In this document: in pieces, positions 1-64,000 of the stretch
How the letters are laid out: every line of letters starts with the position of its first letter
Position numbering within the stretch: position 1 is the stretch's first letter
Source: Galliscardovia ingluviei
GTDB lineage: Bacteria; Actinomycetota; Actinomycetes; Actinomycetales; Bifidobacteriaceae
Length of the DNA stretch: 64,000 nucleotides
Assembly: GCF_014635685.1 (NCBI RefSeq)
Contig: NZ_BMDH01000002.1
Span: 340,472 to 404,471, forward strand
Reading direction: 5' to 3'
Program-made: the position numbers and the translations under genes
Notes under the pieces: generated by a model
The model's database searches: none
Told to the model about the DNA's origin: nothing
Seen by the model: the letters and a program-made list of their open reading frames with translations, nothing else

Positions 1-927
1 TGGCAGTGTAATGCCGTCAGTAGCGTAGAAGGTTTTGCGCAGCAGCATTATACGCTGAGCTGCATGGATAAACGCTGTAGCATCGTGAATCTGTGAGCCG
101 ATGTGGGAGTGAATACCTACTAATTCAAGGTGTTCACTATGTTGCTTGATGGTTTGAAGGACAGCGAGCGCGGATCCTTGTGCTATGCATTCCATAGCTT
201 GTACGAGTTGTGTTTGCTCTTCTTGTGCTTGTTCGCTGTACGCCCTATCCCCAGCACTTTCCACAGCTTGTTGATTGTTGGCAAGATCTAGGAAGTCGAG
301 CAGATGTTCGTCTGCATCTACAGGTAGCAGCGGCACACCGAATTTTTGGTCCTCGTGAGCGGTAGAAATATACTCGTGTCCGCCTGCATGAATGCCTGAG
401 GTAACGCGCAACATCACGCGAGCGCGTTTACCGAGCTGCGATGCGATGCGTGCAATACGTTCTGGTTCATCTGGTGAGTCCACAACGATTTTATCGAAGC
501 CTTCGCTGATGGCGAGGCGTACCTCATCGTCCGTTTTGTTGTTGCCGTGCAGTACCAGTCGTCGTCCCGGCGCTCCTGCAGCGAGGGCAATGCGCATCTC
601 TCCCATAGTGCAGGTGTCGATATGCATGCCTGCGTCAAGCATGATGCGCACAATGCGTTTGGTAAGTAGTGCTTTGCCCGCGTAGCTGACTTGGGTGGTT
701 GTGGTGTTGAATGCCGTTTGTGCAGCGTTGACGAATCGTTGTGCTCGGTTTGCAATTTCGTCAGTATCTACTACATACAGCGGTGAGCCGTATTGTTCGA
801 GTAGGCTTGCTGCACTTATGCCATGGAATGTTATAGCTCCTTGAGCATCAATGTGCGTAGCTTCAGGCCATATTGGGCTTACTGGTTGACCTTCTGCTTG
901 TGCTGGCAAGGTTTCCTGCTGCGACAT
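1..927 (-). CDS. lysA: Diaminopimelate decarboxylase, N-terminal 309 codons (cut by window edge)
   Basis: Catalyses the last step of lysine synthesis, meso-diaminopimelate to lysine, with pyridoxal phosphate. I translated the open frame from ATG at 927; it is still open at base 1. Visible motifs are VSYAGKA, whose lysine would carry the PLP, an HGNNK segment typical of the family barrel, and HSHIGSQ, matching the conserved GLHxHIGSQ block. A strong ribosome site, GGAGGAGG, lies 5-8 bases upstream of the ATG, which fixes the start. The gene follows argS in the same direction after a 242-bp gap, an order familiar from bifidobacteria. The C-terminal domain with the substrate-binding cysteine and tyrosine is outside the window. 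Confidence 0.93.
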   Translation of the reverse strand, partial: MSQQETLPAQAEGQPVSPIWPEATHIDAQGAITFHGISAASLLEQYGSPLYVVDTDEIANRAQRFVNAAQTAFNTTTTQVSYAGKALLTKRIVRIMLDAGMHIDTCTMGEMRIALAAGAPGRRLVLHGNNKTDDEVRLAISEGFDKIVVDSPDEPERIARIASQLGKRARVMLRVTSGIHAGGHEYISTAHEDQKFGVPLLPVDADEHLLDFLDLANNQQAVESAGDRAYSEQAQEEQTQLVQAMECIAQGSALAVLQTIKQHSEHLELVGIHSHIGSQIHDATAFIHAAQRIMLLRKTFYATDGITLP

Positions 928-1169
928 ACGACTTCCTCCTCCGTATCGTCTGGTGCTGGTTACTGATTTCGCGAATCACAATGTATACAACTTGTAGCCT
1001 GTGCAACTCACAACTCGTGTGACCTGCACACTTATGCAACCCATCGCTTATATGTGCAACTCATAGCTTATGCAACTCACATGTGATCACGCGCGAATTG
1101 CATAAGCTATGTACACAGCTACTGAGTATTGGATACTTAGGCTTATACCTGTGTTTATGTCTGCGCGCT
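928..1169. other. argS-lysA intergenic spacer with short repeats
   Basis: This 242-bp spacer contains several copies of a TGCAACTCA-like element between about 1000 and 1085 (at about 1000, 1033, 1053 and 1073), some followed by TAGCTTATG or a variant of it. The copies are short and degenerate. I see no gene, and the lysA promoter was not resolved. Confidence 0.4.
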
Positions 1170-2978
1170 TTACATATGTTCTGGCGCGCTGACAGCAAGC
1201 AACTGCAAACCATTAGCAATAACTTGCTTAGTCGCGTCATTTAAGCGCAGACGCGCTGCTGCTCGTGCGGCACTTGGATTCTTTGCAATGCGCAATGCTT
1301 CACGTTCTTGCTCTGGCAGACGCTCTTCATCGTCAGTAAGTGCCATTGGAGCTACGCGCTCAGCCGCATACCACTTGTGGTAGCGTCCTGCAAGATCTTC
1401 AAGGTAGTGTGCTACACGATGTGGTTCACGGCCATCGCCTGCCGCAGAGAGCATGCTTGGATACTGTGCTAAAGCGGCAAGTAGGTCGTTGTCTGCTTGA
1501 GTATCGAGAAGCGCGAGGTCTGCACCTTCGTGTGTGACACCTGCTGCCGCAGCATTGCGGTCTACGTTGCATGCGCGAGCATGAGCGTACTGCACGTAAT
1601 ATACTGGGTTTTCGTTGGTGTGTGAGCGTAGCAGGTCGAGGTCAATATCCACGCTCTGGTTGTAGTCAGTGCGTGCCAGTGAGTATCGTGCAGCATCGAC
1701 ACCTACTGCTTCTACCAGATCGTCAATAGTGATGACGTTACCGGCACGCTTACTCATGCGCACTGGGCTACCGTCTTTCATTACATTGACGAGCTGTCCG
1801 ATAAGAATCTGCATATTCTCACCTGGAGTGTCACCGAACGCAGCGCACATAGCCATCATTCTGCCGATGTAGCCGTGGTGGTCTGCGCCGAGCATGTAAA
1901 TGGCAACATCTGCTGGATTGACCTTGCGATGGCGCTTATTGCGATAGTAGGCGATATCTGCAGCAAAATACGCGTAATTCCCATCGGACTTAATAATTAC
2001 GCGGTCTTTATCATCACCATGCTTGGTGGATGTAAACCATGTTGCACCATCATGCTCTTCAATATCACCGCGCTCGCGCAGGTCTTCGATTGCACGCGTT
2101 ACTTCGCCGTCTTCGTACAGGCTGTTTTCGTGGAACCACACGTCAAAGTTGACGCGGAAGTCACGCATGGATTGTTTGATTTCATCAAACATCATTGGCA
2201 CTGCACGCTTGCGGAATTCTTCACGCTGCTCGGAATCGCCTTCACCGAATGGCTCACCGTGTTCATCAACGCCACCATCTACGCGAGGTAGAGTGAGAAT
2301 ATCAATGCCTTCTGCCTTGGCTTGTTCGATGACTCGGTTAGCAATTTCATCAATATAGGCGCCCTTATAGCCGTCTACTGGCACCGGCTCACCATGTGCT
2401 GCTGCAACAAGTGACTTGGCAAAGCGGTTGATTTGCTCGCCATGGTCGTTGAAGTAGTATTCTCTCACTACTGTCGCACCATTGGCTTCAAGTACGCGGG
2501 CCATGGAGTCACCAACTGCCGCCCAACGAGTACCACCGATATGAATTGGACCGGTTGGGTTAGCGGACACAAATTCAAGGTTGAGGGTTTTATCAGCAAG
2601 ATGCTGATTACGCCCGAATGCTTCGCCCTCACTCAAAATAGTGTCCACAATGGATGCTGCTGATGCCGCATCGAGGGTGATGTTAATAAACCCTGGTCCT
2701 GCCACCTCTACTTTGGCAATGCCTGATGCCTGTTCTAGTTCATTGGCGAAACTTTGTGCTAATTCGCGGGGTTTTAGTCCTGCTTTTTTAGCACATTGCA
2801 TAGCAATATTGGTTGCCCAATCGCCATGTGAGCGATCTTTTGGTCGCATCACGGTGATGGCATCAACTGATGGGAGTTGGTCGGTAGTTAGTTCTCCAGC
2901 TTCTCCGCGTTCTACAAGAGTGCTGGCTGTTTGTGCAATAAGTTCACTTAACGCTTCTGGACTCATGAACATAAGCAT
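1170..2978 (-). CDS. argS: Arginyl-tRNA synthetase
   Basis: Charges tRNA-Arg with arginine in the cytosol (class I synthetase). The 602-residue length is normal for actinobacterial ArgS. The N-terminal additional domain is followed by the HIGH signature as NPTGPIHIGG near residue 140, then the KMSKS-equivalent RMSKRAGN near residue 407, and an all-helical anticodon-binding domain ending in LLAVSAPEHM, the usual ArgS terminus. Three in-frame ATG codons lie close together (2978, 2972, 2966). None has a strong ribosome site, so the exact start is uncertain by up to four codons. The gene sits upstream of lysA on the same strand. Confidence 0.97.
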   Translation of the reverse strand: MLMFMSPEALSELIAQTASTLVERGEAGELTTDQLPSVDAITVMRPKDRSHGDWATNIAMQCAKKAGLKPRELAQSFANELEQASGIAKVEVAGPGFINITLDAASAASIVDTILSEGEAFGRNQHLADKTLNLEFVSANPTGPIHIGGTRWAAVGDSMARVLEANGATVVREYYFNDHGEQINRFAKSLVAAAHGEPVPVDGYKGAYIDEIANRVIEQAKAEGIDILTLPRVDGGVDEHGEPFGEGDSEQREEFRKRAVPMMFDEIKQSMRDFRVNFDVWFHENSLYEDGEVTRAIEDLRERGDIEEHDGATWFTSTKHGDDKDRVIIKSDGNYAYFAADIAYYRNKRHRKVNPADVAIYMLGADHHGYIGRMMAMCAAFGDTPGENMQILIGQLVNVMKDGSPVRMSKRAGNVITIDDLVEAVGVDAARYSLARTDYNQSVDIDLDLLRSHTNENPVYYVQYAHARACNVDRNAAAAGVTHEGADLALLDTQADNDLLAALAQYPSMLSAAGDGREPHRVAHYLEDLAGRYHKWYAAERVAPMALTDDEERLPEQEREALRIAKNPSAARAAARLRLNDATKQVIANGLQLLAVSAPEHM

Positions 2979-3114
2979 AGCGATAGCGCCGTATTGGAGC
3001 GTGATATCCGTCCAAACTAGTGATAACGCATACTCCGATGCGCCAAACGCCGCACAAAATCGACACCAAATTCAGCATTAGTTCAGTACAACTTCAGCAT
3101 CAAGTTAACGCAAT

Positions 3115-3297
3115 CTAGCTCAGCACCGCTCCAATAGTAATACCAATAAATACCACTAACACTACTAAAGCCACTAGCGCTACAGCATGGGCTAGTACTT
3201 TCAAGAATGCGATATGCGTATGCTTAGCCCCATATATGGCACTGACGAACACTGCGAGCGCAAGTACCATAATGAATGTAAGCAACACATAAAACAC
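3115..3297 (-). CDS. Small two-helix membrane protein, unknown
   Basis: The 60-residue product is almost entirely hydrophobic, with two predicted membrane helices (about residues 3-22 and 30-57) separated by a short polar loop KHTHIAFLK. It begins with GTG only five bases after the stop codon of the RidA-like gene, so it is probably translationally coupled to it. I do not recognise a family. The tight spacing and clean hydrophobic pattern argue that it is real. The cysteine-rich RidA upstream is its only evident functional neighbour. Confidence 0.55.
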   Translation of the reverse strand: MFYVLLTFIMVLALAVFVSAIYGAKHTHIAFLKVLAHAVALVALVVLVVFIGITIGAVLS

Positions 3298-3304
3298 GTG
3301 CCTA

Positions 3305-3850
3305 CTATACCGCAGCTATAGCATCAATTTCTACTAATGCACCCTTTGGAATGGCGTTACCACCAAAAGCCACACGTGCTGGCTTAACTGCACCAGTCAG
3401 CGCTGCAGAATATGCGGCGTCTACTTCAGCAAAATCGTTAACATCTGCGAGATAGATGGTAGCGCGCACAATACGATCCATACTAGAGCCTGCCGCAGTA
3501 AGCACTGCCGCTATATTTTTCATCGCTTGGGCTGCTTGCTCTCCTGCAGTAGCTCCTGCAAGTTCACCAGTGGCTGGATTAATGCCGAGCTGACCGGAAA
3601 CGAATACAAAACCGTTTGCTTTCACTGCTTGCGAGTATGCGCCTAGTGCTGCTGGAGCTTGATCTGTAGCTACTTGCTCAAGCGGCTGCTGTGCACCGCA
3701 TCCACACTTGTTTTTACCGCACTGGCATGCATTCTGCTCGCCTTGGCATTGCTTTTGTTCGCACTGGCAAGCGCCCTTTTCGCACTGGCAAGCGCTCTGC
3801 TCGCCTTGGCATTTATGTTCTGCACACTTGCATGGTTCTTCTGCACACAT
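3305..3850 (-). CDS. RidA/YjgF-family protein with cysteine-rich repeat N-terminus
   Basis: The C-terminal part (about residues 54-181) is a complete RidA domain. It has GAYSQAV near the start, FVSGQLGINPATGEL, and the terminal block KPARVAFGGNAIPKGALVEI, which keeps the arginine that binds the carboxylate of enamine/imine substrates. RidA enzymes hydrolyse reactive 2-aminoacrylate formed by PLP enzymes. The first 51 residues are unlike RidA: 13 cysteines in about seven heptads (PCKCAEH, KCQGEQS, ACQCEKG, ACQCEQK, QCQGEQN, ACQCGKN, KCGCGAQ). I chose ATG at 3850 because AGGAG lies eight bases upstream; the open frame continues 34 codons further with no better start. A metallothionein-like metal-binding role for the repeat is inference. 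Confidence 0.85.
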   Translation of the reverse strand: MCAEEPCKCAEHKCQGEQSACQCEKGACQCEQKQCQGEQNACQCGKNKCGCGAQQPLEQVATDQAPAALGAYSQAVKANGFVFVSGQLGINPATGELAGATAGEQAAQAMKNIAAVLTAAGSSMDRIVRATIYLADVNDFAEVDAAYSAALTGAVKPARVAFGGNAIPKGALVEIDAIAAV

Positions 3851-4137
3851 ATTTACTCCTTCACCATATTGCCTACATAATGCATATGTATTGTCCGCAT
3901 ACTGCATATTGTGGTTATACTGCCGCATGTACGCAACAATCAATTGATACACAGTTTATGCGCAATCATTTGCGTTTCCCCGCATTTATCTCATTTTCAT
4001 GTAAATACAAATTCCGCATGAAATGACCAATCTACGTACTACAAGTCCGCTCATCATATTCGCCCATACTTTACATAGCTTGAAAGCGTTGTTTTGGATG
4101 AACACATTTTTCATGCTTGCGACTGTTGCGATTGCAC

Positions 4138-4377
4138 TTATAATTGCACCTGGAAAAAGGTTGACGGTCTGATTTGGAACAGATCAAAAATAGCTATGGC
4201 ATCATGGATATCAGCACGTCCTGTTGTAATCAGTCTTTGTACTTTTTCAAGTGGGATTTTCGTTTTATTTGCGATATCCACATCCGTGAGTTTGGTACGC
4301 TGCATTTCGATAGCTAGACGGTCTACTACACGCTGTGGAGTATCAAATACATATGCCGCAAGAAGTCCGGTTGGCAT
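4138..4377 (-). CDS. Small XRE-like helix-turn-helix protein
   Basis: The 79-residue product contains a helix-turn-helix-like stretch at about residues 28-60 (TDVDIANKTKIPLEKVQRLI), where the ALAxxxGxS pattern of XRE/Cro regulators is recognisable but degenerate. The tail FDLFQIRPSTFF also fits XRE-type domains. It stands alone and has no clear ribosome site before ATG at 4377. The frame stays open for about 23 codons upstream without a standard start codon, so the N-terminus is uncertain. It is probably a DNA-binding protein. Its target is unknown. Confidence 0.5.
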   Translation of the reverse strand: MPTGLLAAYVFDTPQRVVDRLAIEMQRTKLTDVDIANKTKIPLEKVQRLITTGRADIHDAIAIFDLFQIRPSTFFQVQL

Positions 4378-4842
4378 GAAAGGACAAAAGCTCGGTTTGC
4401 AGCTTCTTACTGCGCGGTCAATGGAGTAAATATGCCCATACTCACCTTACTTCTGCCATATACTACAATTTGTGGCTAACAGTATAGCATGTCAGAGAAG
4501 CTCAACTATTACTGATTTTCAAAACCATATCAACAATAGACACGGCTATACAATCGTGGTAGATAGGGGGTTGGCGTTTTACCATTTTTTCAAATACAAT
4601 GGGTAAGGTTAGGCAATTGCAGACTTTGGGGAAGTTGCAAGCGCCATGCTCGGCAAACACCATACGCACTACTTGTACACACAGTATTCCATATGGAAAA
4701 CCAAGTAGCCGAAACAGACACTAATAAACAAACCAGTCAACAGACTGAGAAAACAGACTCGGAAAATAGCGACTGAGAAACACAGACTCAGGAACACAGT
4801 ACCGAGCACAGGCCAAAAGCCTCGAAGCGGTTGGGGGGAAAT
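4378..4842 (+). other. Intergenic region with an in-frame, stop-interrupted leader before the surface protein
   Basis: From ATG 4693 there is a 27-codon polar Gln/Thr/Glu-rich frame ending at TGA 4774-4776. Beyond that stop the same frame stays open for 22 more codons and runs straight into the surface-protein ATG at 4843. Bases 4735-4800 are also imperfect tandem copies of an ACTGAGAAAACAG-like unit. The remaining 300 bases after the HTH gene show nothing clear. Confidence 0.4.
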
Positions 4843-7800
4843 ATGCACAAACACACACCTTTTGTTGCACGTATTAGTGCAGCTGTAGCGATTATAGGTA
4901 TGGCTTTGGCACCAAGCTTAGCTTTCGCAGAACCAAGCGATTCTCTAGATTCCCTGTCTACTACCCCAACTGCAACTGCGATCCCAACTACAACACCAGC
5001 CGCAACTACAGCAACATCTATAACTACATCTACTACCTCTACTACCTCTACTACCTCTACTACCTCAACTTCTTCCGCCAATCCTCCCACTATCTGCGAT
5101 GGCTCCGTCACCCCAGGAGTTGGTTCAGATACTGCTGAGCATTGCACTGGCAATATCGATCCTAATGACCCTAATACTTTCCAATACATGCTGAATATGG
5201 CAGTAATTGGCGATTCATACACTGCTGGCAATGGCACCAATCTACCGGGTGGCGGCAAGGACAAGACCATCGACCAGCTCATTAAATGGTACTTGGGCAT
5301 GGATTACAGCCAGTACGGCAATTACTATGGCGATTACCAAGAAAACGGCAAAACCGTGCGCCCATTCCGCTCACATCTCAACTACAGCGAGCATTATATG
5401 CGCTGGTTGCAAAGCCAAGGTGTGAAGGTTATTTATAATAATTACGCGCATTCTGGGGCTACTATTACCGGAGAAGCACAGCACGGCATTCTCAATCAGG
5501 TTGATAATCTTGACAAGCATACAGGTTTGGTGCTGCTTACTGCTGGCGGCAATGATGTGAAATTCTCTACCATTGCAAAGAGCTGCTTTGCTATGTTGAT
5601 GCGTTCTCCAGAAAAATGCAAAGCGGCAGTAGATGAAGCATTTTCTCTCTTGCCTACAGTTAAGCAGAACACGCTGGCCCTGTTTAATAAATTAGAGCAG
5701 CAAATTGCGAGCGATAAGCAAGCACAAGCCGTATTACTTGCCTACCCACTGCTTTCTATGGATAAGCCAACATATGTTGCGCAAGATGGTATTGGCGGTT
5801 GGGGCCCTGGAGCCTATCCTGCTGCAACTGCCGTACGGGAGCTTGGTATGGAAGCAGTAGATGAGCAGAGGCGCGCAGTAAACGAGTGGAATAGTGGCAA
5901 CCACTCGCTGAAAGTGACATATATTGACTCAATCCCAGAGGCTTTTGCAGGGCACGAACCAGACCCAAGTTGGACTTCCTATAATGATTTCCGCTGGATT
6001 AACGAATTCAAAGAAACTATGGGCGTGCAGAATCCAAATACTCGACCTGCATTCAAAATATATTCCAAAGGACTCCCTCTACTTGGCGATGATAATCAAG
6101 CGAATTTCTACCATCCGAATATTAATGGACATAAAGTTGAAGCCGATATTTTAGCTGAAAAACTTGGCATTCCTGCAGTTACGCGCAAAATTGATAAGAA
6201 TGCGCCTCATATGGATGTGGCGATTGTACTGGACGCTACTGGCTCGATGAAAGATGATATTGAAGCAGTACGTGACAATATCAATAATATTATTGACAAA
6301 GTACGCGGCAAGAGTGAAACCGTGCGCGTGGCAGTAGTTACATATAAGGATTTCCCTCAGCATTATGGCGCTGAAACCGACTATCCTGCACAAGTAGAGC
6401 AAGCGTTTACTGAGGATATTAACACGGTAAAAGATAAGATTGGCAAAATTGTAGTCAGCGGAGGTGGCGATAATCCAGAGACAGTGTATAGCGGTCTGAA
6501 CGCAGCGTTCACTCAGTTGAAGTGGTGCGATGGCGTGAAAAAAGTTGCGCTAGTATATGGCGATGCAGTGCCGAAAGAGCCTGAGCCGGAAACCAATTTC
6601 ACATGGAAGGATATGGCTGATAAAGCGTACGCGCTTGACCCAGTAGAGATATATGCTATTGATTCTGGCGAAATTATGACTTCTGTAAATATGCAAACGC
6701 TTGTCAAACAGTCTGGCGGTATGGCAACTACTATTAGTAACGCCAGCCAAGCGGCAGATGCTATCACTGCGACACTTGATAAGGCAGCCAATAAGCCATT
6801 TGCATGGCTAAGCGGACCATACCAAGACAAAGTTGGTGCCACACTCACGTTTGATGCCAGCAATTCATATGCTGTGGATGGGTCTGGTCTTGTGAAGTAT
6901 GAGTGGGATTTTGACGGCGATGGTAAGTTTGAAGAAACTACTGCAAAACCTCAGGCCAAGCATACGTTTATGAGTGAATACACCGGTCCTGTCGGTGTGC
7001 GCGTTACAGACGGCAACGGTTTGCAAGCTACTGGCTCAACCCTGGTGACTATTACCAAGGATGGCGACATTATTCCTGACGATCAGGATAACTGCCCAAC
7101 CGTATCGAATACCGATCAGGCAGATAGTGACGGCGACGGCGTAGGAGATGCCTGTGATGCTACCCCTGGCAATGAAGTGCCCGAAGTGAATCCGTATGGC
7201 GCGTATGAGGTTGATGGCACGAAGCCTCCAAGTGGTCACCAAAAGGTGGAGCTTTCTAGCGATACTGTAATGGCTGGGAAGAGCGTGGACGTGAAAGCTG
7301 GTATTTTTGCTCGCGATGCGAAGGCAACGGTGAGTGTTGATGAGCAAGGTGCTGGTAATAAAGCTGCCAACAAAGCTGGTAACAAGGACTCCCATAAAGC
7401 ACGTCAGCTGGCAACATTCAAAGTTTCTGCAGACAATTTGCTTGCCGAAGGTTCAGTTACTATTCCAGCAAATCTGCCACTTGGCAAGCACACACTTACT
7501 GTAACAGCTGGTGATTTACGGGCAAGCACTACCCTGACTGTTATAGAGAATCCTGAAATACCTACAGGTGGCACAGATAATGGGAATACAGGCAGCGAAC
7601 CTACCAAGCCTGCTGATCCTGCAGACTCAGACGATGCTGAGAAACCTAATGATACAGGCAAGAATAATACCGAACAGCCAAACAATCAGCAGCATACTGC
7701 TAATACCAACTCAAACACTGCACAAGATAAACCACACGGCGCACAAAACTCAACCGGAACGCAAAACTTGACCAGTGCACAAGATAACTCACAGGATAAA

Positions 7801-7926
7801 TACGGCATTCACGAACTCAGCGCCACAGGAGTGAATATTGCAGTAACGGTGTTAGCGGTATTGATCATCGCGGTTGTTGCCATTAGTCTGCTGGCTATTC
7901 AGAAAAACTCCAACCGCAAGCAGTAA
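4843..7926 (+). CDS. Secreted multidomain surface protein: SGNH hydrolase, vWA, PKD, TSP type 3, sorting signal
   Basis: The 1027-residue product starts with a signal peptide (ISAAVAIIGMALAPSLAFA) and a Thr/Ser-rich linker. An SGNH esterase/lipase domain covers about 115-440, with GDSYTAGNG, AGGNDVKFS and YHPNINGH matching blocks I, III and V. A vWA domain with MIDAS LDATGSM begins near 457, a PKD domain with YEWDFDGDG lies at about 650-735, and a calcium-type thrombospondin-3 motif DSDGDGVGDACD lies near 765. An Ig-like segment and an Asn/Thr-rich stalk follow. The end is LSATG (near 992), a membrane helix and KNSNRKQ, which resembles a variant LPxTG anchor. ATG 4843 is chosen over TTG 4831 because GGGGGGA sits just before it. 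It is probably a wall-anchored adhesin/hydrolase; its substrate is unknown. Confidence 0.85.
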   Translation: MHKHTPFVARISAAVAIIGMALAPSLAFAEPSDSLDSLSTTPTATAIPTTTPAATTATSITTSTTSTTSTTSTTSTSSANPPTICDGSVTPGVGSDTAEHCTGNIDPNDPNTFQYMLNMAVIGDSYTAGNGTNLPGGGKDKTIDQLIKWYLGMDYSQYGNYYGDYQENGKTVRPFRSHLNYSEHYMRWLQSQGVKVIYNNYAHSGATITGEAQHGILNQVDNLDKHTGLVLLTAGGNDVKFSTIAKSCFAMLMRSPEKCKAAVDEAFSLLPTVKQNTLALFNKLEQQIASDKQAQAVLLAYPLLSMDKPTYVAQDGIGGWGPGAYPAATAVRELGMEAVDEQRRAVNEWNSGNHSLKVTYIDSIPEAFAGHEPDPSWTSYNDFRWINEFKETMGVQNPNTRPAFKIYSKGLPLLGDDNQANFYHPNINGHKVEADILAEKLGIPAVTRKIDKNAPHMDVAIVLDATGSMKDDIEAVRDNINNIIDKVRGKSETVRVAVVTYKDFPQHYGAETDYPAQVEQAFTEDINTVKDKIGKIVVSGGGDNPETVYSGLNAAFTQLKWCDGVKKVALVYGDAVPKEPEPETNFTWKDMADKAYALDPVEIYAIDSGEIMTSVNMQTLVKQSGGMATTISNASQAADAITATLDKAANKPFAWLSGPYQDKVGATLTFDASNSYAVDGSGLVKYEWDFDGDGKFEETTAKPQAKHTFMSEYTGPVGVRVTDGNGLQATGSTLVTITKDGDIIPDDQDNCPTVSNTDQADSDGDGVGDACDATPGNEVPEVNPYGAYEVDGTKPPSGHQKVELSSDTVMAGKSVDVKAGIFARDAKATVSVDEQGAGNKAANKAGNKDSHKARQLATFKVSADNLLAEGSVTIPANLPLGKHTLTVTAGDLRASTTLTVIENPEIPTGGTDNGNTGSEPTKPADPADSDDAEKPNDTGKNNTEQPNNQQHTANTNSNTAQDKPHGAQNSTGTQNLTSAQDNSQDKYGIHELSATGVNIAVTVLAVLIIAVVAISLLAIQKNSNRKQ

Positions 7927-7963
7927 TGCAAAAGATAAATAACCGTAAGAGGTAAACGACCAA

Positions 7964-8012
7964 AAGAGGTTGGAATAGGTGCTTACTTCTAGCAAATCTA
8001 TCCCAACCTCTT
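7964..8012. terminator. Stem-loop between convergent genes
   Basis: AAGAGGTTGGAATAG pairs with CTATCCCAACCTCTT with one mismatch around a 19-base loop. It lies between the surface-protein gene (+) and the priming transferase (-), so it could serve both. The T-run is weak. Confidence 0.6.
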
Positions 8013-8091
8013 AATATTCAGCGCTGAATCTCCTGAAATCCCTCAGTCTCTATAACATCAGACTCTATGACCCTTAAACTCGCGCAGACTG

Positions 8092-8868
8092 CTATAACCC
8101 TTGCGCAGTAATCACGATAAGCACTGTGCGGAAGATAATCTTCAAATCAGTCCATAGTGAACACTTAGTAATGTATTTGAGATCGAGCTCAACCCATTCA
8201 TCAAAACTAATTTTGTCGCGATGCGGCTTGATTTGCCACAGGCAGGTCATTCCTTGAGGCACGAGCAGACGTTGCATTTGATACGGCGTATATTGCGCAA
8301 CTTCGCGCACAATCGCAGGACGAGGACCTACTACGCTGAGATCACCGCGTAGTACATTGAAAAATTGTGGAAGTTCGTCGATAGAAAGCGCACGAATAAT
8401 GCGCCCAACTCGCGTAATACGGGGATCATGCTCCATCTTGAACACAGGACCCGTTTTCTCATTTTGCGCCTTGAGCTGCTCTAGAATCTCTCCAGCATTG
8501 GACACCATAGAACGGAACTTATACATCATGAAAATGCGTCCGCCCGCACCAACGCGGGGTTGCCGGAAGAACACAGGTCCTCGAGGATCATCAATTTTGA
8601 TAGCGATAGCAATAATGATAAACAGCCAAGAAAAGACAAGAATTACAGTAAGCGCAAAGAGAAAATCAAGAATTCGCTTGGCATAGCGATACGCTGCGCG
8701 ATGTTCTCGCAAGCGCTTAACCGCTACAGCAATATCCTGACGAATTGGTCGAGGTGATAAATTGATACCTACTGCAGAAGAGGGCTCACAGTCGATTGTT
8801 TCGTCATGAAAGTCATGCACATCATACACTGAATGTGCTGATGACGAATCAGCTCTACAGTGAGCCAT
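8092..8868 (-). CDS. Priming sugar-phosphate transferase (undecaprenyl-phosphate, WcaJ/RfbP type)
   Basis: Starts exopolysaccharide repeat synthesis by moving a sugar-1-phosphate from a UDP-sugar to undecaprenyl phosphate at the inner membrane face. The 258-residue product is the short form. It has a polar N-terminus, one hydrophobic segment (about residues 60-82, ILVFSWLFIIIAIAI), then the conserved catalytic region with MMYKFRSM, SIDELPQFFNVLRGDLSVVG and GPRP. It lacks the N-terminal multi-helix and Rossmann-like region of long WcaJ proteins. ATG 8868 has GGGGG eight bases upstream. It is the only priming enzyme in the window, so it probably also serves the 37-53 kb cluster. Confidence 0.93.
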   Translation of the reverse strand: MAHCRADSSSAHSVYDVHDFHDETIDCEPSSAVGINLSPRPIRQDIAVAVKRLREHRAAYRYAKRILDFLFALTVILVFSWLFIIIAIAIKIDDPRGPVFFRQPRVGAGGRIFMMYKFRSMVSNAGEILEQLKAQNEKTGPVFKMEHDPRITRVGRIIRALSIDELPQFFNVLRGDLSVVGPRPAIVREVAQYTPYQMQRLLVPQGMTCLWQIKPHRDKISFDEWVELDLKYITKCSLWTDLKIIFRTVLIVITAQGL

Positions 8869-9393
8869 AATCAATACCCCCGCTCCAGTTGGCGTATTCT
8901 CTCCATAGTTAAGTCATATGTCCTGTCAGGGTTCCAGCGCCTGTACATACCGCCATGCATATACTTTCTTCGCGCATCGCCTTTTTGTACACCCATAATG
9001 TACAACATAAAGTGCACAAATACATTACAACCGTAAAAGCGTGTACTGACAGACTATCAATTATTTGTTATCTTGCCCAAAATATGATATAGCACCTTAT
9101 TATTATCGTCTACTATCATGCCATATTCCAGACTTACAACGAATATTCATATTTACACATAGCCTTAGTTTTATAATATGTAATTCTTAGCGTACGACGT
9201 TACATATTGCAACATTAATCCGACCAAAAGAAAGCATAGCGTCAGCTTTTATTAATATTTAGGAAATCCATTATAAATCTGAAATACCCATGTACACACA
9301 AAATCCTCTCTACATATAGTTTTTCTATATTAGACCTTATAGGAAGGAATATCTGCATATCGGCAAAGACACAAACTCATAGGTATTTCTTCA
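8869..9393. other. AT-rich gap of about 525 bp
   Basis: Separates the flippase stop from the priming transferase start. It is AT-rich with no convincing open frame. It probably holds the transferase promoter on the minus strand, but I could not assign -35 and -10 boxes. A loose inverted pair (TTTTGTACAC/GTGCACAAA) occurs near 8980-9020. Confidence 0.35.
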
Positions 9394-10806
9394 TTACTTT
9401 TTCTGCAATAGTTTCTTTTTTAACAATGATATATATGGTACAGTCTGCTGTAGCTGTAATGCACATACTATTATCACTGCAATAACATTGAATAATACTC
9501 TACATGGCAACAGTAATGTATTTACTGCTGCGAGCACTATCATCGCTATTTGTGTCAAACTAAGCGATATTCTGTTGATAAACACTGGAATAATCGTTTG
9601 TGCATGAATTACTCGTAATATCCACGTCATCATCGCGCTTATTGCAGATGCAATACAAGCACCAATAGCACCCCACCAGTTGATAAAAAAGTACGTACAT
9701 ACTATACACAGTATTGCGCCAACTAATGTTGTAATAAATAAATATGTTGTTTTCAAACTTGATGTATATACTGACCCCCAAAAAGAGTTAAGTGCCATAT
9801 AATAGAACGCAATAAGTAATGTCGGAATGTAAATCCATCCTTCATAAAAATCATTCTGCAGTAATATATGTGCAATATATGGCGAAAAAACTATCATTAC
9901 AGAAACACATATTGTAAGAAAGGCATTATACACAGTGAATATTGCTTTGAAAAAGTCTACCTTACTATTGTGCTTGTACTCTTGAAATGCAGATAAACTC
10001 CATGCTTGGTCAAAAATTGATGTAATTAGCGAAAGAATACTGGGAATTTTTGCTGCTGCAGCATACATTCCAGAAATACCGATACCGAGTATTCCAGTAA
10101 TAAAAAAGCGGTTGATATTCTGCGTCATCCACCAAGAAAGCGAATTAGGGATTAATGGTAGTGAGTATATCAGCATATTTTTAGAAATATGTCGAAACTC
10201 ACCTTTTTGCACTCTAAAATAGCGATATAGTCTACCAGCAAAGCAGTAATACAAACAGGCAACGCCATTGCCAAGAGCAAGTGAAAAGAATACGCCACGA
10301 ACGTTATATCGGAATACGATAAGTGTCACTAGCACAGCGAGTATGTTGGTCACAGACGAGAGCACCGATGCTGTAGCCATAACAGAGACTTTTCCGACAC
10401 CTCGCGAAATATTAGAAAAAAGTGTCTGGAATGCGATTGCAGCATAACACAACAAAAACCATCCCTTATAATCTCCAAGCCCTCCAAAAAAATGTAAATC
10501 CAAAATAGGAAGGCATGCAGCTACGATACCGCAGCTCAAACAGGTAAACCCGAGTCCTACAGTAGCATATATAGTCTGATTTTGCTTATCTTCAATACAA
10601 TATCGTAACACTGCATCACACACAGAAAGGGTAGCAAGTGGCAACACCATCAATATAACGGTATTGAGCATATCAACAACACCATATTCAGCTGTTGAAA
10701 GCTGTACTGTATACAGTGGGATGAGAAAGAAGCTGATCAGTTTAAGAGCAATATTACTAATCGCAAATAACCCTATATTCCTTATGAGATTGAGATACCG
10801 ATTCAT
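9394..10806 (-). CDS. Polysaccharide flippase (Wzx-like)
   Basis: Predicted to move undecaprenyl-linked repeat units across the membrane. The 470-residue product has about 12-14 hydrophobic segments throughout and begins NLIRNIGLFAISNIALKLISFF, the usual start of MOP-superfamily oligosaccharide flippases. PLIPNSLSWWMTQNINRFF near residue 215 is a typical mid-protein block of this family. Its start overlaps the stop of the pyruvyl transferase-like gene by four bases (ATGA), showing translational coupling. It is one of two flippases in the window; the other is at 42.4 kb. Confidence 0.9.
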   Translation of the reverse strand: MNRYLNLIRNIGLFAISNIALKLISFFLIPLYTVQLSTAEYGVVDMLNTVILMVLPLATLSVCDAVLRYCIEDKQNQTIYATVGLGFTCLSCGIVAACLPILDLHFFGGLGDYKGWFLLCYAAIAFQTLFSNISRGVGKVSVMATASVLSSVTNILAVLVTLIVFRYNVRGVFFSLALGNGVACLYYCFAGRLYRYFRVQKGEFRHISKNMLIYSLPLIPNSLSWWMTQNINRFFITGILGIGISGMYAAAAKIPSILSLITSIFDQAWSLSAFQEYKHNSKVDFFKAIFTVYNAFLTICVSVMIVFSPYIAHILLQNDFYEGWIYIPTLLIAFYYMALNSFWGSVYTSSLKTTYLFITTLVGAILCIVCTYFFINWWGAIGACIASAISAMMTWILRVIHAQTIIPVFINRISLSLTQIAMIVLAAVNTLLLPCRVLFNVIAVIIVCALQLQQTVPYISLLKKKLLQKK

Positions 10807-11861
10807 TGATTACTCTTAAACTGGTTCTTCCAACGTTCTATATTCTCAACTGGTAACACAATATTGGTTTCTCTATCTTCACGAATAAGCGAAACCATAC
10901 AATCGCGTAATTGAGCTCGCTGTACTGTAGGCAAATTCGTGTCCACAGCAATATCTCGAGCCCTATTATCAACTTCGACAATCATGCTTCTTATACCATT
11001 GTTGAGACAGTATATTCCACAATGAAGTCGTGTACCAAAATAATCAATTTCATGATGTGTGGAAACAAATTGTTGTAATCCTTGAAAACCACCATGAATA
11101 AATTGAATATTAGGTGGCAAATGAAGCGTTTGGACTTTTTTCAGATCTTCGCTTCCTTGTATCCATAAGTACACATTTTCGTATTCACTACACAGTGTTG
11201 TCAACATATATTGATCCTGCTGGGAATCAAATTCATAGTCTGTAATCGTCGTTAGAACGTCACGCTTCTTACTGGTAGGAATTGTCTTGCAAAATTCAGG
11301 GGTCAAATCCCACATCGTTACACAAGATGTGTTAACGACATTTGCAATACCTGCTTTTTGCAATTGTCTAGCTGTATTACTGTCTCTGACCGAATGCACC
11401 CACTTCGGAGTAAGTATAGTACGTAAAAATTGCTGGGTGGGTCTATTAAAGGTACTCACATACTTAATATTTGAAATGCCTACAGCTAATAGCAAAACAC
11501 TACGATAGTAAAACTTTGGATCTGCTGGTAAGGCAAATGAACAGTATATATCACTATACGCAGAGAGCGCATTAGTGCCGCATAATATTTTTAATGCATT
11601 TTGTTGTTCTTCATCGATTGTGCATGTAAAGCCATGCTTTGGAATCCGATAAAACCCATAATTTGGCCATAAGCGAGTCAGCTGCTTATTGGCAAAATAC
11701 ATAATAATTTCATCACCTGCATTTTTCGTCCCTAGTGATGCATCAATAAGCGCAGGTGGCATATGCAGTTCGGGCTGTACTGTTCGTAAGCGACCATATG
11801 TGTTGTACCTTATTGAACGAACTTTATTAGCCAAACGTAATGGAATATATTTAGGATTCAT
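10803..11861 (-). CDS. Polysaccharide pyruvyl transferase family protein
   Basis: The 352-residue product has the family's N-terminal glycine-rich pattern (SLGTKNAGDEIIMYFANKQL) and the C-terminal block FGTRLHCGIYCLNNGIRSM followed by EVDNRA. Both are hallmarks of the CsaB/WcaK-type fold that adds ketal-pyruvate to sugars. Substrate cannot be predicted. ATG 11861 is preferred because GGAG lies about eight bases upstream; two more in-frame ATGs exist at 11867 and 11876. It lies directly upstream of and overlaps the flippase gene, and both probably modify and export the same repeat unit. Confidence 0.85.
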   Translation of the reverse strand: MNPKYIPLRLANKVRSIRYNTYGRLRTVQPELHMPPALIDASLGTKNAGDEIIMYFANKQLTRLWPNYGFYRIPKHGFTCTIDEEQQNALKILCGTNALSAYSDIYCSFALPADPKFYYRSVLLLAVGISNIKYVSTFNRPTQQFLRTILTPKWVHSVRDSNTARQLQKAGIANVVNTSCVTMWDLTPEFCKTIPTSKKRDVLTTITDYEFDSQQDQYMLTTLCSEYENVYLWIQGSEDLKKVQTLHLPPNIQFIHGGFQGLQQFVSTHHEIDYFGTRLHCGIYCLNNGIRSMIVEVDNRARDIAVDTNLPTVQRAQLRDCMVSLIREDRETNIVLPVENIERWKNQFKSNQ

Positions 11862-11954
11862 GAACATTCTCCGCATCTGTACGGTTACACAACTGAGTGA
11901 AAGTGTACAAACATGTATGCATAATGCTTACAAATTAAAAAATAAAGTACCCAT

Positions 11955-12938
11955 TCATTCCCCAAGTACAAACCGCAGCTTAAGAGCACGCAGTACTTCT
12001 GTCAGTATCAGTGCAATACAACCAAAACCAAAGAAGTTAAGCACGAGCATCAGCGCTGGCGGAATTTCTGGCGCAAAAGCGAACGCAGTATATATCATTG
12101 GAGAGTGCAACAGATAAATCCCCATACTATCCTTTGACAGGAGTTTAGCCCACTCACATGTCCTTCTTGGAATCAAGACAAACAACAAAATTATACAAGA
12201 TGCAGATATAACAATAGAGAACAGCACAGAACGGTATACATAATAATTCAGAAGAACGCATGTGATTAACAGTGCAGAGCTAATAATGCTCACGTATAAA
12301 GTATTGAACCTCTCTTGATACACGTGGATAAGGTATCCTTCAGCAAAGAATGGAAAATACTCTACGACGCTTCCTGCATACGAAGGAATATGCCAACCTA
12401 TGCATTGCATGGCAATCATTATGAGGCTTAGTATCATAAAGACTGTTGAAATTTTTTTATCATCACAACTTTTCAGTATCCAAATAGTCAAACCACAACC
12501 GCAAAATATTAGAAACAGCGTGGGAAGAAACCATAAATGTCCACTATCAATGCCTAAGAGTATATTAACAATAATTTTTACTATTGATTCATTTTGATAT
12601 GCTTCGTAATTGCTCAGCAACCGAAATGGAACCATCCATAACAAACCAATAATGAAAAAAGGAATGAGCAATCTTTTCACTTTTTTACGTAGAAAAGAAC
12701 TCAAATTATCATATCGTTGTAGCGTAAAATAGAGACTATATCCTGCTATCGCAATAAATAGCGGCATTTGTATAACGTTAATTACTGCTTTTAGTGAATC
12801 GAAAAATACAGAATGCTGATTGGTCTCGTATAAATTCCATGAAGTTGAATACAAAATAATGCTATGCCCTAAAACAACTAGGGTTATGGCAAGTGCCCTG
12901 ATATTCATCAGCCTATTTTCAGTGAATCGTTGAATCAT
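11955..12938 (-). CDS. Acyltransferase 3 family membrane protein
   Basis: A 327-residue polytopic membrane protein of the OafA/YrhL type, which O-acetylates or otherwise acylates surface sugars. It begins NIRALAITLVVLGHSIILY, where the conserved R and H of the family are visible. It shows about nine to ten membrane helices and ends with the family's SMGIYLLHSPMIY pattern near residue 270. It is upstream of the pyruvyl transferase-like gene with a 93-bp gap and is likely part of the same exopolysaccharide decoration locus. The ribosome site is weak (GGGA). Confidence 0.88.
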   Translation of the reverse strand: MIQRFTENRLMNIRALAITLVVLGHSIILYSTSWNLYETNQHSVFFDSLKAVINVIQMPLFIAIAGYSLYFTLQRYDNLSSFLRKKVKRLLIPFFIIGLLWMVPFRLLSNYEAYQNESIVKIIVNILLGIDSGHLWFLPTLFLIFCGCGLTIWILKSCDDKKISTVFMILSLIMIAMQCIGWHIPSYAGSVVEYFPFFAEGYLIHVYQERFNTLYVSIISSALLITCVLLNYYVYRSVLFSIVISASCIILLFVLIPRRTCEWAKLLSKDSMGIYLLHSPMIYTAFAFAPEIPPALMLVLNFFGFGCIALILTEVLRALKLRFVLGE

Positions 12939-13104
12939 AACTGTTATCCCAATTCTCTCTCATAGAACATAATTCGTATCTAGCTTCGTCAGTATTGTAC
13001 TCATCAGTATGTAGTTGCACTACACTTATTCAGGTTTGCTAAATCCGTAACAAACTATTTATTCTCGAGTTATACAAAGCTCTGATAATATCCTCGCAAA
13101 AGAT

Positions 13105-13159
13105 AATCCAGAGACAGTTCAGTAAAGCTAAATAAACATTGCTTAACTATCTCTGGATT
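13105..13159 (-). terminator. Long stem-loop downstream of the amylase gene
   Basis: AATCCAGAGA at 13105-13114 pairs exactly with TCTCTGGATT at 13150-13159, extended by AGTT/AACT past one mismatch. It lies 60 bases beyond the amylase stop and before the acyltransferase gene, so termination or mRNA 3'-end protection is likely. No strong T-run follows. Confidence 0.5.
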
Positions 13160-13219
13160 GATAACTGCGCACAATCTTTGGTCCTCAACAAACCTTAGAT
13201 TATGAAATTATGTATACTG

Positions 13220-16200
13220 CTAACGCACTGAGCATTGAGGTACTACGCCATCAATCATCGCTCCTTGTGTAATTGATACAACGTCACTATTTACATAGTA
13301 ATGCTTATTATTGTTGGTATCCCATTGAGTGCCATTAGTAAACGCTACATTAACTTTAGCCTGTTCAGGATTGTCAATAACAATCTTATACCAGCCATCG
13401 CATCCTTTTGTCATAGCAATGTTGTGCCGAGCTACTTCGACTGTACTGTATACTCTATAATACACTTTCACAGTTTTCCAGCTTGCATTTGGCTTATACC
13501 AGACAACTGTCTGTTTTTCACCATCAGCGCTTGGATTAACAGGATCAACCGAGCAATTCGGAGCTTGTGTAGTAATAGAACTATTTTGGATAGTGATAGT
13601 ATCCCCTGTCACAAAATAATTCTTTCCTTTATTAGTATCCCACTGAATACCATTAAAGAATGCCACGTTAACTTTTGCGCCTTTGGTGTCAGAAATAGTG
13701 TATGAGTACCAACCATCACAAGCTTTCTCCATCGTAATACCATGCCTTGCGATTTGAGGATCGCTATAAATACGGTAATACAGTTTCACATTCGTCCAGC
13801 TCGCACTTGGCTTATACCACACAGTCATCGGCGTTGCTTTACTACTCTGAACAGTTACAGTGATTGAAGCACTCTTGCCATCAGCAGTTGCCGTAATCGT
13901 TGCACTACCTTGCGAAGTTGCGGAAATTGTACCGTTACTAGTTACATTCACAACTTGTGGAGCCGAAGAGGACCATGTTACGGTATTCTTTGTTGCATTA
14001 GTGGGATTCACAATTGCGCTCAACTGAGTACTGGCGCCTGACTTCATCGTGAGTTTACCGCTTGCGATACCTTCACCAATAATGCTTACAGATTCCACTG
14101 GGATTGAGCATGGAGCATCAGCCGAGATAGCACCACCATTAACCACAATAGTTGATCCACTGGCCTTGTAATTCTTGCGACTGTTGTTATCCCAACGTCT
14201 GCTGCCATTCGTGAATACGAATGTGAGCTCACCCTCATTCATATCCTTAATAGTGGCCTTTACCCAGCCATCGCAAGCAGCAGTCATTTTCTCACCGGGG
14301 GCAGTAGTCCAAGTCTTGCCATCCTTGCTGTAGTGAATGAACGTAGAGTCTGCTCCAAACACGGTATTTGGATAGTACACTGTGGTATCTGCAACCTTTT
14401 GCACTTCGCCAGTAACCGTAATAGTAACGTTTGCACTCTTACCATCAGCGGTTGCTGTAATCGTTGCAGTACCTGCCTTGAGCGGTGTAACTAATCCAGT
14501 TGCACTTACTGTTGCCACGGCTTCATCAGAAGACTTCCAAGCAACGTTTGCATTTGTGGCATTATCAGGCTTTACTGTTGCATTTAATTGCAATGCAGAC
14601 GCGCCTTGTGATAAATCAAGTGTTGCTTTACCAGCAGCTACGCCATTGCCTGAGATTGCAACAGATTCCACTGCTACCGTTGTATTGCCACCAGGCGTTT
14701 CACCAGTGTCTCCACCGGTTTCGCTTCCAGTATTATCTCCTCCAGCACTACCTTGCTTACCAATGTACGCCATAGTAGTGGTCAGGTTATCAAAATCTGA
14801 CTTCTCGAAGGAATTCTTTTCCTGGCTGCCTGCAGCATCGTCTAGGGCGGCATTGTCGTTCATTGCCATGTCATATGGCAATGCATCCATACCGGACTTA
14901 CCCATAGTAGCTACAAGTTCAACACCTAACCCCTTTGACTCAATGTCAGCTGCAGTAATACCAAGTTCACTGAGCGGAATTGCCATCTCATAATGGAAAT
15001 CCATGGTAGAAGAGTTGTGACCCTTGGTGTTGAAATCAACCCAGCGAGCGCTGTCATTGCTGACATCACCAATGACGCGACCATTATTCTCGCCGTAGCC
15101 TCCGTCAATACCTTTCACCTGCTGGCTCAGGATACCTTGACCATAACCAAACTTGATACCAGATGCTTTGGTATTCGTCTTAGCATTAGCTGCAGGACCA
15201 TACATTGCGTTAGCGTTCAAGCCTTTCGCATCGCCGCCATACACCCATGGACCATTGGCACCATTAGTAGAAATAGCCACGAGCTTATTTACTGGCTGCT
15301 GCCATGTAATACCCGTATCCCAGATAGTGCCACCCGTGCTTAAGCCTGCGTTCTTGCCTACGCGAGTTGAACTATCGCCGGTGTTGAATGCGACAAAGAA
15401 TGGCACATTCATATTTTGGAAGAGTGTACCTTGAGTTAATGGGTAGTTATCATTTGGAGCGACTACGTCCTGCACATTGGTCATTTCCCACATGAGGTAC
15501 GCATTATTGTCATCGTATGCACCATAGAGTGTATACAAGTCAATAGGCACTTCATACATGGAATTTGGACGATAAACGCGAGGGTCATCATTCGCAGCGC
15601 CCTGCGCAATAATCATGGAACTATCCCAGTCAGAGACGCTCTTATCAATAGTGATAGTCTTTTTCTTGCCAAACCCAACAGTATTAGTCTTATATTGTTG
15701 AGCGAGTTTCTGCTCAGGCACAGCCTGCTTTGCAAGCTTAATAGTATTGCTAATTGCACTACCATCCGTGCTGTTCGTAGCCTTGACAGTGACAGTAATA
15801 GTGTCACCAATCTTTGACTTCGCGCCAACAGTAATGGTATCGCCATCCTTGAAACTGCCGCTTGCACCTTCGGATGTAGAGTATGTGGCTCCAGTCACGT
15901 CCTTAGCGCGGAAAGTTACTGTAGTAGTGTCGCCAGTGAAGCTGGCAGCGCCCTCTGCATACGCATAGCTTTGTGCAACAGGTTGGCTTGCTTGATCTGC
16001 GTTATAGAATACGCTTACCGCACCGCCCTTTACACTACCTTGAGTAATCGTGCCACCAGAGACGGTGATAGTACCGCCACCAACTTCATCCTTGTATGTG
16101 CCGTCATCAAGTGTGGTCTGTGTACCAGAAAGGTTTGCATCTCCTCCCATATTGGCAATTACTACACCATCATTAGCTTTACCATCCTTGGCATAGCGCT

Positions 16201-17641
16201 CAACCATCAGGCAAGAGTTGCTACCACAATTGCGCAGATATTCACTCTTCCCATCCATGGCATTACGGAAGTGATTTACGGCGACTACAGAAGGATCCTT
16301 CCACATATCATCGCCTGCATCACCGAGCTGGCTTTGCTCAGCGAACTGTGGGTTACTGCCACCAGATCCGACAGGACGATTGAAGTATAGTGGTGCGCCA
16401 GCTTTACGAGAGCCTACTAAAGCCCAGCCCATCTTTAGTTGGTAGTCATTCAGATAAGTGGATTCCTTATCACTATTAGCGTAGTTATCATGGGATTCTA
16501 CCCATGTCACTAGCTGGTCATCTTTTGCACCGCCATTACTAATATTGCTAATTTGACCAGCGCTTAAGTTGGAGCTACGAATTGCTGCACGCACGGTCTT
16601 ACCGTAATCAGAAGCCGTATTGCCGCCACCGTCATGAGAGTACTTGGTAAAGATATCGGCGTATCCCTTGTAGTTCAGACCGCCATCACCTTGTAGCACT
16701 TCGCCATACTGGTATTGGGCACCATTTTGCAAAATAGTATCCCAGTATACGGAGTGACTACCAAGCTCATCAGGAAGCTCCACATGCTTTGCAGCGTCAA
16801 AACGGAAACCGTCTACGCCGTCATTTACTGCGCGCACGAGGAAGTCTTGCATACGATTGGCAGCGTCCTGATTTTGAGTGTTGATATCCCAAAGGCCTAA
16901 CAAATGACATTGCGTCACTTGCCAACGATTGCCGTAATTGATTTGTTCACCATTAGGTCCAGGACAGTTTGTACGTGCATGGAATAAGTTCTTGTCCTGC
17001 CAAGAGGGATCGATAGCATTCCAATCAGAAGTGAAGTGATTTGCTACCACGTCCACGATGATACGGATACCATACTTGTGTGCCGTAGCGGTCATTTCTT
17101 TCAAATCATCTTCTGTACCAACTACAAAATTTCCAATACTGGAGCTTGCTGGCTGATACACGTAGTACCAATTTTCAGCAAACTTCTTACCGTTTGCTGG
17201 ATTGGTTTTAATATGGCTCATTGGCTCGGTTTGAATTGAGGTGTAACCAGCCTTAGCAATCTCTTCCATATGGTTGGTAATAGTCTTGAATGACCACATC
17301 CAGGCGTGAAGGATTGCACCATTCTTCATTGATTGCGTCAAACCATACTTTTGCCGCGCCTGCTCGAATGTAGCATTACCCACAGTATCAGCATAGCTAT
17401 CGCGCTCAGTAGTGGCAGCTGAAGCAGTTTGAGCGCCGAGTACAGCACCTCCTGCAAGAGTGGCTACGGATAGCAAACCTGCTGCAATACGAGTTAACAA
17501 CTTTGGTTTGCTACTTGTATTTGAATTATTTCTTGACATACGAGACTGCTTCATTGCCGATACGCATCGCTGCGAAATCTGCATCGTTGAAGATCGTTTT
17601 GCATGTCGAGCATTAGTTGGTTCTGAATGTTGACCAGCCAT
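13220..17641 (-). CDS. Secreted modular alpha-amylase (GH13) with three CBM26-like starch-binding modules
   Basis: Hydrolyses alpha-1,4 links in starch or glycogen outside the cell. The 1473-residue product has a long basic leader before a signal peptide (LLTRIAAGLLSVATLAGGAVLGAQTASA). The GH13 domain follows, with the four regions DVVANH (near 195), GFRFDAAKH (near 277, nucleophile Asp), GEVLQG (near 313, acid/base Glu) and ESHDN (near 383). A DOMON/glucodextranase-C-like segment with DWDSSM starts near 650. Two BIg2-type Ig domains alternate with three repeats sharing a WxKP-type start and NGxxWDTN core that fit CBM26. ATG 17641 is chosen over the longer frame because GAGGAG lies just upstream. 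There is no LPxTG. Confidence 0.93.
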   Translation of the reverse strand: MAGQHSEPTNARHAKRSSTMQISQRCVSAMKQSRMSRNNSNTSSKPKLLTRIAAGLLSVATLAGGAVLGAQTASAATTERDSYADTVGNATFEQARQKYGLTQSMKNGAILHAWMWSFKTITNHMEEIAKAGYTSIQTEPMSHIKTNPANGKKFAENWYYVYQPASSSIGNFVVGTEDDLKEMTATAHKYGIRIIVDVVANHFTSDWNAIDPSWQDKNLFHARTNCPGPNGEQINYGNRWQVTQCHLLGLWDINTQNQDAANRMQDFLVRAVNDGVDGFRFDAAKHVELPDELGSHSVYWDTILQNGAQYQYGEVLQGDGGLNYKGYADIFTKYSHDGGGNTASDYGKTVRAAIRSSNLSAGQISNISNGGAKDDQLVTWVESHDNYANSDKESTYLNDYQLKMGWALVGSRKAGAPLYFNRPVGSGGSNPQFAEQSQLGDAGDDMWKDPSVVAVNHFRNAMDGKSEYLRNCGSNSCLMVERYAKDGKANDGVVIANMGGDANLSGTQTTLDDGTYKDEVGGGTITVSGGTITQGSVKGGAVSVFYNADQASQPVAQSYAYAEGAASFTGDTTTVTFRAKDVTGATYSTSEGASGSFKDGDTITVGAKSKIGDTITVTVKATNSTDGSAISNTIKLAKQAVPEQKLAQQYKTNTVGFGKKKTITIDKSVSDWDSSMIIAQGAANDDPRVYRPNSMYEVPIDLYTLYGAYDDNNAYLMWEMTNVQDVVAPNDNYPLTQGTLFQNMNVPFFVAFNTGDSSTRVGKNAGLSTGGTIWDTGITWQQPVNKLVAISTNGANGPWVYGGDAKGLNANAMYGPAANAKTNTKASGIKFGYGQGILSQQVKGIDGGYGENNGRVIGDVSNDSARWVDFNTKGHNSSTMDFHYEMAIPLSELGITAADIESKGLGVELVATMGKSGMDALPYDMAMNDNAALDDAAGSQEKNSFEKSDFDNLTTTMAYIGKQGSAGGDNTGSETGGDTGETPGGNTTVAVESVAISGNGVAAGKATLDLSQGASALQLNATVKPDNATNANVAWKSSDEAVATVSATGLVTPLKAGTATITATADGKSANVTITVTGEVQKVADTTVYYPNTVFGADSTFIHYSKDGKTWTTAPGEKMTAACDGWVKATIKDMNEGELTFVFTNGSRRWDNNSRKNYKASGSTIVVNGGAISADAPCSIPVESVSIIGEGIASGKLTMKSGASTQLSAIVNPTNATKNTVTWSSSAPQVVNVTSNGTISATSQGSATITATADGKSASITVTVQSSKATPMTVWYKPSASWTNVKLYYRIYSDPQIARHGITMEKACDGWYSYTISDTKGAKVNVAFFNGIQWDTNKGKNYFVTGDTITIQNSSITTQAPNCSVDPVNPSADGEKQTVVWYKPNASWKTVKVYYRVYSTVEVARHNIAMTKGCDGWYKIVIDNPEQAKVNVAFTNGTQWDTNNNKHYYVNSDVVSITQGAMIDGVVPQCSVR

Positions 17642-17700
17642 TATACTCCTCTTCATCTTCACTACGCATGCTGCTTCTTTGCAAGCGTTGTCATTATATT

Positions 17701-17735
17701 TAGTCGTATTTTCACCTATGAAAAAATACGACTAA
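17701..17735. promoter_or_regulatory. 12-bp-arm inverted repeat in the amylase 5' region
   Basis: TAGTCGTATTTT and AAAATACGACTA form a perfect inverted repeat separated by about 11 bases, 60 bases upstream of the amylase ATG. It could be an operator or a 5'-UTR stem-loop. Confidence 0.55.
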
Positions 17736-17799
17736 GATACAAGTATGGCACAAAAAAGTTAGTTATATCACTATTTTTAGGATTTTTATGAGTTTTTTG

Positions 17800-17819
17800 A
17801 AATGTTAAAGCTAACATTT
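17800..17819. promoter_or_regulatory. Palindrome upstream of amylase
   Basis: AAATGTTA-AAGC-TAACATTT is an 8-bp inverted repeat with a four-base spacer, lying between the first inverted repeat and the LacI-type sites. It may be a second regulator site. Confidence 0.4.
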
Positions 17820-17868
17820 TTTGTAGATTATGGGTCTACGATTTATCAGGTTGTATTTCTCTTTTTAC

Positions 17869-17901
17869 GCAACGTTTGCAAATCGTTGCAATCGTTTGTA
17901 T
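17869..17901. promoter_or_regulatory. Overlapping LacI-family operator-like sites upstream of amylase
   Basis: Three CG-centred half-palindromic sites occur in a row: GCAACGTTTGC, AAATCGTTGC and CAATCGTTTG, centred at about 17873, 17884 and 17893, roughly one helical turn apart. This matches the general form of LacI-family (MalR-like) operators that control sugar genes in bifidobacteria. No lacI-type gene is in the window. Confidence 0.55.
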
Positions 17902-18284
17902 CTCATCTGTTGAGCTTGGTTGCCGTGCTCTTATTACTCAAATAATTAAATGAAAACACTAATTTCAAAATATGAGACAGTGCGATTGTTGTGTGATTAC
18001 AGGATTCCGATTACATCGATCCATAAAGTATTATTTCCAGTTGCAAATCATTTCAAAACTATCAATAAGTTCTTCTCATAGTAACTACTTATTTCTCAAA
18101 TTAACCAACATGCAACTATGCCTGTCTCAAGGTTACCGACTAGCCCAAACCCTCAATTATCTAACTATTCCATCGCAACTAAATTTCCAGCCTTTTTCTC
18201 ATCAACCAAATTAACTATTAATAGAATTAAGCATACACTTCCTCTCTATACAGGTGTGCAAATAAACTGGTTTACAATATATCC
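17902..18284. other. Gap at the island border
   Basis: AT-rich spacer between the amylase control region and the first island gene. A short open frame from 17972 has neither a ribosome site nor any recognisable content. TACAAT at 18273-18278 fits a -10 box six bases before the GTG at 18285. Confidence 0.35.
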
Positions 18285-19220
18285 GTGATTGATTTAGTTA
18301 ATAGTCTAAGTGATATACTTGGAGTTAGCTCTTTTGTTCTTCTTGCTATATATTTACTTGCAAAATATGGAGATAAAAGCATACGTTTAAAAAACATAAT
18401 TAAACAAGCGGAAGATGAGTTCAACAGCACCAATTACACTCAGACGATCAATGAAAGTTTCTCAAAACGCTTAGGAATAGACCATAAAGAACAGTTAGAT
18501 AGAGAACTATACCTAGCCAAAGATGAGTATCGACATATTCTTGCTGCGCAATTAAAGGGAGAAAGAACCTACACTAGAACATATCGATGTGATTCTTATA
18601 TCATAATTAGCAGCTTACTTACTGGAGTTGCTTTATTGTTCGCAGTTTACTTGATAATAAAAGATCTCATCCAAACTGCTATTATAGGTATATTCTTATT
18701 CCCAACAATTCTCGTACTGACAATATTCAGTTATTCTTTTCAAACTCTTACAGCTATATATATTTCTACATTCGCATATTTACCAATCTTTTTTATACAA
18801 CGAGATACAAACCATGACCAAAAAGAGGAACACTTTACCCAACGATGTGCAAGCTCTGCGCAAGAAAATATAAATTCAACAAAAATACTAATTTCAACGA
18901 TATTACTAGTAATACTGGTATATTGTTTCGCAAACTATATGGATAAAAAACTGTACATATTGAGAGAAAAATCTACCGGTAAATTATCTTCTGTACTTCT
19001 CCATAAACAAGCCGAACGAAAATTCGAAACTTTTTTAACATACACCTGTAGCACAACTTTCTTTATTTTAAGTTATATCTACATATATCACAATCCTACA
19101 ATACCTATATTATCAGCGTTGATATTAATACTGATAATAATCGATGCAGCTGTATTTTTCGTCATGATAATTATCATGCCTTATGAAGTATTGGACTGGG
19201 TATCAAAGAATAATGCATAG
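18285..19220 (+). CDS. Polytopic membrane protein, unknown
   Basis: The 311-residue product has about six membrane helices: one near residues 13-28, two to three between 108 and 172, one near 198-217 and two at the C-terminus (257-302). A charged cytosolic segment of about 75 residues lies between the first and second helices. No family was recognised. It begins with GTG at 18285 and has no ribosome site. Instead TACAAT ends six bases before the GTG, so the message is probably leaderless. The codon use is AT-rich like the rest of the island and unlike the neighbouring amylase, suggesting acquisition by transfer. Confidence 0.65.
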   Translation: MIDLVNSLSDILGVSSFVLLAIYLLAKYGDKSIRLKNIIKQAEDEFNSTNYTQTINESFSKRLGIDHKEQLDRELYLAKDEYRHILAAQLKGERTYTRTYRCDSYIIISSLLTGVALLFAVYLIIKDLIQTAIIGIFLFPTILVLTIFSYSFQTLTAIYISTFAYLPIFFIQRDTNHDQKEEHFTQRCASSAQENINSTKILISTILLVILVYCFANYMDKKLYILREKSTGKLSSVLLHKQAERKFETFLTYTCSTTFFILSYIYIYHNPTIPILSALILILIIIDAAVFFVMIIIMPYEVLDWVSKNNA

Positions 19221-19308
19221 ATTCGTAACAATGGAGGGAGATAAATAATAAATATTTCCGAGTATTTAAACCACACCTCGCTCCTGCTTTTTCATTCCAC
19301 TTTACATG

Positions 19309-19890
19309 TACTTATGCATGAATTTCGATGGCACGACATCGATTTTCTCCTCTGGCTATTGGATAGCTTCGAGCACCATTTGGCTTCACTACTTCGACTT
19401 GTAGCGTAATATTTTCCACTAGGTACTCAATTCGGGGGCAGTTCTTCACCCGTAATGCGTCAAAACATCACGGGATAAACTGATCAAGCTGACAATTTTC
19501 CAAATCATCACCTCCTGCAACACTGCATCAGTAATCATGCAAATAGTATCCGAACTCATTTGTACTCCTAGCGTAGACGCTAAGTGATGTTGAATATCAC
19601 GCACCGTTATCCTACCGGCATACAATGAAGTAACCATTCATCAAGATCACTGAGTCTACGCGAACCCTGAAGCACCATCTGCGGGTTAAACAATCCCGCC
19701 CTATCACGAAGCATCGTAACAGTAAACGGGACATAATAGAATCCATCGTCTTTGAATAAAACCCATTACGGTAGTTAGTACCATCATAAGACTGTGTCTT
19801 CTGCACGCAATCGTAGTGCTCATAACCCAAATGAGCATCCATTTCAGCCTACAATCCAGTATTAATAGACATCTACAACAGGCCACACAT
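19309..19890 (-). pseudogene. IS256-family transposase remnant (broken)
   Basis: Pieces in more than one frame read as an IS256-type (mutator) transposase. DAHLGYEHYD and YRNGFYSKT appear near 19750-19845, a SDLDEW-like block follows, then ITVRDIQHHLASTLGVQMSSDTI near 19570-19620 and finally FDALRVK near 19450. At least two frameshifts separate them. After FDALRVK the frame continues into an unrelated-looking tail (NCPRIEYLVENITLQVEVV, ending near 19312), so the transposase has been cut off and fused to another remnant. The catalytic C-terminal part is gone. It marks past insertion-sequence activity at the left side of the island. Confidence 0.7.
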
Positions 19891-20526
19891 CAAACAAATT
19901 GACATCAACAGCGAAATTGACAACTCACTGATAAGCTTAGCTAACCCCGACAGCCTTCGATACGTCAATATGCTTCTTCACTGACATCACAGTCATTGTA
20001 CGTGAAACTCCCTATCAAATAGAGCCCCACACACAATGCAAATGTTTCGAATGGCACAAACTCCGGTTGTAAACACCATTCGCAAAATCTCAGGTATGCA
20101 ACACCAGCCATGGGCAAAACCTTTGTAGCGGAAAACCTAACCACTAAGATCTCTATTGCAGTCTGCCCGATTGCCTGTTCCAACACTTGTAGAGATAGTT
20201 CCCCGCGCATCGTGGTGTCGCATACTCGGCCTACAACTGACCTTATAAATCCAGTGATTTGATGATTACATATACAGATGCACATCCAAGTGCGGAGCGC
20301 TAGTACACAATAGCCACTTTATCAACTTACCCATCAATCAGTATTCCTAATCATTAATCCCATTACACTTGTCAAAAAGCAGCCTCAAACGATTTACAAA
20401 ATGCACTTTATTTGAAATATATACACGGAATATAAGTAAAATATGAGTTTCGGTCAAAGGAGAATCATACTGGGGTAAGTGTATGTTTATATGTAGCATT
20501 ACGGAGTTTACTATGAGGTGCTCACC
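19891..20526. other. Degenerate stretch before the nuclease gene
   Basis: A 106-codon minus-strand frame (19965-20285) covers part of this region, but it has no family motif and no ribosome site. I regard the whole stretch as decayed mobile-element or gene debris. The last 100 bases probably hold the promoter of the downstream ATPase gene. Confidence 0.4.
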
Positions 20527-22740
20527 ATGATTAAAACAATTCGACTCAGAGACTGTGCTACTTATTCACCAGAAGGTGTTTCTATTGAAGATTGTAAAAA
20601 AGTCAATTTTATTTATGGACCAAATGGAAGTGGAAAAACTACCATTAGTAATTTCTTACATAATCCGAGTAGCTCTCAGTATAGTAAGTGCGAAATAGAA
20701 TATGAGAACAGTGCTGAAGCAGATATTCTTGTATATAACCGATACTTCCGCGAAAAGAACTTAGTAGAAAATATTCCCGGTGTCTTTACATTAGGTCATG
20801 ACACGATTGAAAAAACTCGGGAACTTGGCGAGTTGAAAAAGAAAAGATCAGATAAAAATAATATGATCGAAAGGCTAGCTAATACTCTTAAAGAGAAAAA
20901 AGAAGAAAAGCGGGGATACGAAGACGAATTTAAGGATACTGCTTGGCTTGTTATATTAAAATCCAACGAAAGCGACTTCCAAAGTGCCTTTAGCGGGCTG
21001 CGAAACAATAAGAATAGTTTTCGAGATGAAGTGCTTCGCCACTATAAATCTCTAGATATATCTAGCGAGACAAGAGAGAAACTCGTACTTCGAGCAAAAG
21101 CTGTGCTTGTAAATAATCCAGAAAAATACTCAAACATTCCATTTTCATCAGATTCGCTTACTAGAATACTCTTTGAAATTGAAAACTCAGATATTTGGAA
21201 AAAGAAGGTTATAGGCAACAAGGATATTCCAATTGGAAAGCTTATTGAAGAGCTAGATATAGCTAACTGGGTAAGCCAAGGAAGATCACATATCAGAGAA
21301 AGAACCTGCCCGTTTTGCCAACAGCCAACCATAACTGATGAAATAAAACAACAGCTAGAAGCCTATTTTAGCGGAGAATACGAACAAGCTGTGAACCAGA
21401 TAAAGAGCTTTGCGGATCAGTACGATTCTTATAGCAAGAATTTATTGGAGCAAATTATTGCCCTTAAAGAGAAACTCATCTCCTGTCCAGTCGCAGGGAT
21501 TGACACAAACGAACTTGAAAAATTAACTAATTCACTAATCTACCAGATTAGCAATAACCTGGTAGAAATCCGTTCCAAAGAAAAAGAACCCGGAAAAATC
21601 GCCTTACTATCTGATACATCTAAAATCATCAATTCTTTATTGGAATTAGTTAGCGTTGGAAACTCCAATATTAACAAACATAATGAAATAGTTGATAACC
21701 ATAAAGCAGAGAAAGAGAGACTTATCAATGATATTTGGAATTTCGTATTGCACGAAAATAAAACACTGATTGATAGATACTTGAGTAAAATTGATCAAGC
21801 CAGTAAGGCAATAGATAGTTTACAAAACAAACTTTCTAATTGTGCAATAGAGCTAAAAAAGATTGAGAAAGATATAATTGATGTTGAAAATGGGATAACT
21901 AGTATACAACCGACTGTCAATGAAATTAATCGTTCATTACAAAATTTCGGCTTTACAAATTTCAGAATTGTCCCTTCTGATGCAAAAACAAATACGTATC
22001 AGATACAACGACAAGATGGCACTCTCGCATCTAGTACATTAAGCGAAGGCGAAGGCACATTTATATCATTCTTATATTTTTTGCAGCTCGCAAAAGGGTC
22101 TATCGATGCTTCGAAAGTCTCCAATCGTAGGATTTTAGTAATAGATGATCCGATTAGTAGCCTCGATAGCACAGTCCTATACTTTGTTAGTTCCTTGGTT
22201 AAGAATATAATAAAAGATGTACGTGAGGGAGGATCTGAGGTAGAACAGATTTTTATTCTTACCCACAACGTATTTTTCTATAAAGAGATCGCTTTTATCG
22301 ACCGAAGAGCAGACGAGTGTAATGATATACATCATTGGATTCTTTGGAAAAACAATAACATCTCAACTATCAGGGCATATGGTACAACAAATCCGATCAA
22401 AACATCTTATGAATTGCTGTGGGAAGAGCTAAAGAAGAATGAAGATGCCTCTATTATCACAACACAAAATACCATGCGGAGAATATTAGAAATTTATTTT
22501 AAGGTCATCGGTGGGGTATCAAATGATGATATCTTGGAACATTTTCAGACGATTGAAGAGAAAATGACATGTCGTTCTCTAATAAGCTGGGTCAATGATG
22601 GTTCTCACACTATTCCTGATGATCTGTATGCTAGCAGCTTCGAGGATTCAATAGATAGATATAAGGAAGTATTTAAAAAAGTATTTTCTGAAATGGGTCA
22701 TAAGGCTCATTACGAAATGATGATGAAAGATAAAAAATGA
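20527..22740 (+). CDS. RloC/PrrC-like anticodon nuclease candidate (AAA ATPase with zinc-hook-type coiled coil)
   Basis: The 737-residue product matches the COG4694 type, tRNA wobble-nucleotide-cutting ATPases. Walker A is YGPNGSGKTT near residue 38. Long coiled coils flank a CPFC motif near 260, like a Rad50/RloC zinc hook. The ABC signature region LSEGEGTF lies near 505 and Walker B LVIDDPISSLD near 540. The C-terminal part has RRILE (R-x3-E) followed 39 residues later by the H in WVNDGSH, resembling the Arg-Glu-His nuclease triad of PrrC. ATG 20527 is preferred over GTG 20518 because GAGGTG lies six bases upstream. These proteins act in phage defence by disabling translation; here the role is inferred. 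The gene is intact and alone. Confidence 0.8.
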   Translation: MIKTIRLRDCATYSPEGVSIEDCKKVNFIYGPNGSGKTTISNFLHNPSSSQYSKCEIEYENSAEADILVYNRYFREKNLVENIPGVFTLGHDTIEKTRELGELKKKRSDKNNMIERLANTLKEKKEEKRGYEDEFKDTAWLVILKSNESDFQSAFSGLRNNKNSFRDEVLRHYKSLDISSETREKLVLRAKAVLVNNPEKYSNIPFSSDSLTRILFEIENSDIWKKKVIGNKDIPIGKLIEELDIANWVSQGRSHIRERTCPFCQQPTITDEIKQQLEAYFSGEYEQAVNQIKSFADQYDSYSKNLLEQIIALKEKLISCPVAGIDTNELEKLTNSLIYQISNNLVEIRSKEKEPGKIALLSDTSKIINSLLELVSVGNSNINKHNEIVDNHKAEKERLINDIWNFVLHENKTLIDRYLSKIDQASKAIDSLQNKLSNCAIELKKIEKDIIDVENGITSIQPTVNEINRSLQNFGFTNFRIVPSDAKTNTYQIQRQDGTLASSTLSEGEGTFISFLYFLQLAKGSIDASKVSNRRILVIDDPISSLDSTVLYFVSSLVKNIIKDVREGGSEVEQIFILTHNVFFYKEIAFIDRRADECNDIHHWILWKNNNISTIRAYGTTNPIKTSYELLWEELKKNEDASIITTQNTMRRILEIYFKVIGGVSNDDILEHFQTIEEKMTCRSLISWVNDGSHTIPDDLYASSFEDSIDRYKEVFKKVFSEMGHKAHYEMMMKDKK

Positions 22741-23038
22741 TTACATCCGGTAAAGTTCATTGACACTATTAACATCGACTACAACACTTAAAAACGTCCT
22801 ATGTCGGGGGATTTATAATTCTAATAACTATGGATCTCAGCACTCTTTCATCTCGGGCTTACGGGTGTATAGGCAGCAAGAAATCCCTGGGCGAAAAATT
22901 GGAGGTTCTTTGATGCCTATATACCTGAAAATATCTACTGCTTGAAGTAGTTTGCTATCATCACAATTCCTATAAGCTAGAATCGTAATGATATCTGGTA
23001 TAGGATTTCTTCTTTATGCAAAAATTTTACGAGATAAT
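22741..23038. other. Intergenic gap, nothing recognised
   Basis: Separates the ATPase gene from the convergent effector gene. A 61-codon plus-strand frame here has no supporting features. Confidence 0.4.
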
Positions 23039-24222
23039 TCAAAACTTCCCGGGCACTTTTCGTTCTCGTATTGAGACAATAGATTTTGAAATATTCTCAC
23101 TTAGATTTTTCAGAGATCCTTCATCATCCGAGTAATATCTAATTATTCTTTGCATACTAATATCAAACGGGTATGAACCCCTATCAGACGATATAAGAAT
23201 AACATCCTTCCCTCTGGCATGGGCTAATCCAACTTCATAGTATACATTTGGATTAGCTCCTGTTAAGTCAGCAATAATAATTGCCGAACTTTCAATAAGA
23301 TCGTATATATCTTGTAAGATGCTGCCTGGAGTACATATCTCATCAACTCTTCTACACTCAAAACCTTGATCTACAGCTGCCCCATGAATATGCTCATATA
23401 CTGGATCCTTCATAGGCGTCGGAAGTCCTTCTCGGAATGGCATCATCAATGCAATTTGTGATTGATTAATTTTCATATCTGAGAACTGAGGAATATCTGT
23501 TCTATCTGCCGAGCTTTTTGGAGTATTGAGCTCTCCCAGTTTTCGATAAGGATCACCTTTTAATATCTTCCAACGGGTACGACCACCTAAACCAAAAGAT
23601 AGCTCAGGACCATCACAAAAGTTAACAATCAAATCTGCAGGAAACGTTGTGACTACAAATCGTAATTTATTATCATACTTTGAAGAAATATACCCTATCT
23701 GTGCCATCGCATTCTTAACATTTATAAATTCACGAGTTGTAATGGTAGGAAGACTAACTATATAATTCCAATCAATTTCACCGTTACTATTTTTAAGCGA
23801 TTCATCAATTTCAACTTGTCCATCAAAGATTCTCTCTACGGGGAATGGGGACTGTTCATCTGCCCTTATTATAAGGTTATAGAATTGTTGATTCACTCGA
23901 AAAGCACCAGTATCACTCAGGATATTCTCGCATCTAATGAATTGTTTTTGCTTGTCTACAGATTCATCATCAAAAAATTACATTTGTAGTAATTGAGCAG
24001 CTCTTTTACCGCAAATGAAATCTCCTCATCAGAAGATGAGTAAATAGAGTGTTCTAAGGACTTACCTTTCGAAAGATCTTTGACCCTAATTGTCCTTCCA
24101 AGCACCCCCGAAAAGAATCTATCAAAATCAGAATCCGAAAAATCAAGTACATACCCACCCTGTACGAAGAACCTTAGTAGAGTCTGTTTCTCCGCAACAC
24201 TGAAATGATGCACATATGACAT
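23039..24222 (-). pseudogene. AbiJ-like protein with nucleoside 2-deoxyribosyltransferase-like effector domain, split by a frameshift
   Basis: Two adjacent open frames (23956-24222 and 23039-23896) are one gene. The first begins after AAGGAGAG with MSYVHHFSVAEKQTLLRFF, includes GGYVLDFS and SKGKSLEHS, and resembles the N-terminal domains of AbiJ-type abortive-infection proteins. The second ends with an NDT/TIR-like block: IALMMPFREG, then DLIESSAIIIADLTGANPNV and YYEVGLAHARGKDVIL. Adding one T to the six-T run at about 23973-23978 joins them without a gap (NYYKCN then FFDDESVDKQ), giving about 394 residues. Either the gene is inactivated, or the run is miscalled or phase-variable. Family naming of the N-terminus is from memory and less sure than the effector call. 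Confidence 0.75.
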
Positions 24223-24434
24223 TTATATCTCTCCTTTGAGAACTACCCGATTCTGACTTTCTAAGCATACAACTATTTACACACCGTTTATAGTATTTCT
24301 GGTTTTTACGTTTGATGTTCAAGAAATTTTAGTCTCATAAAATTTGCTAGTTACAATGTCATAGTTGGCAAGCACCCGCTTATATAACAAAGCATTTCGT
24401 CGTTACTCTGATACGGTTGTTATATAATCTCAGT
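24223..24434 (+). promoter_or_regulatory. Divergent promoter region; leaderless promoter for the DUF3800 gene
   Basis: TATAAT at 24423-24428 ends six bases before ATG 24435, placing the expected transcription start on the start codon itself. No ribosome site precedes that ATG. No good -35 box was seen. Confidence 0.5.
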
Positions 24435-25292
24435 ATGAAGAAGCAAGCTGAGGACCGCATACAAGATCATCATCGATTTATCGATGAAGCCGGTGACATG
24501 ACATTTTTTACAAAGAAACATGGTCGAGAGATATCTGTCATTGGCGATAATGGTGTATCACGTTGCTTCATGATCGGAATGGTGCATGTAAAAGAAGACT
24601 TGCATGATGCTCGAAGAAAAGTCATGGATTTCTGTTCTCGAATTGACCGTAACCCAGCTTTCCAAAAGTATGAAAGCGTCAGGAAAAGAACGGAACGTGG
24701 AAACAACGGGTTCTATCCGCATGCCAGTAAGGATCCAAACGACTTACGGCTTAGGTATATAGAATATCTGATGTCCGAAATAAATTTCTCCGCACAAATT
24801 GTTGTCGCAAGAAAAATTCCAGATATCTATGTCAATAAACACCACAGGAACAATCAAACATTGTATGCGGATGTAATGTCACATCTTATCAAGGATAAAG
24901 ATAAAATTGATCCACTAATTTTGGATATTGCAGGTCGAGGAAGTAGCACTTCCAATACAAACTTGGAACAGGCTGTTCGAATTGCACAAAAACGTAGCGT
25001 GCGAGGTAAGATTCCCCGTGTCTTAGATAATCAAATTAGATTTAATGTGCAGCCCTTTGATCACGAATTGCTTCTCTCTATTACAGACTACTGCCTTTGG
25101 ACCGTTCAGCGCGTCTATGAACGTGGAGAAGATGAATATTTTGAGATGCTCAAGTCAAAAATTAGTCTCGTGCTCGATTTATATGACAGCACTAAATATG
25201 ATAAAAATAAGAACTACTATACTAGAAGGAATCTTCTATCGGCAACCGCCGTTGGATTTGAGTCTTGGGAAAAACCGCTCTGGAACGAATGA
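24435..25292 (+). CDS. DUF3800 domain protein
   Basis: The 285-residue product carries the DUF3800 signature FIDEAGDM near residue 18 and the C-terminal pattern LLSITDYCLWTVQRVYERGED, with the conserved Asp and Trp. The family is thought to have an RNase H-like fold and is often found near mobile elements and defence genes. Its activity is not established. The start at ATG 24435 has no ribosome site and appears leaderless; a longer frame from TTG 24417 would overlap the -10 box. It is transcribed away from the broken AbiJ-like gene and appears intact. Confidence 0.8.
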   Translation: MKKQAEDRIQDHHRFIDEAGDMTFFTKKHGREISVIGDNGVSRCFMIGMVHVKEDLHDARRKVMDFCSRIDRNPAFQKYESVRKRTERGNNGFYPHASKDPNDLRLRYIEYLMSEINFSAQIVVARKIPDIYVNKHHRNNQTLYADVMSHLIKDKDKIDPLILDIAGRGSSTSNTNLEQAVRIAQKRSVRGKIPRVLDNQIRFNVQPFDHELLLSITDYCLWTVQRVYERGEDEYFEMLKSKISLVLDLYDSTKYDKNKNYYTRRNLLSATAVGFESWEKPLWNE

Positions 25293-25390
25293 TTGCCCTT
25301 CACATTCCTAGTTACCTAAGGGGTAACACAGCGTGGAGCTGACTTTCAAAATGGAAAGGCAATGTACTTCTATTATATGTATAATTTTAA

Positions 25391-25430
25391 AAAAAGCAAA
25401 TTGCACTAAGAGTAAAAGCTTAGTGCAATT
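25391..25430. terminator. Bidirectional terminator
   Basis: AATTGCACTAAG (25399-25410) pairs perfectly with CTTAGTGCAATT (25419-25430). On the minus strand a T7 run follows closely. It sits between the convergent DUF3800 gene and the mcrC remnant, so it probably ends both transcripts. Confidence 0.75.
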
Positions 25431-25636
25431 CTGATTTTAATGCAAGTTACAACAGTTTGTCTCACACGTGAACATTCTAGATATCTATTAATGTCTACTT
25501 AATAAAGACACATAATTGTTCCGCAAGCAAAATCAAATTTAAAAAGAGAAACACTCACCTCTCCCACCCTGATACAGCAAGACTCTTTCATCAAAGGATT
25601 CTTCAACTCTTCAAAAAATATACATACCCTCAATCA
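25431..25636. other. AT-rich gap after the mcrC remnant
   Basis: Nothing recognisable is encoded here. It is 3' flanking sequence of the McrC remnant. Confidence 0.3.
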
Positions 25637-27073
25637 TCAGCAAAACTCTAGGATTCTTTGCACTAATTCACGCTCATTACACTGCATTTGAACTACAAAC
25701 TTAGCGTAGTTTTGCCCGTCACTCGGTATTACTAAGCCAAGCTTTACAACCTGGGTATCACTCCGAGGCATAATCGTATTATTGCGTTCATAAGTATTTC
25801 CTCTACATACATATAAACGGTCCAATACTATTCTCTGTCCTAGAACTGACTCTTCACTCTTTTGAGGGTATATATACAAACCAGTCTTTGCTTCGAAACG
25901 ATATATATGCTAATACCTGCTGGTAATCACGACCATAAATATGATCAACTGGCTTATACTTAGCATCTGCAACTACATGGTTAAGACTTCTAATATCTTT
26001 CCCATCAACGTTTTTCTCGCCTTGAATGCTCCTAGCTCTACTAATAAAATCTGGATAAACTTCACCCACTTCCGAGTCTTTACCTTTGGCAGTATGTACA
26101 AACAAATGCTGCTTACCCTCTTTTGATTTATTTTTTGGATGATGAAAATACGGACTCAATAGTTTATTCAAATATTCTTCCCAAAGCCATGCGCCATCAA
26201 AAAGGATTCCTATAAGCTGATCATTTCCAGTTCCAAATTGGTGCTTGGTATGCCGTAATATTGATAAACACAATTGTTGCAACTGAACATATTCTTGATA
26301 ATATGCATGTGTGACAGGGTGCACAACGTTTTCTCGAATAATTTTGTTCCTATCATAAAAGTTATACGCCTTTGTTACTTCAACAATATGTTTGACCTCA
26401 GGTTGCACACGGTTGAGAATATTACAAATCTTCGGCCTACCTTTTACATACTCGACAGTATGACGTATCAATTCTGTCAGTTCATTATCATAGGATAATT
26501 CTCTCCGACTATATGCAATTTTCCCAGTATACACCGTATTTCGCTTGATATGATTGGCAATCTCGATGGGTCCTCTGATATTTCCATCGTTATACATGCG
26601 ATGCTGGTATCGTTTAAAACCCCCTTTTCGTAAAGCTTGCTTCAAGTAATAAGGAAAAAGGAATAAACTGAGTTCAAAGAGCATCTCATTCTTATTGCCA
26701 CTGGAAAAAGATTTACACTGTTTGGTAAATCAAATACTTTCTTGAGCATATATTGCAAGAAATTATCAGCTTGTTGGTCTTCTCCCATATCTGAAAATCG
26801 AGAAGTAATAATCAGCCATTCATCAGCATAGCCAAGAAATCCCATAATATTATATGTCTTAAAAACATCTTTCCCACTATGGACTATCTCGCGCAATACT
26901 ACTCGATTATTATCAAGATCCTCGGATTCTTTAGGAATTTCTGGAAAGATAAAAATACCTTCCTGTTCAAGTTTGCTTAAATCCTTATTAACAATCCGTT
27001 TGACAAGCACACTTATCTCAGAAAGAGCCGATTTATCAACAGAAGTATTGTCTGAAATTCTGTATGTTCTCAT
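25637..27073 (-). pseudogene. mcrC: McrC-like component of a type IV restriction system, two frameshifts
   Basis: McrC is the nuclease partner of the McrB GTPase and cuts modified DNA. Three consecutive frames form one McrC-like protein of about 475 residues. The first starts at ATG 27073 (GGAG upstream) and runs to LPNSVNLFPV. The second holds EMLFELSLFLFPYYLKQAL and the PD-(D/E)XK core, with YPDFISR followed by HVVADAKYKPV. The third is PQKSEESVLGQ to the end. One T added to the T5 run near 26706 restores the first junction, and one TA unit added to the run near 25865-25872 restores the second. The gene is inactive unless these are sequencing errors. Confidence 0.8.
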
Positions 27074-27146
27074 ACACGTACTCCAGTGCCCATCGCTAAC
27101 TCTTTTCACAAAACTCTAAATCTAAATCGATGCATCATTCTTGATC

Positions 27147-27715
27147 TCATTCAACCACTTCTTTATCATATGCTGCCTTAAGAATAGTCAAATTATCCAT
27201 TCCATCATCAGTTCCTTGTACATATTCGCGAAGCAACGGCTCTAAATAGTCTTCTCAAAGCTCATCCGCATGAAGTGCTCCCAATTTGCAGAAATACGCT
27301 CCACCAATGTGATAAGAATCATCTAAACCGTCTATCGTAGAAATTGCGTCATTCAAATTCTTCATTCGCTGTTTAGCTTCATTAGCTGTACTATCACTTA
27401 GTTTCTTAAATATCTCTTCCTGACAATCATTTGCCTTAAGTTCAATAAATCTAAATCTCCTGCGCATAGCAAAATCAAATGTATCGACAGACCGATCAAT
27501 ATCATTCATTGTGCCGATAATATAAACATTCGGGGGAACATAAAAACGTTCTTCCTCACCATTATCAGACATATTTGAATATTGAGTGGTGACCGACCCC
27601 TTTTCGCCCCTATACTCAGGATCAATAGCAAAGAATAATTCGCCAAAAATTTTGGAGATTTCACCACGATTAATTTCATCTATAATAAAAACATATTGTT
27701 TAGAAGAATTATTCT
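27147..27715 (-). pseudogene. mcrB: McrB-like GTPase, 5'-truncated with an in-frame stop
   Basis: Reading the minus strand from about 27715 gives the Walker B segment YVFIIDEINRGEISKIFGEL, then PPNVYIIGTMNDIDRSVD and FAMRRRFRF, all typical of the AAA+ GTPase of McrB. The Walker A half and the DNA-binding N-terminus are missing: the similarity stops abruptly near 27715. An in-frame TGA at 27255-27257 interrupts DEL-EDYLEPLLREYVQG, where TGG would restore a tryptophan. The tail ends at TGA 27147. It lies directly upstream of the mcrC remnant, so the whole McrBC unit is dead. Confidence 0.8.
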
Positions 27716-27863
27716 ATAACCTTCTTATTGCCACTATCCCTCACACTTTTGTCACACAAAAACATCCAATTCATATTTCGTTAAACAATCTGATACATAA
27801 GTGATAGAATTATCAATCACCGTATTATTCATTACTTTTTATTGAGCCGCGAGAGGAGGAGCA

Positions 27864-29069
27864 ATGTCTACATCTGTAGAAGTATCTGTTTCTCCTCAAG
27901 TTTTGCAATGGATCAGCAATATTGGCAACACAACTGCTTTGGATGATATACATCTAGCAAAACTCGATATTGCGCAACACCCAAATCCGAAATTCACATT
28001 TGACGACATCGTCGCACTCAGTAAGAAACTACAAATTCCTTACGCATATTTCTTTTTCGATAGCCCAGTTGATGACACTCCTGAACTTTTTGCACATCGT
28101 ACTATAAAAAACAAGGATGTATCTCAAAAGCCTTCTCGTAATTTGGTAGATCTTGTTTATGAAATGCAGACTCTGCAAGATTGGGCTCGTCAGGATCAAA
28201 TCGACCAAGGTAACGATAAATTGGCATTTGTAGGTAGCGAAAATTCTTCCGCATCGGCATCTCGTATTGATGCCTCGATTCGAGAAATATTAAATATCGA
28301 CACGCAATGGTACAGCACCCCAGCAGTCAGCACTCCGAATGCTGCGTTCAAATATTTGCGTGACAGAATTCAACATACTGGAGTGATTGTCATGGTGAGT
28401 GGAATCGTTGGCAGTAATACTAGAAGAAAACTCGACCCAAATGAGTTTCGTGCCTTCTCGCTCATAGATGACTACGCCCCTCTCATCTTTATCAATCGAA
28501 ACGACGGACCCGAAACAGCACGATTATTCTCTTTAGTACACGAATTTGCACATATCTTGTTAGGTAAATCTGAGCTCTATAATGCCTCAAACAGTGATTT
28601 TGCGCATAACTCGTTAGAGGCACTTTGCAATAATGTCGCCTCGGAAATTCTCATGCCTGACAAAGAATTCGATAATATCTGGAATGAGCAAGCTCTGCAA
28701 ATCACTAACAACGCACGATTGAAAGATATGGAAAAACCAGATTTAGATAGCATTATTCGAAGTTTGCAAAAGGTATTTCCACTTTCTTATTCTGCTATAG
28801 CTTTGCGTGCCCTCTCTCATAAGAAAATTACACAATCCCAGTTCGACGAGATTCAAAAAGAAGCAAACGAGCAATTAGCGAATTTTGACGATAAGCATCA
28901 TCATGCTTCTGGTGGAGATTACTATAGAACCTTCCACAGCCGTTTCGACAGTAGACTTTTCTCTCACATAGTCGCCAGTGTGCAAGAAGGTCGTACATCT
29001 TATGTTGATGCATATCGACTTACACATACCACTGATAAAACTTTTTCTAACCTAGTGGAGGGCTTGTGA
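27864..29069 (+). CDS. ImmA/IrrE family metallopeptidase with degenerate HTH, likely antitoxin
   Basis: The 401-residue product has a helix-turn-helix-like N-terminus (residues 1-75, ending PYAYFFFDSP as in XRE-COG2856 proteins). Its zinc-protease core has LVHEFAHILLG near 232, the HExxH motif, with downstream ALCNNVASEILMP supplying the usual third-ligand region. COG2856 proteins cleave repressors or act as antitoxin/regulator in toxin pairs. The start follows AGGAGGAG five bases upstream. The stop overlaps the next gene's ATG by one base, so the two are co-translated. Confidence 0.88.
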   Translation: MSTSVEVSVSPQVLQWISNIGNTTALDDIHLAKLDIAQHPNPKFTFDDIVALSKKLQIPYAYFFFDSPVDDTPELFAHRTIKNKDVSQKPSRNLVDLVYEMQTLQDWARQDQIDQGNDKLAFVGSENSSASASRIDASIREILNIDTQWYSTPAVSTPNAAFKYLRDRIQHTGVIVMVSGIVGSNTRRKLDPNEFRAFSLIDDYAPLIFINRNDGPETARLFSLVHEFAHILLGKSELYNASNSDFAHNSLEALCNNVASEILMPDKEFDNIWNEQALQITNNARLKDMEKPDLDSIIRSLQKVFPLSYSAIALRALSHKKITQSQFDEIQKEANEQLANFDDKHHHASGGDYYRTFHSRFDSRLFSHIVASVQEGRTSYVDAYRLTHTTDKTFSNLVEGL

Positions 29070-29638
29070 TGGATTCTACAAACGTTTACGGCGTTGTAGT
29101 TGAGCAACCGCCACTGTTAGAGCCTAAATATTACATTGATACAAACTGTTTAATTACGCCAAATAAAGACTATTACAATCCAGCATTTTCAATGTCAGAA
29201 ACATTCTGGAAGACACTGAAAGAACTCATTGAAAGCAGCACCGTCGGAATAATTAATCAAGTTTATGACGAGGCAATAAATACCCACTCAGCAGAGTTAC
29301 ATAATTGGTTGGAAAGCATACAAAACTGCGTTATTCACCCGACTCAACGCCCAGCTATCATTAACAATTACAGAAAAGTATTAAGTTTCATACGTTCGAG
29401 TGAATCTGGTTACCAAAATTCCGCTTGGCACGACTGGGTTAGGACCGATAGAGATATTGCTGATCCTTGGCTTATCGCCTCCGCAATGACCTCTCATGCA
29501 GAGTTGATTACATTTGAGCAAAAACAAAATGAGCAAGATCAGCCATGGAAGCATCTTAAGATTCCAACAGTTGCACAGCATTATGGCATCCACTGCGTTA
29601 CTTTATTCGAATTCATGCGAAAAACTCAGCAATTCTAA
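29069..29638 (+). CDS. DUF4411 family PIN-like protein, likely toxin of the pair
   Basis: The 189-residue product starts with a PIN-type acidic motif, KYYIDTNCLI near residue 23. It continues with a conserved glutamate in NQVYDEAIN and a C-terminal DRDIADPWLIASAM carrying further acidic residues, then ITFEQKQ. This is the DUF4411 pattern of PIN-like putative RNases. It is preceded by GGAGGG and overlaps the ImmA/IrrE gene. HTH-ImmA plus DUF4411 pairs are a recurrent toxin-antitoxin-like arrangement, though the RNA target is unknown. Both genes look intact. Confidence 0.85.
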   Translation: MDSTNVYGVVVEQPPLLEPKYYIDTNCLITPNKDYYNPAFSMSETFWKTLKELIESSTVGIINQVYDEAINTHSAELHNWLESIQNCVIHPTQRPAIINNYRKVLSFIRSSESGYQNSAWHDWVRTDRDIADPWLIASAMTSHAELITFEQKQNEQDQPWKHLKIPTVAQHYGIHCVTLFEFMRKTQQF

Positions 29639-29723
29639 AAACAGCTTGACGAATATTCTTTTCAGTAATTCATGATTAGAATAAGTATATCTGATACCCC
29701 CATCCACCCTTAAACGGAAAATA

Positions 29724-30974
29724 ATGATGCTACGATCTTATGAAAAAGAAGCTGCAAAAGCTATATTAAATTCTCCTATTGCGACACTACATAAAACTGA
29801 GATAGAGCATCCCAAGTGGTATCACTTCTTTACAACAGCAGCAGCACTGACTTGGGCAGATAGCTATGATTCTGAAAAATATAAAATTGCAAAGAACGCA
29901 CATCCAATAATCTCTAAAATTCCACCCACGGCGCATAGAGTATTTTATGCACTACTCACACTCACTACCGCAGTGCTAATCTTAGCAGTACCTATTTTGA
30001 GCGTTATTTCTGTTTTTTGTCTTTCCCTAGATTTGCTTGTAATACTCGTACTGCTTCCCCTGATCGCTTTGCTTTACAGCGATGCCCCAGAGAACACAGC
30101 TGAAGCTATTATACTGAAAATAATAAATAAAATCGTAGTTGTCATACTACAATTTTCCCGAATTTTAGTTTTTCAATTTTTTGCGTTATATATCATAATG
30201 TACGCAATCTTAAATGAAAGAGTACTTGATCCAATATCTATAGTTTTCATGGTTCTACTTTTAGGCATTGGTTCTATCATCTTTAACAAAATTCTTTCTA
30301 TAAATCCACTAACCATAGGAGTAACCAGTAAAAGATTCTTCGTATTTTTTAAGGTAATTAATCCTGCGTTCCTTTCAATAGTTCTCTTCCTTTTAGCAAT
30401 ATATACACAGGTAAACGAAAACATACTTACCATGAGAATTGTCAATACAGCAGTTCTTGTAATTCTTGGGGCGATTATTGCTATTCCCCTTACTCAATAT
30501 AGACATGTAGAAAAATCAATATTAACATTGATACGAACAATTCATAGCAGTCAAATTAATCTTCAAACAATACAGCACATTAACCATGATCCATTAGTTG
30601 ATAGCGCACTCTCACTCGATAATTTATTTGCAGAAAAAGTATTTGGAGCAAGTGTGCCCAATACTGGAATGTTTTTATTAGAGACTCGAATTAATATACT
30701 CCTGTATTTTGATAGTATCGCGCACGCTCAGCGAATGAATCAAATACACTATCGTGAAACAGCCAATAATAATTCAAACCTTAATATTCATTGCAAAATC
30801 CTAGAGGATTATATTACGCTACTGATAGCAAGGTACGTCAAAAATGACAAGTATCAAAAGTTATTAATGAAACAAACCCAACGAGCTTATATAAAATTGC
30901 AGAGTGTTCCTGTAGAACAACAGATTAAGGATCTCAACTCTTTCCTATACAACATTGCCAAATATTTGCAATAA
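29724..30974 (+). CDS. Polytopic membrane protein with large cytosolic tail, unknown
   Basis: The 416-residue product has a soluble N-terminus of about 70 residues and six to seven membrane helices (two near 74-118, two near 135-190, two near 212-255). The C-terminus is an alpha-helical soluble region of about 155 residues, rich in Gln, Asn and Lys. No family was recognised. Two ATG codons are adjacent (29724 and 29727), and only a weak GGAAAA precedes them. The base composition matches the island. It lies 85 bp after the DUF4411 gene and may be part of the same cargo. Confidence 0.6.
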   Translation: MMLRSYEKEAAKAILNSPIATLHKTEIEHPKWYHFFTTAAALTWADSYDSEKYKIAKNAHPIISKIPPTAHRVFYALLTLTTAVLILAVPILSVISVFCLSLDLLVILVLLPLIALLYSDAPENTAEAIILKIINKIVVVILQFSRILVFQFFALYIIMYAILNERVLDPISIVFMVLLLGIGSIIFNKILSINPLTIGVTSKRFFVFFKVINPAFLSIVLFLLAIYTQVNENILTMRIVNTAVLVILGAIIAIPLTQYRHVEKSILTLIRTIHSSQINLQTIQHINHDPLVDSALSLDNLFAEKVFGASVPNTGMFLLETRINILLYFDSIAHAQRMNQIHYRETANNNSNLNIHCKILEDYITLLIARYVKNDKYQKLLMKQTQRAYIKLQSVPVEQQIKDLNSFLYNIAKYLQ

Positions 30975-31135
30975 TCCCCCTGTATGTATTGCTTACTCAC
31001 CATCAAGCAATTTATACGCCATGGATACCAAATAGCCTATGCCACGCATACTCTAGTACAATGGATTCGAAGTCAAGCTCATTCAAAAATATAAAGCCAA
31101 AATCATCAGAATAGATAGGAAGAAATCTTCCAAAT

Positions 31136-32218
31136 ATGGATCTCATCACTCAGTCCTCATACCTAGCTATCACCACAATTGTCGCGGTAAAAATATCACT
31201 CAAACAAGTACTTATTACCTATTTGCCATTTTGGATTTGTGTCACTGGCGTAATCTCAATATGGGGAATTTATCGGCTTCTCGAAAAGGAAAATTCCTCA
31301 TCTTTACAATATGGATTTAATACCTACATGACACTTGTTGAGGTATCTTCGCATTTTTGGGAGCCGAAACGAGTAACACGCTTTTTCTCATACGCAATTT
31401 TCCCACCTGCTCTTATTTTCTTCCTTCAAGCGGCTATACTCTCAAGAGAGTCTACCTCTACTGCAGTAATCTTCTGGACTTTGCCCTGCACTGCATTCCT
31501 CTACTATTTTCCTACACAACTTATTGCCTGTATTCACGAATACTCTTTTTCAAGAAAACTCTACCGCCTTGGACTTACTGTCCTATTCCCTCTTCTTGCT
31601 CTACTGATTGCCTATATTTCATCGATTGTAGATTTTTCAGACTTTGCTCCTAGCTTTACGGGCACTGTTGACGGCTTATGGGGAATTCTATTAGGCGCAT
31701 TAATTGTTCGGTTTTATATACAGACAGTTGCAATAAAATCTTCTGATTCTAATAAGCAAACACACATTCTTCCTCCTATCGAACAAGAACGGTTTGTGCA
31801 ACGTATCCTGAAAAGCAAACGCTATATTGATACAAAATTTGGACCACTTATTAGCGAGATGTGCGAAAAATATTATGTCAACCCATATATCTTTCAAGCA
31901 ATACTCATTTTTGAAAACTTGAATAGACCCGTTCTAATTCGGAAGCTTGAAAATATTTTAGTACGATTAACTTCTCAGCAAATGACTGTTGGAATTGCGC
32001 AAGTTATGTCCTGCACCCCGCTAACAGATTCACAAAGCATCATTCGTGCAGCACAAATACTCAAGGCGACTGCAGGAAAACAAAGCGAAAACGAGATAAA
32101 AGCAATCGCATATCACTATAATCAGTCTAACGAGTACAGCAACACTATATTTGCAATTACAAGCATACTACTTGAATATGGAGATCATATTAATATCGGA
32201 ATACACGCTGATGAGTAA
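31136..32218 (+). CDS. Membrane protein with C-terminal lytic-transglycosylase-like domain
   Basis: The 360-residue product has about five to six membrane helices between residues 8 and 200. Its C-terminal region (about 225-350) resembles a goose-lysozyme/Slt fold. ILIFENLNR places a glutamate at about 260 where such enzymes carry the catalytic acid. This is followed by TVGIAQV (285-290), LTDSQSI and AIAYHYN (near 326), matching the E, GIMQV and A..YN landmarks. If active it would cut peptidoglycan, but the predicted topology would need to put this domain outside. No ribosome site of normal spacing was seen. It follows the unknown membrane protein by 161 bp. Confidence 0.6.
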   Translation: MDLITQSSYLAITTIVAVKISLKQVLITYLPFWICVTGVISIWGIYRLLEKENSSSLQYGFNTYMTLVEVSSHFWEPKRVTRFFSYAIFPPALIFFLQAAILSRESTSTAVIFWTLPCTAFLYYFPTQLIACIHEYSFSRKLYRLGLTVLFPLLALLIAYISSIVDFSDFAPSFTGTVDGLWGILLGALIVRFYIQTVAIKSSDSNKQTHILPPIEQERFVQRILKSKRYIDTKFGPLISEMCEKYYVNPYIFQAILIFENLNRPVLIRKLENILVRLTSQQMTVGIAQVMSCTPLTDSQSIIRAAQILKATAGKQSENEIKAIAYHYNQSNEYSNTIFAITSILLEYGDHINIGIHADE

Positions 32219-32264
32219 GCATACGTCGGTAAGTAAGCATGGAATCCAGACATTAATAAACCCA

Positions 32265-32879
32265 TTATTTTCCGTGAAACTGTTTAGGCCTGATTGGTTC
32301 AGCATATTCTGCAGGAAGAGGAATGTTATACAACACGAGCGTATCCTGTAAAACCCTATCTAGCTGACCATTGCCCCTTCGAATCCAATTATTACCTCTC
32401 GCATCAGTAAAAGTAATCTCAAGTGAGGTACGCACATGCATACCACCGCCATCAGTACCTATAACTTGTCCCCATAGCCCCGGTGGCAACGTTGCAAACA
32501 AAGTACGTCTCGAATAATACTCTCCCTTAAAATTTCCCCTCATTTCGCCATAAATTGGCGGACCAGCACCCACTAACCCAACTTCAGAAATAATCACATT
32601 ATAAATTGGTAAACCGCTATTATTACTAACAATAAATCCCCGTGGAATGCTGTACTGATCTGCATGCTTAATACCATCAAAAGCAGCATCTTCCTCAAAC
32701 CAAACTGCAATTTGCTCTGCTTGACTACGTAGTTCTTGATCTTTTACACGTTGCAACTCAATATCAAACTGCTTTTTATTTTGCGCATTGCTCCATAGAG
32801 CAGAGATCAACGTGCCAAGAGTAAATAGACTTATTGTTGCCTGAATAATAAGGTTCAGTATTTCAATATCCAGCTCCAT
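32265..32879 (-). CDS. Membrane-anchored hypothetical protein
   Basis: The 204-residue product has one N-terminal membrane helix (about residues 6-30, LIIQATISLFTLGTLISALW), then a short coiled coil (KKQFDIELQRVKDQELRSQ). A soluble beta-rich domain follows, with WFEEDA, RGFIVSNNSGLPIYNV and a late LEITFTDARGNNWIRR. This layout occurs in hypothetical proteins of actinobacteria and firmicutes, and I know no function for it. GGGGAG lies eight bases before ATG 32879. It converges with the transglycosylase-like gene and is the last gene of the island. Confidence 0.65.
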   Translation of the reverse strand: MELDIEILNLIIQATISLFTLGTLISALWSNAQNKKQFDIELQRVKDQELRSQAEQIAVWFEEDAAFDGIKHADQYSIPRGFIVSNNSGLPIYNVIISEVGLVGAGPPIYGEMRGNFKGEYYSRRTLFATLPPGLWGQVIGTDGGGMHVRTSLEITFTDARGNNWIRRGNGQLDRVLQDTLVLYNIPLPAEYAEPIRPKQFHGK

Positions 32880-33414
32880 CTCAACTTCTCCCCTCTAGAA
32901 TTACTAATTTCTCTCCAAATCGCCCTTATGAACAATCTTAAACAACTGATTTCCCTACTATGACCAGACCTTCCTACAACTATTCGCCTTTGAACATTCA
33001 CTCGTATAGCCACGATTCTTATTGCTCGTAATGTTAGTATATTTCGCTAACAATTGTCAAGTTCGTTTTAGTATTAGATTATTAGTTGACGTCTAATAAA
33101 AAAGCTGGATAGCGAACTATCCAGCAAAAACTTAATCACATACAAAAACATTTCAATTCACGCTATGCTTCATAGCGACAAAGTACATGTAAAAATGCAC
33201 TCTCGGCAAGTGCCTAGAAAACCGCTTGCCATAACTTTTCACAGAAACAACCAGATCCATTCCCCCAAACACAGCGAATAGCACCAAAGCCGCATCTGAC
33301 AGTTCTCAGACTACCAAAAAGCTTGCATATTAGCCACTTAAGATAGGAAATGCCGTCTGATTCGCGCACAAGCTATTCAGTGAGGTCGCATCGCAATAGC
33401 ATGATCCCACATAG
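32880..33414. other. Gene-free region at the right island border
   Basis: More than 500 bases with no coding signal apart from a terminator-like hairpin (listed separately). It could hold an attachment site, but I found no repeat of the tRNA-Glu end. Confidence 0.4.
33099..33130. terminator. Bidirectional rho-independent terminator
   Basis: GCTGGATAG-CGAA-CTATCCAGC with A-runs on the left and A5 on the right, so each strand gives a stem followed by T residues. Confidence 0.75.
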
Positions 33415-33443
33415 CAAAAAATCCAGTGCATTAGCACTGGATT
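33415..33443 (-). terminator. Terminator of tRNA-Glu
   Basis: ATCCAGTGC and GCACTGGAT form a perfect stem with a four-base loop. On the minus strand it is followed by a T-run, immediately 3' of tRNA-Glu. Confidence 0.85.
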
Positions 33444-33449
33444 AACTCG

Positions 33450-33521
33450 TACCCCCGGAGAGAGTCGAACTCTCGTTGTCAGATTGAAAGTCTGATGTCC
33501 TAACCGTTAGACGACGGGGGC
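33450..33521 (-). tRNA. tRNA-Glu (anticodon TTC)
   Basis: On the minus strand a full cloverleaf can be drawn: acceptor GCCCCCG/CGGGGGT, D-arm GTCTAACGGTTAGGAC, anticodon arm with loop CTTTCAA giving TTC, and T-arm GAGAG-TTCGACT-CTCTC. CCA is not encoded. A rho-independent terminator follows directly. Confidence 0.95.
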
Positions 33522-33618
33522 GACAACTCGATTAAAGATACACGGTCAAGCGCATCTTGGCAAGCTGGCTAGCTCTTCGGCGTGTCTTGTTGAAAAATCT
33601 GGATTCCTAATTACAAAT

Positions 33619-34686
33619 TCACACCGCACGATAGGTAAAATCATGGATAGTTCGCCCAGCCTGCAACCCTTTCTTCTCGAAATTCGTCAGCACACGCCCA
33701 GCAAAACGTTCAGATTCGAGAAAATCAGCATGTGGCAACTGCGCCGCATCCTCTGCGTTCCCCTTACCAACATGCTCAGTTGGCAAACTCACTTGCACAC
33801 TACCCTCGTTCATGAAATCTTGGCGCACATCCATTACTTCATGCACATGCAACGCATAGTCGTCAATATCCGTCGCAATGCGCCAGACCCCAGCATCTGC
33901 AGCATCTACACTATCTACACGTTCACCATGTTCAGCAAGCGTCTGAGCAAGCACGCGATGTACTTGCTGTGCCAAACTATCCTGCACTAAACGTCGCTTA
34001 TGATGACGCATCTTAGGCCACGGATCAGGGAAATACGTCCATACTTCGCTTACTATCCCATCAGCCATATGCTCAAACAGTTCAGGAGCATTAACCTGTG
34101 CAACTTTCACGTTATTCAGCCCCTGTTTGCCAGCCAAAAGCATCGTATGTGCCACACCTGGTTGATACACTTCGACCGCAATAAAGTTCACATAAGGATT
34201 TGCTGCAGCCGCAGCAACCACATTTTCACCCTGCCCAGAACCAATCTCCACAATCACTGGATTGTCATTACCAAACTGCTGGCGCAACCACGCCTTATCA
34301 ATGCGCACATCAGTAGCCACCGAAAGCTCGTGCTCACCCTGAATATCAAGCAAATACTGGTCAGCATACGCATCCCAAGCATGCTGTAAACGCTTATCTA
34401 AGCGCGAAGTTCTGCGCACAAATGACATGAGAGGGCGAAAATGTTTCTGCACCTCTCGTTCTTGGTTTTGCTCTTCTTGCGCTCTCTGCTTTTCTTGCTC
34501 TCTCAACTCTGCTTGCCTCTTCAACTCTCCTCGCTCCTCAACTCGCTCAGCAGTCTGCTCAACACTTTCCTCATTGACACCATATTCATTCATATTCTCT
34601 TTACCACCCATGCGCCCACTCATTTCTTCATCTTTCTGCCCGATCGCACTCTCATACTTTCTCGCAATATCACAAATATCATTCAT
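33619..34686 (-). CDS. trmB: tRNA (guanine-N7-)-methyltransferase
   Basis: Methylates G46 of tRNAs using S-adenosylmethionine. The 355-residue frame has the SAM-binding motif [11 protein letters not shown] near residue 147 and the TrmB signature [16 protein letters not shown] near 220. The C-terminal [14 protein letters not shown] is also family-typical. The first 90 residues are a Glu/Gln/Arg-rich, coiled-coil-like extension. The start is uncertain: ATG 34686 has no ribosome site, and other in-frame ATGs follow within 32 codons. The [13 protein letters not shown] segment near residue 92 marks where the conserved protein begins. Confidence 0.92.
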
Positions 34687-34699
34687 GAATTCGTCTGCA

Positions 34700-35225
34700 A
34701 GCGCACATTTACGCTACCTACAGCTTAGATTACCTGATACCGCAGAGCGCCAATAAGTTCCCCTACCCCAAAAAGCCGCTACTTTGAAATATCTGATGTT
34801 CCAAACCATACACTCTGCACTAACAACCACGAAAAAACCGCTACTTCGCAATATCAGATGTTTCAAGCTGTACAAGAAGCAGCTACTTCGTAATATCAGA
34901 TGTTCCAAACCATACAGAATGTAAGGTGCATGCTCCACAAAGTGGCTACTTTGCAATAACAACTATTAAAACGAGTACAGAAATGCAGGAGATAATACTT
35001 AAAAACCGCTATTTAGCAATAATAACTATTCAAACAGATTCATTTGAGCCACAAAAACGATATTTCCAAATAACCGCTATTCATATACAAGCAGTTTGGA
35101 CGCAGAACACACAAAACATATAAAACACGCAGAACAAGCAGAATACACAAAACCCGTTCCCCAATATCAAACATATAAACGAGGTGCAGCCACAACAAAT
35201 GGGACTGCACCTCAATATGTTATCT
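34700..35225. repeat. Degenerate 36-bp repeat array upstream of trmB
   Basis: At least five degenerate copies of a unit beginning CCGCTACTTTGNAATATCAG and ending GATGTTCCAAACCATAC start at 34776, 34838, 34880, 34942 and 35006, all in the same direction. The spacing is about 42 or 62-64 bp. Copies 4 and 5 drift to CAATAATAACTATTCAAAC. Related copies in the opposite direction lie at 52920-53095. The region has no gene. Confidence 0.7.
35181..35213 (-). terminator. Stem-loop after galE
   Basis: GAGGTGCAG at 35181-35189 pairs with CTGCACCTC at 35205-35213, just beyond the galE stop. The T-run is poor. Confidence 0.5.
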
Positions 35226-35227
35226 AC

Positions 35228-36238
35228 TTAGTCAACTTGCTTCCAAGTCTCCACATCAATATGATGTTCAGGATTTGCCTGCCATGCCTGCCATGCGGAC
35301 TTCACAATATCTTCCACGTTATAGCGTGCATGCCAGCCCATTTCCTCATTAATACGCTTTGGAGAGCCAATCAGATGAGGAGGGTCACCTGCGCGACGAG
35401 CCATTACAGCCTCAGTAAATGGCAAACCGGTGACCCTTTTCACTTCGTCAACAATCTGACGCACAGAAGTACCTTCACCAGTACCCACATTAAATACATC
35501 GTACTTGCGCTCATCACGATCCAAATATGACAATGCTGCAACGTGTGCATCTGCCAAATCAGAGACATGAATATAGTCGCGCACGCAGGTGCCGTCATCA
35601 GTTGGGTAATCGTCGCCAAAAATGGCTGGCGCCTTACCCTTCTTCAAGCGGTCAAACAACATTGGAATCAGGTTCAAAATAGCTGGATCCTCAAGCTCTA
35701 CAGGACCACAACCTGCCACATTGAAGTAACGCAAACCGCAGAAACGAATACCGTGCGCTTCTTCACAAGCACGAGCCATCCACTCGCCAAACAACTTGGT
35801 CTGCCCATATGGGTTAATTGGCAGCATTGGCACCACATCTTCTGGCACTACATCGACAGGTGGCACGCCATATGTTGCTGCAGAGGAGGAAAATACGAGC
35901 TTCTTAGCATTTGACTGGCTCATACCAGTAAGTACGTTCAGCATGCCGTTAATATTTTGCTGGTAGTACCAAAGTGGCTTTTCTACAGACTCGCCAACCT
36001 GCTTACGCGCTGCAAAGTGAATTACCGAGTCCACGTCCTCATCACGCATAATTTGTGCAAGACGCTCTCCAGCTCCAGGAGCCGCTACATCCATGCCATA
36101 CAGTCGTGAATCTCCAATTCGCGTTGGCTTACCGTAGCTCAAATCATCCACGACTACCACACGCTGACCTGCTTCATGCAATGCATGAACAACATGGGCT
36201 CCAATATAGCCACATCCACCCGTGACGAGAACAGTCAT
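35228..36238 (-). CDS. galE: UDP-glucose 4-epimerase
   Basis: Interconverts UDP-glucose and UDP-galactose (Leloir pathway, and sugar supply for exopolysaccharide). The 336-residue product begins VLVTGGCGYIGAHVV, the NAD-binding GxxGxxG motif. FSSSAATYG carries the catalytic Ser/Thr region, and Tyr-x3-Lys appears as YGQTK near 147. The length is normal for GalE. ATG 36238 follows GGGAGGA; a longer frame from TTG 36250 would overlap that ribosome site. It lies between the repeat array and the tRNA pair. Confidence 0.95.
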   Translation of the reverse strand: MTVLVTGGCGYIGAHVVHALHEAGQRVVVVDDLSYGKPTRIGDSRLYGMDVAAPGAGERLAQIMRDEDVDSVIHFAARKQVGESVEKPLWYYQQNINGMLNVLTGMSQSNAKKLVFSSSAATYGVPPVDVVPEDVVPMLPINPYGQTKLFGEWMARACEEAHGIRFCGLRYFNVAGCGPVELEDPAILNLIPMLFDRLKKGKAPAIFGDDYPTDDGTCVRDYIHVSDLADAHVAALSYLDRDERKYDVFNVGTGEGTSVRQIVDEVKRVTGLPFTEAVMARRAGDPPHLIGSPKRINEEMGWHARYNVEDIVKSAWQAWQANPEHHIDVETWKQVD

Positions 36239-36637
36239 AGTTCCTCCCAAAACAGTTTGAACGGTTTTACTCTACACACAGTAACTACATGCACATATCA
36301 GCTACCGCATGTGTAGTTTTCAAGCATCTACGCGTGTCTACGTTCAGATTCTATCAAGCTTTGTTAAGTTTTGCTATTTTGTGTAATATTTTGTCACTAT
36401 TGAGTATACATCATTGTTACTCATTTACATAATTTGATTTCAAAACTCACAGCTATCTCATACACACATCTTCCGTTCTATCCCAGAAGAGCGATTATAG
36501 TCGCCTTCAGTCCTTGATATTCTCTACAGCAAACATTGCAAAATAGCGCAACACGCCGAAAACCGTCAATAATTTGCCAGATACAAACTTTACGGTATAG
36601 TAATAACTCGTTGCGGTTCACTAAGAACCAAAGCAAC
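36239..36637. other. Gap between galE and tRNA-Asp
   Basis: About 400 bases with no coding signal. It should contain divergent promoters for galE and the tRNA operon, but I did not resolve them. Confidence 0.35.
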
Positions 36638-36711
36638 GGCTCCGTAGCTCAGTTGGTTAGAGCGCCGCCCTGTCACGGCGGAGGTCGCCGGTTCAAGTCC
36701 GGTCGGAGTCG
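36638..36711 (+). tRNA. tRNA-Asp (anticodon GTC)
   Basis: Acceptor GGCTCCG/CGGAGTC, D-arm AGCTCAGTTGGTTAGAGC, anticodon stem GCCGCCC/GGCGG with loop giving GTC, and T-arm GCCGG-TTCAAGT-CCGGT. CCA is not encoded. Confidence 0.95.
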
Positions 36712-36719
36712 CGGATAGC

Positions 36720-36743
36720 AACCCGGTTCGTCCGGGTTTTTTT
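36720..36743 (+). terminator. Terminator-like hairpin after tRNA-Asp
   Basis: AACCCGG-TTCGT-CCGGGTT followed by a run of T residues, a classic rho-independent form. Confidence 0.85.
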
Positions 36744-36756
36744 AACTATTCACTTT

Positions 36757-36832
36757 GGCTCTGTAGCTCAGTTGGTAGAGCGAACGACTGAAAATCGTTA
36801 GGTCAGCGGATCGATGCCGCTCGGAGCCACCA
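36757..36832 (+). tRNA. tRNA-Phe (anticodon GAA), CCA encoded
   Basis: Acceptor GGCTCTG/CGGAGCC with ACCA encoded, D-arm AGCTCAGTTGGTAGAGC, and anticodon stem AACGA/TCGTT with loop CTGAAAA giving GAA. The T-arm is AGCGG-ATCGATG-CCGCT. The T-loop has A at position 54 where nearly all tRNAs have T. Confidence 0.93.
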
Positions 36833-36834
36833 TC

Positions 36835-36860
36835 ACCCTCAGGTTCGCCTGAGGGTTTTT
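36835..36860 (+). terminator. Terminator after tRNA-Phe
   Basis: ACCCTCAGG-TTCG-CCTGAGGGT followed by T5. Confidence 0.9.
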
Positions 36861-37330
36861 GCGTTCTCCACCACTTAGAGGCTCTTGTGATTTAGGATAA
36901 CTACGCGCGCATACACCACTTTGCATACTATGAACTAGTAACCGGTCACGTTAATACATTTTCGTACCTGGAAACCAACAACTGACCCACAACAAGCCTG
37001 GCACACAATGCAACTAGTCCCACATATACATCCCAACCCATATTTCTGCATATCCCAGACCAGTAACTAGTCCACATCTTACATTCTGTTATTTGCACAT
37101 TCGTAGTCAACAGCAGATAGAAATAGCCAACCGTACACATTCGCGGACAATAGTGTACATTCGTGTACAATGGTACACAAATAGTACTTATGACAAAGCA
37201 AGCGCGTTTTACTCACAATGGCGCTTCTAATATGAAGTACTCCAATAATCAGTTACTCATTCTGCTCACATGCTTAACTGCGTTTGTTCAGCATAGTTTC
37301 CCACTGTTGAACAATCTTCGGTAAGGTAAG
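36861..37330. other. Gap with TGTACATTCG repeats
   Basis: No gene is supported. Around 37092-37176 three related elements occur (GCACATTCGTAGTCAA, TACACATTCGCGGACAATA, TGTACATTCGTGTACAATG), ending with GGTACAC. These may be protein-binding sites. Confidence 0.4.
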
Positions 37331-38512
37331 CTATGAAGCACGTTTCAAGGATCGCTCGGATTGAGCTCGACGCTCTTCAATAGATTCCAATAGTGGTTGC
37401 AGTACGCGATACAAGTCTTCTACATCGCCAAGCCGTGCCATGCGCACAGCACCGCAATCACCTGCCCCACTGCAATTCCCTGCACCACCACAGCCACCAG
37501 CAGCATCACAATTCCTTGTACCGCCGCAATCATCAGCAACATCGCGGAGTGCTGGAATATCAAATCCTACTACAGGAAGTCCGAACGCCATCGCCTCTCC
37601 AGCAACCAGCGGGAACCCTTCCCACCGGCTCAGCAGCAGCAACACACTTGCAGTAGCATAATGCTCGCGTAGCGCGTCATCATGCAATGCCCCAACAAGC
37701 TCGATTTTGTGCTGCATACCAGCCTCAGCAATCATCTGCTCAAACCTACTTCGATCCGGCCCATCCCCTGCAATACGGATATGCCAAGGATCCGGCAAGC
37801 GCTGCGCGAGCTGTACCACGTAGTCAAGTCCTTTAGCCTCAATCACCAGCCGGCAGCTCATAGCAATAACAGGCTGCGTTAAGCCCGACTGCAGCCCAAG
37901 CGTATCCATGGTAATTGGGTTATGCATAGTGTGAATGCGCGGCATATGAGTGCTTGCTTCACGCTCAAACTGCTCTTGCCAGCCACGCGCCGAAGCACTA
38001 TTTACACAAATAATATCGTCTGCGGCATGAGCCGCACGTTGCAACACCATCTGCTGTTTTTCTGAGGCATAATACCGCTGCGTATACGTTTCATACCCGT
38101 TATGCGTCCACATTATTACGCGCGTCTGAGGGCATAATTTCTTTATTCCTGGAAGCGTGCGATACAGCTCTGGATTCACGACAACAACATCAATATGCTC
38201 GCGCTTGACAAGAGCTGCCACCTCATAACTTATTCCATGTGCCATATTAGGGAATATTCGATGCAGTCCAGAGTGCGCTTTTCTGACAAACACATGCCAC
38301 GGCGAAGTTTCCTGAGCAACCACCCGAGTATGCACTTCATAATGCTTGCTATACGCATTGTCAATAATATAAAGCGCTGTCTGCACATGCCCATCACTGT
38401 ACTGTTCTAATCCATCAGCAAGAATGCTTGTCACACGCTGTAATCCACCAAGGCTCAGGGTGCCTGTAGCAAACAGTACGTTCATACTAGCTGACTTACA
38501 CTGACTACTCAT
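37331..38512 (-). CDS. Glycosyltransferase family 4 with a cysteine-rich repeat insert
   Basis: The 393-residue product is a GT-B retaining glycosyltransferase. It has an N-terminal GTLSLGGLQRVTSILADGL and a C-terminal donor domain with EAKGLDYVVQLAQRLP, ASVLLLLSRWEGFPLVAGEAMAFGLPVVG and LGDVEDL. Between ALRDVADD and RMARLGD it carries about 25 extra residues: a six-residue unit (CGGTRN, CDAAGG, CGGAGN, CSGAGD, then C) repeated four times. The insert comes from an 18-bp tandem repeat at 37454-37528. GT4 proteins usually have only a short turn there. The start is uncertain between ATG 38512 and ATG 38485, and neither has a ribosome site. It follows ugd directly. Confidence 0.88.
   Translation of the reverse strand: MSSQCKSASMNVLFATGTLSLGGLQRVTSILADGLEQYSDGHVQTALYIIDNAYSKHYEVHTRVVAQETSPWHVFVRKAHSGLHRIFPNMAHGISYEVAALVKREHIDVVVVNPELYRTLPGIKKLCPQTRVIMWTHNGYETYTQRYYASEKQQMVLQRAAHAADDIICVNSASARGWQEQFEREASTHMPRIHTMHNPITMDTLGLQSGLTQPVIAMSCRLVIEAKGLDYVVQLAQRLPDPWHIRIAGDGPDRSRFEQMIAEAGMQHKIELVGALHDDALREHYATASVLLLLSRWEGFPLVAGEAMAFGLPVVGFDIPALRDVADDCGGTRNCDAAGGCGGAGNCSGAGDCGAVRMARLGDVEDLYRVLQPLLESIEERRAQSERSLKRAS
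37454..37528 (-). repeat. 18-bp tandem repeat inside the glycosyltransferase gene
   Basis: Four in-frame 18-bp units (TGY GGN GGN GCN GGN AAY-like) plus a final TGC, encoding Cys/Gly-rich hexapeptides. The structure is VNTR-like. Confidence 0.75.
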
Positions 38513-38524
38513 GATATTCAAACG

Positions 38525-39769
38525 TTATTGTTCATTGTGCGAGAGGTCTCTGGTGTAGATTTTATCAGCATATGGAGAAAGACACTCATTCCAGCGGTTT
38601 GCAAGAATAATATCAGACTGTGCTGCGAACTCATCAAAATCACGAATCACCGGAACACCCAAAAACTCAGCAGTATCCAATACCGGCTCAAACACCACCA
38701 TACGCACGCCGTGAGTTTTAATCCGTTGCATCACACCTTGGATAGCCGACTGACGAAAATTATCCGAACCAGGCTTTATCGTCAACCGATACACCCCAAC
38801 CACTGGATCCTCAACACCGCGTTCACTACGCAACCGATCCACTTCACGAAGTACATCATCAGCAATAAAATCCTTACGCGTCGCATTCGCACTCACCACA
38901 GCGCCAATCAAATTCTGCGGCACCCGATCATAATTCGCCAACAACTGCTTACTGTCTTTCGGCAAACAATACCCGCCATACCCAAAACTCGGATTATTAT
39001 AATGTGCCCCGATACGCGGATCTAACCCCACACCCTCAATAATCTGCCGCGTATCAAGCCCACGGGCTTTCGCATACGTATCCAACTCATTAAAATACGC
39101 CACACGCAACGCCAAATACGTATTCGCAAACAACTTAATCGCCTCAGCCTCAGTAAACCCAACAATCAACTCAGGCACAGGCTTACTATCAACTCCATGT
39201 TCAACCGCCTCCTGCAACATTGACACAAACTGATGCCCAAACGCCACACACGCAGCATCACTCAAATCAACACCCACCACAATACGAGAAGGATGCAAAT
39301 TATCATATAAAGCTTTGCCTTCGCGAAGGAATTCCGGTGAAAACAGAATCCTCTTATCACCAAACCGCTCACGCACCTGCACGGTGTACCCCACAGGAAT
39401 CGTCGACTTCACTACAATCCACGCCTCACGATTCACCGCACGAACCGCACGAATCGCATCCTCAACACTCGACGTATCAAAATACTGCGTATGCTCATCA
39501 TAATTTGTAGGCGTGGCAATAATCACTAACTCAGCATCCGTATAAGCCTCAGCAGCATCCAGGGTAGCCCGCAAATCAAGCACACGCTCACCACGAGCAC
39601 ACTCATCCAAAAACCGCGAAATCTCACTATCTACAATCGGCGATGTACCCCTATTCAAGCACGCAACCTTCTCAGGCACCACATCCAGCGCCACCACCTC
39701 ATGACGCTGCGCCAACAACACCGCCAACGACAACCCCACATACCCCATACCAGCAACAGCAACACGCAT
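38525..39769 (-). CDS. ugd: UDP-glucose 6-dehydrogenase
   Basis: Oxidises UDP-glucose to UDP-glucuronate with two NAD+, supplying uronic acid for exopolysaccharide. The 414-residue product begins MRVAVAGMGYVGLSLAVLLA (NAD-binding). It has STIPVGYTVQVRERF, LFSPEFLREGKALYDN with the family glutamate, and FGYGGYCLPKDSKQLL with the catalytic cysteine near 260. The SIPD-type end NRWNECL is typical of the short Ugd group. ATG 39769 follows AAGGA at good spacing; the frame is open ten codons further upstream. It is cotranscribed with the GT4 gene (12-bp gap) and divergent from the GT2 gene. Confidence 0.95.
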   Translation of the reverse strand: MRVAVAGMGYVGLSLAVLLAQRHEVVALDVVPEKVACLNRGTSPIVDSEISRFLDECARGERVLDLRATLDAAEAYTDAELVIIATPTNYDEHTQYFDTSSVEDAIRAVRAVNREAWIVVKSTIPVGYTVQVRERFGDKRILFSPEFLREGKALYDNLHPSRIVVGVDLSDAACVAFGHQFVSMLQEAVEHGVDSKPVPELIVGFTEAEAIKLFANTYLALRVAYFNELDTYAKARGLDTRQIIEGVGLDPRIGAHYNNPSFGYGGYCLPKDSKQLLANYDRVPQNLIGAVVSANATRKDFIADDVLREVDRLRSERGVEDPVVGVYRLTIKPGSDNFRQSAIQGVMQRIKTHGVRMVVFEPVLDTAEFLGVPVIRDFDEFAAQSDIILANRWNECLSPYADKIYTRDLSHNEQ

Positions 39770-39942
39770 AGCAATCCTTACTGTAAGGCCATCATTCACG
39801 AGGCGTAAATACCTTGTGTAGTTACAACAGAGCCACCTTGCGTACTCTCCATAATATTACTCATTGTGTAATACCTTGGGCTACATTTCACATATGAACA
39901 TGCTATATTTAACGAAGATTACCTGAGTAGAAAGTGCCGCTC

Positions 39943-41058
39943 ATGACCGATTTGCCAAGTACCAATAAGATGAGTACCACAAGCCTCGGCAGCGAATCAT
40001 CAACAGACGGCACTGCAAGCAGCTCCCCATTAGTATCGGTAATTATGCCGGTATATAACGTTGCCCCATACCTGCCAACTGCTCTTAACTGCTTAGTAAA
40101 CCAAACATACACCAACTTGCAAATCTTGTGCATTGATGACGGTTCTACTGATGCGAGCGCTACAATTCTTGACCAATACGCGAAACAAGACCCACGTATT
40201 AGCGTATTTCATACAGAAAATCAGGGCGTTGCTCTTGCTAGAAATCTTGGTATGCAGCATGTGGAAGGTGAGTATATATGCTTTGTAGATCCTGATGACC
40301 AGTGGGATCTCACGCTTATCGAGCATATGGTATTTGCTGCTGAACAGCATTATGACGATGTGGTGTTTGCGAGTACTAAAACCGCACCGGTTAACGATGC
40401 TATCCAGCGGTTTTATATCGAAGCACCGCAGCCAACAAAGCAGTTAACCTATACACCATTTAATTCGAATGATGAATTTCGCGCAGCTTGGAAACATATA
40501 AAAAGCAAATTCAGCACAGCGGCGGTTTGGGGGAAGCTGTTTCGTACAGACTTTATTAGAGCTTTTCAACCTGAGTTTCCTCACGAAGTTCAAACTGGTA
40601 CTGATACCATTTTTACCCTGCATGCATACACCCGCCTGCAGCGTGCTTCATACATTGCTGAAAGCACCTACTATTATACTCCACGAAGCAATGGTATCTG
40701 CGCACGATATGACAATCAATTTATTCAGGAGCGTTTCTATATTTATTATCAGGCATTCCAGTATTTATCTTCTTGGAATCCAGAGTTTTCCAGCGAATAT
40801 GCTGCTAGCTCATGCGTTGCAATATATCGACTTTTTCGAGAGCAGAGTGTTCGTCGAGTTCCTTGGAATACACAACTACAGTGTATGAAATCAATATTAC
40901 GAACTGCAAAGTGGAAGATTTTACTTACTCATGCACAACCTCAAACCATAAGCCAGACTATCCAAATAGCAATATTGCGCACGAAGTATATTCCTTTAAT
41001 TTTTGCAGCAAGCTATGCACAATATTTCAAGGGCGCGTTGACAATCTTAAAGCAATAA
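39943..41058 (+). CDS. Glycosyltransferase family 2
   Basis: The 371-residue product has a GT-A domain: LVSVIMPVYNVAPYLPTAL at the start, CIDDGSTDAS with the nucleotide-binding Asp pair, and YICFVDPDDQWD as the DxD-type metal site near 115. The C-terminal 200 residues are less conserved and acceptor-specific. It is one of only two plus-strand genes in the cluster and points toward the minus-strand acyltransferase gene. The start may be GTG 39934 or ATG 39943; the ribosome site is weak either way. It probably adds one sugar of the exopolysaccharide repeat. Confidence 0.88.
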   Translation: MTDLPSTNKMSTTSLGSESSTDGTASSSPLVSVIMPVYNVAPYLPTALNCLVNQTYTNLQILCIDDGSTDASATILDQYAKQDPRISVFHTENQGVALARNLGMQHVEGEYICFVDPDDQWDLTLIEHMVFAAEQHYDDVVFASTKTAPVNDAIQRFYIEAPQPTKQLTYTPFNSNDEFRAAWKHIKSKFSTAAVWGKLFRTDFIRAFQPEFPHEVQTGTDTIFTLHAYTRLQRASYIAESTYYYTPRSNGICARYDNQFIQERFYIYYQAFQYLSSWNPEFSSEYAASSCVAIYRLFREQSVRRVPWNTQLQCMKSILRTAKWKILLTHAQPQTISQTIQIAILRTKYIPLIFAASYAQYFKGALTILKQ

Positions 41059-41148
41059 CGTTTGCTACTATTCACAACTTAGATGACTAGCATACTTCAC
41101 TCTCGAATAATTTTGAACAGCATCATACCTGCAGTGCTGCTTTCATCA

Positions 41149-42444
41149 TTACTTTAGTTCGTTAGAAAGTTTAGTAATACTTTTTACTTCTACAACGCGC
41201 TTATTGATACGCTCCCACAGCTTTTCAAACCATCCGCCGGAGCCACCTCGCCTATCAATTACACATGCAAACACTAACTGACGGAGCAAATCCATACATA
41301 CGCATACTGCCATAATAAGTACGACACAAAGTGCAATATAACCGATTGCCCATGTCCGTGACTCTACAAGACCGATCCCCGTGTAAGTCCATAGCGCGGT
41401 GAGCACTGGCGGGTACTGCGTAATCAGATACACAGCAAACATAGTGGACGCAAGTCGGTTAATCCACGGTATATTAGCAGTTCGTTGCGTGGCAACAATT
41501 ACTGCACTGAAGCCAATAAGTATTGGTATTATTCTTGTTTCAGCAGCTGCGAGGAAAACTTGTGCCTGTGCTAACTTCCCTGTTTGCTCGTAAATCGCAC
41601 CGCCAGCTGCCGCAGCAAGAAGTAGCACTGTATATGATCCTGCAATGGTTAGCCATGCCGTACGGACACGAATTGGTTTCATATGCCATTTATAGAAAGA
41701 CATGAGCATATACAAATAAATAAAACTAAGGAATGTTCCTCCAAGCATTCCCAACTTCATGATAGGAATAAACCCAGCAAATCCACTCCACATCACAAGG
41801 CATAGCATCGCTAGTATGGCATGCTGCCTTTTACTCAAAGCACGCAGCCCTCGCACAATAAATGGGAACAATAGCAAGAACATTGCATATGCTGTCACAT
41901 ACCACCATAAACCATGAAAACCAGTAAGTGTAGGAAATACAGAACCGACAATAAGTTTCAAATTTATTTCATTTTCTGCAACCACTGGCAACCCAGGTAT
42001 CGCTATTTTACTTGCAGCAGCACCTATCGATAGTAGGAGCAGCCCGAGGCTATACCACAATACTTCACGTTCCAGTATCCACACACGCTTAAAGCATTGT
42101 TTAATACTCGATTCCTCACGCAAATACCATGCAGAAATCATAAAAAATACCACTACCCCGATTTTTCCGCCAGAGTAGAAGAAGGTTTCGAGGAGTACTT
42201 TTGATATGCTCAATGGCTGTTTAAGAAGATAGTTACTTGTACTATTGCTTATTGCTAGCCCAGTAAGTGGATCTACTGCACTGAAATACACTGCATGGTG
42301 AGCCACGATAAGAAACATAGCAAGTATGCGCAATGCTTCTACGCGAGAATTGCGTACAGGCTTTTGCGAAGCACGAGTACCATACCGCATACTAGAAGCA
42401 GTATCGGAAGAATTACTACAAATATTAGTCAAATTATTAGCCAT
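41149..42444 (-). CDS. Acyltransferase 3 family membrane protein
   Basis: The 431-residue product begins with a polar 30-residue segment, then RVEALRILAMFLIVAHHAVYF with the family R and H. It has about ten membrane helices and a GKIGVVVFFMISAWYL block, as in OafA/WcaH-type O-acetyltransferases. The C-terminal tail (RRGGSGGWFEKLWERINKR) is basic and cytosolic. The ATG overlaps the flippase stop by eight bases and follows AGGGGG, so the two are coupled. It probably acetylates the repeat unit before or during export. Confidence 0.9.
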   Translation of the reverse strand: MANNLTNICSNSSDTASSMRYGTRASQKPVRNSRVEALRILAMFLIVAHHAVYFSAVDPLTGLAISNSTSNYLLKQPLSISKVLLETFFYSGGKIGVVVFFMISAWYLREESSIKQCFKRVWILEREVLWYSLGLLLLSIGAAASKIAIPGLPVVAENEINLKLIVGSVFPTLTGFHGLWWYVTAYAMFLLLFPFIVRGLRALSKRQHAILAMLCLVMWSGFAGFIPIMKLGMLGGTFLSFIYLYMLMSFYKWHMKPIRVRTAWLTIAGSYTVLLLAAAAGGAIYEQTGKLAQAQVFLAAAETRIIPILIGFSAVIVATQRTANIPWINRLASTMFAVYLITQYPPVLTALWTYTGIGLVESRTWAIGYIALCVVLIMAVCVCMDLLRQLVFACVIDRRGGSGGWFEKLWERINKRVVEVKSITKLSNELK

Positions 42445-43978
42445 GGCTATGACCCCCTTTACTACCCCCTAGTAATACAGAACTAGCTCTGCTAATAATC
42501 TCTGTGCGCAATGGCTTTGGTACTGCAAGAACAAACAGCACTGCCGCACTCGCTGCGCAGCACACCACACCTGCCGCAATGAATCCTATCCACGAATGCA
42601 CAGGAAACAGCATCCGATAGCCAAAGCCAATAGCGAGCACGGGAACAATACATAAGATACTGGCGAAAATAGAACGGGCAAATTTCTTATATGAAATACC
42701 CAGACAATGCGCCGCATACCATGGCACCCAAATAGCATTTTTAACAGCATCAAGCACGCCCATCACGCCAATAATCACCCATATACCCCACTGTGTAGTG
42801 TGGAGCAAAACCAATGAAATACTGACATTAAGCGCACCAAAAATAAAAAATGCTATGGAAGGAATTTTGAGCTTATTGAGCGTAATATAGACTTGGTTCA
42901 CGATGTTACTACCAACAGAAAAAACTGTCGGCGCTAGAATACCCACAGACATCGCTTGTAAGAATGCGCTATCTTGACTTGGCACCCACAATGCAAAAAA
43001 ATCACGCCCAAATACAATAAGAAAGCCGATATCGATGCAATACACTGCCGTCGCAAGGCGAATCGTATTAGTAATCCAAGAGACAAGCTCTTGCTGCTCG
43101 CCCCGCGCGTAAAGATGGAAAAATTGTGGCGTCAGCGCCCCAGTAAGCGACCACATTACGCTGGTAATCATAATTTTTATCGTATTAGCAAGAGAAAACT
43201 GTCCTGCGAGCGCCGGACCTAAAAATAAGTTCACCATATATAAGCTTAGGGAAATCAGCAGTGTGTAGCTGAGACTATCCACTGACTTCCACACGCCGGC
43301 GCTGACAAGTTCGCGCACAGCCGCCCCACTAAAGCGAGCATTGCGCATGCTTAATTCTGGCGTGAGTTTGCGCGTGTAGTAGATATTTGCGGCGGCAGTG
43401 TAGAGCGTCACTACAAGCATGGTTGCTGTTAGATAGTAGATCTTGGGCTGCAGCAGAGCAAAGAGAGCAATTAAAATAATCGCGCGCAGGATATTACTTT
43501 CGATATTACGTAAGGCACTTTTATCAAGACGATTACGCACGAAGTACACGCAGCCGTATACCGATAGGAGTAACGCAATCTCCGTAGACAGCATAGAAAA
43601 GAAAAACGTAATGCGCACATCCTGCAAGAGGTTTTGAGGAATATTCATAATCCACTCAGGATGCAGGGAAAACAGCACTCCGGGAATCAGGAATACTACC
43701 GCCAGCACGGCGCTTGATATGAGCACCGACTTGAAATACACATTGGCTTTATGTAAGTTGCCGCGATTGTATTCGATAGTGATAAAACGCCCAGCCATCG
43801 TATTGAGCGCAATAGTGATGATGCCGCTATAGCCGATAATCGTGTTCACTAAGCCAATAAACCCATACGCCGTTGCACCAATAGTGTGCACAATATACGG
43901 GGTTAGGAAAAAACTAATCCCGAACTGGATAAACGTTGCAAGGCCAGTGGCAACGGTGTTAACTATAGTATGCTTCAC
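42437..43978 (-). CDS. Polysaccharide flippase (Wzx-like)
   Basis: A 513-residue polytopic protein with about 12-14 membrane helices, beginning VKHTIVNTVATGLATFIQFG. TIGATAYGFIGLVNTIIGY and the ITIALNTMAGRFITIEYNRGN region fit the MOP-superfamily flippases. I chose GTG 43978, which overlaps the upstream glycosyltransferase stop as GTGA. The open frame extends 40 codons further upstream but only by overlapping that gene with low-complexity, Ser/Thr/Gly-rich sequence. The gene sits among repeat-unit assembly genes and is the second flippase of the window. Confidence 0.9.
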   Translation of the reverse strand: MKHTIVNTVATGLATFIQFGISFFLTPYIVHTIGATAYGFIGLVNTIIGYSGIITIALNTMAGRFITIEYNRGNLHKANVYFKSVLISSAVLAVVFLIPGVLFSLHPEWIMNIPQNLLQDVRITFFFSMLSTEIALLLSVYGCVYFVRNRLDKSALRNIESNILRAIILIALFALLQPKIYYLTATMLVVTLYTAAANIYYTRKLTPELSMRNARFSGAAVRELVSAGVWKSVDSLSYTLLISLSLYMVNLFLGPALAGQFSLANTIKIMITSVMWSLTGALTPQFFHLYARGEQQELVSWITNTIRLATAVYCIDIGFLIVFGRDFFALWVPSQDSAFLQAMSVGILAPTVFSVGSNIVNQVYITLNKLKIPSIAFFIFGALNVSISLVLLHTTQWGIWVIIGVMGVLDAVKNAIWVPWYAAHCLGISYKKFARSIFASILCIVPVLAIGFGYRMLFPVHSWIGFIAAGVVCCAASAAVLFVLAVPKPLRTEIISRASSVLLGGSKGGHSHG

Positions 43979-45138
43979 TGCGCTTCTTTTCTCTGATGTG
44001 TTTTCGACTGTGCCTGCTCCAATCGTGCCCCTTGTCCTACTTGCTCTTGTGCCTGCGATTGAGATCGAGGTTGCGCTTTTTGCTGACGCATTCTCCAAAT
44101 CACATACCGTGTAATGAGCACAGGACTTACAATATGAGCAAGCACAAAGCGCATATTATGTAAGCTAATATCACTATGCAATACCACTGGCAAGGCTCGA
44201 AAGCGTAGCTCATGGATGCATTGCTTGTATAGCGTGTGGTACTCGCGTTGAACATGAGCCGCCATAATTTGCCGCAAACAATACCCGTAGCACTCCCACC
44301 AATGCCATTGAATCGCTCTATCAATAGTAGGCGTGCGCAATGGTAGATGCTTATCAATATAGGCTAGGGTTTTTAGTGCGCCGATACCTTGTTGTTCTAC
44401 ACTCGCTGCGGAAGTAGCGCTATGCTGATTATCCGTGCGATACTCATATACTTTGCGCCGTCCCACACCAATTTGCTCAGTATGAGCTGCTGCATTGGTA
44501 ATAAATTGCAAGCCTTCTCCAGTAGTGAGGCCTGACACAAAGCGCAGCTGATGTTTATCTAAAAACTGCTTGTTATAGAGTTTATTCCAGCATCCTAGGC
44601 GCACCCGTGGGTAGAAAAATTCGCAAATCGCGCGCTCAGCACTCCATGTAGTGATTTCATCATGCTCAACCTGTGTATGGTCTGTGCTGGTAAAGCAATG
44701 AGCTGACATCACCATTGGCGCGTTTGTTTGCTGCACAATGCTAAGCATATATTCCACGAAATCCGGCATAAGCTTGTCATCGCCATCTACATAGCACAGA
44801 AAGTCGCCAGTTGCCGCATCTAAGCACGCATTACGTCCTGCTACAAACCCGCCATTTTGCTGGTGAATTACGCGAATACGCGGATCTTGCTCGGCAAACT
44901 GATCCATAATTATGCCGGTAGTATCAGTTGAGCCATCGTCTACTAGCACAATTTCTATGTTTTGGTAGCTTTGATGCTGTATAGATGCAATACAATCACC
45001 AATATACTGTTCTACGTTATATGCAGTTACACATACTGAAACCAGCGAATTGGTAAGCAATGCATCATCAGATGACTGCTTCCCCGCTATAGAATTACCC
45101 GGAATTGCATTATCATTCTCAACGCCCTGCTGCGCCAT
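43975..45138 (-). CDS. Glycosyltransferase family 2
   Basis: The 387-residue product shows LVSVCVTAYNVEQYIGDCI, EIVLVDDGSTDTTG and LCYVDGDDKLM, the GT-A nucleotide and DxD sites. A polar N-terminus of about 30 residues precedes the fold, and the C-terminal tail is Gln-rich (KAQPRSQSQAQEQ). GGAGGTG lies five bases before ATG 45138. It is separated from the pyruvyl transferase-like gene upstream by one base, and its stop overlaps the flippase start. It is thus inside a tightly coupled operon of repeat-unit assembly. Confidence 0.92.
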   Translation of the reverse strand: MAQQGVENDNAIPGNSIAGKQSSDDALLTNSLVSVCVTAYNVEQYIGDCIASIQHQSYQNIEIVLVDDGSTDTTGIIMDQFAEQDPRIRVIHQQNGGFVAGRNACLDAATGDFLCYVDGDDKLMPDFVEYMLSIVQQTNAPMVMSAHCFTSTDHTQVEHDEITTWSAERAICEFFYPRVRLGCWNKLYNKQFLDKHQLRFVSGLTTGEGLQFITNAAAHTEQIGVGRRKVYEYRTDNQHSATSAASVEQQGIGALKTLAYIDKHLPLRTPTIDRAIQWHWWECYGYCLRQIMAAHVQREYHTLYKQCIHELRFRALPVVLHSDISLHNMRFVLAHIVSPVLITRYVIWRMRQQKAQPRSQSQAQEQVGQGARLEQAQSKTHQRKEAQ

Positions 45139-45139
45139 A

Positions 45140-46303
45140 TCACACCTCCAAAGCCTTCGCTAGATACGCTCGCGAGCGCTGGATCTCTGGCATAAGATGC
45201 GCGTACACCGTATCGTAATCAATCACGCTCATATCAACGTCATCTAGCCAATTGTTATCTGATGTGCGATCTGCAAATAATTGTCGCGCTTCAAGCTGTG
45301 CCAGCGCAAGCAAGGAACTTAAACGATTATCCATATTGAGGGTGCCGTCTGGATTCACTCCGCGCACTACATGGAATGGTTTGCGATAGATAACGGAAAA
45401 CGCCGTGCCGTGGAAGGACGCAGAAAGCACATGATCAGCGTGCTTGATCAGGCTAATATACTCGCGCGGATCTGCAGTTACGTCTACCAAACGGAATCCG
45501 TATTTTTTCAATCCGTAGGATCGGTTGCCAGTCCACATCACATACACCGGCAGCCCCAGCCGAGCTGCAAATCGTTGCACTGCACGTGCTGCAGCAGCAT
45601 TTCGATCGATGGCATCAATGGCGTAGTAGAAAATATACGGCTCGTCAATCATCCGAGGCGCTGCGATTGCATCATACTCTGCGCTCGTCAGCAGTAATGT
45701 TGGGTCTACTACTTGCTGAACCTGCTGGCGCACTAACGGTTGTAGATAGCGCACAGCATCTTGCTCACGCACAGCAATACTTGCAAAATCCGACAGTAGT
45801 GCTTGGTAATGTTGGGCAAGCGTCATATCTGATTGTTTATCAAGAATATGCCCGCCCATACTTGAAGCGTAAGAAACTTTTTTCGTATGATTGCCTACGA
45901 AATTCAGCAGATAAGCATCGTCATAATCCCAAGCACTGGTATTCCAAATTTGGTCTGATCCTGCTACTACTACGTCAAACGTATCTGCAAATGCTTGTAA
46001 TTGCGCCGGATCTGAATAATGCTCAGCAGTCATATGTAGCAATGTGCGCTGGGTTTCAACAAAGTTACGATATCTACCGGTGTAATCGCGATAGTGCGCG
46101 AGAGCAAATATGTTTTTTAGCACATCTTTTGGTGAGCGTAAGGGTTTCCATACCTGATATGCATACTGCTGCATGGGTAGCGAAAAATCTATAACCGTAC
46201 ATTGGTGTCCTAGCCTCGTGATGGCTTGCTGCGTGGCATAGGCCTGCAGGAATGAGCCTTGATTTTGCGAAGCATGGTATGTTATTAATCCTACATTTGC
46301 CAT
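45140..46303 (-). CDS. Polysaccharide pyruvyl transferase family protein
   Basis: The 387-residue product begins VGLITYHASQNQGSFLQAYA, the family's NxGSxLQAYA block. Residues near 110-120 carry VVAGSDQIWN, the classic motif of this enzyme family. The C-terminal HADHVLSASFHGTAFSVIY matches the conserved SFHG substrate-binding region. It adds pyruvate ketal, or a related group, to a sugar. ATG 46303 (AAGGAAG upstream) is preferred over the 13-codon longer frame. It is the second such gene in the window, so both exopolysaccharide loci may make pyruvylated sugars. Confidence 0.9.
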   Translation of the reverse strand: MANVGLITYHASQNQGSFLQAYATQQAITRLGHQCTVIDFSLPMQQYAYQVWKPLRSPKDVLKNIFALAHYRDYTGRYRNFVETQRTLLHMTAEHYSDPAQLQAFADTFDVVVAGSDQIWNTSAWDYDDAYLLNFVGNHTKKVSYASSMGGHILDKQSDMTLAQHYQALLSDFASIAVREQDAVRYLQPLVRQQVQQVVDPTLLLTSAEYDAIAAPRMIDEPYIFYYAIDAIDRNAAAARAVQRFAARLGLPVYVMWTGNRSYGLKKYGFRLVDVTADPREYISLIKHADHVLSASFHGTAFSVIYRKPFHVVRGVNPDGTLNMDNRLSSLLALAQLEARQLFADRTSDNNWLDDVDMSVIDYDTVYAHLMPEIQRSRAYLAKALEV

Positions 46304-46382
46304 GGCCACTTCCTTACTGTCTACCTGTAAATTATGTTCCAATTCACTACTTGTATTGTTATTACTATTTTCGATAGCCGAT

Positions 46383-47492
46383 TTACGCCATGCATTCCAA
46401 AAGTTGCTGCCACTGATTCATAATTGTTGTAATATTAAACTCTTCAATGCCTTGTAATGCATGTTCTGAGAATTGCTGCCGTTTCTGCTTGTTTTCAATA
46501 AGTTCATTTACTTTCGAGGCAAATGTTTGAATATCAAAACAATCAACAAGATATCCGTTGACTGTATCGGCAACAATTTCAGCAGGCCCTGTCACGCAAT
46601 TAAAACTCACTATTGGCAGCTTTCGCGATTTCGCTTCGAGTAAGACCATCGGCAGACCTTCAAAGCGTGAAGTCAGCACGAACATACTTGCCTTACTCAG
46701 CCACGTATCAATATTCGGCACTCTACCGAGAAGTAGCAGTTGCTGCTCCAAATGTGCTTCTTGGATCATGGCAGTGAGCTCAGCTCTCTTGGATCCTTCT
46801 CCTAATATCACCCACTGCCAATTTGGATGCTGGGGGAGTACGTGTTTTGCTGCCTCAATCAGCATATCAAAGCCTTTTTGAGGCTCTAATCGTCCTGCAC
46901 TCACGATGATATGTGAATTACTATCATAGGCAACTGGGCGGGGGGGAAGAGAGATGGGATTGTGAATCGTAACTACTGGACACTTTGGGTGTGCATAGTG
47001 CTGATAAAATTCAGCATCCTGATGAGTGAGCGTAACAATAGCATCCGCATAGTGAGCAGCAAGTTTTCTCGTCACTTTGCGATATGGCACATCTGGATGC
47101 TGCAGATAATTAAAATGTTCCCATGAAATTATTTTTACACCGGTAACAAGCTTTACCGGAAGCGAGTACATGTCGAGAATACCGTCTGCATCAATCAGGA
47201 TATCAATATGCTCTTTGCGCACAAAAGCTAATAATCTTGCAACAGTGAACGGCCAGCGCCACACGCCATGTACTTCGTGAGAATATAGCGTATGCCGAGT
47301 AATAGCCGTATCAAGTGGAAAGGAACTCTGCTTATGATTCTCAAACATACTCACAATACTCACCTGATGGCTATGCTGCTGCACTAATGCACTCGCAATC
47401 CGCGTGCATACCCGCTCAGTACCCCAATATTGGGTAATATCGCCTGCAAAGAACGCAATATGGAGTTGCTTGTTTGCGTTATCCATGCTCAT
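46383..47492 (-). CDS. Glycosyltransferase family 4
   Basis: The 369-residue product is a GT-B enzyme. It has an N-terminal IAFFAGDITQYWGTERVCTR, a donor domain with IIVSAGRLEPQKGFDMLIEA, WVILGEGSKRAELTAMI and ASMFVLTSRFEGLPMVLLEA, where EGLPxxLLEA holds the acidic E-x7-E motif. The C-terminal segment GPAEIVADTVNGYLV is typical of GT4. Its ATG overlaps the polymerase gene stop by four bases. It probably adds one sugar to the repeat unit; donor and linkage are unknown. Confidence 0.93.
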   Translation of the reverse strand: MSMDNANKQLHIAFFAGDITQYWGTERVCTRIASALVQQHSHQVSIVSMFENHKQSSFPLDTAITRHTLYSHEVHGVWRWPFTVARLLAFVRKEHIDILIDADGILDMYSLPVKLVTGVKIISWEHFNYLQHPDVPYRKVTRKLAAHYADAIVTLTHQDAEFYQHYAHPKCPVVTIHNPISLPPRPVAYDSNSHIIVSAGRLEPQKGFDMLIEAAKHVLPQHPNWQWVILGEGSKRAELTAMIQEAHLEQQLLLLGRVPNIDTWLSKASMFVLTSRFEGLPMVLLEAKSRKLPIVSFNCVTGPAEIVADTVNGYLVDCFDIQTFASKVNELIENKQKRQQFSEHALQGIEEFNITTIMNQWQQLLECMA

Positions 47493-48640
47493 TCACCGCC
47501 ATCTAAGGAAACATTATTACCACGAACACTTATGGTTTGATACGAATTCACTACCAGTAGAGCCAAAATAGGAAATGTTGCTATTTCATGGCGCACCCAT
47601 GAGCCAAAATCTGGTTCAAACGTAAATGATGCCAGCAAATATCCTAGCATTACGCATAATGCCAACATAATACGAGCATCTTGTATATTTTGGATTCTTG
47701 TCAACAAACGCACAATATAGAAAGTAACTAGCATCTGAAAAGCAAAGAACGGCAAATAGTATGCGCCCTTAAACACCAGTTCAAGAGGAATCATCATGCG
47801 CAGTGCATTGATGCCATAGTTAAGCATAAACACTGCCAAACCATCGCCAGGAATCCAGTTCTGAATATAGGTAACTGCGTTCGGATTATCTACCATTACC
47901 AATTCATAACCCGCGCGAACATCCAGCAATGACTGAAATTCTGCAGGAGTAATAAAGGAAGCAACCAACAATGCACCATATACTGCTGCGTATAACACCA
48001 CAAGTGTCACAATAATTTTTAGTACCTGAGAGCTTACGCGAGAGCTTGATGCATACTGCTGATATAGTTTCATAATCACATATGCCATCAAAGCAAATAC
48101 CGCAATCAGGATGTAGTAGGAGCGAAAGAAGATGCTTTCCGCAGCAAGAATGCTTACAGCCAACAGTAATCGTACTATTTCAGAACGTATAGGCAATACA
48201 ATTACTAACAGGACAAGCGCAAAAAAGCAAAATTGAATAACATCCTTACTAATCGTAAATACGTAAATATTAAGCAGCCCTACGGAGGCAAGGATAAAAA
48301 TCGACTGCAGAAAATCCGGTGCAGGAGTAAGCAGCAGAGCTACAAAGAGCAGGCAGGTAAACAGCATTCCTATAACCATGCTCCACTGCAATACCGTAGT
48401 AAGCTGGGCAACATTAATATATTCAAACAGTTTTGCAGTTACCTCATAGCTACCCTCCCACGCAATAACATCTGGCTTATGGAGTGCCATGGAAAGAATT
48501 CTATTGCTGTCAAAAAAATATTTCGGTGGGAAGAAATAAGCGACCAACAACTTCGCAATAATCGCCACGGGCAATACTAACGCAAGTGTGATGTTTTTAT
48601 TAGTCTGCTCCTGCCATAAGGCGTCACCTGCGCTATTCAT
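47489..48640 (-). CDS. Polytopic membrane protein, candidate repeat-unit polymerase (Wzy/EpsG-like)
   Basis: The 383-residue product has about ten hydrophobic helices and a large loop near residues 200-260 (ITPAEFQSLLDVRAGYELVM). No sequence motif defines Wzy proteins, so the call rests on topology, size and place among the assembly genes, with no other polymerase candidate in the cluster. ATG 48640 overlaps the upstream glycosyltransferase stop by eight bases and follows GAGGAG. The frame remains open much further upstream, but only inside that gene. Confidence 0.6.
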   Translation of the reverse strand: MNSAGDALWQEQTNKNITLALVLPVAIIAKLLVAYFFPPKYFFDSNRILSMALHKPDVIAWEGSYEVTAKLFEYINVAQLTTVLQWSMVIGMLFTCLLFVALLLTPAPDFLQSIFILASVGLLNIYVFTISKDVIQFCFFALVLLVIVLPIRSEIVRLLLAVSILAAESIFFRSYYILIAVFALMAYVIMKLYQQYASSSRVSSQVLKIIVTLVVLYAAVYGALLVASFITPAEFQSLLDVRAGYELVMVDNPNAVTYIQNWIPGDGLAVFMLNYGINALRMMIPLELVFKGAYYLPFFAFQMLVTFYIVRLLTRIQNIQDARIMLALCVMLGYLLASFTFEPDFGSWVRHEIATFPILALLVVNSYQTISVRGNNVSLDGGE

Positions 48641-49808
48641 GGACGCTCCTCGCAAGAGTATCAAGATACCACTGCTCAAGCTGCCTCGCATTTTGCGCAA
48701 TATCGAATCCTGCTGCGCGTACAACATCAGCCTGCTGTGTTCGATCTGCGTCATTGTGACGGGTCGAAACACATTCGAGTACTGTCTCAGCCCATATTTC
48801 AGGTTCATCCTGTAAAGCGCATGTACGTATTGCCCCTGAAACATTAACTTGCTGGGTAATAACATCACTCATTACACAGGGAAGCCCGACAGCTTGTGCT
48901 TCTAATAACGCAATCGCCAGTCCCTCATGCAAACTCGGCATCACAAATACATCCATCCCTTGTAAAATGCGAGGCACATCACTGCGTACTCCCAAGAACT
49001 TCACAGCGCCTTGTAACCCGAGTTCTCGTATGCGAGCGCGCACTTCTCCCTGTAGGCTTTCCGTACCGTGTCCGCCGCCTACTAGCCAAAGCACACTATT
49101 AGATTGCCTCTTATGTACTTCCGCGAAAATTTCAATTAACTGCTTGTGATTTTTCTGAGGCGCAAAACGTCCCACATGCCCGACAACAAGCGTGTTTGGG
49201 CCTGTTACCCCAAATTCTGCACGCACTTGCTGGGTAGTTTCAGGGTTGTATCGATATTGCTCCACATCAATCGCGTTAGGAATTTGGATTACTTGCTCGC
49301 GGTTTTTCTTACCAAACAGCCAGTCTCCTGCTTCCTGACTGCACGCAAACATATGTGTGGGATTGCCAGACAATCGTAGTCTGAAATAATCACGAAATAG
49401 TGTTTTCGCGTTGAAGCCTCGCATCGCATTGTGCGCATGAGCAATGCGCACAGGCACACCCTCCTCCTTGGCTATACGCAAAGGAAAGTAGCTGCGATCT
49501 TCTAAATTCGAGTGGATAATCCGATACTCGGGATGCTCGTGCAAAAACGCTCGAAATTCGCGCTTATACCGCGCAAAATACTGCGGATACATCGGGCACA
49601 TGCGGTAAATTCGACCACCAAGCGCTTCGATTTCATCCTCGTAGTCTCCTCGGTACTTGCGATTGACAAGGAAATCATACACCACGCGTGAACGGTCAAA
49701 ATGACGCAAATAATTCATCGCCATGGTCTCAGCTCCACCACGATCGAGTACGGTCAGCAGTACCAGCACGCGCTCAGGTGTATTGACTTGCATATTTTCC
49801 ATACTCAA
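48633..49808 (-). CDS. Glycosyltransferase family 4
   Basis: A 391-residue GT-B enzyme. It begins RVLVLLTVLDRGGAETMAMNYLRHFDR (EpsF/CapM-like), then VRIAHAHNAMRG with a likely acceptor-site His. The donor domain shows LVVGHVGRFAPQKNHKQLIEI and DVFVMPSLHEGLAIALLEAQAVGLP. The start is TTG 49808, six bases after GGAGGT; ATG 49802 is the alternative. It lies downstream of another GT4 gene by 115 bp and upstream of the polymerase. GT4 proteins of this subgroup often add glucose, galactose or a deoxysugar, but the sugar cannot be read here. Confidence 0.93.
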   Translation of the reverse strand: MSMENMQVNTPERVLVLLTVLDRGGAETMAMNYLRHFDRSRVVYDFLVNRKYRGDYEDEIEALGGRIYRMCPMYPQYFARYKREFRAFLHEHPEYRIIHSNLEDRSYFPLRIAKEEGVPVRIAHAHNAMRGFNAKTLFRDYFRLRLSGNPTHMFACSQEAGDWLFGKKNREQVIQIPNAIDVEQYRYNPETTQQVRAEFGVTGPNTLVVGHVGRFAPQKNHKQLIEIFAEVHKRQSNSVLWLVGGGHGTESLQGEVRARIRELGLQGAVKFLGVRSDVPRILQGMDVFVMPSLHEGLAIALLEAQAVGLPCVMSDVITQQVNVSGAIRTCALQDEPEIWAETVLECVSTRHNDADRTQQADVVRAAGFDIAQNARQLEQWYLDTLARSVHE

Positions 49809-49923
49809 ATCCCACCTCCAATATTCTCTAGCAACCAGTCCAAAATATGTTATGTGCTTTTAGCGATCTGTTAAAACCCGACATCAATACACGCATATAC
49901 AGTACATGCATGTAACCAAATCA

Positions 49924-51159
49924 TCACTTTGATGTCTTTGCAAAACGCTGATATACCGAAGTGAGTTCTTTAATCATGAGATTCAGCGAAAAACGCTGCA
50001 TAAAATCATGGTAAATAGCTTGGCGCGAATACGGCATATTTATCGCATCCATATCTCCCTCACCAGCTTCATTCACCGAAGCCAATGCACTTGTTGCATC
50101 CAGCACTGACAATAATGCATTGGCCCCTTGTTCTACATCGCCGAAGGGGAATAACTCTCCAGTAACACCAGGTTTCACAATATCCCTAATCCCCTCCACA
50201 TTTGTGGCAACAATAGGAACGCCTACTGCCTCAGCTTCCAGCAATGTGTAAGGCAATCCTTCAGCCGTCGATGTCATCATCACTACGTCAAACGCAGCCA
50301 TCAGTTGTGATGCGTCTGCACGATAGCCATAGCATGTGACCGCTTGTTCAATACCATTTTCGTTAATCGCCTGTTTGACTGCATCACGTAACTCGCCATC
50401 GCCCAATATCGCCAGATGCAATGCCGGATTTTGCTGATGCGCCCGCGCAAATATATCGATAATCTGTAAAGGGTCTTTTTGTGCAGTTAAGCGGATAGCT
50501 GTACCTACTACGATTGCATTATCGCTCAACCCAAGTCGAGCACGCGACTCTTCACGAGAAAGCATTGTGGAAGGATCCACACCATTGGATATCACGATGA
50601 ATTGATTACTAGAATTAATATGCCAATCGAGAGCACACTGCTTTTCTGTCGGTGATACATTAATAGTGGTTGCAGTAGCAAAACGGCTGAGCACTGCTTC
50701 AATCCCTGCAAAAATCTGCTTTTTCCGTCTACCAAAGTCGATATTTTGCATTGCCCAACCATGCGAGCTATATATTGCAGGTATTCCTTGTAACTTTGCC
50801 GCAACTCTGCCTATTACTCCAGCTTTTGAACTATTGCAATGCACAATATCTGGTTGCACTTGCCTCATAATACGTATTACTGCCCGAATTGCACGCCAAT
50901 CATGCTGAAGTGATACTTCACGCACAAGTTCATTACACGGAATCAGAGTAGCATGCTCGCACATTTGTTGAAGATTATCTTGAAACGACTTATCAGTTCT
51001 CGAAGCCCCGTATACCAGCGTAATATCAAATAGGTTTGGATCTAATCCGTATACCACATCATGAATATATCTCCTTATACCGCCACCCATAGGCTCCGTA
51101 AGCAATAGGAGCTTGATGCGCCTTGTTTCGGCTATTGTTGTAGGCTGGTTTATAGACAA
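49924..51159 (-). CDS. Glycosyltransferase family 4
   Basis: A 411-residue GT-B enzyme of the kind that acts early in exopolysaccharide assembly. It has IKLLLLTEPMGGGIRRYIHD, IVHCNSSKAGVIGRVAAKLQG and PAIYSSHGWA in the N-domain. The C-domain has VVGTAIRLTAQKDPLQIIDI and FDVVMMTSTAEGLPYTLLEAEAVGVP, containing E-x7-E. The frame begins with TTG 51159, preceded by TTGGAGAG. It is the first gene of the minus-strand operon and is divergent from the chain-length kinase, sharing a 343-bp control region. Confidence 0.93.
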   Translation of the reverse strand: MSINQPTTIAETRRIKLLLLTEPMGGGIRRYIHDVVYGLDPNLFDITLVYGASRTDKSFQDNLQQMCEHATLIPCNELVREVSLQHDWRAIRAVIRIMRQVQPDIVHCNSSKAGVIGRVAAKLQGIPAIYSSHGWAMQNIDFGRRKKQIFAGIEAVLSRFATATTINVSPTEKQCALDWHINSSNQFIVISNGVDPSTMLSREESRARLGLSDNAIVVGTAIRLTAQKDPLQIIDIFARAHQQNPALHLAILGDGELRDAVKQAINENGIEQAVTCYGYRADASQLMAAFDVVMMTSTAEGLPYTLLEAEAVGVPIVATNVEGIRDIVKPGVTGELFPFGDVEQGANALLSVLDATSALASVNEAGEGDMDAINMPYSRQAIYHDFMQRFSLNLMIKELTSVYQRFAKTSK

Positions 51160-51502
51160 TTATCTCTCCAAGCTCTCTCGATATATGCATTTAACAATCG
51201 TAATGACTATAGTACGATACTGTACGATTTCACAATCACTGTTGCCCAAATAGTTATTCATAATAATGAACACTATTTAATGTGTCCAAATCCCTACATA
51301 TTGCGTGGTTCAGCAGACAGTTCCTTGTTGTGTATAAAACCCTCAAACATGTTCTATACGAATTAAAGCAACGAGTTGTACTAGACGTATTGTACACTCA
51401 GGACTTACATTGGTCGCTATGCTACTACATTACTAGCTGCTGTATCAGTTACGAAGTTTCTGAATATACCGCTCGCCTGCATACACCATTATTGGAGGAA
51501 TC
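51160..51502. promoter_or_regulatory. Divergent control region of the exopolysaccharide cluster with a 31-bp imperfect palindrome
   Basis: At 51248-51278, AAATAGT...TTCAT-AATA-ATGAA...ACTATTT forms an imperfect 31-bp palindrome with two paired arms, a likely operator. It lies between the divergent GT4 and chain-length kinase genes. No promoter boxes were assigned with confidence. Confidence 0.5.
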
Positions 51503-52924
51503 GTGACACTTGCGGATTTTGTTACTGTACTGAAAAAACACCTGTCAGCTGTAATCGCAACGTTTGTTATTGCAATGGCAATTACACTAAGTCTTGCTCT
51601 AACCAAAACACCGCAATACACGGCGACTGCACAATATTATGCAAGTATGCGGCAAGAATATCTTGCTAATGAATTACAAAGTGATTCGCAGAATTCCCCG
51701 AATGGTGCTTATAATGCCCAAGGCCTAAATGCGCTTAAAACCCAACAAGATTTTATTAAGGCTCAAACAGGCATGATACCGCAATTGATAAAAACTAGCG
51801 CCGTTTTACAGCCGATTATTGACGAATATAAGGTTGATACAACTCCAGAAACTCTTGCAAAGCATATTACTGTTGGTAATGGTGAGAATAGTCTTTTCAT
51901 CACTGTACAAGTCAGCAATGATAGTCCAAATCTTGCTGCGAAAATTGCTAATGCCATTGGCAAACAGGCTAATACACAACTTTCTTCCAAAGATATTAAC
52001 GGTCAGCCAATCTCCCAGATTAGTCTTACTGCCATTCAACCAGCGGTCGTACCGTCGCAGCCTAGCTCTTCTGGTCGTAGCACTCTGCTTATCGGCTTTT
52101 TAGCTTCTGTTATTGTAAGCATTATTGCTGGTGTAGCATGTGAAGCACTAGATCGAAAAGTTCGAGAAGATAGCGATATAACTCGTTTAATCGATATTCC
52201 TATTCTTGGTCACTTAATTCAGGCGACCGCACTAACAGGCAAACCCGTAATTATCACCAGTCCCAATTCGTATATTGCAGAGCAGGTGCGTAGACTTGCA
52301 CTAAACTTGCAGTTTATTGCTCCTGATAAACAACAATTTTCTAATGTATTAGTGATATCTTCCACAGAGGCATCCGATGGAAAAACAACAATTGCCACTA
52401 ATCTTGCTGTTGCATATGCCGAGCGCGGTGAACACGTGCTATTAATCGATACAGATTTACGCAAACCATCAGTTGCGCAGGTACTTGGCATTAACGGTAA
52501 AGTTGGATTGACACATTTACTGACCGGTCGAGTTAGCTCTGAAGAATCCTTCCAAATGTATTGGCATAATAATCTTCATGTCCTTCCTGCCGGTAACCAG
52601 ACTACAAATCCTGGAATGATTATCAATTCTCGTGCCATGAAGCACCTGTTGGACCGTATTGCCGCTGAATATGATCACGTGATTATCGATACCACACCTT
52701 TAAATGTGGCTAATGATGCTACGGTGTTTGCAAATATGGGGTGTCTGCTCTTGCTGGTGGTCAGCCGCGGTAAGACTTTGAAGGGGCATCTGCGCCGTGT
52801 TATTGCTGAGCTTAAAACTGTGAATACACTACCTGTGGGTGCTGTACTTAATCGTGCCAAAGCATTACGTTCAGATAACAGCTACTACTACCATAAGTAT
52901 TACGGGCACGAGCGCCAAAAGTAG
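51503..52924 (+). CDS. Chain-length determinant/BY-kinase fusion (Wzz plus Wzc/CpsD type)
   Basis: Controls polymerisation and export of exopolysaccharide. The 473-residue product has a Wzz-type N-terminal domain with membrane helices near residues 17-37 and 195-215. A cytosolic tyrosine-kinase domain follows: P-loop STEASDGKTTIATNLA near 286, Walker A' LLIDTDLRKPS near 313 and Walker B HVIIDTTPL near 392. The C-terminal tail SYYYHKYYGHERQK is a tyrosine cluster, the usual autophosphorylation site. It begins with GTG 51503 after GGAGGA. In many Gram-positives these two domains are separate genes; fusion is common in actinobacteria. No cognate phosphatase is in the window. Confidence 0.92.
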   Translation: MTLADFVTVLKKHLSAVIATFVIAMAITLSLALTKTPQYTATAQYYASMRQEYLANELQSDSQNSPNGAYNAQGLNALKTQQDFIKAQTGMIPQLIKTSAVLQPIIDEYKVDTTPETLAKHITVGNGENSLFITVQVSNDSPNLAAKIANAIGKQANTQLSSKDINGQPISQISLTAIQPAVVPSQPSSSGRSTLLIGFLASVIVSIIAGVACEALDRKVREDSDITRLIDIPILGHLIQATALTGKPVIITSPNSYIAEQVRRLALNLQFIAPDKQQFSNVLVISSTEASDGKTTIATNLAVAYAERGEHVLLIDTDLRKPSVAQVLGINGKVGLTHLLTGRVSSEESFQMYWHNNLHVLPAGNQTTNPGMIINSRAMKHLLDRIAAEYDHVIIDTTPLNVANDATVFANMGCLLLLVVSRGKTLKGHLRRVIAELKTVNTLPVGAVLNRAKALRSDNSYYYHKYYGHERQK

Positions 52925-53095
52925 CGGGTTTTTGCAGCAAAACACACTCATATGACTAGTTGCTATTCCAAAGTAGTAACTTTAGAAAGCATAACACCTC
53001 TATTACGTACCATTCGAAACATCTGATATTCCAAAGTAGCGGGATTACGCAACAAAACCATACTCACACGAATAGCTACTATTCCAAAACAGCGG
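52920..53095. repeat. Inverted-orientation copies of the intergenic repeat family
   Basis: A unit AGTAGCGGG..CTATTCCAA occurs twice (from 52920 and 53036), and between them 53007-53042 carries a 36-bp element. Its reverse complement starts CCGCTACTTTGGAATATCAG, close to the copies at 34776-34915. The two arrays thus belong to one family on opposite strands. Confidence 0.65.
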
Positions 53096-54299
53096 AATTA
53101 TGAGCAGTAGTGGTGCTTGTACCAGCCGCATCAGCTTCCGAACCACCCACGCTACCCTCGGCATCGGCAGAAGCACCCTCGCCAGCTGCCGCCAGCGCCC
53201 CAGCACCTAGCAGTCCACGCTTCTTCAACTTCTTCGCATTCTTCTTATCCGGGTCGTCCTTCTTCGGACGTGGCACTGGCGGTAAACCTGCCCACCACAC
53301 ATACAAGCCAATCAGCAGCAGTCCAAGCGCAAATTCGAGCGCCCACCAAGGGAACCGCGGCACTTCGGAAGGCTTATTCGCAGCTTCCTTATCTTTCGCC
53401 GGCGTTGGAATAATGCGCTCACCGGTCACCAAAATTCGATGCGTATTAATACCAAGCGGCGTACACGTCACCAGTGTCACTAAATCCTTACCCGGCACTG
53501 GCTGGATAGCCTTACGCTCGGTTGGCTCTACGACGATTTTCTCAATCACCTGATAGGTCAGCACTTCACCAAACACAGCAATAGTAAACGTGTCGCCCTT
53601 ATCAATCTCGTTTAATCGCGTAAACATTTCCGCAGAAGCAAGCCCACGATGCCCGGTAATTACTGCACGATTGCCCACACCGCCCACAGGCAATGCGGTA
53701 CCACGCAAATGTCCCAAACCCTTAAGCAAGGTTTCGTCCGAGGTGCCATGATACACCGGCAAATCTAGGTCGATCTTCTTAATCATCAGACGTGCCATAA
53801 GCCCATCATTATTGGCTTTTAATTGATTCCAATAGTTGTGTGCCGGATCCATATCCTTTTCAGCACTCTCTTCTTCGTTAGCGCTGGAGACTGGGATATT
53901 CGTATTCGCCTCATACACAGCTCCTGCAGATTCGCCACCTTCTTGAAGCCACTTGTTATATTCTCGTGCGAGTCGCAATTGTCGTCTTGCTTCTGGCTCT
54001 GCGTTATCCACCGCATGATTGTAGTTATTATTGATTTTGCTTAAATTATATTGTGTCAACCACATAGTTGTTTGCGGATACAACAAAATCAACAAACCAA
54101 GCAGCATAGTAAGCGCAGAAAGCACCACCGACATCGTGAGTCGCCATTTGCCAGGATGCCGCGCAGCATGATGAGGCGGTATAAGCTTGGCGAGTTTTCG
54201 CTCAGCCTGACTAGATGTTCTGCTACCAGTAGCAGCTGTAGTGATTGTGTCAGTTACCACACCTGCTGTGTCTGTTACCACACCTGTTTTCTCAGCCAT
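53079..54299 (-). CDS. Class C sortase (pilus assembly)
   Basis: Links pilin subunits by cutting LPxTG and joining the threonine to a pilin lysine. The 406-residue product has an N-terminal membrane helix (about residues 52-75) and a sortase domain with AVITGHRG (catalytic His near 216). TLVTCTPLG (Cys near 281) and HRILVTGERI (Arg near 292) complete the triad. A second helix lies near 320-342, followed by a long basic then Ala/Ser/Gly-rich tail of about 50 residues. Two helices and this length are typical for class C. It is downstream of the backbone pilin but separated by a terminator and palindromes, so it probably has its own promoter. Confidence 0.95.
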   Translation of the reverse strand: MAEKTGVVTDTAGVVTDTITTAATGSRTSSQAERKLAKLIPPHHAARHPGKWRLTMSVVLSALTMLLGLLILLYPQTTMWLTQYNLSKINNNYNHAVDNAEPEARRQLRLAREYNKWLQEGGESAGAVYEANTNIPVSSANEEESAEKDMDPAHNYWNQLKANNDGLMARLMIKKIDLDLPVYHGTSDETLLKGLGHLRGTALPVGGVGNRAVITGHRGLASAEMFTRLNEIDKGDTFTIAVFGEVLTYQVIEKIVVEPTERKAIQPVPGKDLVTLVTCTPLGINTHRILVTGERIIPTPAKDKEAANKPSEVPRFPWWALEFALGLLLIGLYVWWAGLPPVPRPKKDDPDKKNAKKLKKRGLLGAGALAAAGEGASADAEGSVGGSEADAAGTSTTTAHNSAVLE

Positions 54300-54990
54300 A
54301 TCCCTATCCCCAACTCTTCACTGCTCACATGTTCGGCAAGTGCAGCACTCAGCGAACACTGTCTGGCACCTGCAACGCATACACTGAGCATGTGCAACTC
54401 GCCTACCGAACACGTAGAGCTCGCCTACTAAGCACCCACAACCCCACTTGCGCACACTTAGTGTCTCTCTGCATTGAGTATACTCCTCTTGCTCTAAATA
54501 CTCATCGCACTTAAGTAAAGTTGTGGTATGTTCACACGATGTTTGCCGTTCCGACCACGGTCTATATCATCCATACTCAGCAATCTTTATAGATCTGTAT
54601 TCGCATCCATATTTGCCAAGCTGTTCATTATACTGAACAACTTACCACTTTTTCTATGTTTTGTTCATTATACTGAACAACTTTCCTGTTTTATATGATT
54701 TTGTTCACTGTACTGAACAAGGATCAGGCATATAGTCAGAAAATCTGATATAAGGTCACTTAAATAAGCAAAAAGGCGCTGACACAAGCGAGATAAAAGC
54801 TTGCGCCAGCGCCATCCCTACGTTACCCCTTGCAGTAGAACAGGTGTGTGAAAATCTACTGTAGTTAGGTGGTAGGGTTTGGGAAGGAGGGATACGTTTG
54901 TAAGTCCTGCCCTGTCTTTTAAGTTGTTATTGAGTTATAGAACTACTGTTCAGTAGCCTTATTCAGTAGCTTTATCCAGTAGACTACAGA
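54300..54990. promoter_or_regulatory. Pilin-sortase spacer with three phased palindromes
   Basis: Three copies of TGTTCANTRTACTGAACA start at 54622, 54662 and 54702, exactly 40 bp apart; copies 1 and 2 are identical and copy 3 differs at two central bases. They lie 320-420 bp upstream of the sortase start, between the pilin terminator and the sortase. A regulator binding all three on one DNA face would fit. Confidence 0.75.
54770..54813 (-). terminator. Terminator of the pilin gene
   Basis: On the minus strand GGCGCTGGCGC pairs with GTGTCAGCGCC (outer 7 bp perfect), with an inner AAGC/GCTT stem. T5 follows at 54774-54770. It separates the pilin and sortase transcripts. Confidence 0.75.
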
Positions 54991-56688
54991 CTACTCCTGT
55001 TCGCGACGACGGTTTGCAGCTACTGCGAAGAAGCCAGCGCCGATGAGGAGAGCACCTGCAAGAGTCATCAAGACCAAGCCAGCAGCACCAGTCTTTGGCA
55101 GGTTGTCAAGAACCTCGGTGAGCTTGCTGCTCTGGGAGTTCTCAATCGTGTAATCCGTGGTATCCGAATCCTCAGTCGCATCTGCATTGAGAGTAAAGCA
55201 CTTGTAATTGTTTTCTGGCAAATCGTAGCCCTTAGGAGCTTGGGTTTCCACGAGGCAAACATTACGAGACGTTACAGCGTCCTTACCAACGAAGAGCTCT
55301 GCAGTGAAAGTACCGTCTTCTTCATCGGAGGTATAAGTTGCATCGGGAATGTCTTGGATAGTTGCAGCTTCCTCAACCTGTTCCTTTGAATAATCACCAG
55401 CAACCAAAGTCTTATCATCCTTGAGCTTGTAGTCAACAAACTTGAACTTTGCACCTGGGAGGAAAGTATTCTTGTCACCAGCCTTCACCTTCTGTACTTT
55501 CACTGTCGCCCAGTTAGAAGCGCCACCACCGTTGTTTACACCGTCTGTTGATACAGTTGGGTTATTGTCAATAGTACCGCTAATGTCGTTAGGAACAGTC
55601 TGTACCATGGTCTGAGTGGTTACAATCTTACCGGTCAAAATACCAGTCACATGCTGATTTGCCTTTGCAAGACCAGCCGCAGTCAGTGCAATGGTGACCT
55701 TCTGACCCTCAGTCTTTACAGTAAAGTCGGGAGTTGGACCACCATCAGTCAAATTACTTGGATCGTTGTTTGGCGAACCGTCCTTATTGCCACCAGAAAT
55801 CTTGAAGTCACTCACTGACTTATATGTCAATGCCTCATTAAGATTATCTACCAGCTCTACCTTGCTATATGCATCGCCGCTGGATGGCTGACCAAGTGGC
55901 AAGCTCACGCTCCAAGTTACGTCTACTCCGTCGTCTCCCATCTCATTAGAAGAAACACTTTCCAAATGCTTCTGAATGGTATCCTTAGTGACTTCGTTCT
56001 TAGGATAAATCTTGATATCGTACAGCCAGCCATTCTTGCCAGTTGTATCAGAAGTTGAAAGTGGGACAGTCAGGAAGAATGGAGCAGTCTTCTTGTTAAT
56101 AGTAACTGCCTTCCAAGGATTCTCCGCATTGTAACCATCATCAGTGGAATTAAGCTTAATCTCAGGAGTGTCACCTTGTGCGATAGTCTCAGTTACAAGA
56201 TACAACTTCTTAGCAGGATTAGTAAATTCCGCTTGTCCGTTGTCACCAGTTTTTTGACTTGACTTAGCAGCGTCGTTAAGCTTAAAACCTTCCAACTGGC
56301 CCTCAACGAGTTTGGATGCATTATCCTTAGTTAGATCCAGTTTTTGGATTGCTTCCCAACCAGCGGTAGTTGATAAATCAATATCCGAGTTGGTGCTCTC
56401 TACCTGCACAGGAATCAAGTTGAACGTTACATTGCGAACCAAGTGATGCTTAGTAGTATCGATAGTCTTTGCCAGACCATCATTCTTTACTGTTTCATCG
56501 GTTCCATCGTACTTATAAATGGTTACCTTGGTAGCCTCGTTAGCAGCAATTTCACCATTCTTCAGTGTAACCTCAGCTTCTTCATGGTTTCCATCTTCTG
56601 GTTTAGCATTTGCGGTTGCGACACCGAAAGTGGTGAATGCAAGCGCTGCTACTGTTGCCACTGCGGCAAACATGCGTGCTTTGCGCAT
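54991..56688 (-). CDS. Major backbone pilin, SpaH/EbpB family (LPKTG)
   Basis: The 565-residue product has a signal peptide (MFAAVATVAALAFTTFGVATANA). It has the pilin motif IYPKN near residue 227, whose lysine is joined to the next subunit, and an isopeptide D2-type fold with VDVTWSVSLPLG. The E-box CLVETQAPKGYDLPENNYKC lies near 482. The sorting signal LPKTGAAG near 529 is followed by a membrane helix and ANRRREQE. GGAGAGG lies five bases before ATG 56688. With the sortase and the giant LPRTG protein it forms a typical bifidobacterial sortase-dependent pilus locus, in which this is the shaft. Confidence 0.95.
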   Translation of the reverse strand: MRKARMFAAVATVAALAFTTFGVATANAKPEDGNHEEAEVTLKNGEIAANEATKVTIYKYDGTDETVKNDGLAKTIDTTKHHLVRNVTFNLIPVQVESTNSDIDLSTTAGWEAIQKLDLTKDNASKLVEGQLEGFKLNDAAKSSQKTGDNGQAEFTNPAKKLYLVTETIAQGDTPEIKLNSTDDGYNAENPWKAVTINKKTAPFFLTVPLSTSDTTGKNGWLYDIKIYPKNEVTKDTIQKHLESVSSNEMGDDGVDVTWSVSLPLGQPSSGDAYSKVELVDNLNEALTYKSVSDFKISGGNKDGSPNNDPSNLTDGGPTPDFTVKTEGQKVTIALTAAGLAKANQHVTGILTGKIVTTQTMVQTVPNDISGTIDNNPTVSTDGVNNGGGASNWATVKVQKVKAGDKNTFLPGAKFKFVDYKLKDDKTLVAGDYSKEQVEEAATIQDIPDATYTSDEEDGTFTAELFVGKDAVTSRNVCLVETQAPKGYDLPENNYKCFTLNADATEDSDTTDYTIENSQSSKLTEVLDNLPKTGAAGLVLMTLAGALLIGAGFFAVAANRRREQE

Positions 56689-57588
56689 GATCCTCTCCTT
56701 ACCTAATAATTGAGCCCCTCGACTCTTTTTGGGTACTGAGGTGGAATGCGCTATGGCAACTTATAGCAGTTTGTGATACTCGCGGGAACTGACGCTCACG
56801 GTTCGCAACCAACGATGCTATGTAATACCGAAGTGTGCGAAACGAAATCCCCAGTTAACGCTAGTTATAGAAACTGCAATCCTTCCATGTGTCTAGCCGG
56901 TACCCCTCCGACTATCTCTACATTCCAACCCTTGCTCTCAGAGTAGTCGCAAATTACGTAACGAACCCGCAACCCTCTTCATGCATTAAGTTCAAGCAAA
57001 CTATCCAGCACACTGACCGTTGTGACTTTCGTGCCACTCCCCCAAATCAGCACATGCCCACAGTTTGCCTGTTTAGTTCACCAGTATAGCCCGACCCTCA
57101 CCAAACACAAAACCTACACCCCTTGTGCGTGTTCCACTTGCCGACCGCTACTAGGCTCCACCGCTTCTGCTTTCAGACGCTCAATAATAAATAATACACA
57201 GGATCACACTCTAGATAAAACGTTGGCATATAGGTAGAAAATGCTGTTATCTATTGCTATTATCTATCGCTGTACTTTATCAAGGTGTAAGATTATCCAG
57301 CCAAGAAGCAGTAAAGGGACTCGACGAGGAGTCCCTTTTGCTTAAGTACTGAGGACGCCAAACATAAAACGCCCTAACAGCTGTAGCCAACCCCCTAAAG
57401 TCTCTAGTTGCGCACCCAAAGCACGGGGGAAAGTTTGCACGCCACGAACCTGTCAATATCTACTATACAACATATGCTTAACCATGTTAAGTAACTCTCT
57501 TTGCACAGAGTGAACAACCGCATTACAACCGTGATGTGGAGCAAGCCGTATGCTACTACGGCATGCGGCTTAAGTACTGGGAGTCAAT
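56689..57588. other. Pilin upstream spacer, gene-free
   Basis: About 900 bases between the pilin start and a small broken frame. It should hold the pilin promoter. It contains a terminator-like hairpin at 57313-57338 and a hairpin at 57544-57571. I see no other gene. Confidence 0.4.
57313..57338. terminator. Terminator-like hairpin
   Basis: AAAGGGACTC pairs with GAGTCCCTTT around a six-base loop, then T. It lies in the spacer between the giant protein and the pilin. Confidence 0.65.
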
Positions 57589-57730
57589 ATGACTAAACAA
57601 ACATAACAAGCCGCACAAGGGCAAGAAAATTGTAGCACTAACAACCATAGCCGTAGTAGTCGCACACATGAATCATGTGCTAGCCCTACTACTTGTAGCG
57701 GTTATCGTTGGCTACATTTTCGCGCTCTAA
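57589..57730 (+). pseudogene. Small membrane protein frame with a one-base shift
   Basis: ATG 57589 (GGGAG seven bases upstream) opens MTKQ and stops after six codons. Shifting by one base in the CAAACAT run continues as HNKPHKGKKIVALTTIAVVV and then MNHVLALLLVAVIVGYIFAL, ending at TAA 57730. The result is about 46 residues with a basic N-terminus and a hydrophobic C-terminal half. A hairpin precedes it and a 10-bp-stem terminator follows (57740-57771). It is either broken or phase-shifted. The family is unknown. Confidence 0.45.
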
Positions 57731-57739
57731 TGCGGTAAC

Positions 57740-57771
57740 TGCCGTGCTCCCCTCACAAGGAGAGCACGGCA
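57740..57771 (+). terminator. Hairpin after the small membrane-protein frame
   Basis: TGCCGTGCTC pairs perfectly with GAGCACGGCA. The loop is 12 bases and there is no strong T-run. Confidence 0.6.
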
Positions 57772-57957
57772 CTATTACCTACTCAGCCACCTCGCATAGC
57801 TACTTGTCTACCGGACTGAACTATCGACCTACTCGGCAGTTTCCACAGTTTCCAAAGCACGAACCATAGCCGCGCACTACTAGAAATCTTGAATGAGATT
57901 CAGCGAGTATTCACAATCATGCTCAACAATGTTCAATCATGCTCAACAATCGCTGAA
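57772..57957. other. Short spacer beyond the giant pilus protein
   Basis: Nothing recognised; it includes a repeated CAATCATGCTCAACAAT-type sequence next to the stop. Confidence 0.3.
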
Positions 57958-60900
57958 TTACTCCACATCCCCTGCAAGCGACTTACGTCGGCGTTCATTA
58001 AAGACCACGGAAAGCACGCCACCTGTTAACACTGCCGCACCAATAATCAAGAATGTTGTCGCAGCTGAACCACCGGTACGCGGTAGATTTGGTGAAATTG
58101 GCTCTACGAACTTCACCTTAATCACCGAGTGTTCATCCACCGTAGTGGAAAATGGAGCTGGAATATCATCCTCAGGTTTATCAGGGGTGTTCTTCACATC
58201 TTCAAAATCCTTCACTTTATGAGTAGTCCAGTCCTTCACTCGGAACAGCGTATGATCTGGAATTGAATTAGCATATCTACCCATGTACCAAGTCTTCACT
58301 TGGTCGGAAGTAGCCAGCTTCTCCCACTGTGAGGAGTCACTGACATCAGCATTGTTTGGATCATTGCCAGTGTACAAGTAGTATTGCGGTTCAAAATATG
58401 TGCCTGTGGTTCCGTCCTTCTGATAAGCGTTCACCGCCAAAGCACTTGGGTAGATATGGCGTGTATTATTTTGCTCTACCACGCTGGTAAGCGGACCTAC
58501 TTTATAGCCAGTTTTCTTATCGCTTGGAGCCGCGTCTATAACGCTTTGATCCACGCCAAAATCAATACTACTATCGATCTTACCACTATCTGCATTTTGA
58601 GTATGTACTGCAAATGCTTGCTTAGCCGCATCCGTTCCCTCAGCAAGAATCGTGAGCTCGGAAGTATGGAATTCTACATAGCACACAATGTTCTGACCTG
58701 GCTGCAAAAACGCTGCCGGAGCTCCTGGCGAATCCTTAACCATTGATTTCATCGAAGTTGGGCAGTCATAATCGAAGTACCAACTACGGTGATTGGAAAG
58801 TTCTGGCTTATACACTTGTGCAGCAAGCCACTTTGGATCGCGAGCACCTACATACGTGTCCTGCTTTTGATTAGTTGCACCTATTGGGTCAGCCCAGAAC
58901 TTAAAGTGATTGCCTTCGCCTGCCACTTCTATACCAGGTGTAGCTGTGCCATCCCCTGGTTCTTTATGAGCTGGAAGAATGCCATTTTTCACATTCGCTT
59001 TGAATTTTTGACCCTTGCGGTCCTTGGAATCATACTGCTTGTGGAATGGCTGCCAACCATCTTTATACGGTTTCTCACCTTTATCATCTGTATAGTTCTT
59101 AATCTGTTCCAACAACCATGCACGACGTGCAGAGGCCGTCATGGTACCAGCACCGGCAACATTTGTTGGGGTGCCGTCTTTCACGTAATCTTCCGGACCA
59201 TTAACCTTTGCGTCGCCCCTCTGACCGTCAGCAGAATCAGGCATTGGCACTGTCCCGCTATTTCTAAACGCCACCTCATCACCCATGGAATAAATCATGA
59301 TGGACTGTGCGCACTTGTAGGTAAGGGTCAGTGTATAGCTGTTCTTGTCCTTCTCCATAGTGACGTTATAGGTATTTGGATCGCGTGAGTAGCGCGCTGT
59401 TCCTGAGCCAGCATCTCGGTCGGCAATATGCGCTTTCTCATTCGGGTAGAGTGCTTGCGTATTTTTCTTTGATGCATCCACATCAGTACGCTCAATTGAC
59501 GCTTCATTTGGTTCTACCGGGCATCCTGGCACAACCTGCTGCTCCACATACGAATCGTACATAATAGCAACATTTTCGCCTACACCGAACTTGTATGGCT
59601 TACCGATATCAGCTGTTTTTGCAGCGGCAGTTCCAGTTTGGTAAGCAATCCGCGTACTAATACCATATGGCGAACCATTGGCTTGCGGTGTATATGTCAT
59701 TTCTTTACCAGTTGTGGCATCAATAAACTTATATGCCACATCTACGGTAATCTGTGCAGCAGTCTGCTCATAATAGAAGTAGAATGGGTCAGGCTCAATG
59801 CCTAGTGATACGATGCCTTTCTTGTTATCCATGCCAATCGGCCCAGATCCAAGGCTCTGCGAAGGCAAACCAGTAGTCATGCCGATCTCATCTTTTGCTG
59901 CCCAATACCACGGGCCACTCTTCTGGTTGACATCGCGATGCATAATCGTCTGCTTGCCGCCCGAAGTGAAGGTTTTATCAGTGTATAAATCTTCACCTTG
60001 TGTAGCATTGTGAATAGCGTCCATACGACTTTTAACAGCGGCGATACCTTTGGCATTCAAGCGTGCTTTCAAACCTGGCACACCACGGAAAGTCAAGTAG
60101 TCATTCTGCTTATCAGTCAGCTGGAAAGCCTCATGAAGCACAGTGCCATCGGTTTTTTTACCGCGGAAGTCAAATGTGTAGACTGCAGGCACTGCACCCG
60201 CGGTGTCAGCCGGTACAAGGCGCAAATATTTGGTAGCAATAGTGCCATTAGGGTTCGAGAGCTTGAGTTTCTCAAATTGGCGAATATCGAATATTTCGCC
60301 CGGGAAGTACGTCATTACTGTATCGGTTGCACGAGTGCATTGATCGTCTTGCAGTGAGCGCATGGCATTGGGGTCACCTGCGGCACACTGATACACATCA
60401 TAGCCAACGAAAGGTGCATTACCAACTCGCACTGGTACTACGCCAGAGACTTTGTGTGAGAAATCATCTTTTACATTTACCGTGTCTTTTTGGTCAGCGA
60501 TCGATGGCATACCGGCAAGCACTATACCGTCTTTATTGGCATAGCGTACTGGCACGTCATACGGCTGGGTAGGAACCCGTAACATTTGCTGACCGCCTGC
60601 GTCAATATATCTATTTACACCTCCTGCTCTGAAGTAGCTTTGATTGACTGGAATCATTGGTACCACGAAATATGCAGCATCGTCAAAACTGTTGATATAG
60701 CCGTCTGACTTAAGATAGCCATACTCGTCTGGGTTGAGTTGTTTCACATTATTCCAGTTGACGGAAAGGTCTCTGAGCGCCTCACCGTAGAGTGGCGCAA
60801 TGGTCTTTTTGTTATCAAAAGAGCTGCGCAAAATGCCACGACCTTGCTCGTCAGTGTAGCCTTCTTTAGGAAGATAACCATTCTTGTAATGCACGCGCAT

Positions 60901-63573
60901 AAAAGCGGGCACATCTTGAGATGTTTGGCCACTTCCTGGCGTATTATCAATCAATCCACCTCGGCTTGGCTGCTTCTGCCACTGCCAATTGGTAATTTCA
61001 GGGCACTTGGATGTGTCACTACTCATACTGGTATCAGTGCACAGATTCTGCCAGTTGTGATCATTTTTGTTGATATCGGAGGCAGCAAAAATTTCGATGC
61101 CGTCACTGCCGTCAGCAGTTTCCACGCCTTCTGTCTGCACGAGCTTGGCATGACTGCTCTTGTAATCTTGGTACGTCACATACCAGTCGTTGCTCTCATT
61201 TTGCAAGTTTTCAAGATTGATTTCCACACGAGTGGCAAACTTATAGAGGCATCGTGCTGAATCCTGACGGTAGGTAATACCAGGGGAAACGTCATTATAT
61301 TTGACATCATCGCTTGTCCACACGCAGTTATTCTGGTTGTCGCCTGTTCGTGTGGTGCCACCTAGCCATGGACCATCAGCTCGATCAATATAGTCATGAT
61401 TTTTCATTCCTACTGGCAAATCACGATTATTGAGAGCACCCTTGACGTTAAAGGTCCAAAATTGGCCCCAATCCCTATACACCTCGTAGCCATTATGCGA
61501 CTCATCCTCTTGGCAATCGCCATCAGACTCACTCGGACAGTCCATAATAGAGCGGAAATTGTACAGCTTCATCGAAATAACAGCACCGGCATTCTTGCCT
61601 TCTGTCACGTGATAGCGTACTTGCCAGCTGCCCAAATCCTCATTATTTTCAGACTGGTATTTAGTATTGAGGTTTTTCTCGCGCGTCTTAGTATAGACAT
61701 CTGTCCAGTAATCAATTGGATTGCCATTTTTATCAAGGTAGAGGTCTGTCACTTTTGCACGAGTAACCGGAGCCGTTGGCAGAGGCACAGCAAAATGCTG
61801 ACCGTTAAGCACAAAATCGGTCATATACGCCGAGCCGAAATGCCAATTCTCCTGCTCTCCAGCAGCACAACTTACAGCACGATCAGAAGTGTCAAGATTA
61901 CGCATTGTCGGTACAGTAGAATTTCCGCAAGTGCGCGTATCAGCTGTCAAACCCCAGTAATCGAAGGTCCAATCAACACCTGTACGGAACGGTAATCCGG
62001 AATAACCGTCTGGTCGAGTAGGCTTAGCATTCCACTGTGCAATCGTGCCATCGCTTGTATCAAACGTTGGGGATTTGATAATGCGAGTGAAATAACCCCA
62101 GTTATATGATGAATCCCTTTTGATGTCGCCAGTTTCTGGGTTAAACCACCAATCCCAGTTTTTCGTATTCATTTGATATCTGGCTTTTGCCATCGACACA
62201 TCATTCTTCGGATCGGAGTTGCCCGAAGGGATGTCGCGCCCCCACTGGCGCGCAACGAACGGCCATTGTGTCCCCAATCCCCATACTTCTTCGCCAGAAC
62301 CAAAATTAAAACCTGGCGTATTGTAATTTTGCGTCTTAGAAATTGGAGTAAGAGATACAGTCTTTGCCGTAGTAGAAAGCTTAATATTTGTAAACTTCGC
62401 ATTCGTGTTTGGAGTCACAACATATGTTTGCACAGTACGACCCACCTCTTTCGCAGCTGGGTCGTTATTCGTAAACGCAGCTTTATTTTCACGCCAATCC
62501 TTGTAGTACTTCCAATACTGCTCATCCTCACTTAGAGCATTGAGATTCACACGATTGACGTTAATCTTAGGAATTGCTTTATCGTGAGAGCTATCTGTTT
62601 GGAGCTTCCAGCCATCGAGCTTATACTCATTCCACGTATCCTCTCCCATCACTAAGTGTCTATCACGTTTGAGATCGATAGTGATAGTAGTGGATTGTCC
62701 CTTTTTCACCCATTGACGACCGAAACTATCAAGCTTATTGTCAGAGGAAATTTTGATGTCGCCGCCATTACCATTTTTCTCATTGTCAGGAATATCATAG
62801 GTAATGTATTCAAGATCATTAAGGGAATAGAATTTGGCAAAAAGGTGCTTCTCAAGATCAGTAGAAGTAGCAAGAAGATCTACATATTGCTCATTTGGGA
62901 AAGCATTATCAGTATCCTTAGGGTGGATCACATAATAGCTTTGGTTCGTGCCTTTGTTATCTTCAATATTGTCGTAATAGCCAATGCTGTCCACTTCAAT
63001 AGAGCGCTTTTGGTGATTGTCATCCTCTGCTTCATAATACAAGCCGACGAACTGGTACGTAATATCGCCCGCTTTTACTTTTGCATCAGAATTAGGGTAC
63101 GTATCTATTTTTGCAGTGGAATAGGTATAAGCACCGTCATATGTGCCACCTTGGGTATTGATGGTTTTAGTAACATTGCCATCAATGTCAATAGCTACCT
63201 GCTGTAAGCGAATATCAGGTGCCGTTGCCGCATTTGCTTGAGGAAGTGTCGAATAGAATTCACCTACTCCTGGTAGTAACCCCCCGCCTGAGCCGGTTAC
63301 AAATAATGCAAAAGCAAGAATAACGCTCGTCAATGCTGTAATTAGCTTGCCAAAGGTGCTACGTATACGCAATGTATTCGCCTTAACCTTACTTGATACT
63401 GTAAATAATGTAAATACTGTACTGCGGTGAACACTTGATGATGCTTTGTGGCGAACATCTGATGACACTTTGCGATAAGCACCTGATACCAATAGCGCAA
63501 AAGCATGGCGGAGAGAAGCCTTACCATGCTTCCTGCTGCCAGATACGAGATTCCCCTTACTCATAACCTTCAC
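57958..63573 (-). CDS. Giant LPRTG surface protein, probable pilus tip adhesin
   Basis: The 1871-residue product starts with a long basic leader of about 75 residues, then a signal-peptide helix (LITALTSVILAFALFVTGSG). Several beta-rich segments of unknown type follow. The end is LPRTGGSAATTFLIIGAAVL with a basic tail (NERRRKSLAGDVE), a clean sortase signal. It lies upstream of the LPKTG pilin in the same direction, as tip pilins do in SpaA-type loci. No vWA MIDAS or collagen-binding signature was found. The start is GTG 63573. A duplicate of the first codons upstream (63950) has ATG at the matching place, which supports this start. Confidence 0.85.
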   Translation of the reverse strand: MKVMSKGNLVSGSRKHGKASLRHAFALLVSGAYRKVSSDVRHKASSSVHRSTVFTLFTVSSKVKANTLRIRSTFGKLITALTSVILAFALFVTGSGGGLLPGVGEFYSTLPQANAATAPDIRLQQVAIDIDGNVTKTINTQGGTYDGAYTYSTAKIDTYPNSDAKVKAGDITYQFVGLYYEAEDDNHQKRSIEVDSIGYYDNIEDNKGTNQSYYVIHPKDTDNAFPNEQYVDLLATSTDLEKHLFAKFYSLNDLEYITYDIPDNEKNGNGGDIKISSDNKLDSFGRQWVKKGQSTTITIDLKRDRHLVMGEDTWNEYKLDGWKLQTDSSHDKAIPKINVNRVNLNALSEDEQYWKYYKDWRENKAAFTNNDPAAKEVGRTVQTYVVTPNTNAKFTNIKLSTTAKTVSLTPISKTQNYNTPGFNFGSGEEVWGLGTQWPFVARQWGRDIPSGNSDPKNDVSMAKARYQMNTKNWDWWFNPETGDIKRDSSYNWGYFTRIIKSPTFDTSDGTIAQWNAKPTRPDGYSGLPFRTGVDWTFDYWGLTADTRTCGNSTVPTMRNLDTSDRAVSCAAGEQENWHFGSAYMTDFVLNGQHFAVPLPTAPVTRAKVTDLYLDKNGNPIDYWTDVYTKTREKNLNTKYQSENNEDLGSWQVRYHVTEGKNAGAVISMKLYNFRSIMDCPSESDGDCQEDESHNGYEVYRDWGQFWTFNVKGALNNRDLPVGMKNHDYIDRADGPWLGGTTRTGDNQNNCVWTSDDVKYNDVSPGITYRQDSARCLYKFATRVEINLENLQNESNDWYVTYQDYKSSHAKLVQTEGVETADGSDGIEIFAASDINKNDHNWQNLCTDTSMSSDTSKCPEITNWQWQKQPSRGGLIDNTPGSGQTSQDVPAFMRVHYKNGYLPKEGYTDEQGRGILRSSFDNKKTIAPLYGEALRDLSVNWNNVKQLNPDEYGYLKSDGYINSFDDAAYFVVPMIPVNQSYFRAGGVNRYIDAGGQQMLRVPTQPYDVPVRYANKDGIVLAGMPSIADQKDTVNVKDDFSHKVSGVVPVRVGNAPFVGYDVYQCAAGDPNAMRSLQDDQCTRATDTVMTYFPGEIFDIRQFEKLKLSNPNGTIATKYLRLVPADTAGAVPAVYTFDFRGKKTDGTVLHEAFQLTDKQNDYLTFRGVPGLKARLNAKGIAAVKSRMDAIHNATQGEDLYTDKTFTSGGKQTIMHRDVNQKSGPWYWAAKDEIGMTTGLPSQSLGSGPIGMDNKKGIVSLGIEPDPFYFYYEQTAAQITVDVAYKFIDATTGKEMTYTPQANGSPYGISTRIAYQTGTAAAKTADIGKPYKFGVGENVAIMYDSYVEQQVVPGCPVEPNEASIERTDVDASKKNTQALYPNEKAHIADRDAGSGTARYSRDPNTYNVTMEKDKNSYTLTLTYKCAQSIMIYSMGDEVAFRNSGTVPMPDSADGQRGDAKVNGPEDYVKDGTPTNVAGAGTMTASARRAWLLEQIKNYTDDKGEKPYKDGWQPFHKQYDSKDRKGQKFKANVKNGILPAHKEPGDGTATPGIEVAGEGNHFKFWADPIGATNQKQDTYVGARDPKWLAAQVYKPELSNHRSWYFDYDCPTSMKSMVKDSPGAPAAFLQPGQNIVCYVEFHTSELTILAEGTDAAKQAFAVHTQNADSGKIDSSIDFGVDQSVIDAAPSDKKTGYKVGPLTSVVEQNNTRHIYPSALAVNAYQKDGTTGTYFEPQYYLYTGNDPNNADVSDSSQWEKLATSDQVKTWYMGRYANSIPDHTLFRVKDWTTHKVKDFEDVKNTPDKPEDDIPAPFSTTVDEHSVIKVKFVEPISPNLPRTGGSAATTFLIIGAAVLTGGVLSVVFNERRRKSLAGDVE

Positions 63574-64000
63574 ATCCCCTTCTCATGCTTCCCTCATGAG
63601 GCTCTCTACGCTCACAGCTTTTCTCCCCAAACTGCGAACCACCCCTAGTTACCTATGCTCCTCCCCAAAGGAACATGCGCTAACTCACAGTGTACAACAT
63701 TTATATTGTAATCTGTAATCTGACATCTTGTGCGTGTTATGCCGTCTTATGCCAGTTAAGCGCTTTGTGATGTAAGTGAAGCTTATCAAGTGCAGCTTAA
63801 TAAGTACGGCTTATGTAAATACGACTTATGTAAATACGACTTATGGGCAGAAAAAGGCACGTAGGCAGAAAAACAGAAAGCATGGCGACGAGATGTCTTA
63901 CCATGCTTTCTGCTACCAGATACGAGATTCCCCTTACTCGTAACCTTCATATCCCCTTCTCATCTTCCCCTCTACATGCGTGTTCCCCAACCCGCAAGTT
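63574..64000. other. Upstream region of the giant pilus protein
   Basis: Contains a duplicated leader fragment (listed separately) and short direct repeats (TACGACTTATGTAAA-like) at 63806-63845. The promoter was not resolved, and the sequence runs off the window. Confidence 0.4.
63786..63950 (-). pseudogene. Duplicated 5' leader of the giant pilus gene, 54-codon remnant
   Basis: The minus-strand frame from ATG 63950 reads MKVTSKGNLVSGSRKHGK and is nearly the same as the start of the giant protein (KVMSKGNLVSGSRKHGKAS). It diverges after RRHAF and ends at TGA 63786 after in-frame HKSYL repeats. The ribosome region is duplicated too. It is either a recombination remnant of a second copy or a small leader peptide. 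Confidence 0.6.

Follow-up and report, generated by a model that had tools for sequence, protein, structure and literature searches.

Does the RidA protein encoded at this locus really carry a cysteine-rich N-terminal tail, and if so, what would such a tail do beside the enzyme? The locus was analyzed within a window of 64,000 nucleotides, the whole stretch of DNA whose positions are given here. The features on which the question turns are as follows.

3692..3850, minus strand: cysteine-rich N-terminal tail of RidA (residues 1–53; seven heptads, 13 Cys, five CxC)
3305..3691, minus strand: RidA domain (Ribonuc_L-PSP, PF01042; residues 54–181 and stop), from profile matches; the sole PF01042 match in the genome
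3718..3812, no strand assigned: 21-bp tandem array from Tandem Repeats Finder (4.5 copies, 72% matches)
3848..3868, minus strand: start codon ATG with an AAGGAG ribosome site (TATGGTGAAGGAGTAAAT-ATG), from the sequence

Translation of the minus strand from 3850 to 3305 yielded 181 amino acids with no internal stop. The tail cysteines were located at residues 2, 7, 9, 14, 21, 23, 28, 30, 35, 42, 44, 49, and 51. All 13 fell at phase 0 or 2 modulo 7, a phasing whose probability by chance has an upper bound of 3.5e-9 with any two phases allowed, and residues 54–181 contained no cysteine. After the initial MC, the heptads read in frame as AEEPCKC, AEHKCQG, EQSACQC, EKGACQC, EQKQCQG, EQNACQC, and GKNKCGC, five with CxC and two with a single C. 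The linkers were polar (Q, E, K, A, G, and N), and the only residue of the VILFMWY group in the tail was the start Met. Among six-frame open stretches of at least 51 residues in the window, the tail was the 51-residue stretch with the most cysteines, and the runner-up had 10. A single-sequence fold model gave a mean pLDDT of 54.9, with low values in both the tail and the domain, and speaks neither way. The N-terminal cysteine tail of RidA is real in the sequence, and tail and enzyme part cleanly near residue 53. The original prediction of cysteine heptads with CxC or C, encoded by a 21-bp tandem repeat, was thus recovered in both its parts.

The remainder of the protein is an ordinary RidA. 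Residues 63–181 matched PF01042 (E 5.9e-38; 130 bits against a cut-off of 27.3), and residues 58–180 matched TIGR00004, the Rid family detoxifying hydrolase (138.2 bits against 106.25), so that both profiles defining the RidA subfamily were found above their curated cut-offs. The KPAR motif at 156–159 aligned with the KPAR of the two best solved relatives, 3m1x and 3mqw, and solved relatives aligned from about residue 48–60 onward. In the RidA subfamily a conserved arginine, Arg105 in TdcF, binds the carboxylate, as stated in the available part of PMC4433059. Its counterpart here is R159 in KPAR, equated with TdcF Arg105 by motif and not by alignment. The whole catalytic domain (58–181) and the KPAR arginine are therefore common to this protein and the subfamily, and the suggestion of a fusion to an otherwise normal RidA is borne out by PF01042, TIGR00004, and KPAR.

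PF01042 matched once in the whole genome, which is listed as 95.6% complete, and the tailed protein is probably the only RidA of the cell. The genome also held four matches to PF00291, which we take to be the family that includes threonine dehydratase. RidA proteins are homotrimers according to the accessible part of PMC4960622; imine deaminase activity and a homotrimeric state are predicted for the tailed protein from its membership of the RidA family.

A RidA match was present in 133 of 189 family genomes, including the window's own. The ridA starts of 125 other family genomes were read, a number reached from 131 loci by leaving out the window's own, two second copies, one same-order genome, and two loci from Paenibacillus and Geoalkalibacter; a few of these are remote members of the Rid family (e.g., G150 and G062, 36–39% identical). 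Seven of the 132 other RidA-matching genomes were uncounted, six with distant matches (G022, G152, G153, G174, G193, and G198) and one cut by a contig end (G157). In all 125, among them all 8 congeners, a start codon was reached within 14 codons ahead of the domain, and the intervening residues included no cysteine; up to 64 residues back, or to the nearest stop, no more than 8 cysteines were found in any of them. The tail was present in 1 of the 126 family ridA genes read, and the 53-residue heptad tail sets this protein apart from the 125 family orthologues and homologues. That ordinary RidA proteins lack such a part, as originally proposed, agrees with every one of these genomes. The same proposal had named two findings that would count against it, translation starting past the repeat and a lack of conservation in any related genome. 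The second is what was found in genus and family, and it speaks against a conserved function, not against a lineage-specific one.

Several alignments in relatives seemed to reach into the tail (G069, G190, G111, G124, G096, G092, G081, G126, and G125). They were rejected as upstream DNA ahead of an ordinary start, with no heptads. At the locus of G081 (L075), an open stretch upstream of the ridA domain held 8–9 cysteines ahead of an ordinary ATG, only 4 of them in phase, and this stretch is likely due to chance. The G+C content of the window was 0.43, and 0.47 around ridA, against 0.61–0.63 for three congeners at their ridA loci (L002, L003, and L006), an odd gap within one genus.

Relatives of the tail itself were then sought at wider range. 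With the tail as query, only the window's own sequence was found below E 0.04 in the genus (best other match, E 0.048), below E 0.005 in the family (best other, E 0.006), and at E 0.01 in 396 genomes of the phylum. The tail joined to the first RidA residues retrieved, from 396 genomes of the order at E 0.001, itself, five ordinary RidA starts of the family, and G788 (E 7e-4). The G788 locus (L172) was rejected, having no open stretch of at least 60 residues with 7 cysteines in 50. The 11 loci inspected among 21 non-self loci of genus and family contained at most 9 cysteines per 50 residues and no heptad array by eye, and the weak tail-like matches in genus, family, and order were treated as chance. 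No match to the tail was obtained in Pfam or among PDB chains up to E 10, in searches whose HMMER filters can miss distant relatives of so short and biased a sequence. A tblastn search of plasmids and phages, run with low-complexity filtering that may hide a tail of this kind, and a search of IMG/VR by exact patterns yielded no tail relative. A contig scan with exact 8-residue patterns returned only two RidA starts, from Paenibacillus and Geoalkalibacter, whose matches began at query residues 53 and 56. These plasmid, phage, IMG/VR, and contig collections may omit the window's own genome or very near ones. As far as the examined genomes show, the tail is confined to one genome.

Metal-thiolate proteins combine many thiols, CxC pairs, and a polar chain. 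By what is known of metallothioneins, 13 thiols with CxC on a polar chain make the tail metal-thiolate-like. It shares with metallothioneins a high cysteine content (13/53), CxC motifs (five), polar linkers, and almost no hydrophobic residues (one of VILFMWY). It differs from them in its lack of detectable homology (Pfam and PDB, up to E 10), its joining to an enzyme, and its strict 7-residue phase, and its metal binding is putative. Of the resemblance to a metallothionein or zinc-binding tail that was first suspected, the composition and CxC spacing stood, whereas the searches turned up no metallothionein homologue. On that composition and spacing, metallothionein-like metal binding is the most plausible reading, and a soft-metal-binding, thiol-buffering tail is the best explanation, to which we assign a probability of roughly 45%.

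According to this reading, RidA would bear at its N-terminus a disordered thiolate tail that behaves as a metallothionein in miniature. In a reducing cytosol, the 13 cysteines of the tail would hold soft metals, for example Zn(II) or Cu(I), and a RidA trimer, if formed, would present 39 thiols. Under oxidant or metal stress, these thiols would either buffer or release metal and form disulfides, beside the enzyme that protects PLP enzymes. Metal binding, disorder of the tail, and any effect on RidA activity are what we infer, and the choice of metal, if any, is not readable from the sequence. In our judgement, an Fe–S tail is less likely than a metallothionein-like one. Among the targets that 2-aminoacrylate damages in a Pseudomonas strain mutated in ridA, IscS is a significant one (PMC9239102, available part), a tie of RidA to sulfur and Fe–S use that is indirect only. 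Against a metal tail stand the lack of a family match, its presence in one genome only, and the absence of a metal or redox clue in the genes beside ridA, none having been seen by eye among the ORFs of 1–9000. An extension, in which a metallothionein-type tail that evolved within one bifidobacterial lineage would render the sole RidA an imine deaminase responsive to metal or oxidants, with release of metal or formation of disulfides among the 39 thiols of a trimer tuning its deaminase or holdase activity, is unlikely.

A tail that binds metal or senses oxidants would let one protein join reactive-enamine clearance to the metal or redox state, a link of which no description for any RidA was found among the literature matches listed. 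Metal binding would also make it a case of a recent metal-binding tail on a housekeeping enzyme. Since tail and enzyme are separable at about residue 53, the idea is open to direct test. A known architectural variant, 3x-RidA, is a tandem fusion of RidA domains with no Cys tail. The comparative Rid-family study that describes it sought fusions and, in its available part, noted tandem RidA fusions and no Cys tail (PMC4433059). Among the literature matches listed, none concerned a Cys-rich or metallothionein-like RidA, an absence weakly tested because several matched unrelated words. As far as found, the tailed protein is a new RidA variant with a plausible metal-thiol tail.

A possible though less probable explanation is that the tail has no function: a short CxC-coding unit would have been copied where ridA begins, leaving the reading frame open, and its product would be tolerated. 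Units 2–3 and 5–6 of the array differ at 8 of 42 bases (81% identical), which indicates that part of the array probably came from duplication, and a short CxC unit duplicated where ridA begins is the probable origin of the tail within this lineage. Such a neutral, young expansion gains from this internal copy, from the restriction of the tail to a single family ridA gene, and from a selection test within the array that was not significant (P 0.15), with no Cys codon changed between units 2–3 and 5–6. It has to contend with 13 reactive cysteines kept in strict phase despite wide divergence of the linkers. Linker bases showed a mean pairwise difference between units of 0.43–0.68 by codon position, against 0 for bases 1 and 2 of the first Cys codon, a comparison that is partly circular because the units were recognised by their cysteines. 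Identical adjacent bases numbered 74 of 126, against 37.9 (sd 6.1) in a codon shuffle, which largely restates the phasing. Furthermore, a second PF01042 match, which could serve the cell as a fallback, was not found. If neutral, the tail would be an oddity, a repeat that grew at a start codon.

Regulation by oxidation was weighed against the metallothionein-like reading and appears improbable. In this scheme, the reduced and perhaps Zn-bound tail would be silent, and its oxidation would form disulfides within and between trimers, giving a holdase or an inactive deaminase. The tail shares a Cys-rich stretch with the Zn-Cys redox-switched chaperones Ruc (Rv0991c) and Hsp33, and the RidA family likewise has an oxidant-induced holdase, E. 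coli RidA becoming one on exposure to HOCl (PMC4284807, in the part at hand). The same source reports that peroxynitrite modification of the single Cys of E. coli RidA inhibits its stimulation of threonine breakdown, and M. tuberculosis Ruc is switched by Zn-binding cysteines (PMC7448276, in part). Nevertheless, the activation of E. coli RidA by HOCl proceeds through N-chlorination and is independent of Cys, the C107S variant still working, as given in the accessible text of PMC4284807. Ruc has four cysteines in a zinc-ribbon arrangement and, in the portion available, no sequence similarity to RidA (PMC7448276). A site of the Hsp33 or Ruc type has four zinc-binding cysteines; the cysteines of the tail form CxC heptads, Pfam gave no domain there, and the fold model, at a mean pLDDT of 54.9, is too poor to be used. 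The sequence of the tailed RidA gives no evidence for a switch.

Cysteine metabolism is a source of 2-aminoacrylate, and in mycobacteria poly-Cys leader ORFs act as attenuators. In the tailed RidA, 13 early Cys codons could tie RidA synthesis to charged Cys-tRNA, and hence to cysteine metabolism. In diverse bacteria, RidA genes do lie grouped with genes for cysteine desulfurase and desulfhydrase, according to the part of PMC4433059 available. However, clustered Cys codons and a separate leader would be expected of such a gate, whereas the Cys codons of this ridA are dispersed, keep strictly to the heptad phase, and lie in the reading frame of the enzyme itself, an arrangement that speaks for the peptide rather than for a codon gate. 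This explanation is very unlikely.

The last alternative is that the tail is never produced. The AAGGAG site lies directly ahead of the ATG at 3850, and the first in-frame ATG, GTG, or TTG after codon 1 is codon 76 (GTG), which lies within the RidA domain and past the conserved GAYSQ motif at 70. In relatives, the nearest ATG, GTG, or TTG lies 5–14 codons ahead of the RidA domain; the ridA of the window has none there, so a full RidA domain, if made, comes with the tail. Although the short distances in relatives would favor translation from downstream of the repeat, the lack of a common start codon before codon 76 and the AAGGAG at ATG 3850 make this very improbable, and such a start was rejected. 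The other finding named at the outset as counting against the tail, a start downstream of the repeat, is in this way ruled out by sequence for common start codons, and we infer that the tail is translated as read.

On the downstream side of ridA, two further ORFs were considered.

3115..3297, minus strand: hydrophobic 60-aa ORF with a GTG start; open, beginning 7 bases past the ridA stop
1170..2978, minus strand: the downstream neighbour of ridA, which from its sequence we take to be argS (arginyl-tRNA synthetase)

The argS gene is near ridA in several relatives too, e.g., in G127. For the 60-aa ORF (3297–3115), Pfam gave nothing up to E 10, none of the 8 congeners had a counterpart, and, among the loci compared with it, only the one of the window itself matched. 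It may be a gene particular to this lineage, or no gene at all but an ORF open by chance. Of the coupled two-helix membrane protein envisaged there, the open ORF 7 bases past ridA was confirmed, but Pfam and the congeners gave no match, the helices were judged by eye, and a coupled membrane protein is putative.

An Rfam search of 2900–5000 gave one sub-threshold, chance-like match (18.3 bits against 45). A promoter scan of 2900–4500 detected no minus-strand site upstream of ridA, and its 3 promoter-like sites compare with 3.4 in shuffles.

Two other repeats were observed in the window. A 1031-aa ORF on the plus strand (4831–7926), with a threonine-rich start and a C-terminal hydrophobic stretch, contained a 9-bp tandem, ACTACCTCT, at 5023–5070. 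With its lipase-like GDSYTAGNG and von Willebrand-like DATGSM motifs, its product resembles a secreted or anchored surface protein. A 40-bp tandem repeat of 2.5 copies with 86% matches was located at 54622–54720.
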